Made by a program: the position numbers and the translations under genes
Notes under the pieces: generated by a model
The model's database searches: none
Seen by the model: the letters and a program-made list of their open reading frames with translations, nothing else
Told to the model about the DNA's origin: nothing
Assembly (NCBI GenBank): GCA_018970865.1
Contig: JAGWVN010000006.1
Coordinates: forward strand, 1-64,000
Length of the DNA stretch: 64,000 nt
Direction of reading: 5' to 3'
From: Betaproteobacteria bacterium
GTDB lineage: Bacteria > Pseudomonadota > Gammaproteobacteria > Burkholderiales > Burkholderiaceae_E
Shown here: positions 1 through 64,000 of the stretch, piece after piece
Position numbering within the stretch: position 1 is the stretch's first letter
Layout of the letters: each line of letters starts with the position of its first letter

Positions 1-399
1 GCCACGCTGTTCACCGGCGATCACCTGATGGGCGCCTCCACGGTGGTGATCGGCCCGCCCGATGGCGACATGAGTGCCTACCTGGCCTCGCTGCGCGCCC
101 TGGTGCCGCTCGCGCTCGACTGGCTGGCACCGGGCCACGGCTTTCTGATGGCCGAGCCGCGCCGGGTGATCGAAGGCGTGATCCGCCACCGGCTGGCGCG
201 CGAGGCCAAGGTGATGCAGGCCCTGACCGAGCTCGGTCCGGCCACCGCCGCCAGCCTGCTCGCCCGGGTCTACGACGATGTGCGCCCCGCGCTGCATCCG
301 GTGGCGCTGCGCTCGCTCACGGCGCATCTGATCAAGCTGCGCCGTGACGGCCGCGCGGCGCTCGAGGGCGAAGACTGGCGTGCGCTGGATGCAGCCTGA
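1..399 (+). CDS. MBL-fold hydrolase, C-terminal part (cut at window start)
   Basis: The reading frame is open from base 1, so the gene begins before the window. The visible 132 residues open with FTGDHLMG, matching the segment of metallo-beta-lactamase-fold hydrolases that carries a metal-binding Asp and His. A PGHG motif follows about 45 residues later, another metal-ligand motif of the fold. The last ~70 residues (VIRHRLAREAKVM onward) look like the winged-helix tail of the LACTB2-like / RNase Z-like hydrolase group. The N-terminal HxHxDH motif would lie outside the window. The substrate cannot be named; such proteins are usually annotated as thioesterase- or glyoxalase-like hydrolases. The gene is followed by a 136-bp gap and the TRAP receptor gene. 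Confidence 0.8.
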   Translation, partial: ATLFTGDHLMGASTVVIGPPDGDMSAYLASLRALVPLALDWLAPGHGFLMAEPRRVIEGVIRHRLAREAKVMQALTELGPATAASLLARVYDDVRPALHPVALRSLTAHLIKLRRDGRAALEGEDWRALDAA

Positions 400-437
400 A
401 ACCGCCGGCATCTTCCAGTTTCCGTAACCGCATGACC

Positions 438-455
438 ATGCCCCGGCCGGGGCAT
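438..455. repeat. 18-bp perfect GC-rich palindrome
   Basis: ATGCCCCGGCCGGGGCAT reads the same on both strands. It lies 39 bp after the hydrolase stop codon and 80 bp before the TRAP receptor gene. No T-run follows, so it could be a factor-assisted terminator hairpin or a protein-binding site; the sequence does not decide. Confidence 0.4.
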
Positions 456-535
456 TGGCCTGCGCCCGACAGTCGAGCAATACTCTTGGCGGCAGGACGG
501 GCCGTCACGACCGTCTGACAACAACAGGAGACCTC

Positions 536-1552
536 ATGAAAACATCCCTCAGGAAGTTCCTCACGGCCGCCGGCTTCTCGCTGCTGGCCGCTGGCATCAG
601 CACCCCGGCTTCGGCGCAGGAGGTCTGGAAACTCGGCACGGCCGCCATGCAAGGCACCGTGCTCTACGACATCGTCATGAAGTTCATCAACGACTTCAAC
701 GCAGCGGCGGGCGGTGAACTCAAGCTTGAATACCAGCATGTCGGCAACGAGCAGGAAATGCACCAGCAGGTGGTGCGCGGCCGCCTGCAGGCCGGCGCCT
801 CGTCGTTTGCTGGCGGCGCCATCACCGTGCCCGAAGGCGCGGTCTTCAACGCCCCCTACATCTGGAAGAACGACGAGGAGCGCGCCTGGGTCACCGACAA
901 CCACGGTACGCCGGTGATGAAGAAGCTCTACGCCGAGAAGGGCCTGGAGCTGATCTATGTGGCCGATGTGGGCTGGAACGACATGGTCTGCAAGACCGCC
1001 TGTCTGACCCCGGAGAGCATCAAGGGCCAGAAGATGCGGGTCTCGCCCTCGCCGGCCTCGCGCATCGTGTTCAAGCAGCTTGGCGCCAATGGCGTGCAGA
1101 TGCCGCTCACCGAACTCTGGCCCGGCCTGCAGAGCGGCCTGGTGGTGGGCGCAGACCTGCCCTTCCTGTTCTATGTCACCACGCCGGCGGCGCAGAGCGC
1201 GCCGCACTACGTGATGACCCGGCACTACCACCACCCCTCCACCTTCATCGTCAACAAGGCCCTCTTCGATGGCCTGAAGCCGGCCCTGCGCGAGAAGATG
1301 CTCAAGGCCCTCCCCGACCTCGCCTGGGCCCGCAAGCAGGTGGCCGACACCGAGAAGCCCAAGATGAAGGAATTCGTCGCCAAGGGCGGTTTCGTGCATG
1401 AGCTCACGGCCGAGCAGCGCGAGGCCTGGGCCAAGGTCATCCGCCCGGGTCAGGCCGAACTGGTGGGCGCGATCGGCGGCAAGGCGCAGACCGTCTATGA
1501 CGCCCTCATGGAAGGCAAGAAGGTCTGGGCTGCCAAGTACGAGAAGAAGTGA
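536..1552 (+). CDS. TRAP transporter substrate-binding protein, DctP family
   Basis: A 338-residue periplasmic receptor. Residues 1-28 form a Sec signal peptide (basic start, hydrophobic core, ASAQE cleavage region). The mature part has the DctP fold signatures: a VRGRLQAG stretch, a KGQKMRV-type segment with an arginine that usually contacts the ligand carboxylate, and PLTELWPGLQSG, the usual region deciding the binding pocket. The ATG at 536 was chosen because AACAGGAG lies just upstream and the signal peptide starts there; an in-frame ATG at 455 would add non-signal sequence. No DctQ or DctM membrane gene is adjacent, so the receptor must work with membrane subunits encoded elsewhere. The ligand is probably a carboxylic acid but is not identifiable. 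Confidence 0.88.
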   Translation: MKTSLRKFLTAAGFSLLAAGISTPASAQEVWKLGTAAMQGTVLYDIVMKFINDFNAAAGGELKLEYQHVGNEQEMHQQVVRGRLQAGASSFAGGAITVPEGAVFNAPYIWKNDEERAWVTDNHGTPVMKKLYAEKGLELIYVADVGWNDMVCKTACLTPESIKGQKMRVSPSPASRIVFKQLGANGVQMPLTELWPGLQSGLVVGADLPFLFYVTTPAAQSAPHYVMTRHYHHPSTFIVNKALFDGLKPALREKMLKALPDLAWARKQVADTEKPKMKEFVAKGGFVHELTAEQREAWAKVIRPGQAELVGAIGGKAQTVYDALMEGKKVWAAKYEKK

Positions 1553-1641
1553 TCGACGGTGTGTCGCACGGCCGCGCGAGCGTCGGCCCTGCGGCCGCCT
1601 GATCTGCGGGGCGGCGCTGCCTGAGCGGCGGCGGCGCCCGA

Positions 1642-2820
1642 TCAGCGGGGCGGCGCCGCCGCTACCCGCGGCAGGCCGAAGGCCAGCCAGGCCCCGAGCA
1701 CATTGCCCGCCGCCGCGATCATCACCGCCGCGCCGTAGCCCTGGGTGCGGTCGTAGATCCAGCCCGCCAGCACCGGCAGGCTGATCGCGGCGATGCACCA
1801 GGCGATGTAGAGCTGGCCGGCCACCCGCCCGAACGCATTGCGGCTCCAGTAGCGCGCGATCGCCCCGGCGGTGATGCCCGAGATGAACCCGTAGCCCATG
1901 CCGATCATCACCAGGCTGGGCACCGCCATGAGCGGCCCCGGCCAGACGCTGAGCACCACGGCGCCGGTGAGCGAGAACAGATGCGCGCCCGCCGCCACAT
2001 GCGGCACTGCGAAACGGTCGATCAGCCAGCCACCGCCGATGCGCGCACTGGCGATGAAGCCCGTGATCACCGAGGTGGCGCCCAGCGCCATGGCGGTCTG
2101 GCCGCCGTAGGCCTGGATGATGCCCGCGGCCTGGCTCATCACCGTGAGCCCCGCCGCCGCCGCCAGGAAGAACACCGCGAAGAGGCGGAAGAACAGCGGC
2201 CAGCGCGGGTCGACCGGCCCGGACGCGTGCGGCGCGTCGTCCTGCATGCGGATGTCGGCCACGCCCAGCAGCAGGGCGGTGAGCAGGCAGCACAGCAGCA
2301 CCGCCAGCGCGAGGCCGTACAGCGTGGGCCGCAGGCCCCAGGTCTGGATCGCCCAGCCGAAGAGGGGCGCGCCGATCATCGCGCCCAGCGGATAAAGCCC
2401 GATCACATAGCCGTTGACCAGGCCGGTGTGCGAGCGGACGGTCTGGTTCACGCCCTGCTGCACGAGGATGAAGCCCACCCCGCCCCCGATGCCGAAGAGC
2501 AGCCCGTAGCCGATCACCAGTTCGAGAAAGCCGCTGGCGCCCGCGGTGAGCGCCAGCCCCAGGCCGCTGAGGATGCCGCCACCCACGGTGAGCGGCACCG
2601 GGCGCACCCGCCGGTACAGCCAGGGCCCCAGGTTCATGCCCAGGGTGAGGCTGCAGGCGGCCAGGCCGAAGATGAAGGTCATCTGCGCCCGGCTGATGCC
2701 GAGCATCGTCTCCATCGGCTTCAGGAACACGCTGAAGGCATAGATGGTGCCGAAGGGCAGGTTCATCGCCGTGGCCGCGGCGATGGCCGCGGCCGGGCGA
2801 AACCGGGGCGAAAGACTCAT
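1642..2820 (-). CDS. MFS transporter, oxalate/formate antiporter (OFA)-like
   Basis: A 392-residue integral membrane protein with about twelve hydrophobic segments. The N-terminus (NLPFGTIYAFSVF followed by FIFGLAACSLTLG) is characteristic of OFA-family major facilitator carriers, which move small monocarboxylates and related anions. Glycine-rich helices such as LLFGIGGGVGFILVQQGVN also fit the family. It is the last gene of a minus-strand run, 31 bp after the Bug receptor and behind the CoA-transferase and acyl-CoA dehydrogenase, which suggests that it moves a substrate or product of that small pathway. The actual substrate is not shown by the sequence. Confidence 0.85.
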   Translation of the reverse strand: MSLSPRFRPAAAIAAATAMNLPFGTIYAFSVFLKPMETMLGISRAQMTFIFGLAACSLTLGMNLGPWLYRRVRPVPLTVGGGILSGLGLALTAGASGFLELVIGYGLLFGIGGGVGFILVQQGVNQTVRSHTGLVNGYVIGLYPLGAMIGAPLFGWAIQTWGLRPTLYGLALAVLLCCLLTALLLGVADIRMQDDAPHASGPVDPRWPLFFRLFAVFFLAAAAGLTVMSQAAGIIQAYGGQTAMALGATSVITGFIASARIGGGWLIDRFAVPHVAAGAHLFSLTGAVVLSVWPGPLMAVPSLVMIGMGYGFISGITAGAIARYWSRNAFGRVAGQLYIAWCIAAISLPVLAGWIYDRTQGYGAAVMIAAAGNVLGAWLAFGLPRVAAAPPR

Positions 2821-2851
2821 GCCGGCCCCGCCGCCGCGCGCCAGGCCGCGC

Positions 2852-3814
2852 TCATTCCGGCTGGATGCCGGCGTCGCGGATGCTCTTGCCCCAGGCCGCG
2901 TGCTGCTCGACGGTGAAGCGGCGGAAATCCTCGAGCGGCATCGGCGCCGGCTCCAGCCCCAGCGCCATCATCCGCTCGCGAACCGCGGGTGTGGCCAGCA
3001 CCTTGTTGATCGCCGCGTTGAGGGTCTGGACGATGGCCGGGGGCATGCCCGCCGGCCCGATCATGCCGCCCCATACCGTGAAGGTGAAGCCGGGCACGGT
3101 CTCGCCCACCGGAGGCAGGTCGGGCAGCATCGCCGAGCGGGTGTCGGACTGCACGCCGATCAGCTTGAGCTTGCCGGCCTTGATGAAGCTCTGCGCGGCC
3201 GCCCAGTCGACGAACATGAACTCCACCTGCCCCACTGCGATGTCGGTCATCGCCGGCGGCGTGCTCTTGTAGGGCACGGGCTGGGCATCCATGCGGCCGT
3301 ACTTCACGAAGTGCGCGCCGGCCACCTGCCCGGTGGAATTGCCGAAGCCGTAGGAGAACTTGCCGGGGTTGGCCCGCACATGCGCCACCAGCTCCTGCGG
3401 CGTGCGGATCGGCGAGTCGGCCTTGATGGCCAGGGCGAACAGGAAGTAGTTGACCCGCGCGATCGGCGTGAAGTCCTTCAGCGGGTCGTAGCGCAGCTTC
3501 TTGAACAGGTGCGGGTTGGCCGAGTGCGCGGTGTTGGTGGTCATCATCAGCGTGTAGCCGTCGGGCTCGGCCTTGGCCGCGGCCTCGGCCGCGATCTGGC
3601 TGGAGGCGCCGGGCTTGTTGTCGATGACGAAGGGCTGGCCGAGGCTCTTCTGCAGTTCCTCGGCGATCAGCCGGGTGAGGATGTCGGTGCCGCTGCCCAC
3701 GGCGAAGGGCACGATCACGCGGATGGGACGCGAGGGATAGGCCTGCGCCGCGGCGCTGCCGGCCGAAAGCGCCAGCACGCAGGCGGCAAGGGCGGATAGA
3801 AGTCGGACTCTCAT
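2852..3814 (-). CDS. Bug-family (TTT) periplasmic receptor
   Basis: A 320-residue extracytoplasmic receptor of the tripartite tricarboxylate transporter family, greatly expanded in Burkholderiales. A signal peptide spans about residues 1-24 (SAAAQAYPSRP). The mature protein starts with YPSRPIRVIVPFAVGSGTDILTR, the typical Bug opening with its ligand-contacting loop, and later has a YGFGNSTG segment for the second loop. The ATG at 3814 is preceded by AGGAG at a good distance. The gene lies 43 bp downstream of the CoA-transferase and 31 bp upstream of the MFS carrier. No TctA/TctB membrane genes are nearby, which is normal for these orphan receptors. The ligand is probably a carboxylate. Confidence 0.9.
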   Translation of the reverse strand: MRVRLLSALAACVLALSAGSAAAQAYPSRPIRVIVPFAVGSGTDILTRLIAEELQKSLGQPFVIDNKPGASSQIAAEAAAKAEPDGYTLMMTTNTAHSANPHLFKKLRYDPLKDFTPIARVNYFLFALAIKADSPIRTPQELVAHVRANPGKFSYGFGNSTGQVAGAHFVKYGRMDAQPVPYKSTPPAMTDIAVGQVEFMFVDWAAAQSFIKAGKLKLIGVQSDTRSAMLPDLPPVGETVPGFTFTVWGGMIGPAGMPPAIVQTLNAAINKVLATPAVRERMMALGLEPAPMPLEDFRRFTVEQHAAWGKSIRDAGIQPE

Positions 3815-3857
3815 GCGGGTGTCTCCTGGGGGGCGCCTGGGCGTCAGCGCCAGCCCG

Positions 3858-5153
3858 TCATTGTGCGCGATTCCAGCTCGCCGGCTCGGCCAGCGCCCTG
3901 GCCAGCGGCTCGCGCCAGGCCGGCGAGGCGATCGCGATCAGCCGCCGCGCGCGCTCGGCGAGCGTGCAATGGCGCAGGTCGGCCACGCCATGCTCGGTGA
4001 CCACCAGATCGACATCGCTGCGGGTGACGGTGACCGTGCCGCCGGCCAGCGTGGGCACGATGCGGCTGCGTCGCCCGCCCTGCGCGTCGGCGGGCAGCAC
4101 GATCACCGAGCGGCCGCCGGCGCTTCGCCGCGCGGCGCGGGCGAAGTCGTTGGCGCCGCCCACGCCGCCACGCGGCAGGCCGTCGAGCGACTCGGCATTC
4201 ACCTGGCCGCTGAGATCGATCTCGAGCGCGGAGTTGATCGCGAAGAAGCGGTCGATGCCGGCCAGCACCCGCGGTCCGTGGGTGTAGGCGCCGCGCGCCA
4301 GGCGCAGCGCGGGGTTGCGGTGCGCCCAGCGATGCAGCCGCGGCGTGCCGCAGACGATGTTGCTGACCGTGACGCCGGTGTCGATGGACTTGAAGGCATT
4401 GGTGACCGCGCCCGACTCGATCAGGTCCAGGGCGCACTCGCCGAGCAGGCCGGTGTGGATGCCGAGGTCGCGATGGCCGCGCAGGCCGGCGAGCACGGCA
4501 TCGGGCAACGCGCCGATCCCGGTCTGCACCGTGGCGCGCTCCGGCACCAGCGCGGCCACCCAGGTGGCGATGCGCTGTTCGACCTGCCCGAATCGGGCAG
4601 CCGGAATGGCCAGCGGGGCCGCCTGGGCGCGCACCACGGCATCAATGCGCAGCCCCTCGGGCAGGGCCGCGCCATGGGTCCAGGGCGCCTGCGGATTGAG
4701 CTCGGCGATGACCACCCTGGCCCGCGCCGCGGCCGCCGCCGCGTAGTCGTTGCCCAGGCCCAGGCTGGGCGGGCCGCCGGCCTCGCCCGGGGCGAGCTGC
4801 AGCAACACCGCATCGGCGCGCCAGCGGCCGCTCTGGAAGGCGTCGTCGAGTTCGCTGTAGTGCACCGGCAGCACCTCGAGGCAGCCCGCCTGGGCGAGCG
4901 GCACCGTGGCGCCCATCGCGCCGTACGACTCGAAGCGCAGGTGGTCGGCATGCGCCGGCGAGAAGGTGTCGGAAAAGGTGGCGCCCAGGAACACCGACAC
5001 GCCGCCCAGGGCGGCGCGCTGCGCGACCAGCGCACGGGTGAGAGTCAGCGGCTCGGCGCCGGCCTGTGCGCAGACCACCCGGTCGCCGGGCCGCAGAAAG
5101 GCGCCCAGATCGAGCGCGCCCGGCTCGATCGGGTCTGGCAGCGCGACAGCCAA
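3858..5153 (-). CDS. Acetyl-CoA hydrolase / CoA-transferase family protein
   Basis: A 431-residue member of the acetyl-CoA hydrolase / 4-hydroxybutyrate CoA-transferase family, which swaps CoA between acetyl-CoA and a carboxylic acid. Family hallmarks are GIGALPDAVL, FAINSALEIDLSGQVNAE (the region holding the catalytic Glu), a GGVGGANDF glycine loop and VVTEHGVADLR near the C-terminus. The frame opens with a TTG codon at 5153, preceded by TGAGG overlapping the end of the acyl-CoA dehydrogenase gene; no ATG gives a better start. The stop-to-start gap is only 7 bp, so the two genes are probably translated together. The pair would activate and then oxidise a carboxylic acid; the acid itself is unknown. 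Confidence 0.85.
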   Translation of the reverse strand: MAVALPDPIEPGALDLGAFLRPGDRVVCAQAGAEPLTLTRALVAQRAALGGVSVFLGATFSDTFSPAHADHLRFESYGAMGATVPLAQAGCLEVLPVHYSELDDAFQSGRWRADAVLLQLAPGEAGGPPSLGLGNDYAAAAAARARVVIAELNPQAPWTHGAALPEGLRIDAVVRAQAAPLAIPAARFGQVEQRIATWVAALVPERATVQTGIGALPDAVLAGLRGHRDLGIHTGLLGECALDLIESGAVTNAFKSIDTGVTVSNIVCGTPRLHRWAHRNPALRLARGAYTHGPRVLAGIDRFFAINSALEIDLSGQVNAESLDGLPRGGVGGANDFARAARRSAGGRSVIVLPADAQGGRRSRIVPTLAGGTVTVTRSDVDLVVTEHGVADLRHCTLAERARRLIAIASPAWREPLARALAEPASWNRAQ

Positions 5154-5160
5154 GCGCGCC

Positions 5161-6327
5161 TCAGTAGGACTTGGGCAGACCGAGCACCCGCTCGGCGATG
5201 AAGCACATCACGAGCTGCGGGCTGACCGGCGCGATGCGCGGGATCATCACCTCGCGCAGATAGCGCTCCACATGGTATTCCCGGGCATAGCCGAAGCCGC
5301 CGTGGGTCATCACCGCCTGCTGGCAGGCGTTGAAGCCGGCCTCCCCGGCCAGGTACTTGGCGGCGTTGGCCGCCGCGCCGCAGGGCAGGTTGTTGTCGTA
5401 CTGCCAGGCGGCCGAGAGGGTCATCAGCCAGGCGGCCTCGAGCTCCATCCAGTTGACCGCCAGCGGATGCTGGATGGCCTGGTTCTGGCCGATCGGGCGG
5501 TTGAACACCACCCGTTCCTTGGCGTATTGCGTGGCGCGGCGCAAGGCGGCGTGGCCCAGGCCGATCGCCTCGGCGGCGATCATCACCCGCTCGGGGTTCA
5601 TGCCGTGCAGGATGTACTCGAAGCCGCGACCCTCCTCGCCGATGCGGTCTTCGACCGGCACCTCGAAGTTCTCGATGAACAGCTCGTTGGAGTCGATCGG
5701 CTTGCGGCCCATCTTGTCGATCTCGCGCGCGGTGATCCGGGTGCGGTCGAAGTCGGTGTAGAACAGGCTCAGGCCCTCGGTGGGGCGCTTGACCTCCTCG
5801 AGCGGCGTGGTGCGGGCAAGCAGCAGCATCTTGTCGGCCACCTGCGCGGTGGAGATCCACACCTTGTGGCCGTTGACCACATATCGGTCGCCCTTGCGCA
5901 CCGCGCGGGTCTTGAGCTGCGTGGTATTCAGGCCGGTGTTCGGTTCGGTGACCGCGAAGCAGGCCTTCTGCCGGCCCTGCACCATCGGCGGCAGCATGCG
6001 CAGCTTCTGCTCGTGGGTGCCGAAGACCACCACCGGGTTCAGGCCGAAGATGTTGATGTGCACCGCCGAGGCGCCCGACATGCCGGCGCCCGACTCGCTG
6101 ATGGCGCGCGCCACCAGGCAGGCCTCGACCACGCCCAGGCCCGAGCCGCCGTACTCCTCGGGGGTGCACACGCCCAGCCAGCCGGCCTCGGCCAGCGCGT
6201 GATAGAGCTCGTGCGGGAAGCCGCCTTCCTGGTCCTTGCGCGACCAGTAGTTGTCATCGAAGCGCTCGCAGATGCGCGCGACCGACTCGCGGATGCTTTC
6301 CTGTTCCTGGGTGAGGGCGAAATCCAT
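5161..6327 (-). CDS. Acyl-CoA dehydrogenase
   Basis: A 388-residue FAD flavoprotein oxidising an acyl-CoA to the 2-enoyl-CoA. CFAVTEPNTGLNTTQL (about residues 123-138) and GHKVWIS (153-159) are the FAD-binding signatures. The C-terminal position that carries the catalytic Glu in medium- and short-chain enzymes is a proline here (RIAPVSP). A Glu at residue 246 in GMNPERV aligns with the alternative base of isovaleryl-CoA and long-chain dehydrogenases, so the enzyme is probably active on a branched or unusual acyl-CoA. The ATG at 6327 starts MDFALTQEQ, the usual family start; a longer frame to 6486 is arginine-rich non-family sequence. It is first of the four-gene minus-strand run with the CoA-transferase, Bug receptor and MFS carrier. 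Confidence 0.9.
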   Translation of the reverse strand: MDFALTQEQESIRESVARICERFDDNYWSRKDQEGGFPHELYHALAEAGWLGVCTPEEYGGSGLGVVEACLVARAISESGAGMSGASAVHINIFGLNPVVVFGTHEQKLRMLPPMVQGRQKACFAVTEPNTGLNTTQLKTRAVRKGDRYVVNGHKVWISTAQVADKMLLLARTTPLEEVKRPTEGLSLFYTDFDRTRITAREIDKMGRKPIDSNELFIENFEVPVEDRIGEEGRGFEYILHGMNPERVMIAAEAIGLGHAALRRATQYAKERVVFNRPIGQNQAIQHPLAVNWMELEAAWLMTLSAAWQYDNNLPCGAAANAAKYLAGEAGFNACQQAVMTHGGFGYAREYHVERYLREVMIPRIAPVSPQLVMCFIAERVLGLPKSY

Positions 6328-6589
6328 GGCAGCGGGGTTCTCTTCGAAAGGGGGCACGGGCGGATGCCCGAGCCGGAATTGTCGACGCCGCCCGCCGCGC
6401 CGGCCACGGGGAGCGGCGGGATTCGAGACGGGCGGGCGGGGATGACGCGACGAGCCGCGGCGCCGGCGGCGCGCCGGGCCGGTCATCGCGCCTCAAGGGC
6501 GGGAAAGCCCCGCATTGGCCTCGGAAGAGCCCCGAGAGTACCCTTGCCGCCGATCCCGCGCGAGGGCGCGACGCTGACCGGAGACCCCG
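6328..6589. other. Divergent intergenic region, acyl-CoA dehydrogenase / methionine synthase
   Basis: A 262-bp gap between two divergent starts. It must hold promoters in both directions, but I see no clear -35/-10 pair, riboswitch fold or strong palindrome. GACCGGAG just before 6590 serves as the ribosome binding site of the methionine synthase. Frames running through the gap have arginine/proline-rich composition and look non-coding. Confidence 0.5.
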
Positions 6590-7612
6590 ATGTTCGAACC
6601 CACCCTGGCAGGCAGCCTGCCCAAACCCGGCTGGCTCGCCGAGACGCACAAGCTCTGGCCGCAGTGGCGCAGCCAGGGCGCCGAACTGGCCGCGGCCAAG
6701 GCCGACGCCACGCTGCTGTGGCTCAAGCTGCAGGAAGACGCCGGGCTGGCCACGGTGGGCGATGGCGAGCAGTCGCGCCAGCACTTCGTGCACGGTTTTC
6801 TCGAGGCGGTGGAGGGCATCGACTTCGCCAACAAGGTGAAGATGGGCATCCGCAACAACCGCTACGACGCGATGGTGCCGCAGGTCACCGGCGCGCTGCG
6901 CCTGAAGGGCCGGGTCCATCAGACCGAGGCCCGGCTCGCGCGGGCCCACACCAGTCGTCGCCTGAAGTTCACCCTGCCCGGCCCCATGACCATCGTCGAC
7001 ACCGTGGCCGACCGCTTCTACGGCGACAAGGTGCGCATGGCCATGGCCTTCGCCGACCTGCTCAACCAGGAGGCCCGCGGCCTGCAGGACGACGGGGTCG
7101 ATGTGATCCAGTTCGACGAACCGGCCTTCAATGTGTTCATGGACGAGGTCACCGACTGGGGCATCGAGGCCCTGCACCGGGCCACCGAGGGCCTGACCTG
7201 CACCACCGCGGTCCACATCTGCTACGGCTACGGCATCCAGGCGAACATCGACTGGAAGGAATCGCTCGGTCAGGAATGGCGCCAGTACGAGAAGATCTTC
7301 CCGGCGCTGGCCGCCAGCCGCATCGATCAGGTCTCGCTAGAATGCGCGGGCTCGAAAGTGCCCATCGAGCTGATGCGCCTGCTCAAGGGCAAGGATGTGC
7401 TGGTCGGCGTGATCGATGTGGCCAGCGACACGGTCGAGACGCCCGAGGAAGTCGCCGAGACCATCGGCCGCGCCCTCCAGCATGTGCCGCGCGAGCGGCT
7501 GTTTCCATGCACCAACTGCGGCATGGCACCCATGGACCCCGAGGTGGCCCGGCGCAAGCTGGCTGCGCTCGGCGAAGGCGCCCGGCTGGCCCGCCAGCGC
7601 TACGGCGGCTGA
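6590..7612 (+). CDS. mesD: Core methionine synthase, MesD-like (MetE C-terminal domain only)
   Basis: A 340-residue protein equal to the catalytic C-terminal half of MetE, without the N-terminal folate-binding half. It opens with the family signature AGSLPKPGWLA and has the zinc and homocysteine residues in place: H and C in VHICYGYG, E in VSLECAG and C in CTNCGMAP. Wording such as DVIQFDEPAFNVFMDEV and GVIDVASDTVETPEEVA matches the MesD group as I remember it. MesD enzymes transfer a methyl group to homocysteine without methyl-folate and are reported to need the partner MesX (DUF1852), which is not in this window. The gene stands alone and its last 13 bp overlap the end of the convergent hydrolase gene. 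Confidence 0.82.
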   Translation: MFEPTLAGSLPKPGWLAETHKLWPQWRSQGAELAAAKADATLLWLKLQEDAGLATVGDGEQSRQHFVHGFLEAVEGIDFANKVKMGIRNNRYDAMVPQVTGALRLKGRVHQTEARLARAHTSRRLKFTLPGPMTIVDTVADRFYGDKVRMAMAFADLLNQEARGLQDDGVDVIQFDEPAFNVFMDEVTDWGIEALHRATEGLTCTTAVHICYGYGIQANIDWKESLGQEWRQYEKIFPALAASRIDQVSLECAGSKVPIELMRLLKGKDVLVGVIDVASDTVETPEEVAETIGRALQHVPRERLFPCTNCGMAPMDPEVARRKLAALGEGARLARQRYGG

Positions 7613-8304
7613 ACCCCGGCGGCCCGGCCGGACGCCTCGGCCGGCGTGGCCTCGAACCAGCGGCCGAACCAGTCGGCCGCCAGCCGACCCACCTGGGCGA
7701 GCGCGCCCGGCTCCGGGAACAGATGGGTGGCCCGCGGCACGATCGACAGGCGCTTCGGGCAGCGCAGTTCGGCCAGGGCCTCGCGGTTGATCGCGAGCAC
7801 GATGTCGTCGTTGCCGCCCACCACCAGCAGCACCGGCGCGCGCACTGCCCGCAACGCGGCGCGATCGGCCAGATCCGGCCGACCGCCACGCGAGACCACC
7901 GCAGTCACCGCCCCGGGCGCCGAGGCGGCCAGGCGCAGGGCCGCGGCCGCGCCGGTGCTGGCGCCGAACAGGCCGAGCGGCAGCCCGGCGGTGCGCGGAT
8001 CGGTGTTCAGCCAGCCGGCCGCCTCGGCCAGGCGCCGGGTGAGCAGATCGATGTCGAATCGGGATTCGTCGCGCTGATCCTCCTGCGCGCTGAGCAGGTC
8101 CACCAGCAGCGTGCCCAGGCCGGCCTCGCGCAGCTGCGCGGCCACCGCCAGATTGCGCGGGGAGTGCCGCGAGGAGCCGCTGCCGTGGGCGAACAGCACC
8201 ACGCCGGCGGGCTGCAGCGGCAGCGCGAGCTCCCCCTCCAGGAACCCGGCCGAGCCGGCGATCCGGACCCGCGCGGTCAGCGCGCCGCGCCGCGGGCCGT
8301 TCAC
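7600..8304 (-). CDS. Alpha/beta hydrolase, dienelactone-hydrolase-like
   Basis: A 234-residue soluble hydrolase. VVLFAHGSGSSRHSPRN near the start is the oxyanion-hole region, and GLFGASTGAAAALR carries the nucleophile elbow (G-A-S-T-G, Ser nucleophile). An Asp in VVGGNDDIV and a His in RATHLFPEPGALAQV complete the likely triad. The chosen GTG at 8304 overlaps the stop of the phosphoribosyltransferase gene (GTGA), so the two are probably translationally coupled; the frame extends further upstream but only as a shadow of that gene. Proteins of these two families occur together and as fusions in other bacteria. The substrate is unknown. The 3' end overlaps the convergent methionine synthase gene by 13 bp. 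Confidence 0.8.
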   Translation of the reverse strand: MNGPRRGALTARVRIAGSAGFLEGELALPLQPAGVVLFAHGSGSSRHSPRNLAVAAQLREAGLGTLLVDLLSAQEDQRDESRFDIDLLTRRLAEAAGWLNTDPRTAGLPLGLFGASTGAAAALRLAASAPGAVTAVVSRGGRPDLADRAALRAVRAPVLLVVGGNDDIVLAINREALAELRCPKRLSIVPRATHLFPEPGALAQVGRLAADWFGRWFEATPAEASGRAAGVQPP

Positions 8305-8936
8305 GACGGCTCCCGCAGGCCGAGCAGGCCCATCACCTCGGCATCGTCCACCTGGCGGAAGTCGCGGTAGAAGGCGCCTACCGCGCCGAACAGCGCCGGC
8401 CGATGCAGGCAGACCACCTCGTCGGCAAAGCCCGCCACCGTCTCGAGGCTCTCGCGCGCGCCGACCGGCACCGCGCACACCAGCCGCGACGGCGCCTGCG
8501 CCCGCACGGCATGCAGGGCCGCGATCATGGTCGCGCCGGTGGCCAGGCCATCGTCGACCACGATCACGAGGCGGCCGGCGGCGTCCGCGGGCGGGCGGCC
8601 GCCGCAGTAGGCCAGCCGGCGCCGGTGCAGTTCATCGAGCTGCCGGGCGCGCTCGGCGGCCAGGTAGTCGGCATCGGCGCCCACTTCCCGGGCATGGGGC
8701 GAGAGCCAGCACCAGCCGGTCTCGTCGACCGCGCCGACCGCGAACTCGGGCGAGAAGGGCGCGCGCAGCTTGCGCACCAGCACCAGATCGAAATCGGCGC
8801 CGAGCCGCTGCGCGATGCGCTGCCCCATCGCGACCGCGCCACGCGGAACCGCCAGCACCAGCGCCTGGCGGTCGCGGTAGCGCGCCAGCGCGGTGGCGAG
8901 CCGGTCGGCGGCGTCGAGTCGGTCCTGGAAGATCAT
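8301..8936 (-). CDS. Phosphoribosyltransferase-fold protein (ComF / orotate PRT-like)
   Basis: A 211-residue type I phosphoribosyltransferase-fold protein. The PRPP-binding signature is VIVVDDGLATGATM (hydrophobic stretch, two acidic residues, then G-x-A-T-G-A-T). VPRGAVAMGQRIAQRLGADFDLVLVRKL near the start is the typical substrate-side loop of the stand-alone PRTase group. The ATG at 8936 starts MIFQDRLDAADRLA, the usual start of these proteins (FxDRxxAGxxLA). It overlaps the downstream alpha/beta hydrolase start by 4 bp. The base or sugar substrate is not known for this subgroup, so only the fold is assigned. Confidence 0.85.
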   Translation of the reverse strand: MIFQDRLDAADRLATALARYRDRQALVLAVPRGAVAMGQRIAQRLGADFDLVLVRKLRAPFSPEFAVGAVDETGWCWLSPHAREVGADADYLAAERARQLDELHRRRLAYCGGRPPADAAGRLVIVVDDGLATGATMIAALHAVRAQAPSRLVCAVPVGARESLETVAGFADEVVCLHRPALFGAVGAFYRDFRQVDDAEVMGLLGLREPS

Positions 8937-9034
8937 GGCGGGCGGGGCATGGAGGCTCGCCCCCATTGGACGCGCGCCCGCCCGGCGCCGCCTTGAGCGC
9001 GCGCATCGGCGTGCGCCGATGCGCGCGGCCGGGC

Positions 9035-10009
9035 TCAGGCGACGAAGCGCGCGAGCCGGCCGCGGATGATCGACTCGGCCTGCGCCATGATGCGGTCGAT
9101 CAGTTCCCTGACGGTGGGGATGTCGTGGATGAGGCCGGCCACCATGCCGCACGACCACGCGCCGGCGTCCATGGTGCCGTCGAGCATGATCTTCGGATAC
9201 ACGCCCGCGACCTCGTCGATGATGTCCTCGAACTTGAGGTTGGCGCCGAGGGTCTTCTCCTTCTCGAGAAGGCGGTCGACCGCGGCATTGCGCAGCACGC
9301 GCTCGGTGTTGCGCAGCGGGCGCATCACCAGACGGGTGTCGAGCTCGCTGGCGGCCACGATGGCCTTCTTCACATTCTCGTGAACCGGCGCCTCCTGGGT
9401 GGCGATGAAGCGGGTGCCCATGTTGATGCCATCGGCGCCGAGCGACAGGGCCGCGGCCAGCGAGCGCCCGTCGGCCATGCCGCCGGAGGCCACGAAGGGG
9501 ATCTTGAGCTCGTCGGCGGCGCGCGGCAGCAGGATGAAGTTGGGAATGTCGTCTTCGCCCGGGTGACCGCCGCACTCGAAGCCGTCGACGCTGACCGCGT
9601 CGCAGCCGATCGCCTCGGCCTTGAGCGAGTGGCGCACCGAGGTGCACTTGTGGATCACCTTGACGCCGGCCTCGTGCAGACCGGGCAGCCACTTCTGCGG
9701 ATTGTTGCCGGCGGTCTCGACCACCTTCACGCCGCCCTCGACGATCGCGCGGATGTAGCCGGGATAGTCGGGCGAGGACACGGTGGGCAGGAAGGTGAGG
9801 TTCACGCCGAAGGGCTTGTCGGTCATCTCGCGGCAGCGGCGGATCTCGTTGGCCAGCGCCTCGGGCGACTTCTGGGTGAGCCCGGTGATCAGGCCCAGGC
9901 CGCCGGCGTTGGAGACCGCCGCGGCGAGCTCGGCAAAGCCGACATAGTGCATGCCACCCTGGATGATCGGATGCTCGATGCCGAAGAGTTCGGTGATTCG
10001 GGTTTTCAT
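9035..10009 (-). CDS. Nitronate monooxygenase / 2-nitropropane dioxygenase-like FMN protein
   Basis: A 324-residue TIM-barrel FMN protein of the NPD family. The N-terminus (GIEHPIIQGGMHYVG), GLGLITGL, VDGFECGGHPGEDD, FVASGGMADGRSLAAAL and GADGINMGTRFIAT are FMN- and phosphate-binding landmarks. Family enzymes oxidise nitronates, and related proteins act as FMN-dependent reductases or oxygenases, so the exact reaction is open. Nearly the same length as other bacterial members. It lies 35 bp after the Bug receptor gene on the same strand and is probably co-transcribed with it, suggesting that the imported compound is processed here. Confidence 0.87.
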   Translation of the reverse strand: MKTRITELFGIEHPIIQGGMHYVGFAELAAAVSNAGGLGLITGLTQKSPEALANEIRRCREMTDKPFGVNLTFLPTVSSPDYPGYIRAIVEGGVKVVETAGNNPQKWLPGLHEAGVKVIHKCTSVRHSLKAEAIGCDAVSVDGFECGGHPGEDDIPNFILLPRAADELKIPFVASGGMADGRSLAAALSLGADGINMGTRFIATQEAPVHENVKKAIVAASELDTRLVMRPLRNTERVLRNAAVDRLLEKEKTLGANLKFEDIIDEVAGVYPKIMLDGTMDAGAWSCGMVAGLIHDIPTVRELIDRIMAQAESIIRGRLARFVA

Positions 10010-10044
10010 GACGGGGCTTTCGCGGGGTTGGAAGGGAAGAGGGC

Positions 10045-11043
10045 TCAGTCGACCTTGGCGCCCGAGGCCTTGACCACCGGCCCCCAGCGCCGCAGCTCGT
10101 CCTGGATCATGGCGGCCATCTGCTCGGCGGTGCCGCCGACGATCTCGTAGCCGAGCTCGCTCATGCGTTTGACGAACTCGGGCGCGCGCACCGCCTTCTG
10201 ACCCTCGGCATTGAGCCGCTCGATGATCTCGCGCGGGGTGCCGGCGGGCGCCGACAGGCCGAACCAGGCGGTGGACTGGTAGCTCGGGAAGCCCGCCTCG
10301 ATCATGGTGGGCAGCTCGGGCAGGGCGGTGGCGCGCTTCGGGCCGGTGGTGGCCAGCGCCTTGAGCTTGCCGGCCCGGATCTGCGAGATCGCCGACGGGA
10401 TGTTGTCGAACATCAGCTGGACCTGGCCGCCGATGAGGTCGGTGAGCGCCGGGCTGCTGCCCTTGTAGGGGATGTGCGCGATGTCGAGGTTGAGCATCTG
10501 CCGGAACATCTCGCCCGAGAGGTGGATGGTGGAGCCGCTGCCGCTGGAGGCATAGCTGAACTTGCCCGGGTTGGCGCGGATCAGGGCCACCAGCTCGGCC
10601 ACGGTGTTGGCCTTGACCCCGGGATTGACCACCAGGACATTGGCGAAGGCCCCCATCACGATGATGGGGGCGAGGTCCTTGTTGGGGTCGTAGCTCAGTT
10701 TCGAGTACAGGAAGGGCGTGATGCCGTGCAGGCTGCTGGGCGAGACCACCAGGGTGTAGCCGTCGGGCGCCGAGCGGGCCACGAACTCCGAGCCGATGTT
10801 GCCGCCGGCGCCGGGCCGGTTGTCGACATTGACCGGCTGACCGAGCTGCCTGGTGAGCTCGGCGGCCATCGCGCGGCCGATGATGTCGGTGGCACCGCCA
10901 GGGGCGTAGGGCACCACCAGCCGGATCGGTCGCGCAGGCCAGGCCTGGGCGCGCGCCGGCGCACCGAGCAGCGCGGGCGCGGCGGCGGCCGCCATCACCA
11001 GGGCGCGGCGGCGGGAGAATCGGGATCGGGGCGGAATGTTCAT
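10045..11043 (-). CDS. Bug-family (TTT) periplasmic receptor
   Basis: A 332-residue orphan receptor of the tripartite tricarboxylate transporter family. The start has a twin-arginine-like, strongly basic n-region (SRFSRRRALVMAA) followed by a hydrophobic stretch ending near ARAQAWPARP, so export by Tat or Sec is possible. The mature part begins PIRLVVPYAPGGATDIIGR, the Bug ligand loop, and continues with VDNRPGAGGNIG and FSYASSGSG loops. GGAGCCCC sits before the ATG at 11043. The gene leads a two-gene unit with the nitronate monooxygenase. It differs clearly from the other Bug receptor at 2.9-3.8 kb, so the ligands are probably different. Confidence 0.9.
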   Translation of the reverse strand: MNIPPRSRFSRRRALVMAAAAAPALLGAPARAQAWPARPIRLVVPYAPGGATDIIGRAMAAELTRQLGQPVNVDNRPGAGGNIGSEFVARSAPDGYTLVVSPSSLHGITPFLYSKLSYDPNKDLAPIIVMGAFANVLVVNPGVKANTVAELVALIRANPGKFSYASSGSGSTIHLSGEMFRQMLNLDIAHIPYKGSSPALTDLIGGQVQLMFDNIPSAISQIRAGKLKALATTGPKRATALPELPTMIEAGFPSYQSTAWFGLSAPAGTPREIIERLNAEGQKAVRAPEFVKRMSELGYEIVGGTAEQMAAMIQDELRRWGPVVKASGAKVD

Positions 11044-11234
11044 CGCGAGGGGCTCCTGGGTTGTCGGGCACGCCGGTGCGGCGGCGCGGGGCGGTCGGGC
11101 AGCGCTGCGACCGGCCGGCCGGCGGCCATCATAGTCCGAGCGCCGCCACCTCGACGCGTGCGGGGGTTCGATTGGCCCGCCGCCGCGGGCTCCGGTTGAC
11201 GCTGGCCGCGCCGCGCGGCTATGGTCCGCCCACC

Positions 11235-12191
11235 ATGAAGATCGCCCTCTGGCCCCGTTTCGCCCGCGCCCCGCTGCTTGATCACCTCGGTCGGGAGCCG
11301 GATTTCGACTGCCGTCTCGTCGATGACGCCGACAGCCTGCGGGCCGCGCTCGACGGCGCCCGGGCCCTGGTCATGCCGGGCAGTTCCTACGACGCGTCGG
11401 TCGCGCGGGTGCTGCGCGAACAGGCCGGCGCGCTGCGTTTCATCCAGCTGCTCACCGCCGGCTACGAGGGCCTGCTCGAGCACGGCGTGCCGCCGGGGGT
11501 TCGGGTGGCCAACGCCGGCGACAGCTGGTCGCCGGCCGTGGCCGAGCACGCCGTGGCGCTGATGCTGGCCATGGTGAAGTGCCTGCCGCTCGCGTTCGCG
11601 GCGCAGACCCGCCGCAGCTGGGACGCCGGCCGCATCGGCCCGCGCATGGGCACGCTGCAGGACCGCACCCTGGTCATCGTCGGCTGCGGCAGCATCGGCC
11701 GGGAAGCCGCGCGCCGGGCGCGCGGCCTGGGCATGCGGGTGATCGGGGTGGCGCGCACCGCGCGGCCGATGCCCGATGTCGACGAGGTGCTCGCCGCCGA
11801 CCAGCTCGATGCCGCGCTCGGCCGTGCCGACCTGGTGCTGGTGGCGGTACCCTCCAGCCCGGCCACGCGGGGCCTGATCGATGCCGCCCGCCTGGCCGCC
11901 TGCCGGCCGGGCGCGATGCTGGTCAATGTCGCGCGCGGCAATGTCGTCGATTCCGCCGCGCTGGCGCAGGCCCTGCGCAGCGGCCAGCTCGCCGCCGCGG
12001 GGCTCGATGTCACCGACCCCGAGCCGCTCACGCCGGACGATCCCCTGTGGGACGCGCCCAATCTGATCATCACGCCGCATGTGTCGGGGTCCAGCGGCCC
12101 GGAGGGCCTGGCGCGCCTGGCCCGCACCGTGACCGCGAACCTGCGCCGCGAAGCCGACGGCGAGACGCCGCGTCATCTGATCGCGCCCTGA
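11235..12191 (+). CDS. D-2-hydroxyacid dehydrogenase (NAD(P)-dependent)
   Basis: A 318-residue oxidoreductase interconverting a 2-oxoacid and a D-2-hydroxyacid. The Rossmann motif VIVGCGSIGREAARRA lies near the middle. The catalytic Arg is in VNVARGNVVD, the Glu in DVTDPEPL and the His in ITPHVSGSSG. The segment LLTAGYEGLLEHGVPPGV is the usual substrate-side loop. The ATG at 11235 was chosen because MKIALWPRF starts the catalytic domain; the frame is open to 11061 but that part is a GC-rich, non-family stretch. It is transcribed away from the Bug receptor. The substrate could be glyoxylate, hydroxypyruvate or another 2-oxoacid. Confidence 0.88.
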   Translation: MKIALWPRFARAPLLDHLGREPDFDCRLVDDADSLRAALDGARALVMPGSSYDASVARVLREQAGALRFIQLLTAGYEGLLEHGVPPGVRVANAGDSWSPAVAEHAVALMLAMVKCLPLAFAAQTRRSWDAGRIGPRMGTLQDRTLVIVGCGSIGREAARRARGLGMRVIGVARTARPMPDVDEVLAADQLDAALGRADLVLVAVPSSPATRGLIDAARLAACRPGAMLVNVARGNVVDSAALAQALRSGQLAAAGLDVTDPEPLTPDDPLWDAPNLIITPHVSGSSGPEGLARLARTVTANLRREADGETPRHLIAP

Positions 12192-12215
12192 GGCGCCATC
12201 GCGGGCCGTGGCGCC
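12192..12215. terminator. Hairpin between convergent genes
   Basis: A perfect 7-bp inverted repeat, GGCGCCA and TGGCGCC, separated by 10 bp, starts right at the end of the hydroxyacid dehydrogenase gene and faces the end of livM. There is no T-run, so termination would be weak or Rho-assisted. Confidence 0.35.
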
Positions 12216-12270
12216 CGGCAGCACGCCCACCGGCCCGGCGGGATCGGGATGGCGTCGGATGCGAGCGGTC

Positions 12271-13350
12271 TCAGGGCCGACGGGCCGCGGCCAGGGCCCG
12301 CAGCCGGCCGACCACGCCGCTGGGGAAGTGGTAGACCGACAGCACGAAGAGCACGCCCAGCCAGAGCAGCCAGCGATCCGGCGAGAACAGCGCCTGCAGC
12401 ATCGGAATCCCCTGCGCGGCCTCGGCTGCCAGCGCGAGGAGGTCCTGGAGGTAGTTCTGGGCCAGCACGAACAGCACGCTGCCCACCACCGCGCCATAGA
12501 GCGTGCCCATGCCGCCGATCACCACGATCAGCAGGATGTCGAGCATGATCTCGAAGCTCAGGGTGGTGTCGGGGCCGGTGTAGCGCAGCCACAGCGCCAG
12601 CAGCGCGCCGGCCACGGTGGCCAGCAGCGCCGAGAGCACGCCCGACACGGTGCGGAACACCACGGTGCGATAGCCGATCGCCTCGGCGCGAAAGTCGTTC
12701 TCGCGGATGGCCTGCAGCACCCGGCCGAAGGGCGAATTGACCACCCGCAGCAGCGCGAGGAACAGCAGCGTCACCACGCCGAAGATCAGCCAGTAGCAGA
12801 GCACCCGCCCGTCGATCGTCAGCCCGAGCACCGGCTCCTCCACCAGCCGGAAGGCCGGCGAGAGCCAGGACGGATTGCGAAAGGTGAGACCGTCCTCGCC
12901 GCCGGTGAGCTCGCTCAGCTGCGAGGCCAGGGTCTGGAAGGCGCTGGCCACCGCGAGCGTGATCATGGCGTAGAAGATCGCCCTCACCCGCAGCGAGAAC
13001 AGGCCGATCAGCAGCGAGAGCAGCAGCGACAGGGCCAGCGCCACGGCGATGCCGATGAGCACCGCGCCCGGGCCCTCGCCCAGCCGCGTGCTGGCCACCG
13101 CCACCCCGTAGGCGCCGATGCCGAAGAACATGGTGTGGGCGAAGCTCACGATGCCGGTGTAGCCCAGCAGCAGGTCGTAGCTGGCCACCAGCAGGATGAA
13201 CACCAGCACCTTGGCGGCCACGCCCAGGGCCTTGCTGCCCGGAAACAGGAAGGGCGCCAGCGCCAGCCCGAGCGCCATCAGCAGCAGCAGCGCGGCCAGC
13301 CACCGGCTGCGCGGCCGGTCATGGGACAGAAGGCGGTCGAGCGCGGCCAT
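12271..13350 (-). CDS. livM: Branched-chain amino acid ABC transporter permease LivM
   Basis: A 359-residue inner-membrane permease with about ten hydrophobic segments, the last gene of the liv-type operon. LLLGYTGIVSFAHTMFFGIGAYG is the LivM hallmark where the channel helix meets the first loop, and RENDFRAEAIGYR is the coupling region that touches the ATPases. VIGGMGTLYGAVVGSV is the conserved late segment. The ATG at 13350 was preferred: it lies 5 bp after the livH stop, while the ATG at 13395 would overlap livH by 40 bp. Works as a heterodimer with LivH. The amino acid or amide carried cannot be read from the permease. Confidence 0.9.
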   Translation of the reverse strand: MAALDRLLSHDRPRSRWLAALLLLMALGLALAPFLFPGSKALGVAAKVLVFILLVASYDLLLGYTGIVSFAHTMFFGIGAYGVAVASTRLGEGPGAVLIGIAVALALSLLLSLLIGLFSLRVRAIFYAMITLAVASAFQTLASQLSELTGGEDGLTFRNPSWLSPAFRLVEEPVLGLTIDGRVLCYWLIFGVVTLLFLALLRVVNSPFGRVLQAIRENDFRAEAIGYRTVVFRTVSGVLSALLATVAGALLALWLRYTGPDTTLSFEIMLDILLIVVIGGMGTLYGAVVGSVLFVLAQNYLQDLLALAAEAAQGIPMLQALFSPDRWLLWLGVLFVLSVYHFPSGVVGRLRALAAARRP

Positions 13351-13355
13351 GGCGG

Positions 13356-14387
13356 TCAGCGGCGCGCCACCGGGTACAGGCCCTGCGGCCGCCACAGCAG
13401 CACCGCCACCATCAGCGCGATGTTCGAGAACAGCGCCATCTTGGGCGCCAGAAAGCCGGTGTAGTTGGCCAGCAGCCCCACCAGCAGCGCGCCGATCAGG
13501 CAGCCCACGGTGGAGCCCAGGCCGCCGATGATGATCACGATGAAGATCAGCACATTCACCTGCGCGCCGATCTGCGGCACCACGCTCTGCTGATACAGGC
13601 CCCAGAGCACGCCGCCCAGACCGGCCAGCGCCGAGCCGGCGACGAAGACCCCCACGAACAGCCGCTGGATGCGGTAGCCGAGCGACTCGACCATCTCGCG
13701 GTCCTGCACGCCGGCCCGGATCAGCAGGCCGAGCTTGGTGCGGTTGAGCACCAGCAGCAGCGCGAGCAGCACCAGCAGGCCCACCGCCACCGCGAACAGC
13801 CGGTACTTCTCGATCGCGGCGTCACCCAGCAGCAGCGCGCCGCGCAGCGAGGGCGGCAGGGGCAGCGGGATCTGCTGCGGCCCCCAGAGGAGCTTGATGA
13901 GTTCCTCGCCGACGATCATGCCGCCCATGGTGATGAGGATCTGCTTCAGATGCTGGCCGTACACCGGACGCACCACCAGCCGCTCGAAGACCCAGCCGAG
14001 CGCGCCCGCGGCCGTCATGGCGGCAAGCATGGCGAGCCCGATGGCGGCGAGGTTGGGCAGCAGCGCCTCGGCGCCGGCCAGGCCGACCGCGCCCGCCATC
14101 ACGCTGGTGGCCACGAAGGCGCCCAGGGCGATGAACACGCCATGGCCGAAATTGAGCACATCCATCAACCCGAACACCAGGGTGAGGCCGGAGGCGATGA
14201 TGAAGATGATCATGCCCATGGCCAGCCCGGCCACGGTGAGCGTGAACCAGGTGGATGCGGAGCCGATCAGCGGCAGGCCGAGCGCCGCCAGCCCGGCCAG
14301 CAGGGCGAGCGGCAGCGCGTCGAAGCGCTCGCGCGGCAGCGCCGGGGCCGGGCCGTCGGCCGGCTCGGGGGTGTCGGCCACGCTCAT
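13356..14387 (-). CDS. livH: Branched-chain amino acid ABC transporter permease LivH
   Basis: A 343-residue permease with about nine membrane segments. LVFGLMDVLNFGHGVFIALGAF is the LivH hallmark, IIGGLGSTVGCLIGAL the late conserved segment. Its ATG overlaps the livF stop (ATGA at 14384-14387), giving tight coupling. It has a slightly long proline/alanine-rich cytoplasmic start of about 25 residues before the first helix. Partner of LivM in the membrane channel of a hydrophobic amino acid, amide or aromatic-acid uptake system. Confidence 0.9.
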   Translation of the reverse strand: MSVADTPEPADGPAPALPRERFDALPLALLAGLAALGLPLIGSASTWFTLTVAGLAMGMIIFIIASGLTLVFGLMDVLNFGHGVFIALGAFVATSVMAGAVGLAGAEALLPNLAAIGLAMLAAMTAAGALGWVFERLVVRPVYGQHLKQILITMGGMIVGEELIKLLWGPQQIPLPLPPSLRGALLLGDAAIEKYRLFAVAVGLLVLLALLLVLNRTKLGLLIRAGVQDREMVESLGYRIQRLFVGVFVAGSALAGLGGVLWGLYQQSVVPQIGAQVNVLIFIVIIIGGLGSTVGCLIGALLVGLLANYTGFLAPKMALFSNIALMVAVLLWRPQGLYPVARR

Positions 14388-15118
14388 GCCGCGCTCCGCA
14401 GGGCCAGACCGAGCAGACGCTGCTGCAGCGCGCCGTCGGCGGCGAACTCGGCCATGCCGCCGGTGTGCACCACCCGGCCGTCGTCCATCACCGCCACCCG
14501 ATCGCCGAGCGCGCGGGCCACGCCCAGGTTCTGCTCCACCAGCAGCACCGTGGCGCCGTCACGCTTGAGCTCGCCCAGGGCCTCGACCAGGTTGTCGACA
14601 ATCGCCGGCGCCAGGCCCTTGCTCGGCTCATCGATCAGCAGCAGCTCGCGCGGCTCGATGATCGCGCGGGCCACCGCGAGCATCTGCTTCTGGCCGCCCG
14701 ACAGCCCGCCCGCGCGCTGCAGCCAGAACCGGCGCAGCGCCGGGAACAGGCCGAGGATCCAGTCGAGCCGTTGCGCGTCGAGCTCGCCGGCATGGCGGGC
14801 GGCGCGCGCCGCGAGCACCATGTTCTCGCGCACCGACAGGTCGGTGAAGATGCCCATGTTCTCGGGCACATAGGCGATGCCGGCGCGGGCGATCTCGGGC
14901 GTGGCCAGCGCCCCGATCGGCCGGCCGGCCAGCCGCAGCTCGCCGGCGCTGGCCCGCCACAGGCCCATGATCGTGCGCAGCGTGGTGGTCTTGCCCGCGC
15001 CGTTGCGGCCCAGCAGCATGGTCACCTCGCCACGCGGCACCAGCAGGTCGACGCCATGCAGCAGGTGGTAGGCGCCCACATGGGTGTGCACCGCGCGCAG
15101 CTCGAGCAGGATGTCCAT
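14384..15118 (-). CDS. livF: Branched-chain amino acid ABC transporter ATPase LivF
   Basis: A 244-residue ABC ATPase. Walker A is GRNGAGKTTT, the signature is LSGGQKQMLAVARA, Walker B with catalytic Glu is LLLIDEPSKGLAP, and the H-loop region is replaced by LLVEQN as usual in LivF. The frame is open far upstream through livG, but MDILLELRAVHTHVGAYH at 15118 is the normal LivF start, 14 bp after the livG stop. SKGLAP (rather than TNGLDP) is typical for the family. Energises the transporter with LivG. Confidence 0.92.
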   Translation of the reverse strand: MDILLELRAVHTHVGAYHLLHGVDLLVPRGEVTMLLGRNGAGKTTTLRTIMGLWRASAGELRLAGRPIGALATPEIARAGIAYVPENMGIFTDLSVRENMVLAARAARHAGELDAQRLDWILGLFPALRRFWLQRAGGLSGGQKQMLAVARAIIEPRELLLIDEPSKGLAPAIVDNLVEALGELKRDGATVLLVEQNLGVARALGDRVAVMDDGRVVHTGGMAEFAADGALQQRLLGLALRSAA

Positions 15119-15132
15119 CGTCGCCTCGTCCC

Positions 15133-15924
15133 TCAGCCCACGGCGGGACCCGCAGCCAGAGCGGCCGCCCCGGCCTCGGCAAAGGCGGCGCTGCCGAGGT
15201 AGGCCTGCTGCACCACCGGCGAGGCGATCACCGCCGCCGGCTCGCCATCGGCCACCAGCCGGCCGTTGTGCAGCACCACGATGCGATCGGCGAGCTCGCG
15301 CACCACATCCATCTTGTGCTCCACCAGCAGGATCGCCCGCTCGCGGCGCGCCTTCAGCGCGCGGATCAGGTCGAGCACCACCGGCACCTCGTCGGCGCTC
15401 ATGCCGGCGGTGGGCTCGTCGAAGAGGTAGACCTTGGGGTCCAGGGCCATCAGCAGCGCCACCTCGAGCTTGCGCTGATCGCCGTGCGGCAGACCGGCGG
15501 CCGGCAGCGCGCGCCGGGCATCGAGCCGAACCGCGTCGAGCAGCGCGCGGGCCTCGTCGATCCAGGCCCGGTGATCGAGCCACACCGACCAGGCGTTGAG
15601 CCCGCCGCCGCGCCGGGCCTGCACCGCGAGGCGCACATTCTCGAGCACCGACAGGCCGGGGAAGAGCTGGGTGAGCTGGAAGGCCCGCCCCAGGCCGCGG
15701 CGGGTGCGCAGCGGCGCCGGCAGCGCGGTGATGTCCTCGCCGTCGAGCCGCACCCGTCCGGCGGTGGCGGGCAGTTGTCCGGAGATCAGGTTGAAGTAGG
15801 TGGTCTTGCCCGCGCCGTTGGGCCCGACGATGGCGGTGAGCGTGCCGGCCGCGAAGCGGCAGCTCACCTGGTCGACCGCGACATGGCCGCCGAACCGGAC
15901 GCTGAGGCCCTCGGTCTCGAGCAC
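15133..15924 (-). CDS. livG: Branched-chain amino acid ABC transporter ATPase LivG
   Basis: A 263-residue ABC ATPase. Walker A is GPNGAGKTTYFNLISG and Walker B YLFDEPTAGMS; VEHKMDVVRELADRIVVLHNG is the LivG-specific late segment. The signature motif region reads LPHGDQRKLEVALLMA, in which the usual LSYGEQR is altered to LPHGDQR, a variant seen in part of the family. It starts with GTG (15924), 12 bp after the receptor gene's stop. The C-terminal 20 residues are alanine/glycine-rich. Confidence 0.9.
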   Translation of the reverse strand: MLETEGLSVRFGGHVAVDQVSCRFAAGTLTAIVGPNGAGKTTYFNLISGQLPATAGRVRLDGEDITALPAPLRTRRGLGRAFQLTQLFPGLSVLENVRLAVQARRGGGLNAWSVWLDHRAWIDEARALLDAVRLDARRALPAAGLPHGDQRKLEVALLMALDPKVYLFDEPTAGMSADEVPVVLDLIRALKARRERAILLVEHKMDVVRELADRIVVLHNGRLVADGEPAAVIASPVVQQAYLGSAAFAEAGAAALAAGPAVG

Positions 15925-15936
15925 GGCGGCTGCCGT

Positions 15937-17169
15937 TCAGCGCCGGTTGCGGATCGGCACATTCATCTGGTCGGCGCGGATCACCGAGACCAGCTCGGGC
16001 ACGCCCCAGGGGAAGGCCGGGTCGACCTTGATGCGGAAGTGGTACATGTCCTGGAGCGCCTGGTGATCCTCCTTGCGGAAGACCATGCTGCCCTTGGGCG
16101 TCTCGAACTTCATGCCTTCCATGGCGGCGATCAGGCGGTCGGTGGTGGTGTCGCCGCCGGTCTTCTTGAGGGCCTCGACCACGGCGATCGCGGCGGTCAT
16201 GCCGCCGGCGGTGAAGAAGTCGGGCGGATTCTTGAACTTGAGGTAGTGGTTGGCCACCAGCCACTCGTTCACCGGGTTCTTGGGAATGCCGAAGTAGTAG
16301 TAGGTGGCGCCCTCCATGCCCGGAAACTGCTTGTAGGCGGTCATGGCCGGCAGGATGTTGCCGCCGGTGGCGATCTCGATGCCGTGGCGCTTCAGGTCGA
16401 GGTCGGCGATCTTGAACGGATTGCCGCCGCCGCCCGCCCAGATGATCCAGATCACCTTGCGGCCGGGCAGATCCTTGAGGCGGTCGATGATGCGCTGCGC
16501 GCCCGCGGTGAAGTCGGTGGTGGTGGTGGGCAGGTATTCCTCGTGGACGATCTTCGCGGTGCGGACCGCCTCCTTGAAGGCCTTCACGCCGTCGCGGCCG
16601 AAGGCGTAGTCCTGCGCCAGCGTGGCGATGTGCACGCCGGCCTTGTCGAGCGCCACCGCGTTGCTGATCGCGTCCTGGCTGGAGTTGCGGCCGGTGCGGA
16701 AGATGTAGCGGTTCCACTTGTCGCCGGTGATGCTGTCGGCCACCGCGGGCTCCACCAGCAGGATCTTCCGGTACTCCTCGGCCACCGGCAGCATGGCCAG
16801 CGCCACCCCGCTGGAGGTGGGCCCCACGGCGATGTCGACCTTGTCGTCGGCATAGGCCTGGGCGAGCAGGTTCTTGCCCACATCCGGCTTGCCCTGGTCG
16901 TCCTTCTCGATGACCACCAGCTTGCGGCCGGCCACCGTCATGGTGCCGCCGGTGGCGTAGTCGAGCCCCATCAGGAAGCCGGTGCTGGTCTGCTTGCCAT
17001 AGGCCTCGAGCGGGCCGGTGACCGAGCGGATGTGGGCGATGCGGATCTCGCCCTTGGCCTTGGACTGGGCCAGCGCGGGCGCGGGCGCGGCCAGGCCGGA
17101 CAGGGCGGAGAGGGTGAGGGCAGACGCGGCGAGGCGAGCCGCGGCGCGGCGCGAGCGGAAGGCGGTCAT
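15937..17169 (-). CDS. ABC transporter substrate-binding protein, branched-chain amino acid (LivK-like) family
   Basis: A 410-residue periplasmic receptor that leads the liv-type operon. The signal peptide covers about residues 1-35 (basic RSRRAAAR start, then an Ala/Leu core to ALAQS). The mature part begins GEIRIAHIRSVTGPLEAYGKQ, the Peripla_BP_6 opening, with the ligand-site stretch GPTSSGVALAM and FRTGRNSSQDA later. The ATG at 17169 fits the signal peptide; the open frame further upstream runs through the tRNA gene and cannot be coding. The family binds Leu/Ile/Val but also amides, urea and aromatic acids, and the YYYFGIPKNPVNEW region suggests a ligand other than branched-chain amino acids, so no specific ligand is assigned. 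Confidence 0.88.
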   Translation of the reverse strand: MTAFRSRRAAARLAASALTLSALSGLAAPAPALAQSKAKGEIRIAHIRSVTGPLEAYGKQTSTGFLMGLDYATGGTMTVAGRKLVVIEKDDQGKPDVGKNLLAQAYADDKVDIAVGPTSSGVALAMLPVAEEYRKILLVEPAVADSITGDKWNRYIFRTGRNSSQDAISNAVALDKAGVHIATLAQDYAFGRDGVKAFKEAVRTAKIVHEEYLPTTTTDFTAGAQRIIDRLKDLPGRKVIWIIWAGGGGNPFKIADLDLKRHGIEIATGGNILPAMTAYKQFPGMEGATYYYFGIPKNPVNEWLVANHYLKFKNPPDFFTAGGMTAAIAVVEALKKTGGDTTTDRLIAAMEGMKFETPKGSMVFRKEDHQALQDMYHFRIKVDPAFPWGVPELVSVIRADQMNVPIRNRR

Positions 17170-17244
17170 GGGGGCAGACTCCAGGCAGGGCCGGCGAAGG
17201 GTCGCCTGCTGCAACGGCGGGCGCCCGGAACCGACAAGACCCTG

Positions 17245-17250
17245 ATTATA
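17245..17250 (-). promoter_or_regulatory. Candidate -10 box of the liv-type operon
   Basis: A perfect TATAAT on the minus strand, 75 bp before the receptor gene's ATG and just downstream of the tRNA-Leu gene. No good -35 box is seen at 16-18 bp, so it may need an activator. The T-rich stretch is striking in this GC-rich DNA. Confidence 0.4.
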
Positions 17251-17286
17251 ACGCGTGTATTGGCCGCGCCCTGCGCGCGCAGGGCC

Positions 17287-17373
17287 TGGTGCCGGAGGCG
17301 GGAATCGAACCCGCACTTCCTTTCGGAAACCGGATTTTGAGTCCGGCGCGTCTACCAGTTCCACCACTCCGGC
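17287..17373 (-). tRNA. tRNA-Leu (anticodon CAA)
   Basis: The minus strand gives a full 87-nt type II tRNA. The acceptor arms GCCGGAG and CTCCGGC pair perfectly, the D-arm contains GGTAGACGCG, the anticodon stem is CCGGA/TCCGG around loop CTCAAAA with anticodon CAA (reads UUG, Leu), the variable arm is long, and the T-arm has GGTTCGATTCC. The CCA end is encoded (ACCA at 17290-17287). It lies upstream of the liv-type operon on the same strand. Confidence 0.97.
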
Positions 17374-17462
17374 ACGGCATCGCACGCGGATTATGCGGAT
17401 TCGGATGGCCGGCACCAAACCGGCGCTGGCCCCCCCGGGGCCGCCGCGGGTAGAGTCGGCGC

Positions 17463-18230
17463 ATGAAGACACCCCATGATTTCTCGGGCCGGGTGGCGCT
17501 GGTCACCGGCGGCGCCTCGGGCATCGGCCTGGCCTGCGCCCGCACCCTGGCCAGCGGCGGCGCCCGCGTGATGCTGGCCGACCGCCATGCCGAGCCCGGC
17601 GAGGCCGCCGTCGCGCAGATCCGGCAGGCCGGTGGCGAGGCGCTGTTCGTGCCGGTGGAGGTGGCCGACCCGGCCTCGGTGCAGGCGATGGTCGACGCCA
17701 CCGTGACGGCCTTCGGGCGCCTGGACATCGCGGTCAACAACGCCGGCGTGGGTGGCGTTCGCCAGCCGGTGGCCACCCATGGCGTGGCCGACTGGCAGCG
17801 GATCATCGGCATCAACCTCACCGGGGTGTTCCTGTGCCTGCAGGCCGAGATCGGCGCCATGGTTGCCGCCGGCCACGGCGGGGCCATCGTGAACCTCGCC
17901 TCCATCCTCGGCTCGGTGGGCATGGCCGGCACGGCCGCCTACACCGCCTCGAAGCACGGCGTGGTCGGCCTCACCCGGGTGGCCGCGCTCGATCACGCCG
18001 CCGACCGCATCCGGGTCAATGCCATCGGGCCCGGTTTCATCGAGACCCCGCTCATCGCCCGCGCCCTGGCCGACCCGGCGATGACCGAGCACCTGATTGC
18101 GCAGCATCCCATCGGCCGGCTGGGTCAGCCGCAGGAGATCGCCGACCTGATCGCGTTCCTGTGCTCCGACCAGGCCTCGTTCATCACCGGCTCGTACTAC
18201 ACCATCGACGGCGGCTACACCGCGCGGTGA
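17463..18230 (+). CDS. Short-chain dehydrogenase/reductase (SDR)
   Basis: A 255-residue classical SDR oxidoreductase. The cofactor motif TGGASGIG is at residues 15-22, NNAG at 92-95, and the catalytic residues are Ser147 (NLASILGS), Tyr160 and Lys164 (YTASK). Asp40 at the end of the second strand (VMLADRHAE) favours NAD over NADP. The C-terminal [11 protein letters not shown] is the usual family end. It starts 90 bp from the tRNA-Leu gene, in the opposite direction, and ends 13 bp before the convergent thioesterase-like gene. The substrate is unknown; many relatives oxidise hydroxyacyl or sugar alcohol groups. Confidence 0.88.
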
Positions 18231-18243
18231 AGCCCGCGCGCGG

Positions 18244-18984
18244 CTAGCCGCGCGGCAGCATCCAGACCTGGCGCGAGCGCGCCAGCACACGGCCCGAGGC
18301 GTCAAAAAGCGCCGATCCGGCATGCAGCTTGCGGCCCTCGGCCTCGATCGGCCAGCCGATCACCCGCAAGGGCTCGCCCACCGGCACCGGGGCGTCCACC
18401 GCCACGGTCATGCGACCGGTGACCAGCGGGGGCCCATCGGCCAGCCGGTAGTTCCAGGCGATGCCCGCCGGGCAGTCGAGCGCGGCCCAGACGATGGGCT
18501 CGGGCACGCAGCCGTGGGTATCGGCCAGCGCGGCGTGCGGCGTCCAGTCGCTGGCCACCACCCCCGACTCGCCCACCGGCGAGGGCACGATGCGCAGGCC
18601 GTCATGCGGCTCGCGGCTCACGCCGCAGCCGAAGCAGGACAGGTAGCTGTTGCCGATGCGGCCGGCGGCCCGCAGGCGCCCCAGCGCCCCGGCGGCGGCC
18701 GCAGCCTGCGCGTCGGGCGGTTCGGGCATGGCGAGGGCGAGGGCAACGCCGCGGGCCTCGGCCAGCAGCCGGTTGTCATGCCACAGGCCGAGCGCTTCGG
18801 TGGCGTCGCCGCGCAGCGCCAGCGGCGTGTCGAGCGGCGGTGGGGCGCGCAGGGTGACCTCGACCGCCGGGGCAGGACCGCGCTGCGCGCGCAACGCGAT
18901 GGCCAGCAGGCCGGCGACATAGCCGCCATTGCCGGAGGCCGGCGGGCCGTTGAAACGGCGCGGGATGAGCAGGGAGTCCGACAT
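18244..18984 (-). CDS. Thioesterase-like (double hotdog) protein with CFGCG motif
   Basis: A 246-residue protein I do not recognise by name. The start [20 protein letters not shown] and the late segment [14 protein letters not shown] look like the two halves of a double-hotdog acyl-CoA thioesterase (active-site-helix-like GNGGYVAG in the first half). Between them lies [20 protein letters not shown], a Cys-rich motif in proteins usually called hypothetical. No signal peptide or membrane segment. The start ATG at 18984 lies 84 bp from the divergent queA start; frames further upstream are shadows of queA. The function as a thioesterase is an inference from the fold-like pattern only. Confidence 0.6.
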
Positions 18985-19068
18985 GGGGAAAGGATGACGG
19001 CGGCCGCGGCCACCGGCGGCGCCCGCGTCGGCCCAGTGTACCCTAGCGCCCCGCCCGCCCGAGCCGTC

Positions 19069-21251
<2,183 letters not shown>

Positions 21252-21266
21252 GCCTGCGCTCACACC

Positions 21267-21289
21267 GCGCGGTTATACTGCGCGGTTAT
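21267..21289 (+). promoter_or_regulatory. Repeat-flanked -10 box upstream of yajC
   Basis: GCGCGGTTAT occurs twice, 13 bp apart (21267-21276 and 21280-21289). A good -10 hexamer, TATACT, lies at 21274-21279 between them. A start near 21287 would give a very short leader before the GGAGA site and the yajC ATG at 21306. No clear -35 box is visible inside the tgt 3' end. Confidence 0.35.
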
Positions 21290-21305
21290 CTCCCGGAGAA
21301 AAGAC

Positions 21306-21641
21306 ATGCTGATTTCAACGGCCTACGCCCAGAGCGCGGGCGGCTCCACCGAGCAGCAGCTGATGGGCTTCCTGCCGATCATCCTGATGTTCATCGTGCT
21401 GTACTTCCTGATGATCCGGCCCCAGATGAAGCGCGCCAAGGAGCACCGCGGCATGCTCGAGGCCCTCAAGAAGGGCGACGAGGTGGTCACCTCGGGCGGC
21501 GTGGTCGGCAAGATCGCCAAGGTGGGCGAGTCGTACATCACGGTCGAGGTCGCCCGCGCCGGCGACAGCCCCATCGAGCTGCATGTGCAGAAGGCGGCGG
21601 TGCAGACCCTGCTGCCCAACGGCACCATCAAGGCGATCTGA
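21306..21641 (+). CDS. yajC: Preprotein translocase subunit YajC
   Basis: A 111-residue single-span membrane protein of the Sec holotranslocon. A short N-terminal tail is followed by one membrane helix (LPIILMFIVLYFLMIRPQ, residues 23-40) and a cytoplasmic domain with MKRAKEH, the hallmark stretch after the helix, then KKGDEVVTSGGVVGKI. CCCGGAGAA gives the ribosome binding site. It precedes secD by 58 bp, as usual. Confidence 0.95.
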   Translation: MLISTAYAQSAGGSTEQQLMGFLPIILMFIVLYFLMIRPQMKRAKEHRGMLEALKKGDEVVTSGGVVGKIAKVGESYITVEVARAGDSPIELHVQKAAVQTLLPNGTIKAI

Positions 21642-21699
21642 GCCTGCGCTGTCCCATCCACCGGCCGGCCTGCTCGGCCGGCGCCGCGCGAGTCCGCCC

Positions 21700-23550
21700 A
21701 TGAACCGCTACCCGGTCTGGAAGTACATCATCATCGCCATCACCCTGGCGTTCGGTCTGGTGTACACGCTGCCCAACTTCTTCGGCGAGTCGCCCGCCGT
21801 CCAGGTCTCCAGCGCCAAGGCCACGCAGAAGGTCGACGCGGCCATGATGTCCCGGGTCGAGGCGGCGCTGGGCAAGGCGGGCGTGCCGGCCGCCGGCCTG
21901 CTCTTCGACGGCAACTCCATCAAGGCGCGCTTTCGCGACACCGACTCCCAGCTCAAGGCCAAGGACGCCCTGCAGCGCGAGTTCAATCCCGACCCGGCCG
22001 ACCCGGTGTACGTGGTGGCGCTGAACCTGCTCTCGGCCTCGCCCGACTGGCTCACCCGCCTGCACGCCCTGCCCATGTACCTGGGGCTGGACCTGCGCGG
22101 CGGCGTGCACTTCCTGCTGCAGGTCGACATGAAGCAGGCGATGAGCAAGCGCCTGGACGCCACCGCCGGCGAGCTGCGCTCGCTGATGCGCGAGAAGAAC
22201 CTGCGTCACGCCGGCATCACCCGCGCGGGCGAGACCATCGAGGTGCGTTTCCGCGACGAGGAGACCCGCACCCGGGCCCGCAACCTGATCGCCGACAACC
22301 AGCCTTCGCTGCAGTCGACCGACGCCGGCGACAGCGCCGAGCCGCGGCTGGTGGTGAGCCTGCGCCCGCCGGCCGCCAAGGAGGTGCTCGACAACGCGCT
22401 CAAGCAGAACATCACCACGCTGCACAAGCGCGTGAACGAGCTCGGCGTGGCCGAGCCGGTCATCCAGCAGCAGGGCGCCGACCGCATCGTGGTGCAGCTG
22501 CCCGGTGTGCAGGACACCGCCAAGGCCAAGGACATCCTGGGGCGCACCGCCACCCTGGAGGCCCGGCTGGTCGACGGCTCTGCCGAGGCCCAGGCCGCCC
22601 TCACCGGCGCGGGCCCGGTGCCCTTCGGCAGCGAGCTCTTCAAGGTGGGCCGCGGCGCGCCGGTGGTGCTGCGCAAGCAGGTGATCTTCTCGGGCGAACA
22701 GCTCACCGGGGCGCAGGCCACCTTCGACGAGAACCAGCGGGCCGCGGTGGGCATCCAGCTCAACGATGGCGCCGGCCGGGTGCTGCGCGAAGTCTCGCGC
22801 GAGAACATCCGCAAACCCATGGCGGTGGTGCTGTTCGAGCGCGGCAAGGGCGAGGTGCTCACCGTGGCCACCATCCAGGCCGAGCTCGGCTCACGCTTCC
22901 AGATCACCGGCATGGAAAGCCCGCAGGCCGCCAACGACCTCGCGCTGCTGCTGCGCGCCGGCGCGCTGGCCGCGCCCATGGAGATCATCGAGGAACGCAC
23001 CATCGGCCCCAGCCTGGGCGCCGACAACATCAGCAAGGGCTTCAACAGCACGCTCTACGGCTTCCTCGCCATTGCGGTGTTCATGCTGTCGTACTACCTG
23101 CTCTTCGGCCTGTTCTCCACCCTGGCGCTGGCGGTCAACCTGCTGCTGCTGGTGGCGCTGCTGTCGCTGTTGCAGGCCACCCTCACCCTGCCCGGCATCG
23201 CCGCGGTGGCGCTCACCCTGGGCATGGCCATCGACGCCAATGTGCTGATCAACGAACGCATCCGCGAGGAGCTGCGCAACGGCATGCCGCCGCAGACCGC
23301 GATCGCCACCGGCTACGAGCGCGCCTGGGCCACCATCCTCGACTCCAATGTCACCACGCTCATCGCCGGCCTGGCGCTGCTGGTGTTCGGCTCGGGCGCG
23401 GTGCGCGGCTTCGCGGTGGTGCACTGCCTGGGCATCCTCACCTCGATCTTCTCGGCGGTGTTCTTCTCGCGCGGCATCGTCAACCTCTGGTACGGCCGCC
23501 AGAAGAAGCTCGGCAAGGTCTCCATCGGCCAGGTCTGGAAACCCACCTGA
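21700..23550 (+). CDS. secD: Protein translocase subunit SecD
   Basis: A 616-residue RND-like membrane protein that uses the proton gradient to help pull proteins out of the Sec channel. It has an N-terminal helix (residues about 9-27), a large periplasmic domain with GLDLRGGVHFLLQVD around residue 128, and five helices in the C-terminal part, including GMAIDANVLINERIREEL with the conserved charged residues. The ATG at 21700 starts MNRYPVWK, typical for Burkholderiales SecD. The frame opening at 21583 overlaps yajC and is not needed. secF follows after 45 bp. Confidence 0.96.
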   Translation: MNRYPVWKYIIIAITLAFGLVYTLPNFFGESPAVQVSSAKATQKVDAAMMSRVEAALGKAGVPAAGLLFDGNSIKARFRDTDSQLKAKDALQREFNPDPADPVYVVALNLLSASPDWLTRLHALPMYLGLDLRGGVHFLLQVDMKQAMSKRLDATAGELRSLMREKNLRHAGITRAGETIEVRFRDEETRTRARNLIADNQPSLQSTDAGDSAEPRLVVSLRPPAAKEVLDNALKQNITTLHKRVNELGVAEPVIQQQGADRIVVQLPGVQDTAKAKDILGRTATLEARLVDGSAEAQAALTGAGPVPFGSELFKVGRGAPVVLRKQVIFSGEQLTGAQATFDENQRAAVGIQLNDGAGRVLREVSRENIRKPMAVVLFERGKGEVLTVATIQAELGSRFQITGMESPQAANDLALLLRAGALAAPMEIIEERTIGPSLGADNISKGFNSTLYGFLAIAVFMLSYYLLFGLFSTLALAVNLLLLVALLSLLQATLTLPGIAAVALTLGMAIDANVLINERIREELRNGMPPQTAIATGYERAWATILDSNVTTLIAGLALLVFGSGAVRGFAVVHCLGILTSIFSAVFFSRGIVNLWYGRQKKLGKVSIGQVWKPT

Positions 23551-23595
23551 CCGCGCCCGCCCCGTCGCCCCCCTGAACACCCCCGAGACCGCGCC

Positions 23596-24540
23596 ATGGA
23601 ATTCTTCCGCATCCGCCGAGACATCCCGTTCATGCGGCATGCCCTGGCGTTCAACATCGTCTCGCTGCTGACCTTCGTGGCCGCCGTCGCCTTTCTGGCC
23701 GTGCGCGGGCTGCACTTCTCCATCGAGTTCACCGGCGGCACGGTGCTCGAGGTGAGCTACCCGCAGGCCGCCGAGCTCGGCGCCATCCGCAAGACCGTCG
23801 AGAACCTCGGCTTCACCGACGCCCAGGTGCAGAACTTCGGCACCGCGCGCGATGTGATGATCCGGCTGCCGCTGCGCAAGGGCGAAACCTCGGCCCGGCA
23901 GAGCGAGCAGGTGATGCAGGCCCTCAAGGCCCAGGACGCGAAGGCCGAGCTGCGCCGGGTGGAGTTCGTGGGCCCGCAGGTGGGCGAGGAGCTGGCCACC
24001 GACGGCGCGCTGGCGCTGCTGTTCGTGGTGGTGGGCATCATGATCTACCTTGCCGTGCGCTTCGAGTGGAAGTTCGCGGTGGCCGCCATCGTGGCCAACC
24101 TGCACGATGTGGTGATCATCCTGGGCTTCTTCGCCGCCTTCCAGTGGGAGTTCTCGCTCTCGGTGCTCGCGGCGGTCCTGGCGGTGCTGGGCTACTCGGT
24201 GAACGAGTCGGTGGTGATCTTCGACCGGGTGCGCGAGAAGTTCCGCGAGCGCGCCGCCCGCAGCATGAGCGCGCCCGAGGTGCTCGACCACGCCATCACC
24301 AGCACCATCTCGCGCACCATCATCACCCACGGCTCCACGCAGCTGATGGTGCTCTCGATGCTGATCTTCGGCGGGCCCACGCTGCACTACTTCGCGCTGG
24401 CCCTGACCATCGGCATCCTGTTCGGCATCTACTCCTCGGTGTTCGTCGCCGCGGCCATCGCGATGTGGCTCGGCGTCAAGCGCGAAGATCTCATCAAGCC
24501 GGCGCGCAAGAAGGACGACGGGCAGCCCGAGCTGCCCTGA
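23596..24540 (+). CDS. secF: Protein translocase subunit SecF
   Basis: A 314-residue partner of SecD. It starts MEFFRIRRDIPFMRH with a first helix after it, then FSIEFTGGTVLEVSY in the periplasmic domain, and five C-terminal helices including VLGYSVNESVVIFDRVRE, the SecF-specific motif equivalent to the SecD proton site. Normal length. Completes the yajC-secD-secF block. Confidence 0.96.
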   Translation: MEFFRIRRDIPFMRHALAFNIVSLLTFVAAVAFLAVRGLHFSIEFTGGTVLEVSYPQAAELGAIRKTVENLGFTDAQVQNFGTARDVMIRLPLRKGETSARQSEQVMQALKAQDAKAELRRVEFVGPQVGEELATDGALALLFVVVGIMIYLAVRFEWKFAVAAIVANLHDVVIILGFFAAFQWEFSLSVLAAVLAVLGYSVNESVVIFDRVREKFRERAARSMSAPEVLDHAITSTISRTIITHGSTQLMVLSMLIFGGPTLHYFALALTIGILFGIYSSVFVAAAIAMWLGVKREDLIKPARKKDDGQPELP

Positions 24541-24584
24541 GCGCCCGTCGCGCCTCGCGGCGCCCACCCCCACCGAGCCGTCCC

Positions 24585-25253
24585 ATGACCGACACCGCCG
24601 TCCGCATCTGGGATCTGCCCACCCGCCTGTTCCACTGGCTGCTGGCGGGCTGCCTCATCGGCTCGCTGGTGTCGGTGAAGCTCGGCGGCAATGCCATCGC
24701 CTGGCACTTCCGCTTCGGCTACGCCATCCTGGCGCTGGTGCTGTTCCGGCTGGTCTGGGGCCTGATCGGTCCGCGCTATGCCCGCTTTGCCAGCTTCCCG
24801 CCCAGCCCGGGCGCGGCCCTCGCCTACCTGCGCGGCCGGCATCCGGGCAGCGCCGGCCACAATCCCCTGGGCGCATTCTCGGTCTACGCGCTGCTGCTCG
24901 CGCTGAGCGTGCAGGTGGCCACCGGCCTGTTCGCCAACGACAGCATCATGTGGGACGGACCGCTCAAGCCGCTGGTTTCCTCGGCCACCAGCGACCTGCT
25001 CACCACCGTCCATCGCGTCAACCGCGTGGTGCTGCTCGCGCTGATCGCGCTGCACCTGTTGGCCATCGGCTGGTATTCGCTCGCGCGCCGCGAGTCCTTG
25101 CTGCCGCCCATGCTGCGCGGCGACCGGCGCTATCCGGATGCGGCGCAGGCGCCGCCCGCCGCGCGCGACGATGCCGGCGTGCGCGCGCTGGCGCTGGTGG
25201 TGGCCGTGATCTGCGCCGCCGCCGTGGCGGGCCTGCTGTCGCTGGGCCGCTGA
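24585..25253 (+). CDS. Cytochrome b561-type (Ni-hydrogenase b-type) membrane cytochrome
   Basis: A 222-residue integral membrane protein with about five helices. It starts with IWDLPTRLFHWLLAG, the standard opening of b-type cytochromes of the DUF4405/Ni-hydrogenase b group, and has candidate haem ligands His17, His41, the His in TTVHRVN and the His in ALIALHLLAIGWY. Such proteins pass electrons between quinone and periplasmic c-type cytochromes. It is convergent with a cytochrome c' gene 33 bp away, a common pairing that suggests the two exchange electrons. Starts 44 bp after secF but is probably a separate function. Confidence 0.88.
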   Translation: MTDTAVRIWDLPTRLFHWLLAGCLIGSLVSVKLGGNAIAWHFRFGYAILALVLFRLVWGLIGPRYARFASFPPSPGAALAYLRGRHPGSAGHNPLGAFSVYALLLALSVQVATGLFANDSIMWDGPLKPLVSSATSDLLTTVHRVNRVVLLALIALHLLAIGWYSLARRESLLPPMLRGDRRYPDAAQAPPAARDDAGVRALALVVAVICAAAVAGLLSLGR

Positions 25254-25289
25254 CCGCCCTGCCGGGCGGCGCAGCCCGGCGCCCGGTCA
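25251..25289. terminator. Bidirectional hairpin between cytochrome b and cytochrome c' genes
   Basis: Nested inverted repeats: TGACCG (25251-25256) pairs with CGGTCA (25284-25289) and CCGGGC pairs with GCCCGG inside. The outer arms contain the stop codons of both convergent genes. A symmetrical stem with no T-run fits a two-way terminator in GC-rich DNA. Confidence 0.5.
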
Positions 25290-25742
25290 GTCCTTGCGGA
25301 ACTTGTCGTGGCAGGCCTTGCACGAGGCGCCCACCGCGCCCAGCTGGGTGCGCAGGGTGTCAAGGCTGGCCGCGGCGGTCACCAGCTTGGCGGTCTCGGC
25401 CTGCATCTTGTCGGCAGCCGCCTTGACCTCGGCGGCGTTGGCCAGACCCTCGGGCTTCAGGCGGGTGTCGCCGGCAGCCGAATTGGGCACGAAGGCCTCC
25501 CAGGGCAGGTGGCCGGCCATGTCCACGGTGCGGGCCGCCGCCTGCGCCACGGCCGCATCGAAGGGCCGGTCGCCGCGCGCCATGGCCGACAGGCGGCCCA
25601 TGTTCGCCCCCATGATGGTGAAGGCCGCCTTGCGGTACTTGATGGCGTCTTCCACCTTGGCGAACTGGGCGGCGGCAGGCACCGCGAACAGGGCGCCCGC
25701 GGCGAACGCGGCGCCGGCGAGGCTGAGGGCAAGCTTCTTCAT
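25287..25742 (-). CDS. Cytochrome c' (class II cytochrome c)
   Basis: A 151-residue periplasmic haem protein. Residues 1-26 are a signal peptide (MKKLALSLAGAAFAAG, cleavage after ...AAAQ). The mature part begins FAKVEDAIKYRKAAF and forms a four-helix bundle, with the single haem site CKACHDKFRK at the very C-terminus, the mark of class II cytochromes. The CxxCH His is the fifth iron ligand. Cytochromes c' bind NO or take electrons from b-type cytochromes, and the convergent cytochrome b561 gene fits that. AGGTCCTGCC precedes the ATG. Confidence 0.92.
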   Translation of the reverse strand: MKKLALSLAGAAFAAGALFAVPAAAQFAKVEDAIKYRKAAFTIMGANMGRLSAMARGDRPFDAAVAQAAARTVDMAGHLPWEAFVPNSAAGDTRLKPEGLANAAEVKAAADKMQAETAKLVTAAASLDTLRTQLGAVGASCKACHDKFRKD

Positions 25743-25904
25743 GGCAGGACCTTTCAGGGTGAGGAAGGACGCGGCTGGACGCCGTGCCAGGCGGAGCCGC
25801 GCAACGCGGCTTCCAGGGGAGCAAACGAGGCCGGTGACCGGATTATTCCCGATCGGGGCGCGGTCGGGTGAACCGCGGTCAGGACCGGTCGCGCCGCCCG
25901 GGCC

Positions 25905-28026
<2,122 letters not shown>

Positions 28027-28077
28027 TCACGCGGGCGCAGGCCGGGCCTGACGCGAGACCGGCCGGGCGGCGGGCTC

Positions 28078-29682
28078 TCAGGCCGCCTGAAGCTCGAAAC
28101 GATCGGGTCGGGCCGCGGCCCAGAACTGCCGGAACACCGCCTGACGCGGCTCGCCGCCGAGCAACTCGCCGGGCGCGAGGAATTCATGCAGCTCGGCCAG
28201 CGAGCGCACCTCGGTGGACGAGATCCGGCGCAGGATGTGGCGCGGCGCAATCTGCGCGGGATGATCGAGTCCGGCGGCCGCCGCCAGCTCGGCCAGCGCG
28301 CGCAGGGTGTTGCCGTGGAAGGCATGCACCCGCTGCGCCTTGTCGGGCACCACCAGGGCGCGCTGGCGAAGCGGATCCTGGGTGGTGACGCCGGTGGGAC
28401 AGGTGCCGGTGTGACAGCTCTGCGCCTGGATGCAGCCGAGCGCGAACATGAAGCCGCGGGCGCTGTTGCACCAGTCGGCGCCCAGGGCCATGGTGCGGGC
28501 GATGTCGAAGGCCGAGACGATGCGCCCGGCGGCGCCCAGGCGGATGCGATCGCGCAGGCCCGCGCCCACCAGGGTGTCGTGCACCAGCAGCAGGCCGTCG
28601 CGCATCGGCATGCCCACCCGGTCGAGGAACTCGGCCGGCGCCGCGCCCGTGCCGCCTTCCTTGCCGTCGATGACGATGAAGTCGGGGGTGATCCCGGTCT
28701 CGAGCATCGCCTTGGCGATGGCGAACCACTCCCAGGGATGACCGATGGCCAGCTTGAAGCCGGTGGGCTTGCCGCCGCTCAGGCTGCGCAGCCGGGCGAT
28801 GAATGCCAGCAGCCCGATCGGGCTGTCGAAGGCGCTGTGCGCGGCCGGCGAGATGCAGTCGGTCCAGACCGGCACGCCGCGCGCCTGCGCGATCTCGGGC
28901 GTGACCTTCGGCCCGGGCAGCACCCCGCCATGGCCGGGCTTGGCGCCCTGCGAGAGCTTGAGCTCGATCATCTTCACCTGCGGATCGCAGGCATTGCGGG
29001 CGAACGAGGCCTCGTCGAAGCGGCCCTCGGCATCGCGGCAGCCGAAGTAGCCGCTGCCGATCTCCCAGATCAGGTCGCCGCCGTGCACACGGTGATGCAC
29101 GCTGATCGAGCCTTCGCCGGTGTCGTGGGCGAAGCCGCCGAGACGCGCGCCGCGGTTCAGGGCCAGGATGGCATTGGCCGACAGCGAGCCGAAGCTCATC
29201 GCCGAGATGTTGAAGACCGAGGCCTGGTAGGGCTGCGCGCAGGCCGGCCCGCCGACGCTGGTGCGGAAGTCCTCGCCGGCCGGCCGCCCCGGCACGATGG
29301 CATGGTTGATCCATTCGAAGCCCGGCGCGTAGACATCGAGCTGCGTGCCGAAGGGCCGCTTGTCGAGCTCCTGCTTGGCCCGCTGGTACACCATCGCGCG
29401 CTGCTCGCGAGAGAACGGGATGGCCTCGGTGTCGGACTCGATGAAGTACTGCCGGATCTCGGGCCGCACCCGTTCCAGCATGAAGCGCAGATGGCCGATC
29501 ACCGGGTAGTTGCGCAGGATGGCGTGGCGGGTCTGGATCAGGTCTCGCACACCGAGCGCAACCAGCGCCAGCGCGACTGCGGCCCAGGCCCAGCCCAGCC
29601 GCGCGGTGAACCCGGCCCAGGCGAGCGCGAGTGCGCCCAGCACCACGAGGGCGAACGCGAGGTAGCGCAGATGACGGATCAT
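28078..29682 (-). CDS. FMN-binding glutamate synthase family protein (GltB2-domain, membrane-anchored)
   Basis: A 534-residue protein holding only the FMN/synthase domain of glutamate synthase. Two hydrophobic N-terminal segments (residues about 6-48) anchor it in the membrane, unlike true [53 protein letters not shown] and [16 protein letters not shown] (the three-cysteine [3Fe-4S] loop) match the domain. There is no glutaminase domain and no gltD beside it, so the nitrogen donor and electron source are unknown. Its ATG overlaps the mnmA stop (ATGA), making it the third gene of the nudJ-mnmA unit. Confidence 0.87.
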
Positions 29683-30800
29683 GGCTGGGAGGACGAGGCG
29701 ATCAGGCCGCCGCCCAGACACACCTCGCCCTGGTAGAGCACCGCCGACTGTCCGGGCGTGACCGCCCATTGCGGCTCGGTGAACTGCAGCGCGAAGCGCT
29801 CGGCGTCCAGCGGGGAGAACACGCACTCGGCATCGACCTGCCGGTAGCGGGTCTTGGCCCCGAGCCGCGCGCCGGCCGCGGGCGGGCGGCCGGCGATCCA
29901 GTGCGCGCTGTCGGCCTGCAGCGCGGCACTCATCAGCCAGGGATGGTCATGGCCCTGGACCACGGTGAGGGCGTTGCGGGCGAGGTCCTTGCGCGCGACG
30001 AACCAGGGCTCGCCGCTGCCGCCCCGCAGGCCGCCAATGCCGATGCCCTTGCGCTGTCCGAGGGTGAGGAAGGCAAGGCCCTGATGCTCGCCGATGCGCT
30101 CGCCGGTGTCGGTGAGCACCGGCCCCGGCCGGGTGGGCAGGTAGCGGTTGAGGAACTCGCGGAAGGGCCGCTCGCCGATGAAGCAGATGCCGGTGGAGTC
30201 CTTCTTGGCGGCGTTGGGCAGGCCGATGCGCGCGGCGATCTCGCGCACCTCGCGCTTGAGCATGCCGCCCAGCGGGAACAGGGCGCGGGAAAGCTGCGCC
30301 TGCGAGAGCCGGTGCAGGAAGTAGCTCTGGTCCTTGCCGGCATCGACGCCGCGCAGCAGTTCATGGCGCAGGCCCTGCGCCGCGGCCGGATCGGGCAGCG
30401 CGCGCACCCGGGCGTAGTGGCCGGTGGCGATGCACTCGGCGCCCATGCGCATGGCGTGGTCCAGGAACGCCCGGAACTTGATCTCGGCGTTGCACAGCAC
30501 ATCGGGGTTGGGCGTGCGCCCGGCCGCGTACTCGCGCAGGAATTCCGCGAAGACCCGGTCGCGGTACTCGGCCGAGAAGTTCACCGCCTCGATGTCCACG
30601 CCCACGACATCGGCGGCGCTGGCCGCGTCGATCCAGTCCTGGCGGGTGGAGCAGTGCTCGTCGTCATCGTCATCTTCCCAGTTCTTCATGAACAGGCCGA
30701 TGACCTCGAAGCCCTGCTCGCGCAGCAGCCATGCGGTGACCGAGGAGTCGACCCCGCCCGACATGCCCACCACCACCCGGCGACGACGCGGCTCAGTCAC
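29679..30800 (-). CDS. mnmA: tRNA 2-thiouridine(34) synthase MnmA
   Basis: A 373-residue enzyme that thiolates U34 of tRNA-Lys, -Glu and -Gln. The PP-loop is [10 protein letters not shown], the first catalytic Cys is in [12 protein letters not shown] and the second in [24 protein letters not shown] is another marker. The start is GTG at 30800, which overlaps the end of the Nudix gene by 8 bp and gives [16 protein letters not shown]; the ATG at residue 13 would start inside the PP-loop strand. Downstream it overlaps the FMN glutamate-synthase-like gene. Confidence 0.95.
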
Positions 30801-31275
30801 GGGGCAGCAGGCAGTCAGGGTGGGTGTGGATGAGATCGAGCGGGTAGCGGCGACCGGCGAGGTGATCGTCGATGCAGCGCTGCACCTGCGGGCTGCGGTG
30901 CTCGGCGGCCCGGGCCCGGATCTCGTCGGCGGTGAGCCAGAGGGCGCGCACGATGCCGTCATCGAGCCCGCGGGCGGGCTCATGGCCGAGCCAGCGGCAG
31001 GCGAAGGCGAAGCGCAGGTAGGTGACATCGATGGCCTGCGCGGCATGGCGATAGCGCGACAGGTACACGCCCACGCAGGCCAGGGCCTGCACCCGCTGGG
31101 CGGTTTCCTCGAGGGTCTCGCGCACCACCGCCTGCTCGAGGGACTCGGCCGGGTCGAGATGACCGGCGGGCTGGTTCAGGCGCAGGCCGTCGCGGGTGTG
31201 CTCCTCGACCATCAGGAAGCGGCCATCGCGCTCGACGACGGCCGCGACAGTGACATTGGGCTTCCAGTCGACCAT
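30793..31275 (-). CDS. nudJ: Nudix hydrolase, NudJ-like
   Basis: A 160-residue Nudix pyrophosphatase. The Nudix box [20 protein letters not shown] matches the G-x5-E-x7-RE-U-x-EE pattern, with the final Gly replaced by Thr. The opening [22 protein letters not shown] matches NudJ, which in enterobacteria also sits directly before mnmA. NudJ dephosphorylates HMP-PP and nucleoside triphosphates. The ATG at 31275 was chosen over a TTG two codons earlier. Overlaps mnmA by 8 bp, so the two are coupled. The substrate here is an inference from family and position. Confidence 0.85.
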
Positions 31276-31352
31276 TCCCAAGTTTAGCGGATGGGCGTGC
31301 TCTAATGTTGCCCGAACGCCAACGCGGCCCCCGCCGCGGGAGGACCTTTCCT

Positions 31353-32471
31353 ATGCTGATCGGAGTTCCGGCCGAGTCCCGCCCCGGAGAAACCCGGGTT
31401 GCGGCCACCGCCGAAACCATCAAGAAACTCGTCGCCGCCGGCCACCGCGTGGTCGTGCAGTCGGGCGCCGGCACGAACGCCGCCCAGACCGACGATGCCT
31501 GCCGGGCCGCCGGCGCCGAGATCGTCGATGCCGATGCCGCGCTTGGCGCGGACATCGTGCTCAAGGTGCGTCTGCCGCAAGCGGACGAACTGGCCCGCAT
31601 GAAGCGCGGCGCCACGCTGGTGGGCATGCTCGAGCCCTTCAACAACGACGGCATCGCGGCCATGAACGACGCCGGCCTGACCGCCTTCGCGCTCGAGGCC
31701 GCGCCACGGACCACCCGCGCGCAGAGCATGGATGTGCTCTCCTCGCAGGCCAACATCGCCGGCTACAAGGCGGTGCTGCTGTCGGCGGCCACCTACGGCC
31801 GCATGATGCCCATGCTGATGACCGCGGCCGGCACCATCAAGGCGGCCCGCGTGCTCATCCTGGGCGCCGGCGTGGCCGGCCTGCAGGCGATCGCCACCGC
31901 CAAGCGGCTCGGCGCAGTGATCGAGGCCTCCGATGTGCGCCCCGCGGTGAAGGAGCAGATCGAGTCGCTCGGCGCCAAGTTCGTCGATGTGCCCTTCGAG
32001 ACCGACGAGGAGCGCGAGATCGCCAAGGGCGTGGGCGGTTACGCCCGGCCGATGCCCGCCTCCTGGATGCAGCGCCAGTCGCAGGCGGTGGCCGAGAAGA
32101 TGAAGCTCGCCGACATCGTGATCACCACCGCGCTGATCCCCGGCCGCAAGGCGCCGGTGCTGATCACCGAGGACATGGTGCGCGCCATGAAGCCCGGCTC
32201 GGTCATCCTCGACATGGCGGTCGAGCAGGGCGGCAACTGCGCCATCTCCGAGGCTGGCCAGACCGTCATCCGCCACGGCGTGACCATCATCGGCCAGCCC
32301 AACCTCCCGGCCACGGTGCCGGCCGACGCCTCGGCCCTCTACGCGCGCAACCTGCTCGACTTCCTCAAGCTGCTGCTCACCAAGGAAGGCGGGCTGAGCA
32401 TCAACCGGGAGGACGACATCGTCGCCGCCTGCCTGATGTGCGCCAACGGCGAGATCATCCGTCGCAACTGA
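31353..32471 (+). CDS. pntAA: NAD(P) transhydrogenase alpha-1 subunit (dI)
   Basis: A 372-residue peripheral NAD(H)-binding subunit of proton-translocating transhydrogenase. It starts MLIGVPAESRPGETRVAAT, has ILGAGVAGLQAIATAKRLGA for NAD binding and ASDVRPAVKEQIESLGAKF after it. GGACC precedes the ATG at 31353. It stops after the NAD-binding domain, so the alpha chain is split as in the three-gene Rhodospirillum-type enzyme. The pntAB gene follows after 41 bp. The enzyme uses the proton gradient to make NADPH from NADH. Confidence 0.95.
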   Translation: MLIGVPAESRPGETRVAATAETIKKLVAAGHRVVVQSGAGTNAAQTDDACRAAGAEIVDADAALGADIVLKVRLPQADELARMKRGATLVGMLEPFNNDGIAAMNDAGLTAFALEAAPRTTRAQSMDVLSSQANIAGYKAVLLSAATYGRMMPMLMTAAGTIKAARVLILGAGVAGLQAIATAKRLGAVIEASDVRPAVKEQIESLGAKFVDVPFETDEEREIAKGVGGYARPMPASWMQRQSQAVAEKMKLADIVITTALIPGRKAPVLITEDMVRAMKPGSVILDMAVEQGGNCAISEAGQTVIRHGVTIIGQPNLPATVPADASALYARNLLDFLKLLLTKEGGLSINREDDIVAACLMCANGEIIRRN

Positions 32472-32512
32472 GCCGCGGGCCGCGCCCGCGCCAATCATCG
32501 CCAGGAATCCCC

Positions 32513-32827
32513 ATGGAAGCGATCAGCCCCACCGTCGTCAACCTGATCATCTTCGTGCTCGCCATCTATGTCGGCTACCACGTGGTCTGGAATGTCACGC
32601 CCGCCCTGCACACCCCGCTGATGGCGGTGACCAACGCGGTCTCGGCGATCATCATCGTGGGCGCCATGCTCGCCGCGGCCCTCACCGGCACGGTGCTCGG
32701 CAAGACCATGGGCGTGCTTGCCGTGGCGCTGGCCGCGGTCAATGTGTTCGGCGGCTTCCTGGTCACCCGCCGCATGCTCGAGATGTTCAAGAAGAAGGCA
32801 CCCAAGAGCGGCGGAGCCGCCCGGTGA
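32513..32827 (+). CDS. pntAB: NAD(P) transhydrogenase alpha-2 membrane subunit
   Basis: A 104-residue membrane protein with three hydrophobic helices, equal to the dII part of the alpha chain. SPTVVNLIIFVLAIYVGYHVVW begins it and GGFLVTRRMLEMFKKKAPK ends it, matching PntAB of three-gene enzymes. Its stop overlaps the GTG start of the next small gene (GTGA at 32824-32827). Confidence 0.93.
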   Translation: MEAISPTVVNLIIFVLAIYVGYHVVWNVTPALHTPLMAVTNAVSAIIIVGAMLAAALTGTVLGKTMGVLAVALAAVNVFGGFLVTRRMLEMFKKKAPKSGGAAR

Positions 32828-33111
32828 ACGCGCGCGGCTTCGTCATCCTGCTGCTGTTCGCGGTCGCCGCCTCGGTGGTCGTCGGCCTCGTCGTCGAGCG
32901 CTTCACCGCGCCGGGCTGGGAACGCACCTTCTGGTTCGCGGTCGGCCTCGGCGGCATCCTCTTCCCGGCCGGCCGCTTTGCCGAGCGCCGCGGCTGGATC
33001 CACGGCTTCTGGCAGGCCGGGCCGGCGCGCGACGCCCGTCCCACCCCCCAGTCATCCCAGGGGGAGCCCGATTCCCCCGCCACCCGCCAGACGAGCGGAG
33101 ATTCCCGATGA
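32824..33111 (+). CDS. Small unknown membrane protein inside the pnt operon
   Basis: A 95-residue protein I do not recognise. It starts with GTG overlapping the pntAB stop and its own TGA overlaps the pntB ATG, so it is translationally locked into the operon on both sides. Two hydrophobic stretches (about residues 6-24 and 36-50) suggest two membrane helices with a short Arg/Glu loop between. The C-terminal 30 residues (from ARDARPTPQSSQ) are polar and Pro/Ser-rich, probably disordered. The base composition is like its neighbours. Usual three-gene pnt operons have no such gene here. A role in assembly or regulation of the transhydrogenase is a guess from position. Confidence 0.72.
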   Translation: MNARGFVILLLFAVAASVVVGLVVERFTAPGWERTFWFAVGLGGILFPAGRFAERRGWIHGFWQAGPARDARPTPQSSQGEPDSPATRQTSGDSR

Positions 33112-34622
33112 GCCCGAACCTGAACCTGGTGGTCCTGCTGTACCTCGTCGCCTCGGTGTGCTTCATCCAGGCGCTCAAGGGTCTGTCGCATCCCACCACC
33201 TCCATCCGCGGCAATGTCTTCGGCATGGTCGGCATGACCATCGCGGTGATCACCACCGTGGGCCTGATCGCCATGATGACCACCGGCGTGGCCGGCGGTC
33301 CTTCGCTCGGCGCCGGCCTGGGCTGGGTGCTGCTCGGCCTGGTGGTGGGCGGCGGCGCCGGCACGATCATGGCCAACCGGGTCGAGATGACCAAGATGCC
33401 CGAGCTGGTGGCGTTCATGCACAGCATGATCGGTCTGGCGGCGGTGTTCATCGCGATCGCGGCGGTGGTCGAGCCCTGGGCCTTCGGCATCACCCCCATG
33501 CCCAAGGAGCTGATCGTCGGCGCGCAGACCCCCTCGGGCACGCTGGTGGCCGACATCGTGGCGCGCGCGGCCATCCCCGCCGGCAACCGGCTCGAGCTCT
33601 TCCTGGGCGCGGCCATCGGCGCGATCACCTTCAGCGGCTCGGTGATCGCCTTCGGCAAGCTCTCGGGCAAGTACAAGTTCCGCCTGTTCCAGGGCGCGCC
33701 GGTGGTCTTCCCCGGCCAGCACATGGTCAACCTGATCCTGGGCATCGCCACCGTGGGCCTGGGTCTGGTGTTCATGGCCACCGAGAACTGGACCGCCTTC
33801 TTCGTGATGCTGGCGCTGTCCTTCGTGCTGGGCGTGCTGATCATCATCCCGATCGGCGGCGCCGACATGCCGGTGGTGGTGTCGATGCTCAACAGCTATT
33901 CGGGCTGGGCGGCGGCCGGCATCGGCTTCTCGCTGAACAACAGCATGCTGATCATCGCCGGCTCGCTGGTCGGGTCCTCGGGCGCCATCCTCTCGTACAT
34001 CATGTGCAAGGCGATGAACCGCTCGTTCTTCAATGTGATCCTCGGCGGCTTCGGGGGCGAGGCGGCGGCGGCCACCGGTGGCGCGGCACAGGCCCAGCGG
34101 CCGGTGCGCTCGGGCTCCTCCGACGATGCGGCCTTCCTGCTGAGCAACGCCGAGACCGTGATCATCGTGCCCGGCTACGGCCTGGCGGTGGCCCGCGCCC
34201 AGCATCCCCTGAAGGAGCTGGCGCAGAAGCTCACCGACAAGGGCATCACGGTGAAGTACGCCATCCACCCGGTGGCCGGCCGCATGCCCGGCCACATGAA
34301 CGTGCTGCTCGCCGAGGCCGAGGTGCCCTACGACCAGGTCTTCGAGATGGAAGACATCAACTCCGAGTTCGGCGACACCGATGTGGTGCTGGTGCTCGGC
34401 GCCAACGATGTGGTCAACCCGGCGGCCAAGGACCCCAAGTCGCCGATCGCCGGCATGCCGATCCTCGAGGCCTACAAGGCCCGTCAGGTGATCGTGAACA
34501 AGCGCAGCATGGCCTCGGGCTATGCCGGCCTCGACAACGAGCTCTTCTACATGGACCGCACCCTGATGGTCTTCGGCGACGCCAAGAAGGTGGTCGAGGA
34601 CATGGTCAAGGCGGTCGAGTAG
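33108..34622 (+). CDS. pntB: NAD(P) transhydrogenase beta subunit
   Basis: A 504-residue subunit with nine or so N-terminal membrane helices (dII) and a C-terminal NADP(H)-binding domain (dIII). VEMTKMPELVAFMHSMIGLAA contains the conserved channel His, and IIVPGYGLAVARAQHPLKEL, HPVAGRMPGHMNVLLAEA and VLGANDVVNPAAKDP form the NADP site. A short alanine/glutamine-rich linker ([16 protein letters not shown]) joins the two domains. Start overlaps the preceding small gene by 4 bp. Confidence 0.95.
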   Translation: MSPNLNLVVLLYLVASVCFIQALKGLSHPTTSIRGNVFGMVGMTIAVITTVGLIAMMTTGVAGGPSLGAGLGWVLLGLVVGGGAGTIMANRVEMTKMPELVAFMHSMIGLAAVFIAIAAVVEPWAFGITPMPKELIVGAQTPSGTLVADIVARAAIPAGNRLELFLGAAIGAITFSGSVIAFGKLSGKYKFRLFQGAPVVFPGQHMVNLILGIATVGLGLVFMATENWTAFFVMLALSFVLGVLIIIPIGGADMPVVVSMLNSYSGWAAAGIGFSLNNSMLIIAGSLVGSSGAILSYIMCKAMNRSFFNVILGGFGGEAAAATGGAAQAQRPVRSGSSDDAAFLLSNAETVIIVPGYGLAVARAQHPLKELAQKLTDKGITVKYAIHPVAGRMPGHMNVLLAEAEVPYDQVFEMEDINSEFGDTDVVLVLGANDVVNPAAKDPKSPIAGMPILEAYKARQVIVNKRSMASGYAGLDNELFYMDRTLMVFGDAKKVVEDMVKAVE

Positions 34623-34638
34623 ACCCGCGCGGCGCGGC

Positions 34639-35403
34639 ATGCGTCTGCAGCTGCTCTCGGACCTGCACCTCGAGAGCGAGCCCTTCGATCCGCAGCCGGC
34701 GCCAGGCGCCGACCTGCTGGTGCTGGCCGGCGACATCGACGCCGGCCACGAGGGGCTCGACCGCTTCGCCGGCTGGCCGGTGCCGGTGGTCTACATCGCC
34801 GGCAACCACGAATACGACCATCGCGATGTCGATGCCGCGCAGCGCCTGCTGCGCGAGCGCTGCGCGCGGCTGGGCTTCACCATGCTCGAGCGCGATGCGA
34901 TGGTGATCGCGCACGGCGCCCGCCGGATCCGGCTGCTGGGCACCACCCTGTGGTGCGACTTCGACCTGCTCGGGCCAGCCGAGCGCGAGCGCTGCATGCG
35001 CGCCGGGGCGTTCTTCCTCGACCGGGTGCAGTGCTCCACCCGCGATGGCCGGCCCTTTGGCGCGGCCGAGGTGCGCGAGGAGTTCGGGCGCTGCCGCGAG
35101 TGGCTTGCCGCCCAGCTCTCGCTGGGTCGTCGCGGCGCGCACTGGGACGAGACCGTGGTCATCACCCACTTCGGGCCCTCGGCCCGCAGCGCCGATCCGC
35201 GCTACGGCCTGCAGCCGGCGAGCGCCAGTTTCTGCAGCGACTGCGAAGACCTCATGGGCCGTTCGGCGCTCTGGTTGCACGGCCACCTGCACTGCCGCCA
35301 TGATTACCAGCTGGGCGGCACCCGGGTGGTGTCCAATGCCCGCGGCCATGTCGAGCGCGGCGAGGCCGACGGCCACGATCCCGGGTGGCTGATCGAGGTC
35401 TGA
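34639..35403 (+). CDS. Metallophosphoesterase (calcineurin-like)
   Basis: A 254-residue phosphoesterase. Metal-binding motifs appear in the usual order: LLSDLHLE (residues 4-11), VLAGDIDAG, IAGNHEYDH, THFGPSA and LHGHLHCRHDY. No signal peptide, so it is cytoplasmic. The ATG lies 16 bp after the pntB stop, so it may be read as the tail of that operon, but no functional link is known. The substrate is not predicted by sequence; the motif set fits a phosphodiesterase or phosphomonoesterase. Confidence 0.88.
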   Translation: MRLQLLSDLHLESEPFDPQPAPGADLLVLAGDIDAGHEGLDRFAGWPVPVVYIAGNHEYDHRDVDAAQRLLRERCARLGFTMLERDAMVIAHGARRIRLLGTTLWCDFDLLGPAERERCMRAGAFFLDRVQCSTRDGRPFGAAEVREEFGRCREWLAAQLSLGRRGAHWDETVVITHFGPSARSADPRYGLQPASASFCSDCEDLMGRSALWLHGHLHCRHDYQLGGTRVVSNARGHVERGEADGHDPGWLIEV

Positions 35404-35414
35404 GAGGAGCTGCC

Positions 35415-35825
35415 ATGAGCGAACTCGTTCCCCGCGACACCCCCGAGGACCCGTCGGGCCCGACGCCGCGGCCCGAGCCGGGGTCGCGGGAAGACCGGCT
35501 GCGCCGGATCTGCCTGTTCGACTACCTGCTGCACATCGTTGGCCTGCTGCTCTCGGCAGGCCTGCTCTCGGTGATCGCCCTGATCGTCAACTACCTGAAG
35601 CGCGACGAGGCCACCGGCACCCTCTACCGCAGTCACATGGACTGGATGATCGCCACCTTCTGGTGGACGGTGCTCTGGGTGGTGGTGCTGTTCGTGCCGA
35701 TGATGGTGGTGACGATCTTCAGCCTAGGGCTGCTCGCCTGGGTCTTCCTGCTGCCCGGACTGTGGTTCCTCTACCGCATGATCAAGGGCCTGCTGCGGCT
35801 GACCGAACAGCGGCCGGTGCCCTGA
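35415..35825 (+). CDS. DUF4870-like small membrane protein
   Basis: A 136-residue membrane protein. A polar, proline-rich N-terminal tail (about 25 residues) is followed by three hydrophobic helices: LFDYLLHIVGLLLSAGLLSVI, a Trp-rich WWTVLWVVVLFVPMMVV and a last one before YRMIKGLLRL. The YLKRDEATGTLYRSHMDWMI loop is typical of the DUF4870/Tic20-like family. Function unknown. GAGAGGAG precedes the ATG, 11 bp after the phosphoesterase stop. Ends 19 bp from the convergent glcF. Confidence 0.75.
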   Translation: MSELVPRDTPEDPSGPTPRPEPGSREDRLRRICLFDYLLHIVGLLLSAGLLSVIALIVNYLKRDEATGTLYRSHMDWMIATFWWTVLWVVVLFVPMMVVTIFSLGLLAWVFLLPGLWFLYRMIKGLLRLTEQRPVP

Positions 35826-35844
35826 GCCGCCCCCGGCGCGGCGC

Positions 35845-37083
35845 TCAGGCGATCGCGTCGTCGAGCCACTCGATCCAGTGCCGCACCGGCGTGTCGGTGC
35901 CCGACTGCAGGTGCCCGATGCAGCCGATGTTCGCCGACAGCACCATCTCGGGCGCACCCGCCTGCAGCGCCGCGAGCTTGCGCTCGCGCAGCTGCGTGGA
36001 CAGCACCGGCTGCAGCACCGAGTAGGTGCCGGCCGAGCCGCAGCACAGGTGGGCATCGGCCACCGGCTGCACTTCCACGCCCAGCGAAACCAGAAAGCGC
36101 TCGACCTCGCCGCGCACCTGCTGGCCGTGCTGCAGCGTGCACGGCGGATGGAAGACCACGCGCTGCGCCGGCTTGCGCCGCACCCGCGCGCCGAGCCGGT
36201 CGGCGGCCGCGGCGAACTCGCGCGGCAGCCACTGCGCCAGATCGAACATGGCCTGCGCCACCCGCTGGGCGCGGGGCGCGTAGACCGGATCGTCGCGCAA
36301 CAGATGCGGATAGTCTCGCACCATGGCGCCGCAGCCCGAGGCGTTGATCAGCAGGGCCTCGACCTGGCCGCTGTCGATCAGCGGGAACCAGGCGTCGATG
36401 TTGCGCCGGGCATCGGCCAGCGCGCCGTCGTGGTCGTTCAGGTGATGCCGGATGGCCCCGCAGCAGCCCGAGCCGGGTGCGTAGCGGGCCTGCACGCCGA
36501 TGGCATCGAGCACGCGGATGGTGGCCGCATCGATGCGCGGCATCATGGCCGGCTGCACGCAGCCATCGAGCAGCAGCACCTGACGGTCATGAGTGCGGCC
36601 GGGCAGCGGCCCGGGCTCGCGACGGGTCGGCACCTTGGCCTTCAGCGCCGCCGGCAGCATCGGGCGCAGCGCCTGGCCGACGCGCATGGCCGGATCGAAC
36701 AGCCAGCGACGGGTCATGCCCTCGCGCAGCGCGCCGCGCAGCAGCCGCTGGCCGAGCGGGCGCGGCGCCTGGGCTTCGACCAGGCTGCGTCCGATGTCCA
36801 CCAGATGCCCGTAGCGCACGCCCGAGGGGCAGGTGCTCTCGCAGTTGCGGCAGGTGAGGCAGCGGTCGAGGTGCTCGCGGGTGGCATCGGTGGCGGGCTT
36901 GCCCTCGACCACCTGCTTGATCAGGTAGATGCGCCCGCGCGGGCCGTCGAGCTCGTCGCCGAGGATCTGGTAGGTGGGGCAGGTGGCCGTGCAGAAGCCG
37001 CAGTGCACGCAGCTGCGCAGGATGGACTCGGCCTCGCGCCCCTCGGGGCGGTCCTTGAGCCAGTCGGCGAGGTGGGTTTCCAT
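35845..37083 (-). CDS. glcF: Glycolate oxidase iron-sulfur subunit GlcF
   Basis: A 412-residue electron-transfer subunit. Two [4Fe-4S] motifs, CVHCGFCTATCP (about residue 25) and CLTCRNCESTCP (about residue 75), are followed by two CCG domains seen as GSGCCGAIRHH and HLCCGSAGTYSV. This is the full GlcF domain order and length. The ATG at 37083 lies 4 bp after the glcE stop. With GlcD and GlcE it oxidises glycolate to glyoxylate and passes electrons to the quinone pool. Confidence 0.95.
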   Translation of the reverse strand: METHLADWLKDRPEGREAESILRSCVHCGFCTATCPTYQILGDELDGPRGRIYLIKQVVEGKPATDATREHLDRCLTCRNCESTCPSGVRYGHLVDIGRSLVEAQAPRPLGQRLLRGALREGMTRRWLFDPAMRVGQALRPMLPAALKAKVPTRREPGPLPGRTHDRQVLLLDGCVQPAMMPRIDAATIRVLDAIGVQARYAPGSGCCGAIRHHLNDHDGALADARRNIDAWFPLIDSGQVEALLINASGCGAMVRDYPHLLRDDPVYAPRAQRVAQAMFDLAQWLPREFAAAADRLGARVRRKPAQRVVFHPPCTLQHGQQVRGEVERFLVSLGVEVQPVADAHLCCGSAGTYSVLQPVLSTQLRERKLAALQAGAPEMVLSANIGCIGHLQSGTDTPVRHWIEWLDDAIA

Positions 37084-37087
37084 CGGG

Positions 37088-38209
37088 TCAGAGATCCGGG
37101 TACAGGCGACCGGGGTTGAAGATCCGGTTCGGGTCGAACTCGCGCTTGAGGCGGGCGTGCAGACCGGCCAGCACCGGCGGCAGCGGATGGAACACGCCGG
37201 CGGGCGGTGGCCCGCCCGTGCCCGGACGGAACAGGCTGGCGCTGCCGCCGACCGCGGCCGCGGCCGCGCGCACCGCCGCGGCATCGGCCGCGCCGCGATA
37301 CCAGCGCAACGCCCCGCCCCACTCGAGCACCGGCTCTCCCGCCAGCGCAAGCGGTGGCGCCACCGAGGGCACCGAGACCCGCCACAGCGCCTGCTCGCCG
37401 GCGAGCGCGGGATGGCGATGCTCGCGCAGGTCGGCCCAGAAGGAGGCTGCCGCCTCGGCGTCGAGCCCGCGCGCGCCATGGCGCGGGCCGAGTTGGGCGA
37501 CCGCGGCGGACACCGCGGCGGCAGCGCCCGAGAGCCGCAGATGCAGCTCGCCCGCCGACCAGGCGGTGGCTGACACCGGCAGCGGCTTGCCGGCCCACTG
37601 GTTGAACCAGCTCAGGGCCTGGGCCTGATCGCAGGCCATGACCAGCGTGAGCTCGCGCGCCGGTCGGGGCAGCACCTTGAGCGAGACCTCGGTGATCAGG
37701 CCGAGCACGCCGAGCGAGCCGCAGAGCAGCCGCGAGACATCGTAGCCGGCGACATTCTTCATGACCTGACCGCCGAAACGCAGCCACTGGCCGCGGGCAT
37801 CGAGCAGGCAGGCGCCGAGCACGAAGTCGCGCACCGCGCCGGCGCTGGCCCGACGCGGCCCCGAGAGGCCCGCAGCCACCATGCCGCCGACGGTGGCCGC
37901 CGCGCCGAATGCAGGCGGCTCGAAGGCGAGCATCTGCCCGGCCTGGTCGAGCGCCGCCTGCACCTCGGCCAGCGGCGTGCCGCAGCGGGCGGTGACCACC
38001 AGTTCGGTGGGCTCATAGGCGACGATGCCGCGGTACTCGCGGGTGTCGAAGCGATCACCCACGGCCGGCTCGCCATAGAAGGCCTTGGTCGCGCCACCGT
38101 GCAGCTGCAGTGGCGCGCCGGCGGCATCGGCCGCGCGGATGCGATCGCGCCAGCGCAGGAGCACCGGATCGGCCGGGCCCGCCGGGAGCGGGGAGCTTGG
38201 GGAGGTCAT
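37088..38209 (-). CDS. glcE: Glycolate oxidase FAD-binding subunit GlcE
   Basis: A 373-residue FAD-binding protein of the glycolate oxidase complex. It has a shortened FAD-linked oxidase fold: LQLHGGATKAFYG near the start, EPPAFGAAATVGGMVAAGLSGPRR, VMKNVAGYDVSRLLCGSLGVLG and FDPNRIFNPGRLYPDL at the end. GGAGGTC gives the ribosome binding site before the ATG at 38209. It lies between glcD (70 bp upstream) and glcF (4 bp downstream). Confidence 0.94.
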   Translation of the reverse strand: MTSPSSPLPAGPADPVLLRWRDRIRAADAAGAPLQLHGGATKAFYGEPAVGDRFDTREYRGIVAYEPTELVVTARCGTPLAEVQAALDQAGQMLAFEPPAFGAAATVGGMVAAGLSGPRRASAGAVRDFVLGACLLDARGQWLRFGGQVMKNVAGYDVSRLLCGSLGVLGLITEVSLKVLPRPARELTLVMACDQAQALSWFNQWAGKPLPVSATAWSAGELHLRLSGAAAAVSAAVAQLGPRHGARGLDAEAAASFWADLREHRHPALAGEQALWRVSVPSVAPPLALAGEPVLEWGGALRWYRGAADAAAVRAAAAAVGGSASLFRPGTGGPPPAGVFHPLPPVLAGLHARLKREFDPNRIFNPGRLYPDL

Positions 38210-38279
38210 GGCGCGAGGGCTCGGGATCGAAGACGGCGGGATCGGGGGCAGCAGGGGCGCAGCGGATCGGCCGGGCGCA

Positions 38280-39812
38280 TCAGAAGCGGGGCAGATCGGC
38301 GAAGGGCAGCCGCCCGCCGTGGATGTGCATCTTCCCGTACTCCGCGCAGCGCGACAGGGTGGGGATGGCCTTGCCGGGATTGAGCAGGCCCGGTTCGTCA
38401 AAGGCGCGCTTGACCGCGAAGAAGGCGGCCCGTTCCTCGGGGGAGAACTGCACGCACATCGAATTGATCTTCTCGATGCCCACGCCGTGCTCGCCGGTGA
38501 CCGTGCCACCGAGCTCGACGCACAGCTCGAGGATCTCGGCGCCGAAGAGCTCGGCGCGCTCCCACTGCTCGCGATCGTTGGCATCGAACAGGATCAGCGG
38601 GTGCAGGTTGCCGTCGCCGGCATGGAACACATTCATGCACCGCAGGCCGTACCGATGTTCCATGTCGGCGATCGCCGCGAGCATGCGCCCGAGGTTCTTG
38701 CGCGGGATGGTGCCGTCCATGCAGTAGTAGTCGGGCGAGATGCGACCGGCCGCCGGGAAGGCGTTCTTGCGCCCGGACCAGAAGCGCAGCCGCTCGGGCT
38801 CCGACTGCGAGACCCGGATGGCGGTGGCCCCGGAGCCGCGCAGCACCTCGTCGATGCGGGCGATCTCTTCCTCGACCTCCTCGGGCGTGCCGTCGGACTC
38901 GGCCAGCAGGATGGCCTGCGCGTCGAGGTCGTAGCCGGCCTTCACGAAGGGCTCGACCGCCTGCGCGGTCTTCTGGTCCATCATCTCGAGCCCGGCCGGG
39001 ATGATGCCGGCGGCGATGATGCTGGCCACCGCGTCGCCGGCCCGGATGACATCGTCAAATGAGGCCATGACCACGCGCGCCACCTGCGGACGGGGCACGA
39101 GCTTCACGCTCACCTCGGTGACCACGGCGAGCATGCCTTCCGAGCCGATGAGCAGGGCGAGCAGGTCGAGGCCCGGGGCGTCGAGCGCCTCGGCGCCGAA
39201 CTCCACCGCCTCGCCCTCGATGGTGTAGCCCCGCACCCGCAGCACATTGTGCACGGTGAGGCCGTACTTCAGGCAGTGCACGCCGCCGGAGTTCTCGGCG
39301 ACATTGCCGCCGATGGTGCAGGCGATCTGCGAGGAGGGATCGGGGGCGTAGTACAGGCCGTGCGGCGCCGCGGCCTCCGAGATGGCGAGATTGCGAACGC
39401 CCGGCTGCACCCGCGCGACGCGCGCGAGCGGGTCGAGCGACAGGATGCGGTTGAGCTTGGCCAGGCCGAGCACCACGCCGCTGGCGTGCGGCATCGAGCC
39501 GCCCGACAGGCTGGTGCCGGCGCCGCGAGCCACCACCGGCACCTGCAGCTCATGGCAGGCGCGCAGCACCTGCACCACCTGCGCCTCGGTCTCGGGCAGG
39601 GCGACCACCATGGGCAGCTGCCGGAAGGCCGAGAGGGCGTCGCATTCGTAGGGGCGGGTGTCTTCCTCGCGAAAGAGCACGCAGTGCGCCGGCAGGCATT
39701 CCCGCAGGCGGGCGGCCACCTGGGCCTGGCGCTGCGGCGTGGCGGCCTGGGTGACGTCGGAGAACCGGGGCTCGGCGAGCGAGGCGGCAAGCGGGGCGGA
39801 GATGTCGTTCAC
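38280..39812 (-). CDS. glcD: Glycolate oxidase catalytic subunit GlcD
   Basis: A 510-residue FAD-linked oxidase. FAD-binding motifs are VPVVARGAGTSLSGGSMP and IACTIGGNVAENSGGVHCLKYG; the C-terminal substrate domain has FHAGDGNLHPLILFD and TGEHGVGIEKI. The frame opens with GTG at 39812 (MNDISAPLA); no ATG within the first dozen codons fits better. First gene of glcDEF on the minus strand. The regulator glcC and the accessory glcG are not seen beside it. Confidence 0.94.
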   Translation of the reverse strand: MNDISAPLAASLAEPRFSDVTQAATPQRQAQVAARLRECLPAHCVLFREEDTRPYECDALSAFRQLPMVVALPETEAQVVQVLRACHELQVPVVARGAGTSLSGGSMPHASGVVLGLAKLNRILSLDPLARVARVQPGVRNLAISEAAAPHGLYYAPDPSSQIACTIGGNVAENSGGVHCLKYGLTVHNVLRVRGYTIEGEAVEFGAEALDAPGLDLLALLIGSEGMLAVVTEVSVKLVPRPQVARVVMASFDDVIRAGDAVASIIAAGIIPAGLEMMDQKTAQAVEPFVKAGYDLDAQAILLAESDGTPEEVEEEIARIDEVLRGSGATAIRVSQSEPERLRFWSGRKNAFPAAGRISPDYYCMDGTIPRKNLGRMLAAIADMEHRYGLRCMNVFHAGDGNLHPLILFDANDREQWERAELFGAEILELCVELGGTVTGEHGVGIEKINSMCVQFSPEERAAFFAVKRAFDEPGLLNPGKAIPTLSRCAEYGKMHIHGGRLPFADLPRF

Positions 39813-39861
39813 CCGTGCAGACTAGCCGCTGGGGCGGCGCGGGGATAGTCGGGAAAACGCG

Positions 39862-39871
39862 AAAGATCTTT
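39862..39871. promoter_or_regulatory. Palindrome in the glcD / DMT-carrier divergent region
   Basis: AAAGATCTTT is a perfect 10-bp palindrome in the 104-bp gap between the divergent starts. It is set in a CGAAAGATCTTTTCG context, a possible operator for either gene. AT-rich sequence in this gap contrasts with the flanking GC-rich genes. Confidence 0.3.
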
Positions 39872-39916
39872 TCGATCGAGACACAGACGCGCCGCGCGCG
39901 CGGCGGATCGCCCACA

Positions 39917-40846
39917 ATGCGCGGCCAGACCATGCCTGCCGCCCAGCCCGCGCCCGCCGCCTCCGCCCTTGGCGGCTACCTGCTGCTTTTCTCGGGCATG
40001 GCCCTGGTCGGCAGCTACACCGCGCTCAGCAAGCCGCTCACCGAGGTGTTCCCGGTGCTCCTGCTGGCCTGGCTGCGCTTCGGCCTGGCGGCGCTGCTGA
40101 TGCTGCCCTGGAGCGGCGGCCTCGCCCAGGCGCGTCCGCACGCCCGGCTGCTGTTCGCGCAGTCCTTCTTCGGCAACTTCCTGTTCTCGATCTGCATGCT
40201 GGCCGGCCTGTCGCTCACCTCGGCGAGCGCTGCCGGCGTGATCCTCGCCACCCTGCCGGCGGTGGTGGCGCTTGGCGGTCATGTCTGGTTGCGCGAGCGG
40301 CTGGGGCCTCGGGGCTGGACGGCGGTCGGGCTCGCGGTGGGCGGCGTGCTCCTGCTCTCGCTGGCGCGCGGCGATGCCGGCGGGGCCGGCTCGCTCGTGG
40401 GCAACCTGCTGGTGCTGGGCTGCGTGATCTGCGAGGCGATCTATGCGCTGCTCGGCCGGCGACTCACCGCGCAGCTGCCGCCGATGCGGATCTCGGCCTG
40501 GATCAACGCGATCGGCCTGGCCCTGATGACCCCGCCCGGGCTGTGGCAGGCGCTGCACTTCGACTTTGGCGCGGTGGGCCTGGGGCACTGGCTGCTGCTC
40601 GCCTTCTACTCGGTGTCGGCGAGCATCGTCTCGGTCTGGCTGTGGCTGTCGGGCCTGCAGCGGGTGCCGGCCGGACACGCCGGGGTCTTCACCATCGCGA
40701 TGCCGCTGGCGGCCACGGCGGTGGGCGTGGCCGCGCTGGGCGAATCGGTGGGCTGGGCGCACGCCGTGGCGCTGGCGATGGCGGTGGCCGGCATCCTGCT
40801 GATCGCGCGCGAAGGCGCCAGCGCCGGCCGCCCACGCAGGCCCTGA
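39917..40846 (+). CDS. DMT-superfamily (EamA) permease
   Basis: A 309-residue membrane protein with about ten helices in two EamA repeats. The first repeat starts near GYLLLFSGMALVGSYTALSKPL, the second near LVGNLLVLGCVICEAIYALLGRRL. SLTSASAAGVILATLPAVVALGG and VPAGHAGVFTIAMPLAATAVG are the conserved helix pairs at the end of each repeat. An ATG at 39932 is an equally possible start and would drop five residues. Members export amino acids, nucleosides or metabolites; no substrate is evident here. Confidence 0.83.
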   Translation: MRGQTMPAAQPAPAASALGGYLLLFSGMALVGSYTALSKPLTEVFPVLLLAWLRFGLAALLMLPWSGGLAQARPHARLLFAQSFFGNFLFSICMLAGLSLTSASAAGVILATLPAVVALGGHVWLRERLGPRGWTAVGLAVGGVLLLSLARGDAGGAGSLVGNLLVLGCVICEAIYALLGRRLTAQLPPMRISAWINAIGLALMTPPGLWQALHFDFGAVGLGHWLLLAFYSVSASIVSVWLWLSGLQRVPAGHAGVFTIAMPLAATAVGVAALGESVGWAHAVALAMAVAGILLIAREGASAGRPRRP

Positions 40847-40921
40847 ACCCGCCCCGGCGGGATGCCCGCCGCTCCCGACCCATCCCGACCCGCAATCCCC
40901 CCGAACCGCGCCGGCCTCGGC

Positions 40922-40949
40922 TTGACATCGCCTGCCCCGGTGGGCACTC
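40922..40949 (+). promoter_or_regulatory. gcvH: Candidate promoter of the glycine riboswitch-gcv operon
   Basis: A perfect -35 hexamer, TTGACA, at 40922-40927 is followed 16 bp later by CACTCT (40944-40949), a weak -10. Transcription would begin a few bases before the first aptamer, which starts about 40967. Confidence 0.4.
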
Positions 40950-40959
40950 TGCGCGCCAG

Positions 40960-41190
40960 TCGATTGACTGCGGCGGGAGAGATCACCCGCGGCATCGCGG
41001 GTGGCGCCGAAGGTGTATCGCCCCGAAAACTCTCAGGCAAAAGGACTGCCGCAGTTTCGACTCTCTGGAGAGAAGGCGCGCGCCCGCCCCGGCGGTCGCG
41101 GCGGCCTCGCCGAAGGAAACAGGCAGATCGCGCCCGACCCGGGTTGCGGTCGCTGAATGTCTCAGGCAAACGGACAGAGGGGGTTCCCGC
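40960..41190 (+). ncRNA. Tandem glycine riboswitch upstream of gcvH-gcvP-gcvT
   Basis: Two glycine aptamers in series fill most of the 397-bp gap. Aptamer 1 has GGGAGAGA (40974-40981), the conserved GCCGAAGG (41016-41022 region), ACTCTCAGGCAAAAGGACTG and closing ACTCTCTGGAGAG; its P1 arms ACTGCGGC (40967-40974) and GCCGCAGT (41048-41055) pair perfectly. Aptamer 2 repeats GCCGAAGG (41109-41115), ends with ATGTCTCAGGCAAACGGACAG (41158-41176) and closes before 41190. Glycine binding usually turns on expression of the glycine cleavage genes. The gcvH start lies about 55 bp downstream; I did not resolve the expression platform. Confidence 0.93.
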
Positions 41191-41243
41191 ACCGGCGGCC
41201 ACCAGGCCGTCGCCACGCGCCCACGGCCGCCCAGGAGCCCCCC

Positions 41244-41630
41244 ATGGACAACCCCGCAGACCTCCGCTACACCGCCAGCCATGAATGGCTGCGCGACAAC
41301 GGCGACGGCACCGTCACCGTCGGCATCACCTTCCATGCCCAGGATGCGCTGGGCGAACTGGTCTATGTCGATCTGCCCCAGCCCGGCCGCCAGGTGAGCG
41401 CGGGCGAGGCCTGCGTGGTGGTCGAGTCCACCAAGGCAGCCTCCGATGTCTACGCGCCGGTCGACGGCGAGGTGCTCGAGGTCAATGCCGCGCTGGCCGA
41501 CGCGCCGCAGACCGTCAACGAGTCGCCCTTCGCCGAGGGCTGGCTCTTCCGCCTGCGGCCCAGCCAGCCTGGTCAGGCCGCCGGCCTGCTCAGCGCCGCC
41601 GACTACAGCGCCGGCCCCGGCGCGGCCTGA
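41244..41630 (+). CDS. gcvH: Glycine cleavage system H protein
   Basis: A 128-residue lipoyl carrier protein. It carries the aminomethyl group between GcvP and GcvT. The lipoylated Lys is in [15 protein letters not shown] near residue 65, and the closing [15 protein letters not shown] segment is typical. CCCAGGAG precedes the ATG at 41244, which follows the riboswitch. The C-terminal tail is slightly longer than usual (alanine/glycine-rich). gcvP follows after 11 bp, so the order here is H-P-T rather than the more usual T-H-P. Confidence 0.95.
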
Positions 41631-41641
41631 GGAGCGTCGCG

Positions 41642-44593
<2,952 letters not shown>

Positions 44594-44648
44594 GCCGCGC
44601 CCGTCGCCCGCCCCGCGGGGCGGGCGACCCGTTCCTTCCGGAGACGCC

Positions 44649-45785
44649 ATGACCGACACCCCCGCCGCCGCCGCTCCGGCGCGCGTTCCGCTCGACGCCC
44701 TGCATCGCCGGCTGGGCGCGCGCATGGGCGCCTTCGCCGGCTGGGACATGCCGATCCAGTACCCGGCCGGCCTGAAGGCCGAGCACCTGCACACCCGCAG
44801 CCAGGCCGGACTCTTCGATGTCTCGCACATGGGCCAGCTGCGCATCACCCCGCGCGACGGGCAGGCGGCCACGCTGCGCGCCGCGCTGGAGGCCGCGCTG
44901 CCGGTCGATTTCGACGACTGGCCCGTCGGGCAGCAGCGCTACTCGCTGCTGCTCAATGCCCAGGGCGGCATCGAGGACGACCTGATGATGGTCAACCTCG
45001 GCGACCAGGTCCGCATGGTGGTCAACGCCGGCAACCGCGAGGCCGATCTCGCCCGCCTGCGCGCGCTGTGCCCGACGCTGGCCATCGACTGGATCGACGA
45101 GGCGCTGATCGCGCTGCAGGGGCCGCAGGCCGAGGCGGCGCTCGCCCGGCTCGACCCGGCCGCGGCCGGGCTGCGCTTCATGGGCGCGGCCACGCTCACG
45201 CTGCTGGGCGCGGCCTGCTTCACCACCCGCTCCGGCTACACCGGCGAAGACGGCTACGAGATCGCGCTGCCCCTGGCGCAGGCGCAGGCGGTGGTCGAGC
45301 GGCTGCTGGCCGATCCGGCGGTGGCGCCGGTGGGCCTGGGCGCGCGCGACACCCTGCGCCTGGAGGCCGGGCTGCCGCTGCACGGCAACGACATCGGCCC
45401 CGGGGTGACGCCGGTGGAGGCGGGCCTGGCCTTCGCCATCGCCCGCTCGCGGCGGCGTGGCGCAGCCAGGGCCGGCGGCTTCCCGGGCGCGGAGCGCATC
45501 CTCGCCCAGCTCGCCGACGGCGCGCCACGGCGCCTGGTCGGGCTGGTGTCGGACCAGCCGGCGCCGATCCGCGCCCACGCGCCCATTCTGGATGCCGAGG
45601 GCGTGACGGTGGGCGAGGTGACCAGCGGCACGGTCTCGCCCAGCCTGGGCCGGCCGGTGATGCTGGCGCTGGTGGCCCGCGAGGCGCTGCAGGCCGGCGG
45701 CGCACTGCAGGCGCTGGTGCGCGAGCGGCGCCTGGCGGTGAGCGTGGCTGCCCTGCCCTTCATGCCCAAGCGCTACCGGCGCTGA
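44649..45785 (+). CDS. gcvT: Glycine cleavage system aminomethyltransferase GcvT
   Basis: A 378-residue folate enzyme that releases ammonia from the aminomethyl-GcvH and makes 5,10-methylene-THF. GAFAGWDMPIQYPAG opens it, GLFDVSHMGQLRI follows, and TRSGYTGEDGYEIALP plus DTLRLEAGLPLHGNDI mark the folate pocket. It starts with ATG at 44649, 55 bp after gcvP with TTCCGGAG upstream. The C-terminal barrel ends with the usual SVAALPFMPKRYRR. Third gene of the glycine cleavage operon. Confidence 0.95.
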   Translation: MTDTPAAAAPARVPLDALHRRLGARMGAFAGWDMPIQYPAGLKAEHLHTRSQAGLFDVSHMGQLRITPRDGQAATLRAALEAALPVDFDDWPVGQQRYSLLLNAQGGIEDDLMMVNLGDQVRMVVNAGNREADLARLRALCPTLAIDWIDEALIALQGPQAEAALARLDPAAAGLRFMGAATLTLLGAACFTTRSGYTGEDGYEIALPLAQAQAVVERLLADPAVAPVGLGARDTLRLEAGLPLHGNDIGPGVTPVEAGLAFAIARSRRRGAARAGGFPGAERILAQLADGAPRRLVGLVSDQPAPIRAHAPILDAEGVTVGEVTSGTVSPSLGRPVMLALVAREALQAGGALQALVRERRLAVSVAALPFMPKRYRR

Positions 45786-45807
45786 GCGCGCCCTGCGCCG
45801 GGCCTCG

Positions 45808-45852
45808 GGCGGCCCCGGGGCGCGGGCCCGGGGACGCGCGCCCGGGGCCGCC
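45808..45852. terminator. Strong GC hairpin between gcvT and the FAD dehydrogenase gene
   Basis: GGCGGCCCCGGG (45808-45819) pairs perfectly with CCCGGGGCCGCC (45841-45852), and an inner GCGCG/CGCGC pair can extend the stem. It lies in the 78-bp gap between convergent genes. No T-run, so it would work in both directions as a factor-assisted terminator or as a transcription block. Confidence 0.55.
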
Positions 45853-45863
45853 GAAGCCGACGC

Positions 45864-47282
45864 TCAGGCCTCGAGCCGGAAGATCTTGCCGGGGTTGAGG
45901 ATGTTGTCCGGGTCGAAGGCGAGCTTGATCCGGCGCATCAGCTCGATGGCGTCGTCGCCCACCTCCTCGACGAGGAAGCCGATCTTGTGCAGGCCGATGC
46001 CATGCTCGCCGGTGCAGGTGCCGTCCATCGACAGCGCCAGCCGCACGATCTCGTCGTTCAGGCGCTCGGCCTGCTCGACCTCGACCGGGTCGTCGGGGTT
46101 GATCAGCAGCACCGCGTGGAAATTGCCGTCGCCGACATGGCCGAGCAGCATGGTGGGGAAGTTGCCCTTGTCGAGGATCGCGCGCGCGCCGGTGATCGAG
46201 TCGGCCAGACGCGAGATCGGCACGCAGGTGTCGGTGGAGATGGCGCGGCAGCCCGGGCGAACCTGCAGGCAGGCGAAGTAGGCGTTGTGGCGGGCATTCC
46301 AGAGCCGGGTGCGGTCCTCGGGGCGGCTCGCCCATTCGAAGTCCTGGCCGCCGTGATCGCGCGCGATCTGCTGCACCAGCTCGGCCTGCTCGCGGGCCGA
46401 GGCCTCGGTGCCGTGGAACTCGAAGAACAGCGTGGGCGCCTCGCGCAGCGTGGTGTGGCTGTGGGCGTTGATCGCGCGGATGGTGCGCTCGCACAGGAAC
46501 TCGCTGCGGGCGATCGGCACGCCGAGCTGGATGGTCTGGATGACGGTGGCCACCGCCGCCGCCATGGTGGGGAAGTTGACCACCGCCGCGCTCATCGCCT
46601 CGGGCAGCGGATAGAGCTTGAGGGTGATCTCGGTGATGATGCCGAGCGTGCCCTCGGAGCCGATGAACAGGCGGGTGAGGTCGTAGCCGGCCGATGACTT
46701 CTTGGCCCGGCCGGCGGTGCGGATCACCTTGCCGTCGGCGGTGACCACCGTGAGCGAGAGCACATTCTCGCGCATGGTGCCGTAGCGCACGGCATTGGTC
46801 CCCGAGGCGCGGGTGGCGCACATGCCGCCGATGCTGGCGTCGGCGCCCGGATCGATCGGAAAGAACAGACCCGTGGACTTGAGCTGCTCGTTGAGCTGCT
46901 TGCGCAGCACCCCGGCCTGGACGGTGACGGTGAGATCGTCGGCATCGACGGCGAGGATGCTGTTCATCTGCGAGAGGTCGACGCTGATGCCGCCCTGCAC
47001 CGCGAGCAGATGGCCTTCCAGCGAGGAGCCGGCACCGAACGCGATCAGCGGATAGCGGTGCGCGCGGCACAGGGCGACCAGATCGGCGACCTCCTGGGTG
47101 CTGTGGGCGAACACCACGCCCTCGGGCGGGGTGGGCGGGAACGGGGACTCGTCACGGCCATGGTGCTCGCGCACGGCGCTGGCCACCGAGAACCGCTCGC
47201 CGAAGCGCGCGGCCAGGGCCTGCGCCAGCGCCGGCGGCAGGGGTCTGCGAAGTTCGGACAGGAAGGGGCTGGGATGGTTCAT
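45864..47282 (-). CDS. FAD-linked oxidase, D-lactate dehydrogenase-like
   Basis: A 472-residue FAD enzyme of the same superfamily as GlcD but closer to cytochrome-linked D-lactate dehydrogenases. FAD signatures are LIAFGAGSSLEGHLLAVQGG and DPGADASIGGMCATRASG; the substrate domain has GHVGDGNFHAVLLINPDD and GEHGIGLHKIGF. AGGAG precedes the ATG at 47282, which fits the family start; the frame upstream is non-coding. D-lactate or another D-2-hydroxyacid is the probable substrate. Divergent from the ABC receptor gene by 224 bp. Confidence 0.88.
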   Translation of the reverse strand: MNHPSPFLSELRRPLPPALAQALAARFGERFSVASAVREHHGRDESPFPPTPPEGVVFAHSTQEVADLVALCRAHRYPLIAFGAGSSLEGHLLAVQGGISVDLSQMNSILAVDADDLTVTVQAGVLRKQLNEQLKSTGLFFPIDPGADASIGGMCATRASGTNAVRYGTMRENVLSLTVVTADGKVIRTAGRAKKSSAGYDLTRLFIGSEGTLGIITEITLKLYPLPEAMSAAVVNFPTMAAAVATVIQTIQLGVPIARSEFLCERTIRAINAHSHTTLREAPTLFFEFHGTEASAREQAELVQQIARDHGGQDFEWASRPEDRTRLWNARHNAYFACLQVRPGCRAISTDTCVPISRLADSITGARAILDKGNFPTMLLGHVGDGNFHAVLLINPDDPVEVEQAERLNDEIVRLALSMDGTCTGEHGIGLHKIGFLVEEVGDDAIELMRRIKLAFDPDNILNPGKIFRLEA

Positions 47283-47352
47283 CGGGTTCTCCTGGAGTGC
47301 GGGGGCGGCCCGGCCCGCGCATTGTAGGCCGGGCGGCGCGGGCCGGCGCACC

Positions 47353-47375
47353 GCGATCGGGCAAGGACGGATCGC
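47353..47375. promoter_or_regulatory. Inverted repeat in the divergent FAD-dehydrogenase / ABC-receptor region
   Basis: GCGATC (47353-47358) and GATCGC (47370-47375) form a perfect inverted repeat with 11 bp between. It overlaps the place where a -35 box would lie for a candidate -10 TACGAT (47389-47394) reading towards the ABC receptor. It fits an operator but no regulator gene is visible. Confidence 0.3.
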
Positions 47376-47506
47376 AGCCGGCATTTGTTACGATGCCGTC
47401 TCAATCCATTCCCCCGCCGGACCGCCTGCCGCGGCCGGGCCGTGCCAGGCCATGGCCGGCCCTGGCCCGGGTATGCGACGCCGGACCACGCAGCCAGGAG
47501 CCCACC

Positions 47507-48550
47507 ATGCCGTCCCGCAGACCCTTTCTCGCCGCCGTCGGCCTCGGCCTCGGCCTGAGCCTCGTGCTCGGCGCTGGCGCGGCGCACGCCCAGGACACCA
47601 GGATCAAGTTCCAGCTCGACTGGCGCTTCGAGGGTCCGGCCGCGCTGTTCCTTGCCGGCAAGGCCAAGGGCTACTTCGCCCAGGAAAAGCTCGATGTGAC
47701 CATCGACGCCGGCAACGGCTCCGGCAACGCCGTCAACCGGGTGGCCTCGGGCACCTACGAGATGGGCTTCGCCGACCTGTCGGCGCTGATGGAATTCCAT
47801 GGCAACAATCCCACCGCCCCGAACAAGCCGGTGGCGGTGATGATGGTCTACAACAACACCCCGGCGGCGGTGTTCTCGCTCAAGAAGAGCAACATCAAGA
47901 GCCCGGCCGACCTGGTGGGCAAGCGCCTGGGCGCGCCGGTGTTCGACGCCGGCCGCAAGGCCTTCCCGATCTTCGCCAAGGCCAACGGCATCGACCTGGC
48001 CAAGGTGAACTGGGTGTCGATGGACCCGCCGCTGCGCGAGACCATGCTCGCCCGCGGCGATGTCGATGCCATCACCGGCTTCTACTTCACCTCGCTGCTC
48101 AACCTGAACGCCCGCGGCGTGAAGGACGAGGACATCGCGATCCTGCCCTACCCCCAGTACGGGGTGAAGCTGTACGGCAACGCGATCATCGTGTCGGACG
48201 CCTTCCTGAAGAAGAACCCCGAGGCGGTGAAGGCCTTCCTGCGGGCGTTCACCAAGGGCGCCAAGGATGTGCTGGCCGATCCCGACGGCGCGATCCGCTT
48301 CGTGAAGGAGCGTGACGCGATCATCGACGAGACCCTCGAGAAGCGCCGCCTGCGTCTGGCCATCGCCGGCTCGATCGCCACCGCCGACGCCCGTGCCGAG
48401 GGCTTCGGCGATGTGCGCCTGCCGCGCATGGCGCTGATGGCCTCGCAGGTGGCCGACGCCTTCGGCACCAAGGAGCGCATCAATCCCGACCGGATCTGGG
48501 ACGGCAACTACCTGCCCTCCAAGGAAGCCCGCAACATCCTGGGCAAGTAA
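47507..48550 (+). CDS. ABC transporter substrate-binding protein, NMT1/THI5 family
   Basis: A 347-residue periplasmic receptor. A signal peptide covers residues 1-29 (AAVGLGLGLSLVLGAGAAHAQ). The mature part begins IKFQLDWRFEGPAALFLAGKAKGYFAQE, the NMT1/THI5-like opening, with GSGNAVNRVASGTYEMGFAD and ARGDVDAITGF later, the pattern for pyrimidine- and nitrile-type ligands. CAGGAG precedes the ATG at 47507. ATPase, permease and the hydroxyisourate hydrolase gene follow on the same strand within about 1.9 kb, so a purine-derived ureide is a reasonable ligand (inference). Confidence 0.87.
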   Translation: MPSRRPFLAAVGLGLGLSLVLGAGAAHAQDTRIKFQLDWRFEGPAALFLAGKAKGYFAQEKLDVTIDAGNGSGNAVNRVASGTYEMGFADLSALMEFHGNNPTAPNKPVAVMMVYNNTPAAVFSLKKSNIKSPADLVGKRLGAPVFDAGRKAFPIFAKANGIDLAKVNWVSMDPPLRETMLARGDVDAITGFYFTSLLNLNARGVKDEDIAILPYPQYGVKLYGNAIIVSDAFLKKNPEAVKAFLRAFTKGAKDVLADPDGAIRFVKERDAIIDETLEKRRLRLAIAGSIATADARAEGFGDVRLPRMALMASQVADAFGTKERINPDRIWDGNYLPSKEARNILGK

Positions 48551-48612
48551 CCCGCGGCCCGCCGCTGCATCCGCGGGTCATGCCCCGCGGGCGCCTCCCC
48601 GAAAGCGTCACC

Positions 48613-49410
48613 ATGTCCGAGGCCTTTGTCGATTTCCGCCAGGTCTGGCTCGCCTACAACGACGAGCTGCTGGCCAGCAACGATTTCGCGGTGGAGGACA
48701 TCACCGTGAGCACTCGGGCGGGCGAGTTCATCGCCATTGTCGGCCCCTCGGGCTGCGGCAAGTCCACCTTCATGAAGCTGGCCACCGGCCTGAAGATGCC
48801 CAGCCGCGGCACCGTTCACATCGACGGCCAGCCGGTCACCGGGCCGCTGAAGATCGTGGGCATGGCCTTCCAGGCGCCCACGCTGCTGCCCTGGCGCACC
48901 ACCATCGACAATGTGCTGCTGCCGCTCGAGATCGTCGAGCCCTACCGGTCGCAGTTCAAGGCCCGCCGCGCGGAGTTCGTCGAACGCGCCCGCCGGCTGC
49001 TGGCCACAGTAGGCTTGCAGGGCTACGAGGACAAGTTCCCCTGGCAGCTCTCCGGCGGCATGCAGCAGCGCGCCTCGATCTGCCGCGCGCTCATCCACGA
49101 GCCGCGCATGCTGCTGCTCGACGAGCCCTTCGGCGCGCTCGACGCCTTCACCCGCGAGGAGCTCTGGAATGTGCTGCGCGACCTCTGGACCGAGCAGCGC
49201 TTCAATGTGATCCTGGTCACTCACGACCTGCGCGAGGCGGCCTACCTCGCCGACACGGTGTATGTGATGAGCAAGCGGCCCGGCCGCATCCTGGCCCGCC
49301 GCGAGATCGACCTGCCCCGGCCGCGCGACCTGGACATCACCTACACCGACCGCTTCACCGCGCTGGTGCACGAGCTGCGCTCGCGCATCGGCGAAATCCG
49401 CAAATCCTGA
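48613..49410 (+). CDS. ABC transporter ATP-binding protein
   Basis: A 265-residue ABC ATPase of the nitrate/sulfonate/taurine/pyrimidine type. Walker A is GPSGCGKSTFMKLATG, the Q-loop region MAFQAPTLLPWRT, the signature LSGGMQQRASICRA, Walker B LLLDEPFGALDAFTREEL and the H-loop LVTHDLREAAYLAD. The ATG at 48613 gives MSEAFVDFRQV; an upstream ATG at 48580 would add 11 unlikely residues. 62 bp after the receptor, 7 bp before the permease gene. Confidence 0.92.
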   Translation: MSEAFVDFRQVWLAYNDELLASNDFAVEDITVSTRAGEFIAIVGPSGCGKSTFMKLATGLKMPSRGTVHIDGQPVTGPLKIVGMAFQAPTLLPWRTTIDNVLLPLEIVEPYRSQFKARRAEFVERARRLLATVGLQGYEDKFPWQLSGGMQQRASICRALIHEPRMLLLDEPFGALDAFTREELWNVLRDLWTEQRFNVILVTHDLREAAYLADTVYVMSKRPGRILARREIDLPRPRDLDITYTDRFTALVHELRSRIGEIRKS

Positions 49411-49417
49411 GGCGCCC

Positions 49418-50182
49418 ATGAGCCGCGGCAAGCAACTCGAGAAGATCGCCCCCTGGGTGCTGCTGGTGGCTGCCGTGGCCCTGTGGCAGGCGGTGTGCAG
49501 CCTGTTCGATGTCTCGGAGTTCGTATTCCCCAGCCCGGCGCAGATCGTGCGCTCGCTGATCGAGTTCGCCGGCCCGATCGGGCTGCATGCCTGGCGCACC
49601 TTCTGGACCACCATGGTGGGCTTCGCGATCTCCATCGCGGTGGGGGTGCTGCTCGGCTTCGTCATCGGCTCCTCGCGGCTTGCCTACGCCGCGATGTACC
49701 CGCTCATGACCGCCTTCAATGCGCTGCCCAAGGCGGCCTTCGTGCCCATCCTGGTGGTCTGGTTCGGCATCGGCGTGGGCCCCGCCATCCTCACCGCCTT
49801 CCTGATCTCGTTCTTCCCGATCATGGTCAACATCGCCACCGGCCTGGCCACGCTCGAGCCCGAGCTCGAGGATGTGCTGCGGGTGCTTGGCGCGCGCCGG
49901 CTCGATGTGCTGATCAAGGTCGGGCTGCCGCGCTCCATGCCCTATTTCTTCGCCTCGCTGAAGGTCGCCATCACCCTCGCCTTCGTGGGCACCACGGTGT
50001 CGGAGATGAACGCCTCCAACGAGGGCATCGGCTATCTGCTGATCTCGGCCGGCTCGGCCATGAAGATGCCGCTCGCCTTCGCCGGGCTGGTGGTCATCGC
50101 CGTGATGGCCATGGCGATGTACGAGCTTTTCTCCTGGGTCGAGCGTCACACCACCGCCTGGGCCCACCGCGGCCAGCGCTGA
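49418..50182 (+). CDS. ABC transporter permease (BPD-type)
   Basis: A 254-residue inner-membrane permease with about six helices. The EAA-like coupling region lies at LGARRLDVLIKVGLPRSMPYFFASLKVAI. It belongs to the taurine/nitrate/pyrimidine permease group. The gene lies 7 bp after the ATPase and 10 bp before uraH, so all four are likely one transcript. The close link to uraH ties the carrier to uric acid breakdown. Confidence 0.9.
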   Translation: MSRGKQLEKIAPWVLLVAAVALWQAVCSLFDVSEFVFPSPAQIVRSLIEFAGPIGLHAWRTFWTTMVGFAISIAVGVLLGFVIGSSRLAYAAMYPLMTAFNALPKAAFVPILVVWFGIGVGPAILTAFLISFFPIMVNIATGLATLEPELEDVLRVLGARRLDVLIKVGLPRSMPYFFASLKVAITLAFVGTTVSEMNASNEGIGYLLISAGSAMKMPLAFAGLVVIAVMAMAMYELFSWVERHTTAWAHRGQR

Positions 50183-50192
50183 AGGAAAACCC

Positions 50193-50543
50193 ATGGGCCG
50201 ACTGAGCACCCACATCCTCGACACCGCGCAGGGCAAGCCTGCGGCCGGCGTGCGCGTGGAGCTGTTTCGCGACGAGGGCGCGGGCGAGCGCCTGGCCGAG
50301 CGCATCACCAATGCCGACGGCCGCTGCGAGGAGCCGCTGCTCACCGGCGAGGCCATGGCCGCCGGCCGCTATCGCCTGGTCTTCCACATCGGCGAGTACT
50401 TCCGCGCCCAGGGACTGCCGCTGGCCGATCCGGCCTTCCTCGAGCGGGTGCCGATCGCCTTCGGCATCGCCGACGCCAACGCGCACTACCATGTGCCGCT
50501 GCTGGCCTCGCCCTGGGGCTACACCACCTACCGGGGCAGCTGA
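50193..50543 (+). CDS. uraH: 5-hydroxyisourate hydrolase
   Basis: A 116-residue transthyretin-related enzyme that opens 5-hydroxyisourate to OHCU in urate breakdown. It begins MGRLSTHILDTAQGKPAAGV, has the catalytic His in STHILD and the Arg in GVRVELF, the central HYHVPLLASPWGY and the C-terminal hallmark TTYRGS. Normal length with no signal peptide. It follows the permease gene closely and is only 1 bp from the end of the convergent amidohydrolase gene. No urate oxidase gene is in the window. Confidence 0.95.
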   Translation: MGRLSTHILDTAQGKPAAGVRVELFRDEGAGERLAERITNADGRCEEPLLTGEAMAAGRYRLVFHIGEYFRAQGLPLADPAFLERVPIAFGIADANAHYHVPLLASPWGYTTYRGS

Positions 50544-50544
50544 T

Positions 50545-51804
50545 CTACGCGGGCGCCTGAAGCGCCCCCGCCACGCCGGCCAGCGCATCGGCCAGCACCC
50601 GCGTGGCGATCGCGGCGTCCTCGGCGGCGAGGATCTCGTCGGGGTGATGGCTGATGCCGCCGTTGCCGCATCGCACGAAGAGCATCGCCATCGGGCAGAG
50701 CGCCGGGAAGGCCATGGCGTCATGGCCGGCCCCGCTGGGCAGATGCCGCACCGGCAGTCCGCGCGCGGCGATCGCCTGCGCCAGGCAGGCCTGCAGCCGT
50801 GGATCGCAGGGCGCGGCATCGGCCTGGTAGAGCGGCTCGCGGCGCAGCGCGATGCCGCGCCGCGCCGCGATGGCCGCGCAGGCGGCGTCGATCTCGGCCA
50901 TGGCCGCGCGCCGGGTGTCGTCCCGGCCGCTGCGCACATCGAGACTGAAGCTCACATCCTGGGGGATGACATTGACCGCGCCCGGCCGCGCCTCGAGGCG
51001 CCCGACCGTGGCCACCACATCGCCGCGGGCCAGCGCGATGCGCTCGACCGCGAGCACCATCTCGGCGGCGGCGGCGAGCGCGTCCTGACGCGAGCCCATC
51101 GGCACGGTGCCGGCGTGGCCGGCCAGGCCGGTGAGATGGACCAGCGCGCGCTGCGCGCCGGCGATCGCGGTGACCACGCCCACCGGCAATCCCTCCTGCA
51201 GCAGCACCGGACCCTGCTCGATGTGCGACTCGAGAAAGGCGATCGGCGGGCGGGCGCGGCGATCGACGCTCGGCCAGGCATCGGGGTCTGCGCCAAAGGC
51301 GACGAGGGCCTCGCGCAGGCTGATGCCGTCGCGATCGCGCACCGAGAGCCAGGCCGGATCGAAGGCGCCGGCCATGGCCTTGCTGCCGATCAGGGTGATG
51401 CCGAAGCGCACGCCCTCCTCGTCGCCGAAGGCCACCACCTCGAGGGCCACCGGCAGCCGCGCGCCGCGGGCGTGGAGCCCGGCCACGCAGGCGATTGCCG
51501 ACAGGATGCCGAACAGGCCGTCGTAGCGGCCGGCGTTGCGCACCGAGTCCATGTGCGAGCCGATCATGAGCACCGGCGCGTCGGGCTGCGCGCCCGGGTA
51601 ACGGCCCACCAGATTGCCCAGGGCGTCATAGGACGCGTCCATGCCGGCCTCGCGCATCAGCCCGGCGAGACAGTCGCCCGCTGCCCGGTGCTGCGGGCCG
51701 AGGTACGTGCGGGTGAGCGCCGGGGCCTCCTCGGTGAAGGCGGCCAGCGCATCGGCCTGCGCGAGCAGGCGGACACCCAGGGCCCGATCGTCATCGGTCA
51801 ACAT
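50545..51804 (-). CDS. Allantoate amidohydrolase-like M20 metalloenzyme
   Basis: A 419-residue metal-dependent hydrolase of the M20 / hydantoinase-carbamoylase family. Metal ligands are visible in GSHMDSVRNAGRYDG (His, Asp), GDEEGVRF (Glu pair) and HIEQGP (His); GHAGTVPMGSR and SGAGHDAMAFP carry the substrate and lid residues. The family splits carbamoyl groups from allantoate, ureidoglycine or N-carbamoyl amino acids. Its place between uraH and uraD favours allantoate. The ATG at 51804 (MLTDDDRALG) is the family start. Divergent from uraD by 109 bp. Confidence 0.88.
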   Translation of the reverse strand: MLTDDDRALGVRLLAQADALAAFTEEAPALTRTYLGPQHRAAGDCLAGLMREAGMDASYDALGNLVGRYPGAQPDAPVLMIGSHMDSVRNAGRYDGLFGILSAIACVAGLHARGARLPVALEVVAFGDEEGVRFGITLIGSKAMAGAFDPAWLSVRDRDGISLREALVAFGADPDAWPSVDRRARPPIAFLESHIEQGPVLLQEGLPVGVVTAIAGAQRALVHLTGLAGHAGTVPMGSRQDALAAAAEMVLAVERIALARGDVVATVGRLEARPGAVNVIPQDVSFSLDVRSGRDDTRRAAMAEIDAACAAIAARRGIALRREPLYQADAAPCDPRLQACLAQAIAARGLPVRHLPSGAGHDAMAFPALCPMAMLFVRCGNGGISHHPDEILAAEDAAIATRVLADALAGVAGALQAPA

Positions 51805-51826
51805 GGCTACACCCCCGGAAGCAACG

Positions 51827-51850
51827 GGGCCGGATGGTAGCATCCGACCC
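51827..51850. promoter_or_regulatory. Inverted repeat between amidohydrolase gene and uraD
   Basis: CGGATG-GTAG-CATCCG (51831-51846) is a perfect inverted repeat, extended by GGG and CCC one mismatch further out. It sits in the 109-bp gap between the divergent starts and could be an operator controlling both ureide-degradation genes. Confidence 0.4.
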
Positions 51851-51913
51851 CTGCCGGATCGTCGATTCAACACCGGTTCCCGCAGACCCGTCGCAGACCC
51901 TGAAGAGCCCGCC

Positions 51914-52423
51914 ATGACCACCCTCGCGCAGATCAACGCGATGACGCCGGAAGCATTTTCGGCCGCCTTCGGCGCGGTCTACGAGCATTCGCCCTGGATC
52001 GCGCAGCGCGCCTTCCAGCGCCGGCCCTTCGCCAGCGACACCGACCTGCTGCTTGCCCTCTGGGGCGTGGTGCAGGCCGCCAGCCCCGAGGAGCAGCTCG
52101 CGCTGATCGCCTCCCACCCGGAGCTCGCCGGCCGCGAGGCGCAGGCCGGCACGCTCACCGCGGCCTCCACGCAGGAGCAGGCCGCCGCCGGCCTGGGTCT
52201 GCTCGACGCCGGGCAGCGCGCCGAACTCGCCGAGCTCAACCGGCGCTATGCCGAGCGCTTCGGCTTCCCGTTCATCATCTGCGCCCGCCTGAACAGCCGC
52301 GAGGCGATCTTCGGCACCCTGCGCGCGCGTCTGCACAACCAGCGCGAGCAGGAAGTGCACAACGCGCTGGCCCAGATCGGCCAGATCGCGCGGCTGCGCC
52401 TCACCGACCTGCTCGCGGCCTGA
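51914..52423 (+). CDS. uraD: 2-oxo-4-hydroxy-4-carboxy-5-ureidoimidazoline (OHCU) decarboxylase
   Basis: A 169-residue enzyme that decarboxylates OHCU to S-allantoin. FSAAFGAVYEHSPWIAQRA starts the active-site region with a conserved His, SHPELAGRE carries the second conserved stretch with an acidic residue, and LNRRYAERFGFPFIICARLNSR ends it. ATG at 51914 was chosen as the normal UraD start (MTTLAQINAM); the open frame from 51641 is non-coding. It lies 39 bp before the cobalamin adenosyltransferase gene on the same strand. Confidence 0.95.
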   Translation: MTTLAQINAMTPEAFSAAFGAVYEHSPWIAQRAFQRRPFASDTDLLLALWGVVQAASPEEQLALIASHPELAGREAQAGTLTAASTQEQAAAGLGLLDAGQRAELAELNRRYAERFGFPFIICARLNSREAIFGTLRARLHNQREQEVHNALAQIGQIARLRLTDLLAA

Positions 52424-52462
52424 CCCGGCGCGCGCCCCTTCTTCCGGACACACACTGCCGCC

Positions 52463-53020
52463 ATGGGAAACAGACTCACGCAGATCGCCACCCGCACCGG
52501 CGATGACGGCACCACCGGCCTGGGTGACGGCAGCCGGGTGCCCAAGGACAGCCTGCGGGTGGCCGCCCTCGGCGATGTCGACGAGCTCAACTCCACCATC
52601 GGCCTGCTGATCACCGAGCCGCTGCCCGAGGCGGTGCGCGAGGCGCTCACCGACATCCAGCACGATCTGTTCGATCTGGGCGGCGAGCTGTGCATCCCCG
52701 GCTACGAGAATGTCAGCGACGCCCAGGTGGCCCGCCTCGACGCCCTGCTCGCCACCCACAACGCCACGCTGCCGCGGCTGCAGGAGTTCATCCTGCCCGG
52801 GGGTTCACGGCCGGCCGCGATCGCGCACATGGCGCGCACGGTGTGCCGGCGCGCCGAGCGCTCGGTGGTGGCACTGGGCGCGGCCGAGACGGTGCGGCCG
52901 GCCTGCCGGCAATACCTGAACCGGCTGTCCGACCTGCTGTTCGTGCTCTCGCGGGTGCTCAACCGCCATGCCGGCGGCAGCGATGTGCTCTGGCAGCAGG
53001 GCCGCAACAAGCCGGCCTGA
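52463..53020 (+). CDS. Cob(I)yrinic acid a,c-diamide adenosyltransferase, PduO type
   Basis: A 185-residue ATP:corrinoid adenosyltransferase. The start TQIATRTGDDGTTGLGDG is the PduO ATP-binding motif, followed by GDVDELNSTIG, ILPGGSRPAAIAHMARTVCRRAER with the catalytic Arg/Glu residues, and YLNRLSDLLFVLSRVLNR. The five-helix fold and length are normal. It makes the 5'-deoxyadenosyl form of cobalamin. It lies behind uraD in the same direction with no known link to it. Confidence 0.93.
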   Translation: MGNRLTQIATRTGDDGTTGLGDGSRVPKDSLRVAALGDVDELNSTIGLLITEPLPEAVREALTDIQHDLFDLGGELCIPGYENVSDAQVARLDALLATHNATLPRLQEFILPGGSRPAAIAHMARTVCRRAERSVVALGAAETVRPACRQYLNRLSDLLFVLSRVLNRHAGGSDVLWQQGRNKPA

Positions 53021-53038
53021 GCGCCCGGCATCGCCGGA

Positions 53039-53057
53039 GGGCGCGGCGGCCGCGCCC
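53039..53057. terminator. Hairpin between adenosyltransferase and cyanase genes
   Basis: GGGCGCGG (53039-53046) pairs with CCGCGCCC (53050-53057) around a 3-nt loop, in the 56-bp gap between convergent genes. No T-run; probably a two-way terminator. Confidence 0.45.
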
Positions 53058-53076
53058 GGCTCACCGGAGCCCCGGT

Positions 53077-53520
53077 TCAGTAGGTCTTGTACGGCAGGAA
53101 CTTGCCGCTGAGCACCACATTCACGCGGTCGCCCTTCGGATCGGGCTCGCGCACGATGTCCATCGAGAAGTCGATCGCGCTCATGATGCCGTCGCCGAAT
53201 TCCTCGTGGATGAGCTCCTTGATCGTCGTGCCGTAGACATTGACGATCTCGTACCAGCGGTAGATGAGCGGATCGGTGGGCACGGCGGTGGGCAGCGAAC
53301 CCTTGTAGGGCACCACCTGCAGCCAGGCGGCCTCCTCCTTGGTCAGCCCGAAGATCTTGGCCACCACCGCGGCCTGCGCCGCGGTCATGGTCATCTGGCC
53401 CAGGCAGGCCGCGGTCACCCACTCCTTGCTCTGGCCCACCTTGGCGGCCACATCGGCCCACTTGATGCCCTTGCGGACCTTGGTCTCGTAGATCTTCTCG
53501 GTGATGTCGTTGCGGTTCAT
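53077..53520 (-). CDS. cynS: Cyanase (cyanate hydratase)
   Basis: A 147-residue enzyme converting cyanate and bicarbonate to carbamate (then NH3) and CO2. The catalytic residues are in place: Arg88 and Glu91 in YRWYEIVNVYG and Ser114 in GIMSAIDFS. The N-terminal helix-turn-helix-like DNA-binding fold of cyanase is present (KGIKWADVAAKVGQSKEW). Its ATG at 53520 overlaps the ATPase stop (ATGA), so it is the last gene of the cyanate transport operon. Normal length. Confidence 0.97.
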   Translation of the reverse strand: MNRNDITEKIYETKVRKGIKWADVAAKVGQSKEWVTAACLGQMTMTAAQAAVVAKIFGLTKEEAAWLQVVPYKGSLPTAVPTDPLIYRWYEIVNVYGTTIKELIHEEFGDGIMSAIDFSMDIVREPDPKGDRVNVVLSGKFLPYKTY

Positions 53521-54407
53521 GCGGGTATCTCCGGGGAGGTTGGCGAAGTGTCGAGTCCGGGGCTGACCTCGCGGGGCACGCCCTGCCCGCCGGCGCTGGC
53601 CGCGTCGGCCGCGCCCTGCTGGATCAGCCGCGAGCGGTGCACCAGGAAGTCGACCAGGTGGTTGCGGATGCGGTAGTACTGCGGATCGTGGTGGATGCTC
53701 AGTCGGGTGCGCTCGCGCGGCATGGTGTTGCGCACCACCTCGGCCACCCGCGCGCGCGGGCCGTTGCTCATCAGCAGGATGCGGTCGGCGAGCAGGATCG
53801 CCTCGTCGACATCGTGGGTGATCATGAACACCGTCTGGCGGGTCTCGGCGCAGATCCGCAGCAGTTCATCCTGGATCACGCCGCGGGTCAGCGCGTCGAG
53901 CGCGCCGAAGGGCTCGTCGAGCAGCAGCATGCGGGGCTGGATCGCGAAGGCGCGGGCGATGCCCACCCGCTGCTTCATGCCGCCGGACAGTTCCGCCGGC
54001 TTGCGGAGCTCGGCGCCCTCCAGCCCCACCAGCGCCACGAAGCGCCGGGCGTGGTCCTCCACCCGCGCGCGCGACCACTCGGGCCAGCGCGACTGCACCG
54101 CGAAGGCGATGTTCTGCAGCGCCGACAGCCAGGGCATCAGCGCGTGGCCCTGGAACACCACGCCACGATCGAGGCTGGGCCCGCGCACCTCGCGGCCGTC
54201 CATGAACACATAGCCCTCGCTCGCCTGCTCGAGACCGGCGAGGATGTTGAGGATGGTGGTCTTGCCGCAGCCGGAGTGTCCGATGATGCAGACGAACTCG
54301 CCGCGCTCGATGCCGAAGCTCACCGACTCGAACACCGGCGCGGGCGCGGGGCGGCCAGCCACGGTGTAGGTCTTGCCCAGGCCCTGCACCGACAGGAAGG
54401 CGTCCAT
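53517..54407 (-). CDS. Cyanate/nitrate-type ABC transporter ATP-binding protein
   Basis: A 296-residue ABC ATPase of the NrtD/CynD type. Walker A is GHSGCGKTTILNILAG, the Q-loop VVFQGHALMPWL, the signature LSGGMKQRVGIARA, Walker B LLLDEPFGALDALTRGV and the H-loop MITHDVDEAI. A C-terminal extension of about 60 residues after DFLVHRSRL is polar and ends in a Pro/Ser-rich tail. Spaced 3 bp from the permease gene and overlapping cynS by 4 bp. Cyanate is the likely substrate because of cynS. Confidence 0.92.
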   Translation of the reverse strand: MDAFLSVQGLGKTYTVAGRPAPAPVFESVSFGIERGEFVCIIGHSGCGKTTILNILAGLEQASEGYVFMDGREVRGPSLDRGVVFQGHALMPWLSALQNIAFAVQSRWPEWSRARVEDHARRFVALVGLEGAELRKPAELSGGMKQRVGIARAFAIQPRMLLLDEPFGALDALTRGVIQDELLRICAETRQTVFMITHDVDEAILLADRILLMSNGPRARVAEVVRNTMPRERTRLSIHHDPQYYRIRNHLVDFLVHRSRLIQQGAADAASAGGQGVPREVSPGLDTSPTSPEIPA

Positions 54408-54410
54408 GCG

Positions 54411-55259
54411 CTACTCCCGCCAGGTGACCGCGCGCTGCAGGCGCGCGAAGAGGGCGTCGAGCAGCATGCCGACCACGCCGATCAGCAGGATCGCGAAGAT
54501 CACATTGGTGAGCGAGAGGTTGTTCCACTCGTTCCAGACGAAGTACCCGATGCCGGTGCCGCCGACCAGCATCTCGGCGGCCACGATCACCAGCCAGGCG
54601 ATGCCCATCGAGATGCGCATGCCGGTGAGGATGGTCGGCGCGGCGGCCGGCAGGATCACCCGCAGCGCGCGCCGCAGCGGCGTCACCTCGAGCGTGCGGG
54701 CCACATTGAGCCACTCCCGCCGCACGCCGGCCACGCCGAAGGCGGTGTTGATCAGCATCGGCCAGACCGAGCAGATGAAGATCACGAAGATGCCCGAGAC
54801 CGCTGCGTCCTTGATGGTGTAGAGGGCCAGCGGCATCCAGGCCAGCGGTGAAATGGGCTTGAGCACCTGGATGAAGGGATCGAGCGCCCGATAGACCAGC
54901 GGTGACATCCCGATCAGGAAGCCCAGGGGAATGGCCAGCAGCGCGGCCAGCCCGTAGCCCGCGGCCACCCGCGCCAGCGAGTGGCCCACCTGGATGCCGA
55001 TGCCCTTGTCGTTGGGGCCGTTGTCGTAGAAGGGATCGGCAAGATGCCGGGCGATGGTCTCGCCCATCTGCGCGAGCGTGGGCAGGCCTCCGCTCTTGGC
55101 GGCGCCGCTCGCGCGGCCCATCAGCTTCGCGTACTCGTCCTGGGCGGCGCTCGCCGCCGAGCGCTCGGCCGGCGCGGTGGCGAGATGCCAGGCGCCGAGC
55201 AGGCAGGCAAGCAGCAGCAGCGAGAGCAGCGCCGCTTTCAGGTTGAGGCTGGCGGACAT
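54411..55259 (-). CDS. Cyanate/nitrate-type ABC transporter permease
   Basis: A 282-residue permease of the NrtB/CynB type. An N-terminal helix (LKAALLSLLLLACLLGAWHLA) is followed by a 60-residue soluble stretch and about five helices. GVAGVRREWLNVARTLEVTPLRRALRVILPAAAPTI is the EAA coupling loop. Lies 16 bp after the receptor gene and 3 bp before the ATPase gene. Confidence 0.9.
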   Translation of the reverse strand: MSASLNLKAALLSLLLLACLLGAWHLATAPAERSAASAAQDEYAKLMGRASGAAKSGGLPTLAQMGETIARHLADPFYDNGPNDKGIGIQVGHSLARVAAGYGLAALLAIPLGFLIGMSPLVYRALDPFIQVLKPISPLAWMPLALYTIKDAAVSGIFVIFICSVWPMLINTAFGVAGVRREWLNVARTLEVTPLRRALRVILPAAAPTILTGMRISMGIAWLVIVAAEMLVGGTGIGYFVWNEWNNLSLTNVIFAILLIGVVGMLLDALFARLQRAVTWRE

Positions 55260-55275
55260 GTCGAACCGGGCCCGC

Positions 55276-56685
55276 TCAACCGCGGCGGATCGCGAAGCTG
55301 GCCGCGTACTCGGCCGCCTTCGCCGGATCGAACTCGCGGCCCATCACCTTGAAGCGGCGATAGCCGCCCTCGGGCGCCTTCTGGCCGAGCTCGCTCATGC
55401 GCTTCTTCGCGTCGGTGAGGAGGAAGACCTTCTCGGCGATGTCCTTGTAGGCGACATCGCCCTTGATATAGCCCCAGCGCTTCATCTGGGTGAGCATCCA
55501 GACCGCCATCGAGTACCAGGGGACGGGGTCGAAGTCGGCGCGGTCGGGCACGGTGCGCACCGCGCCCAGGCCATCGGCGAACTTGCCGGTGAGCACCTGC
55601 TCGACCACGGTCTCGGGCTGGTTCAGGTAGGCCGCCGGCGAGATCACCTTGGCGATCAGCGGCCGGTGCTTGGGGTCGCGGGCCATCGCGGCGGCTTCGA
55701 GCACGGCGCGATAGAGCGCGGCGAAGGTGTTGGGGTTCTGCTGGATGAAGGCCTCCGAGACCCCGAAGGCGCAGCAGGGATGGCCGTCCCAGATCTCCTT
55801 GGAGAGCAGGTGGATGAAGCCGACCTCATCGTAGACCGCACGCTGGTTGAAGGGGTCGGGCCCGAGGAAGCCGTCGATGTTGCCGGCGCGCAGGTTGGCC
55901 ACCATCTCGGGCGGCGGCGTGACCCGGATCTGGATGTCGCGGTCGGGATCGAGACCGTGCTCGGCCACGTAGTAGCGCAGCAGGAAGTTGTGCATCGAGT
56001 ACTCGAAGGGCACCGCGAAGCGGAAGCCCTTCCACGACTTCGGATCGCGCTTGTCCTTGTGCTTCACATGCAGCGTGATCGCCTGGCCGTTGATGTTCTG
56101 GATGGTGGCCACATTCATCGGCTGCGCCACCGAGCCCAGGCCCATCGAGATCGCGATCGGCATCGGCGACAGGAAGTGCGAGGCGTCGTGCTCCTTGTTG
56201 ATCATCTTGTCGCGGATCAGCGCCCAGCCCGCGGTCTTGTTGAGCTGCACCGACAGGCCCTGACGACGGTAGAAGCCGAGGGGGTCGGCCATGATCAGCG
56301 GCGTGGCGCAGGTGATCGCGATGAAGCCGAGCTTGAGGTCCTTCTTCTCGAGCGGCGCCTTCTCCTGGGCCATCGCCTGCATCGCGCCCAGCGGCAGCAC
56401 GCTGGCGATCGCCGCGCGCGCGGTGTTCGCGCCCACCGCCTGCAGGAAGCGGCGGCGCAGCCCCTCGTCGGGCAGCAGCGCCTTGACCAGCACCGCCTCG
56501 ACGAACTGCGCCGACAGGGTCTCCGCGGACGGTGGCGTCCCGGCCCGGGCCGAGGCCGTCATGGCGTCGGGCGCGGCACTCGCGGCGGACTCGGGATGGG
56601 CGTCGCCGGCGTGGAACACCCCGCACCGGGCGCAGGCAGGGCCCAGGCGACGGTAGGCATCGTAGGGACCGTAGAGATCGGACAT
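55276..56685 (-). CDS. Cyanate/nitrate-type ABC substrate-binding protein (CmpA/NrtA family)
   Basis: A 469-residue receptor. The N-terminus is long for a secreted protein: residues 1-75 include CARC at 18-21, then RRRFLQAVGANTARAAI near residue 78 and a hydrophobic stretch ending at AMAQE, which looks like an internal Tat signal. The mature domain starts KKDLKLGFIAITCATPLIMADPLGFYR, the NrtA-type opening, with MHNFLLRYYVAEHGLDPDRDI in the middle. The ATG at 56685 is used because the cysteine-bearing N-terminus recurs in this family. A sigma-54 promoter lies 66 bp upstream. Cyanate is inferred as ligand from cynS. Confidence 0.87.
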   Translation of the reverse strand: MSDLYGPYDAYRRLGPACARCGVFHAGDAHPESAASAAPDAMTASARAGTPPSAETLSAQFVEAVLVKALLPDEGLRRRFLQAVGANTARAAIASVLPLGAMQAMAQEKAPLEKKDLKLGFIAITCATPLIMADPLGFYRRQGLSVQLNKTAGWALIRDKMINKEHDASHFLSPMPIAISMGLGSVAQPMNVATIQNINGQAITLHVKHKDKRDPKSWKGFRFAVPFEYSMHNFLLRYYVAEHGLDPDRDIQIRVTPPPEMVANLRAGNIDGFLGPDPFNQRAVYDEVGFIHLLSKEIWDGHPCCAFGVSEAFIQQNPNTFAALYRAVLEAAAMARDPKHRPLIAKVISPAAYLNQPETVVEQVLTGKFADGLGAVRTVPDRADFDPVPWYSMAVWMLTQMKRWGYIKGDVAYKDIAEKVFLLTDAKKRMSELGQKAPEGGYRRFKVMGREFDPAKAAEYAASFAIRRG

Positions 56686-56750
56686 GGCTGACTCCCGCAG
56701 GCTGGGGCCCGGCTGGTCAGGCGGCCAGCCGGGTCGGACGGGACTGCCAT

Positions 56751-56766
56751 TGCAAGAGCTGTGCCA
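56751..56766 (-). promoter_or_regulatory. Sigma-54 (RpoN) promoter of the cyanate operon
   Basis: On the minus strand TGGCACAGCTCTTGCA matches the -24/-12 consensus TGGCAC-RNNNN-TTGCW in every fixed position. Transcription would begin about 12 bp further, near 56740, giving a leader of about 55 nt before the receptor ATG. Sigma-54 promoters need an enhancer-binding activator such as NtrC, which fits nitrogen-limited use of cyanate. Confidence 0.8.
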
Positions 56767-56823
56767 TAGGGCAGGACCGCGGGAATGGGCGCTGGCGCTG
56801 AGCCCGGGGACCGGGAGTCTCGA

Positions 56824-56854
56824 TGCACTCCCAGCCGTGGTGCGTTGGCGCACC
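56824..56854. promoter_or_regulatory. Candidate enhancer region upstream of the sigma-54 promoter
   Basis: A TGCAC motif (56824-56828) and a perfect inverted repeat GGTGCG-TTGG-CGCACC (56839-56854) lie 55-105 bp upstream of the -24 box, where NtrC-type activators bind. The spacing differs from the classical TGCAC-N7-GTGCA site, so the identity of the binding protein is open. Confidence 0.4.
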
Positions 56855-56914
56855 GGGATGTGGCTTGCGAGGGCGCCAGACTCGCGAGGGCGCCCGGCCC
56901 CGCGGTGGGGCCGC

Positions 56915-57502
56915 TCAGGTGTCGCGGGCGGCGTCGAGGAAGGTGACCAGCTTGGCGCTGGTCTGACGCAGCCGCTCGGAGAGCAGCTGCACGGTGCGCA
57001 GCAGGATCTTGTTGCCGAGCACCGGGTCGTCGGCAAGCACCCGCTGGACCGCGTCGCGGGTGAGCACCGCGATGCGCGAGCGCTCGAGGGCCACGCAGGA
57101 CGCAAAGCGCGGCTCGCCGTCGAACAGCGACATCTCGCCCAGGCAGTGGCCGGGGCTGGCCACCGCGATGCGCGCCGGATAGTCGTGGCGATTGCGCCGC
57201 AGCACATCGGCCAGGCCGCTCATCAGCAGCATGAGGAAGTCGCCGGTGTCGCCCTCGCCGATCATCTCGGTGCCGGGCAGCGCCTCGTAGACGAACATGA
57301 GGCTGGCCAGCCGACGGCTCTGGTCGATGTCGAGACCGGCAAACAGCGGCGTGTCGGTCATCAGCCGGTGGATGTCGTCGGCGAACTCCGTCGCCGGCCC
57401 GATGGGGGACAGACCCGCCGCGAGCAGGCGCTCGTGTGGCGTGCGGCGGGCAGGGGCGACGGCGCCCTCGGGAGGCTGGGGCGCCGGCGAACGCTCAGGC
57501 AT
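56915..57502 (-). CDS. Cyclic-nucleotide-binding domain protein without a DNA-binding domain
   Basis: A 195-residue protein with a single cNMP-binding domain of the CRP type. FAGLDIDQSRRLASLMFVYEALPGTEMIGEGDTGDFLMLLMSGLADVL is its front half and PGHCLGEMSLFDGEPRFASCVALE the phosphate-binding cassette, where the Arg after EP fits nucleotide binding. No helix-turn-helix follows; after the last cNMP helix the protein ends. The N-terminal 40 residues are Pro/Ala-rich. It lies 229 bp upstream of the cyanate operon on the same strand; a regulatory link is possible but not shown. TATATA at 57528-57533 may be its -10 box. Confidence 0.85.
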   Translation of the reverse strand: MPERSPAPQPPEGAVAPARRTPHERLLAAGLSPIGPATEFADDIHRLMTDTPLFAGLDIDQSRRLASLMFVYEALPGTEMIGEGDTGDFLMLLMSGLADVLRRNRHDYPARIAVASPGHCLGEMSLFDGEPRFASCVALERSRIAVLTRDAVQRVLADDPVLGNKILLRTVQLLSERLRQTSAKLVTFLDAARDT

Positions 57503-57576
57503 GGGCAGGTTCCGGGAAGTCTTCGGCTATATACCACGCCCCCGCCTGTGAACCCGGCATCGCCCCGACCGGCGAG

Positions 57577-58638
57577 TCAGTCGGCCACTGCCAGCCGACG
57601 GTCGCGCACCGACTCGGCGAGATGCTCCAGGCAACCCAGCGTGTCTTCCCAGCCGATGCAGCCATCGGTGATGCTCTGGCCGTGGACGAGCGGCTTGCCC
57701 GCGACCAGATCCTGGCGTCCGGCCACCAGGTGGCTCTCGACCATCACCCCGAAGATCCGGGTGTCGCCGGCGGCGAGCTGCTCGCCGATGTTGCGAAGCA
57801 CCGGGATCTGGTTCTCGGGCTTCTTCTGACTGTTGCCGTGGCTGGCATCGATCATCAGCCGGCAGGCCATCGCCGCGGCGGCGGCCTCCTGGCAGGCGGC
57901 GTCGACCGCCGCGCTGTCGTAGTTGGGCGTCTTGCCGCCGCGCAGGATGACATGGCAGTCCTCGTTGCCATTGGTGGACACGATCGCCGAGTGTCCGCCC
58001 TTGGTCACCGACAGGAAGTGGTGCGGCTGCGAGGCGGCCTTGATGGCGTCGAAGGCGATGCGCAGGCTGCCGTCGGTGCCGTTCTTGAAGCCCACCGGGC
58101 AGCTCAGGCCGCTGGCGAGCTCGCGGTGCACCTGGGATTCGGTGGTGCGCGCGCCGATCGCGCCCCAGGCGATCAGGTCGGCCAGGTACTGCGGGGTGAT
58201 CATGTCGAGGAACTCCGAGCCGGCCGGCAGGCCGAGCTCATTGACCTTGAGCAGCAGCTCGCGGGCCAGGCGCAGACCGCGGTTGATCTGGAAGCTGTTG
58301 TCCAGGCCCGGATCGTTGATCAGGCCCTTCCAGCCGACGGTGGTGCGGGGCTTCTCGAAGTAGACCCGCATCACGATCTCGAGGTCGTCGCGCAGGCGCT
58401 CGCGGTGCGGCGCCAGCCGGTTGGCGTATTCCATGGCCGCATCCACATCGTGGATGGAGCAGGGCCCCACCACCACCAGCAGCCGGTCATCCATGCCGTG
58501 GAGGATGCGGTGGATCGCCTGACGGGCCTGGTAGGTGACCTCGGCGGCGCGCTCGGTGCAGGGCAGCTCGCGCAGCAGGTGGGAGGGCGGAGCGAGTTCC
58601 TTGATCTCGCGGATTCGGACATCGTCGGTGGTGGGCAT
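57577..58638 (-). CDS. aroG: 3-deoxy-7-phosphoheptulonate (DAHP) synthase, class I
   Basis: A 353-residue enzyme joining PEP and erythrose-4-phosphate, the first step of aromatic amino acid synthesis. DDRLLVVVGPCSIHDVDAAMEYA holds the PEP-binding loop, IVMRVYFEKPRTTVGWKGLINDP the phosphate-binding Arg/Lys region, and GARTTESQVHRELASGLSCPVGFKNGTDG is the hallmark; HGNSQKKPENQ carries a metal ligand. ATG at 58638 starts MPTTDDVRIREIKEL, the normal start of the Phe/Tyr-sensitive type; the frame upstream to 58830 is the leader region. The gene is preceded by a Phe/Tyr-rich leader peptide and a terminator-like hairpin. Confidence 0.96.
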   Translation of the reverse strand: MPTTDDVRIREIKELAPPSHLLRELPCTERAAEVTYQARQAIHRILHGMDDRLLVVVGPCSIHDVDAAMEYANRLAPHRERLRDDLEIVMRVYFEKPRTTVGWKGLINDPGLDNSFQINRGLRLARELLLKVNELGLPAGSEFLDMITPQYLADLIAWGAIGARTTESQVHRELASGLSCPVGFKNGTDGSLRIAFDAIKAASQPHHFLSVTKGGHSAIVSTNGNEDCHVILRGGKTPNYDSAAVDAACQEAAAAAMACRLMIDASHGNSQKKPENQIPVLRNIGEQLAAGDTRIFGVMVESHLVAGRQDLVAGKPLVHGQSITDGCIGWEDTLGCLEHLAESVRDRRLAVAD

Positions 58639-58704
58639 CGGAAGATCCTGGCGCTGAGTCGGGCAACGAAGCTGGGAGTCGGAATGGGTGACGAATCGGG
58701 CGCC

Positions 58705-58738
58705 CAAAACAGAACCGCCGGCGCGAGGGCCGGCGGTT
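58705..58738 (-). terminator. Intrinsic terminator (attenuator) before aroG
   Basis: On the minus strand AACCGCCGGC pairs perfectly over 10 bp with GCCGGCGGTT around a 6-nt loop, followed by CTGTTTTG. It lies 67 bp before the aroG start and just after the leader peptide stop. Together these give the layout of a transcription attenuator. An identical copy of GCCGGCGGT lies inside the leader ORF (58801-58793) and could pair with the terminator's first arm instead. Confidence 0.75.
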
Positions 58739-58762
58739 GCTGGGTTGGGTTCGGAGGCCTGG

Positions 58763-58846
58763 CTACTGGCGCGCGGGCTCCGGAACTCTCCCACCGCCGG
58801 CGGGGAGACCGAAATAGAACGCAAACGCATAGACGATCAGGCGCAT
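58763..58846 (-). CDS. aroG leader peptide (Phe/Tyr-rich)
   Basis: A 27-residue ORF, start ATG at 58846 and TAG at 58763. It reads MRLIVYAFAFYFGLPAGG..., with three Phe and two Tyr within residues 6-12, exactly the pattern of a leader peptide sensing charged tRNA-Phe and tRNA-Tyr. A terminator hairpin follows 25 bp after the stop, and aroG comes next. AAGATG gives only a weak ribosome binding site. It lies 46 bp after the tldD stop. Ribosome stalling at these codons when Phe or Tyr is scarce would favour aroG expression (inference from the known principle of attenuation). Confidence 0.78.
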   Translation of the reverse strand: MRLIVYAFAFYFGLPAGGGRVPEPARQ

Positions 58847-58854
58847 GGCGTCAT

Positions 58855-58882
58855 CTTAAGCGGCCATCGCGCGGCCCGCAAG
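58855..58882 (-). promoter_or_regulatory. Candidate promoter of the aroG leader
   Basis: TTGCGG and TTAAGA on the minus strand are 16 bp apart, with the -10 hexamer only about 8 bp before the leader ATG. The leader would then be nearly leaderless; alternatively transcription comes from tldD. The assignment is tentative. Confidence 0.3.
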
Positions 58883-58892
58883 CCGCGCCGGC

Positions 58893-60353
58893 TCAGGCGG
58901 TTCCGCCCACGGTGAGGCCCTCGATGCGCAGCGTGGGCTGGCCCACGCCCACCGGCACGCTCTGGCCATCCTTGCCGCAGACGCCGACCCCGGAGTCGAG
59001 GCGCATGTCGTTGCCGATGAGCGTGACCCGGGTGAGCGCGTCGGGGCCGTTGCCGATCAGGGTGGCGCCCTTCACCGGGTACTGGATGCGACCCTTCTCG
59101 ACCCAGTAGGCCTCCGAGGCCGAGAACACGAACTTGCCGTTGGTGATGTCGACCTGGCCGCCGCCGAAGTTGGCGGCATAGATGCCGCGATCGATGGACG
59201 CGATGATCTCGGCCGGGTCGCGGTCGCCGGCCAGCATGCAGGTGTTGGTCATGCGCGGCATGGGCAGGTGGGCGAAGGACTCGCGCCGGCCGTTGCCGGT
59301 GACCGGCACCTTCATCAGGCGGGCATTGAGCGTGTCCTGCAGATAGCCGCGCAGGATGCCGTCCTCGATCAGCACATTGCGCTGGGTGGGGTTGCCTTCG
59401 TCGTCGATGTTCAGCGAGCCGCGGCGATCGCGGATGGTGCCGTCGTCGATCACGGTGACCCCTGGGGCGGCCACCCGCTGACCGAGGCGGCCGGCGAAGG
59501 CCGAGGAGCCCTTGCGGTTGAAGTCGCCCTCCAGGCCGTGCCCGATCGCCTCGTGCAGCAGCACGCCCGGCCAGCCCGGACCGAGCACCACCGGCATCAC
59601 GCCACCGGGCGCCGGGCGCGACTCGAGATTGACCAGCGCGGTGTCGACCGCCTCGCGGACATAGCGCTCGACGATGGCCTCGTCGAAATAGGCCAGGCCG
59701 AAGCGGCCGCCGCCGCCGCTGCTGCCCTGCTCGCGCCGGCCCTGGCTTTCGGCGATCACGGTGACCGAGAGCCGGATCAGCGGGCGCACATCGGCGGCGA
59801 TCACGCCGTCGGAGCGCGCGACCAGCACCAGATCATGCTCGGCAGCCAGCCCCGCCATGACCTGCACCACCCGGGGGTCGCGGGCGCGGGCCAGACGCTC
59901 CACGCGCTCTAGCAGCGCCACCTTGGCGGTGGCATCGAGCCCGGCGATGGGATCGGTGGCCGAGAAGAGGTCGCGGCCGGCGCGCGGCTGCAGGCTGCCC
60001 GCGACCTTCACCCTGCCGGCGCCGGCGCGGGCGATGCTGCGGGTGGCGCGCGCGGCCGACAGCAGCGCGCTGGCGTTGATCTCGTCGGAGTAGGCGAAGG
60101 CGGTCTTCTCGCCCGAGACCGCGCGCACGCCCACGCCCTGCTCGATGGAGAAGCTGCCCGACTTGACGATGCCCTCCTCGAGGCTCCAGCCCTCGCTGCG
60201 GGTGTACTGGAAGTAGAGGTCAGCATAGTCGACCTTGTGCTGGAAGACCTCGGCGAGCGCGCGGGCGAGGTCGCGCTCGTCGAGACCGGTGGGTTCGAGC
60301 AGGCGTTCGCGGGCGATGGCGAGGCGATCGATGCCCTGGTCGACGGGATTCAT
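58893..60353 (-). CDS. tldD: Metalloprotease TldD
   Basis: A 486-residue protein that works with TldE/PmbA as a zinc protease on unfolded or leader peptides (microcin and CcdA processing in E. coli). The zinc motif is HEAIGHGLEGD (about residue 258-268); SSGGGGRFGLAYFDE precedes it and MTNTCMLAGDRDPAEIIA and ASEAYWVEKGRIQYPVKGATLIGNGP follow in the usual order. ATG at 60353 gives a normal start. tldE/pmbA is not in the window. 22 bp from the nitrilase gene upstream. Confidence 0.95.
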   Translation of the reverse strand: MNPVDQGIDRLAIARERLLEPTGLDERDLARALAEVFQHKVDYADLYFQYTRSEGWSLEEGIVKSGSFSIEQGVGVRAVSGEKTAFAYSDEINASALLSAARATRSIARAGAGRVKVAGSLQPRAGRDLFSATDPIAGLDATAKVALLERVERLARARDPRVVQVMAGLAAEHDLVLVARSDGVIAADVRPLIRLSVTVIAESQGRREQGSSGGGGRFGLAYFDEAIVERYVREAVDTALVNLESRPAPGGVMPVVLGPGWPGVLLHEAIGHGLEGDFNRKGSSAFAGRLGQRVAAPGVTVIDDGTIRDRRGSLNIDDEGNPTQRNVLIEDGILRGYLQDTLNARLMKVPVTGNGRRESFAHLPMPRMTNTCMLAGDRDPAEIIASIDRGIYAANFGGGQVDITNGKFVFSASEAYWVEKGRIQYPVKGATLIGNGPDALTRVTLIGNDMRLDSGVGVCGKDGQSVPVGVGQPTLRIEGLTVGGTA

Positions 60354-60375
60354 GCGGGGACTCCTGGCAGCGGGG

Positions 60376-61215
60376 TCAGAGGATTCGGTGGGCGAGCGCG
60401 GGCAGGCTCTGGCGGACTTCGAGGATGCGCTGGCGATGCAGCACGCCGGCGACCAGCCCTTCGCCCTCGGGCAGCACCTGCAGCAGATCGCCCCAGGGAT
60501 CGGCCAGGAGGCTGTGACCCCAGGTGCGGCGGCCGTTCTCGTGCAGGCCGCCCTGGGCCGGCGCAAGAACATAGCACTGATTCTCGATCGCCCGGGCTCG
60601 CAGCAGCACCTCCCAGTGCGCCTGGCCGGTGGTGTGGGTGAAGGCCGAGGGCACCACGATGAGATCGCAGGGCGCGAGCACGCGGTAGAGCTCGGGAAAG
60701 CGCAGGTCGTAGCAGACCGACAGGCCCACCCGCCAGCCCTCGATGTCGATCACCACCGGCGTGCGGCCGGCCTCGATGGTGGCCGATTCGTCGAAGCGCT
60801 CGGCGCCGCGCTGGAAGCCGAAGAGGTGGATCTTGTCGTAGCGGGCGATCGGGCGGCCGTCGGGTCCGTGGACCAGGCAGGTGTTGCGCACCCGCGTGGG
60901 CCGCGAGGTGGCGATGGGCACCGTGCCGCCGATCAGCCAGATGCGGTGGCGCGCGGCCTGCTCGGCGAGGAAATCCTGCAGCGGGCCGGCGCCTGCGGCC
61001 TCGCGCAGGTCGACCTTGTCGGTGTCACGACGACCGAGCAGGCAGAAGTACTCGGGCAGCACCACCACCCGCGCCCCGCCCTCGGCGGCGCGGGCGATCA
61101 GCCGGGCGGCCGCCGCGCGGTTGGCCGCCGGGTCGGTGGCCGACACCATCTGCACGCCGGCCACGGCCAGGGTGGGGGTGGCGGCAGGCACGGCGTCGGC
61201 GGGCTGATCGGGCAT
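60376..61215 (-). CDS. Nitrilase-superfamily amidohydrolase (Nit1-like)
   Basis: A 279-residue carbon-nitrogen hydrolase. The catalytic triad is visible: Glu in VVVLPEYF, Lys in ARYDKIHLFGF and Cys in GLSVCYDLRFPELY. This pattern fits deaminated-glutathione amidase (Nit1) and related omega-amidases. The gene lies between yhdP and tldD, a conserved placement in Burkholderiales. Its C-terminus (ILEVRQSLPALAHR) matches Nit1-like proteins. The substrate is inferred from family. Confidence 0.9.
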   Translation of the reverse strand: MPDQPADAVPAATPTLAVAGVQMVSATDPAANRAAAARLIARAAEGGARVVVLPEYFCLLGRRDTDKVDLREAAGAGPLQDFLAEQAARHRIWLIGGTVPIATSRPTRVRNTCLVHGPDGRPIARYDKIHLFGFQRGAERFDESATIEAGRTPVVIDIEGWRVGLSVCYDLRFPELYRVLAPCDLIVVPSAFTHTTGQAHWEVLLRARAIENQCYVLAPAQGGLHENGRRTWGHSLLADPWGDLLQVLPEGEGLVAGVLHRQRILEVRQSLPALAHRIL

Positions 61216-61259
61216 CGGTGTCTCCGGGTGACAGGAAGGACATCGTAGCCGAAGCCGGC

Positions 61260-64000
61260 TCAGGGCCTGCCAGTCGGCGCACCCGGCTGGCGCGGCACCT
61301 CGGTGACCTGCGGGTCGGCCCAGGAGCCGGTGATGCGGGTCTGGTAGGTGAAGATCTCCTGCAGCGGCCGGCGCAGCGCGAACTGGAAGATGAACGAGCC
61401 CAGGCCGATCGCCGGGTTGGCCATGGCGCCATACGCGAGCGAGGCGAGGCCGACATTGAGCTCCGGGCGGATGGTGGCCAGCAGCGACTGGGTCTCGAGC
61501 TCGAGGTCGGCCTCGCCGCGGATGTCGACCTGCGCCTGCAGTCCGCGCATCTGCAGCCCGGTGGAGCGCGCGATGCCGGCGCGGATGTCGACATCGCCCT
61601 CGATCGCATCGAAGCCGAAGCCCTCCGAGAAGACATCGCGGAAGTCGAGCGAGAGCCGGCGCGGCAGCGACTGCAGGTTGAGCACGCCGATCAGCTTGGC
61701 CAGGCCGGGCTCGGTCTTGAGGAACTGGCCCTTGCCGATCTGCAGGCGCATGGCGCCATCGAGGCTGGGATAGTGGATCGCCAGGGGCGAGCCCTGCCAG
61801 GCCAGACGCCCCGACAGCCGCCCGCTGCCGCCGCGCACGCTGTCGGGAATGCCGTAGACCGCCAGCAGCTCGCCGGCATCGAGGACATCGAGCTGGAAGT
61901 CGAGATCGGTGGCGCGGCCGTTGCCGGCCCGGGCCGGCGCCCAGCGGCCGGTGGCGAGCAGGCGGGCGGCGGGATGAATGACCCGCAACTCGTCGAGGCG
62001 CCAGACCGGCGCGCCGGCGGCGGCGGTGTTCGTGGCCTTCAGGGTGAGCTGCCCCAGTCGGCGCTCGCCGAGGATGAACTCGGTGGCGGCGACATCGAGC
62101 GCCGGCAGCGCCTCGGGTGGCGAATCGAGCAGGGCCTCGAACTCGCCGGCGCGCGACTTCGGGATCTCCAGCCGGTTGAAGCGCGCGGTGAGCGCGCCCA
62201 CCCGCTGCCCGGGCAGGGCGTCGCGCCAGCTGAAGTGACCGTCGACCTCGCGCGACACCACATTGGCCTGCCAGAAGCCGGCCTCGCGGGTGGCGCCGAT
62301 CACCACCTGATGGAAGTGCTTGCCGCCGACCTGCAGCTCGCCGGTGATCGCGGCGATCGCCGAGGGCAGGAGCGAGAAGCCCGGCGCGAAGCCGTCATCG
62401 GCGCGACGATCGGCGTCGCGCAGTTCGGCGCCGGTGAGCAGCGGCATCCAGGCATCGAGATCGACCCGGTCAGCCTCCACCCGCAGGGCGAGCCCGCTGT
62501 CGGGCAGGTCGGGCTCGCCGATGGTGGCGAAGCCGCCGCGCAGGATGCGCAGCCGCCCGCTGGCCGGGTCGCGCTCGCGCTCGAGCACCAGTCGCATGGC
62601 GTCGCCGAGCTCGACCCGGATGGCGTCGCCCGGCGAGCGGGCCTGCGCGTCGGCGCCGGGCCTCGCCGTCACGCTGACCCGCAGCGGCCAGGCCGCCCCG
62701 CTCGGCTTGTTGAAGGGCGCCGGCATGGCCAGTCCCAGGCCGACCAGATCGGAGGACAGCTGCATCGAGACCGCGCGTCGGGCGATGTCGAGCTCGCCGG
62801 TGAAGTCTGCCTCGCCGGCCAGGCGGCGGGTGAGCGGATTGTCGACCACCGCGCGCATGGCCTCGGCGCCGACCCGCCCCTGCGCCCGCAGGCGCAGCCG
62901 GCCGGGTTCCGGGGTCTCGCCGGACACCCGCAGCGGCCCGCCCAGGAAACGGGCGGTGATGTCGCGCAGCGCCAGCGAGCGCTCGGTGAAGTCGAGCACG
63001 CCGGTGACCGCCTCGAAGGGAGGCAGGGTGTCGTCGAGCTGGACCCGGTTGCCGCGCAGCTGCAGGGTGCCGGCCACCCGGGAGGCCTCCGGATCGTGCA
63101 GCGGCACCTCCAGGCGCAGCTGCAGCCGGGCGTCGCCCTCCAGGCGGGTGTCGCGGGTGAAGTCTTCCAGGCGGGTGGCGAGCGGCGTCTCGTTGAGGAA
63201 GCGGATCATCTGCTGGGCCTCGCCCTCGCCGCCGCCCTCCACGCGCAGCACGCCCTCGTCGAAGTCGCGCACCCCGGCCTGGCTGGGGCCGATCGGCAGG
63301 TCGAGCACCCGGCCCGAGCGCGCGCTCACCTGGAAGGCATTGCGCTCGAAGCGCAGCCGCCCCTGGACGGCATCGATGCGCGGCCAGCCCTGGGCGTAGC
63401 GCAGCGCCCCCTCGTTGAGCCGGGCATCGACCAGGAACTCGCCCTGACCGGGCTGAGCGAACGGGAAATCGGCGAGATCGCCGCGGACCCGGAAGCGGGC
63501 ATCGTCGAGCCGGCCGGCGAGCACGGCGCGACGCACCCAGTCGCGCACCGGTTCGGCGATGCCCAGCGGCAGATAGCGCCACACCCGCTGCGCGTCGGCC
63601 CGGTCGACCTGGCCGGTGAAGTCGACCAGGCCCAGCCCGCGGCCGCCGCTGCGGTAGCGGCCGGCCAGGCTGCCGGCGGCATCGGCATTGGCGAAGCGCG
63701 CCTCGCTGAGGGTGAGCTCGACGCCCCGGGCGGCGCCCTCGCCCACCGCCGTCACTCGCAGGCGGGCCTGCAGCTCGTCGAAACCGATGGCGGGCTCGGC
63801 GAAGACCCCGGGCAGGCCGAGCACCGCGCCACGGGCGTCCAGGCGCAGCTCGAGGCCCGCGCGGGTGAAGCGGCCCTCGCCGGCGAGGTTCTCCGCCCAA
63901 GGGCCGCCCTCGGACACCCGGCCCGAGAGCCGCTCGAACCCCGCGATGGCCTCGAGCCCGCCCTCGGGCCCGGCCTCCTCGGACGGGCGCTGCCAGCGCA
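61260..64000 (-). CDS. yhdP: YhdP-family AsmA-like envelope protein, C-terminal 913 residues (cut at window end)
   Basis: The frame runs from the stop at 61260 to the edge of the window, so the N-terminal membrane anchor and about 350 residues are missing; the family is about 1270 residues long. The visible part is the long beta-rich groove built of repeated segments, with the AsmA-like C-terminal end (LSGRLAWQGSPLAIHYPSL, GKGQFLKTEPGLAKLIGVLNLQSLPRRLSLDF) and a final short helix. YhdP and its relatives move phospholipids between the membranes. The start lies outside the window; a GTG at 63917 is an internal codon. First gene of the yhdP-nitrilase-tldD unit. Confidence 0.93.
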   Translation of the reverse strand, partial: RWQRPSEEAGPEGGLEAIAGFERLSGRVSEGGPWAENLAGEGRFTRAGLELRLDARGAVLGLPGVFAEPAIGFDELQARLRVTAVGEGAARGVELTLSEARFANADAAGSLAGRYRSGGRGLGLVDFTGQVDRADAQRVWRYLPLGIAEPVRDWVRRAVLAGRLDDARFRVRGDLADFPFAQPGQGEFLVDARLNEGALRYAQGWPRIDAVQGRLRFERNAFQVSARSGRVLDLPIGPSQAGVRDFDEGVLRVEGGGEGEAQQMIRFLNETPLATRLEDFTRDTRLEGDARLQLRLEVPLHDPEASRVAGTLQLRGNRVQLDDTLPPFEAVTGVLDFTERSLALRDITARFLGGPLRVSGETPEPGRLRLRAQGRVGAEAMRAVVDNPLTRRLAGEADFTGELDIARRAVSMQLSSDLVGLGLAMPAPFNKPSGAAWPLRVSVTARPGADAQARSPGDAIRVELGDAMRLVLERERDPASGRLRILRGGFATIGEPDLPDSGLALRVEADRVDLDAWMPLLTGAELRDADRRADDGFAPGFSLLPSAIAAITGELQVGGKHFHQVVIGATREAGFWQANVVSREVDGHFSWRDALPGQRVGALTARFNRLEIPKSRAGEFEALLDSPPEALPALDVAATEFILGERRLGQLTLKATNTAAAGAPVWRLDELRVIHPAARLLATGRWAPARAGNGRATDLDFQLDVLDAGELLAVYGIPDSVRGGSGRLSGRLAWQGSPLAIHYPSLDGAMRLQIGKGQFLKTEPGLAKLIGVLNLQSLPRRLSLDFRDVFSEGFGFDAIEGDVDIRAGIARSTGLQMRGLQAQVDIRGEADLELETQSLLATIRPELNVGLASLAYGAMANPAIGLGSFIFQFALRRPLQEIFTYQTRITGSWADPQVTEVPRQPGAPTGRP

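Follow-up and report, generated by a model that had tools for sequence, protein, structure and literature searches.

Escherichia coli pheA is preceded by the enteric Phe leader attenuator, which is built from a short Phe-rich peptide, a terminator before an aromatic pathway gene, and a competing antiterminator. The same parts stand between tldD and aroG in the window, the 64,000-nt stretch of DNA analyzed here; however, the gene, the order and the RNA sequence are different, and the aroG leader mixes codons for Phe, Tyr and, in some relatives, Trp. The uORFC-13-1 motif before aroF in Acholeplasma, known from 24 sequences, also combines a proposed leader ORF, for which at least one Phe codon is claimed, with a terminator before a DAHP synthase gene, but it comes from an unrelated phylum and is described with another RNA substructure (PMC8632094). 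A precedent of another kind is trpL of Sinorhizobium meliloti, whose transcript starts at the leader ATG (PMC7298713), as predicted for the aroG leader; S. meliloti, by contrast, is an alphaproteobacterium, its leader carries Trp codons and serves trpE(G), and the start site is known there but predicted here.

Is the aroG element already on record? In Rfam, the leader strand of the window has no match at gathering cutoffs or at an E-value of 10, the enteric Phe leader included, and 11 relatives have none at gathering cutoffs; the sole weak match in the window, RF02932, lies on the opposite strand (16 bits versus 49.4). There is no covariance match to a T-box riboswitch in the window or in the 11 relatives. 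An element at aroG in Burkholderiales is not described in the searchable literature, a scope outside which subscription papers and supplementary tables fall, and the passages searched in a premature-terminator survey (PMC2965389) and in a Proteobacteria regulon survey (PMC5343134) do not mention it. The mechanism is textbook; the element itself is new, barring an earlier listing outside the searchable literature, and is distinguished by its predicted leaderless start and its mixed aromatic codons.

Leader, terminator and alternative pairing

The first-pass annotation had described a 27-codon ORF with Y-A-F-A-F-Y-F at residues 6-12, a 10-bp GC stem behind it and then aroG. Translation of 58846-58763 reproduces these coordinates and residues exactly, the stem is found at 58738-58713, and the next gene, starting at 58638, encodes a DAHP synthase by its NCBIfam match (Table 1). 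The leader ORF starts 46 nt past tldD on the minus strand, and its aromatic run holds 3 Phe, 2 Tyr and no Trp. Among the 594 ORFs of 8-60 codons on both strands of the window, the leader alone has at least five Phe/Tyr within 8 residues, and of 5000 dinucleotide-shuffled versions of the 254-nt gap between tldD and aroG only one yields an ORF of this kind. The product of aroG, the sole copy found in the source genome, scores 571 bits against the NCBIfam AroG equivalog NF006723 (cutoff, 568), and its closest solved relatives include the Phe-sensitive AroG.

The terminator stem has 10 pairs, eight of them G-C, and is followed by CTGTTTTG, a weak T tract, short and starting with C, which is found likewise in the closest relative. 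One terminator was found versus 0.2 expected in shuffles; the folding energy (z = -0.7 for 231 nt and -2.0 for 151 nt) is by itself weak evidence in GC-rich DNA.

A second copy of the terminator arm, GCCGGCGGT, lies within the leader ORF at 58801-58793 and had been put forward as the competing antiterminator; it proves to be the conserved region 2 element, which covaries with region 3. RNA folding, suggested earlier as a way to score the two pairings, returns both of them in the window: as long as region 4 is untranscribed, the partner of region 3 is region 2, with a probability of 0.999; once region 4 exists, region 3 switches to it. But if the terminator wins at equilibrium even with a ribosome stalled, how could stalling control the outcome? 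Precisely because the terminator wins at equilibrium, the choice must be decided by kinetics, as it is in other attenuators. The antiterminator also wins without a ribosome while region 4 is not yet made.

Folding further suggests a short hairpin between regions 1 and 2, just 3' of the aromatic run, that may hide region 2 in the absence of a stalled ribosome. In the window, this hairpin has an energy of -13.1 kcal/mol (z -1.4); across loci, the mean z is only -0.73, the region 2 core finds a pairing partner upstream in most loci (39 of 49), and covariation does not support the helix, double changes not being in excess. The idea that a stronger 1:2 hairpin compensates for a distant stop codon is unsupported (Spearman -0.09, p 0.53).

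Table 1. Coordinates, in the window, of the features of the tldD-aroG region.
Feature	Position	Strand	Basis
tldD, metalloprotease TldD, upstream gene	58893..60353	-	NCBIfam PRK10735.1, 664.5 bits; ORF
Predicted -35 element TTGCGG	58876..58881	-	Highest-scoring sigma70 match within 75 nt upstream of leader
Predicted -10 element TAAGAT	58853..58858	-	17-nt spacer; ends 6 nt before leader ATG
Leader peptide ORF MRLIVYAFAFYFGLPAGGGRVPEPARQ	58763..58846	-	27 codons; translation, conservation, chance statistics
Aromatic control codons, residues 6-12 (Y A F A F Y F)	58811..58831	-	Translation, conservation
Region 1, 5' arm of short hairpin just 3' of aromatic codons (CTCCCCGCC)	58799..58807	-	Folding
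Region 2, antiterminator 5' arm GCCGGCGGTGGGAGAG, copy of terminator 3' arm	58786..58801	-	Alignment, covariation, folding
Region 2 extension, partner 58757-58748	58775..58785	-	Folding; own-versus-foreign partner test
Region 3 extension, approximate limits	58748..58757	-	Folding
Region 3, terminator 5' arm and antiterminator 3' arm AACCGCCGGC	58729..58738	-	Stem prediction, covariation, folding
Region 4, terminator 3' arm GCCGGCGGTT	58713..58722	-	Stem prediction, covariation, folding
T tract CTGTTTTG	58705..58712	-	Sequence directly 3' of stem
aroG, class I DAHP synthase	57577..58638	-	ORF; profile searches

Conservation and distribution among relatives

Among the best 80 aroG relatives in a species-level genome collection, Burkholderiales by their titles and with a Pseudomonadota genome, Lautropia and Quisquiliibacterium as the closest, a leader with a Phe/Tyr(/Trp) cluster stands at the same position in 77; examples are MRTSAYFYFGYFGFPAAGGTSQERARS (L001), MSAKFYFYFFWYLRPLADREG (Burkholderia) and MKFASPAFYFYFYGFLKPLAEEGTRAV (Bordetella). 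No leader was found at the other three loci of this sample, L014, L037 and L080. There, aroG lies close behind tldD or another gene, with neither leader nor terminator, a pattern of sequence which suggests that the attenuator was lost or replaced in some lineages. When Burkholderiales were sampled order-wide and other orders were added, 119 of 194 loci passed a filter for a leader plus a nearby terminator. Many of these loci are close relatives, so non-redundant sets were used: the counts below are drawn from 49-57 non-redundant loci, and alignment A1 holds 57 non-redundant sequences. The spread is patchy, with at least 12 Burkholderiales families and one family of another order represented, and many other aroG homologues in the order-wide Burkholderiales sample have no such leader upstream. 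At L204 (G026), the element is retained with a different upstream gene. Many genomes gain a leader gene whose small size puts it below the reach of normal gene calling.

A covariance model of the element gives the aroG leader 62.5 bits in the source genome. Other genes under the same element were considered and rejected: among the weaker model matches, those opened proved to be ordinary terminators, coding DNA or a 5S-rRNA-like stretch. Two aroG leaders like MNAARASFYFWYYFPKPLAEEGLRSP, at L224 and L231 (G362, G232), belong to the family outside Burkholderiales and are near the Bordetella-type leader (KPLAEEG), a likeness of sequence that perhaps reflects gene transfer.

The first-pass annotation had reasoned that, in related Burkholderiales, conserved aromatic codons in an otherwise variable peptide and compensatory changes in the stems would speak for an attenuator. 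Aligning the tldD-aroG gap bears out both expectations: the aromatic codons are kept in a peptide that otherwise varies, and covariation is seen in the terminator as well as in the antiterminator core. The aromatic cluster is kept as amino acids, with run length and order free to change; directly 3' of it, the GGCGG of region 2 is kept as nucleotides. Relative to the leader, GGCGG is in one frame at 32 of 49 non-redundant loci, in another at 11 and in the third at 6, so it is conserved as RNA, not as peptide; the peptide tails differ by clade (PLAE, AGG, RRRD). This is the pattern expected of a putative leader peptide overlapping an RNA element, not of a functional small protein.

In alignment A1, the terminator is 96.3% paired, with 26 double-change cells; the antiterminator core is 79.4% paired, versus at most 49.5% when slid, with 22 double-change cells, and none of 500 shuffles is as high on percent paired, double-change cells or covariation score. 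For the key antiterminator pair, 20 sequences have U-A and 16 have C-G. When its two bases (T-A/C-G in DNA) were followed along a tree of 96 aroG genes, both had switched on one and the same branch four times, with the pair kept each time, and the chance of at least four such coincidences is about 0.0015. The outer helix, formed by the extensions of regions 2 and 3, varies in sequence between clades, and its own partner is better than a foreign one (mean z -0.74, sem 0.16, n = 49). RNAalifold on the full alignment returns the terminator only and no alternative helix; the alternative helices were counted separately.

Proposed mechanism and rival explanations

The locus thus combines (i) a leader ORF in which, by sequence and conservation, codons for the end product are clustered; (ii) by sequence, an intrinsic terminator between the leader and the first structural gene; (iii) a mutually exclusive antiterminator that uses the terminator 5' arm; and (iv) a gene with a role in the synthesis of the leader-coded amino acids, the aroG product catalyzing the first step of the Phe/Tyr pathway. 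The attenuator proposed upstream of aroG in the first-pass annotation is supported by the leader and terminator, by the alternative pairing, and by conservation and covariation; we put the probability that aroG is under a trp/phe-type, ribosome-mediated transcription attenuator at roughly 0.92. In the proposed course of events, transcription would begin at or beside the leader ATG, as predicted, and the leader would be translated by a ribosome trailing RNA polymerase. With charged tRNA-Phe (probably also tRNA-Tyr) plentiful, the ribosome would reach the stop codon and prevent region 2 or its extension from pairing with region 3; region 3, left free, would pair with region 4, and the resulting terminator would turn aroG off. 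Under shortage of Phe or Tyr, it would instead stall on codons 6-12, the ribosome covering region 1 and leaving region 2 free; pairing of regions 2 and 3 would then precede the synthesis of region 4, barring the terminator and letting the polymerase enter aroG. Such a model offers a testable mode of control for the enzyme with which aromatic amino acid synthesis begins, in a large group of bacteria that has soil, plant-associated and clinical members.

Could the stem, which sits between tldD and aroG, merely end tldD transcription, with the Phe/Tyr-rich ORF a chance frame? A few loci at which aroG lies close behind tldD without a leader (L037, L080) fit this idea, but it is hardly credible in view of the leader statistics (1 of 594 ORFs, 1 of 5000 shuffles), the presence of the leader in 77 of 80 loci, the covariation of region 2 with region 3, and the persistence of the element behind another upstream gene (L204, G026). 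Leader peptides can also have extra roles, as illustrated by S. meliloti peTrpL, which acts in trans (PMC7298713); the nascent peptide might arrest the ribosome in response to free Phe/Tyr, as in TnaC, or the leader might be a small protein. Both proposals are very improbable: only the aromatic run is kept, its length and order vary, the tails change from clade to clade, and the same RNA element is read in all three frames. The lack of conservation in the tails makes a functional small protein unlikely, and Phe-induced arrest would work in the wrong sense, since a ribosome arrested within that run would switch aroG on at Phe excess.

A narrower question, which leaves attenuation itself in place, is whether Phe alone is sensed, with Tyr codons (and Trp codons in relatives) tolerated as aromatic neighbors. 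Phe does predominate, with 246 codons versus 104 for Tyr and 33 for Trp in 57 non-redundant aromatic runs, and the enzyme resembles the Phe-sensitive AroG. Yet Tyr is present in 54 of the 57 leaders and Trp in 30, and the window's own run has Tyr at two of its five aromatic codons; sensing of Phe only is rather unlikely, and the codons point to a leader that plausibly senses both Phe and Tyr. Burkholderia and Paraburkholderia leaders (L017, L023 and others) contain a Trp codon (FYFYFFWYL), and by its codons one such leader may register the supply of Phe, Tyr and Trp together.

Predicted leaderless start and possible sensor diversity

Upstream of the leader, a sigma70-like site (TTGCGG, 17 nt, TAAGAT) stands out against shuffles with a z of 3.8, and the TTGC of its -35 element is kept in relatives. 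With the usual spacing, transcription is predicted to start at the leader ATG or no more than a few bases from it; the leader would therefore be read from a leaderless mRNA, and the leader mRNA in the window's clade is probably leaderless. At 21 of 57 non-redundant loci, a comparable -10 element ends 6-9 nt before the leader start; at many loci of Burkholderia and Oxalobacteraceae, a promoter-like site lies 22-39 nt upstream instead.

Taken together, these features raise the prospect that the window's clade uses a leaderless-mRNA attenuator in which one leader reads several aromatic amino acids jointly, that related clades have a longer 5' UTR and Trp codons, and that the family displays the evolution of both sensor specificity and initiation mode; this broader picture is tentative, and we rate it at somewhat short of even odds. 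The natural series of leaders, with their varied Phe/Tyr/Trp mixes and modes of initiation, could be used to study how attenuator specificity changes. If the leaderless reading is true, the terminated RNA would be a small leaderless mRNA and might act in trans, as in S. meliloti.

Elsewhere in the window, a glycine riboswitch (RF00504, 62 bits) lies at 40964-41058 on the plus strand; it is an ordinary one, followed by an ORF that resembles gcvH (41157-41630) and a frame that resembles gcvP and runs through 44593, both named by the look of their translations.
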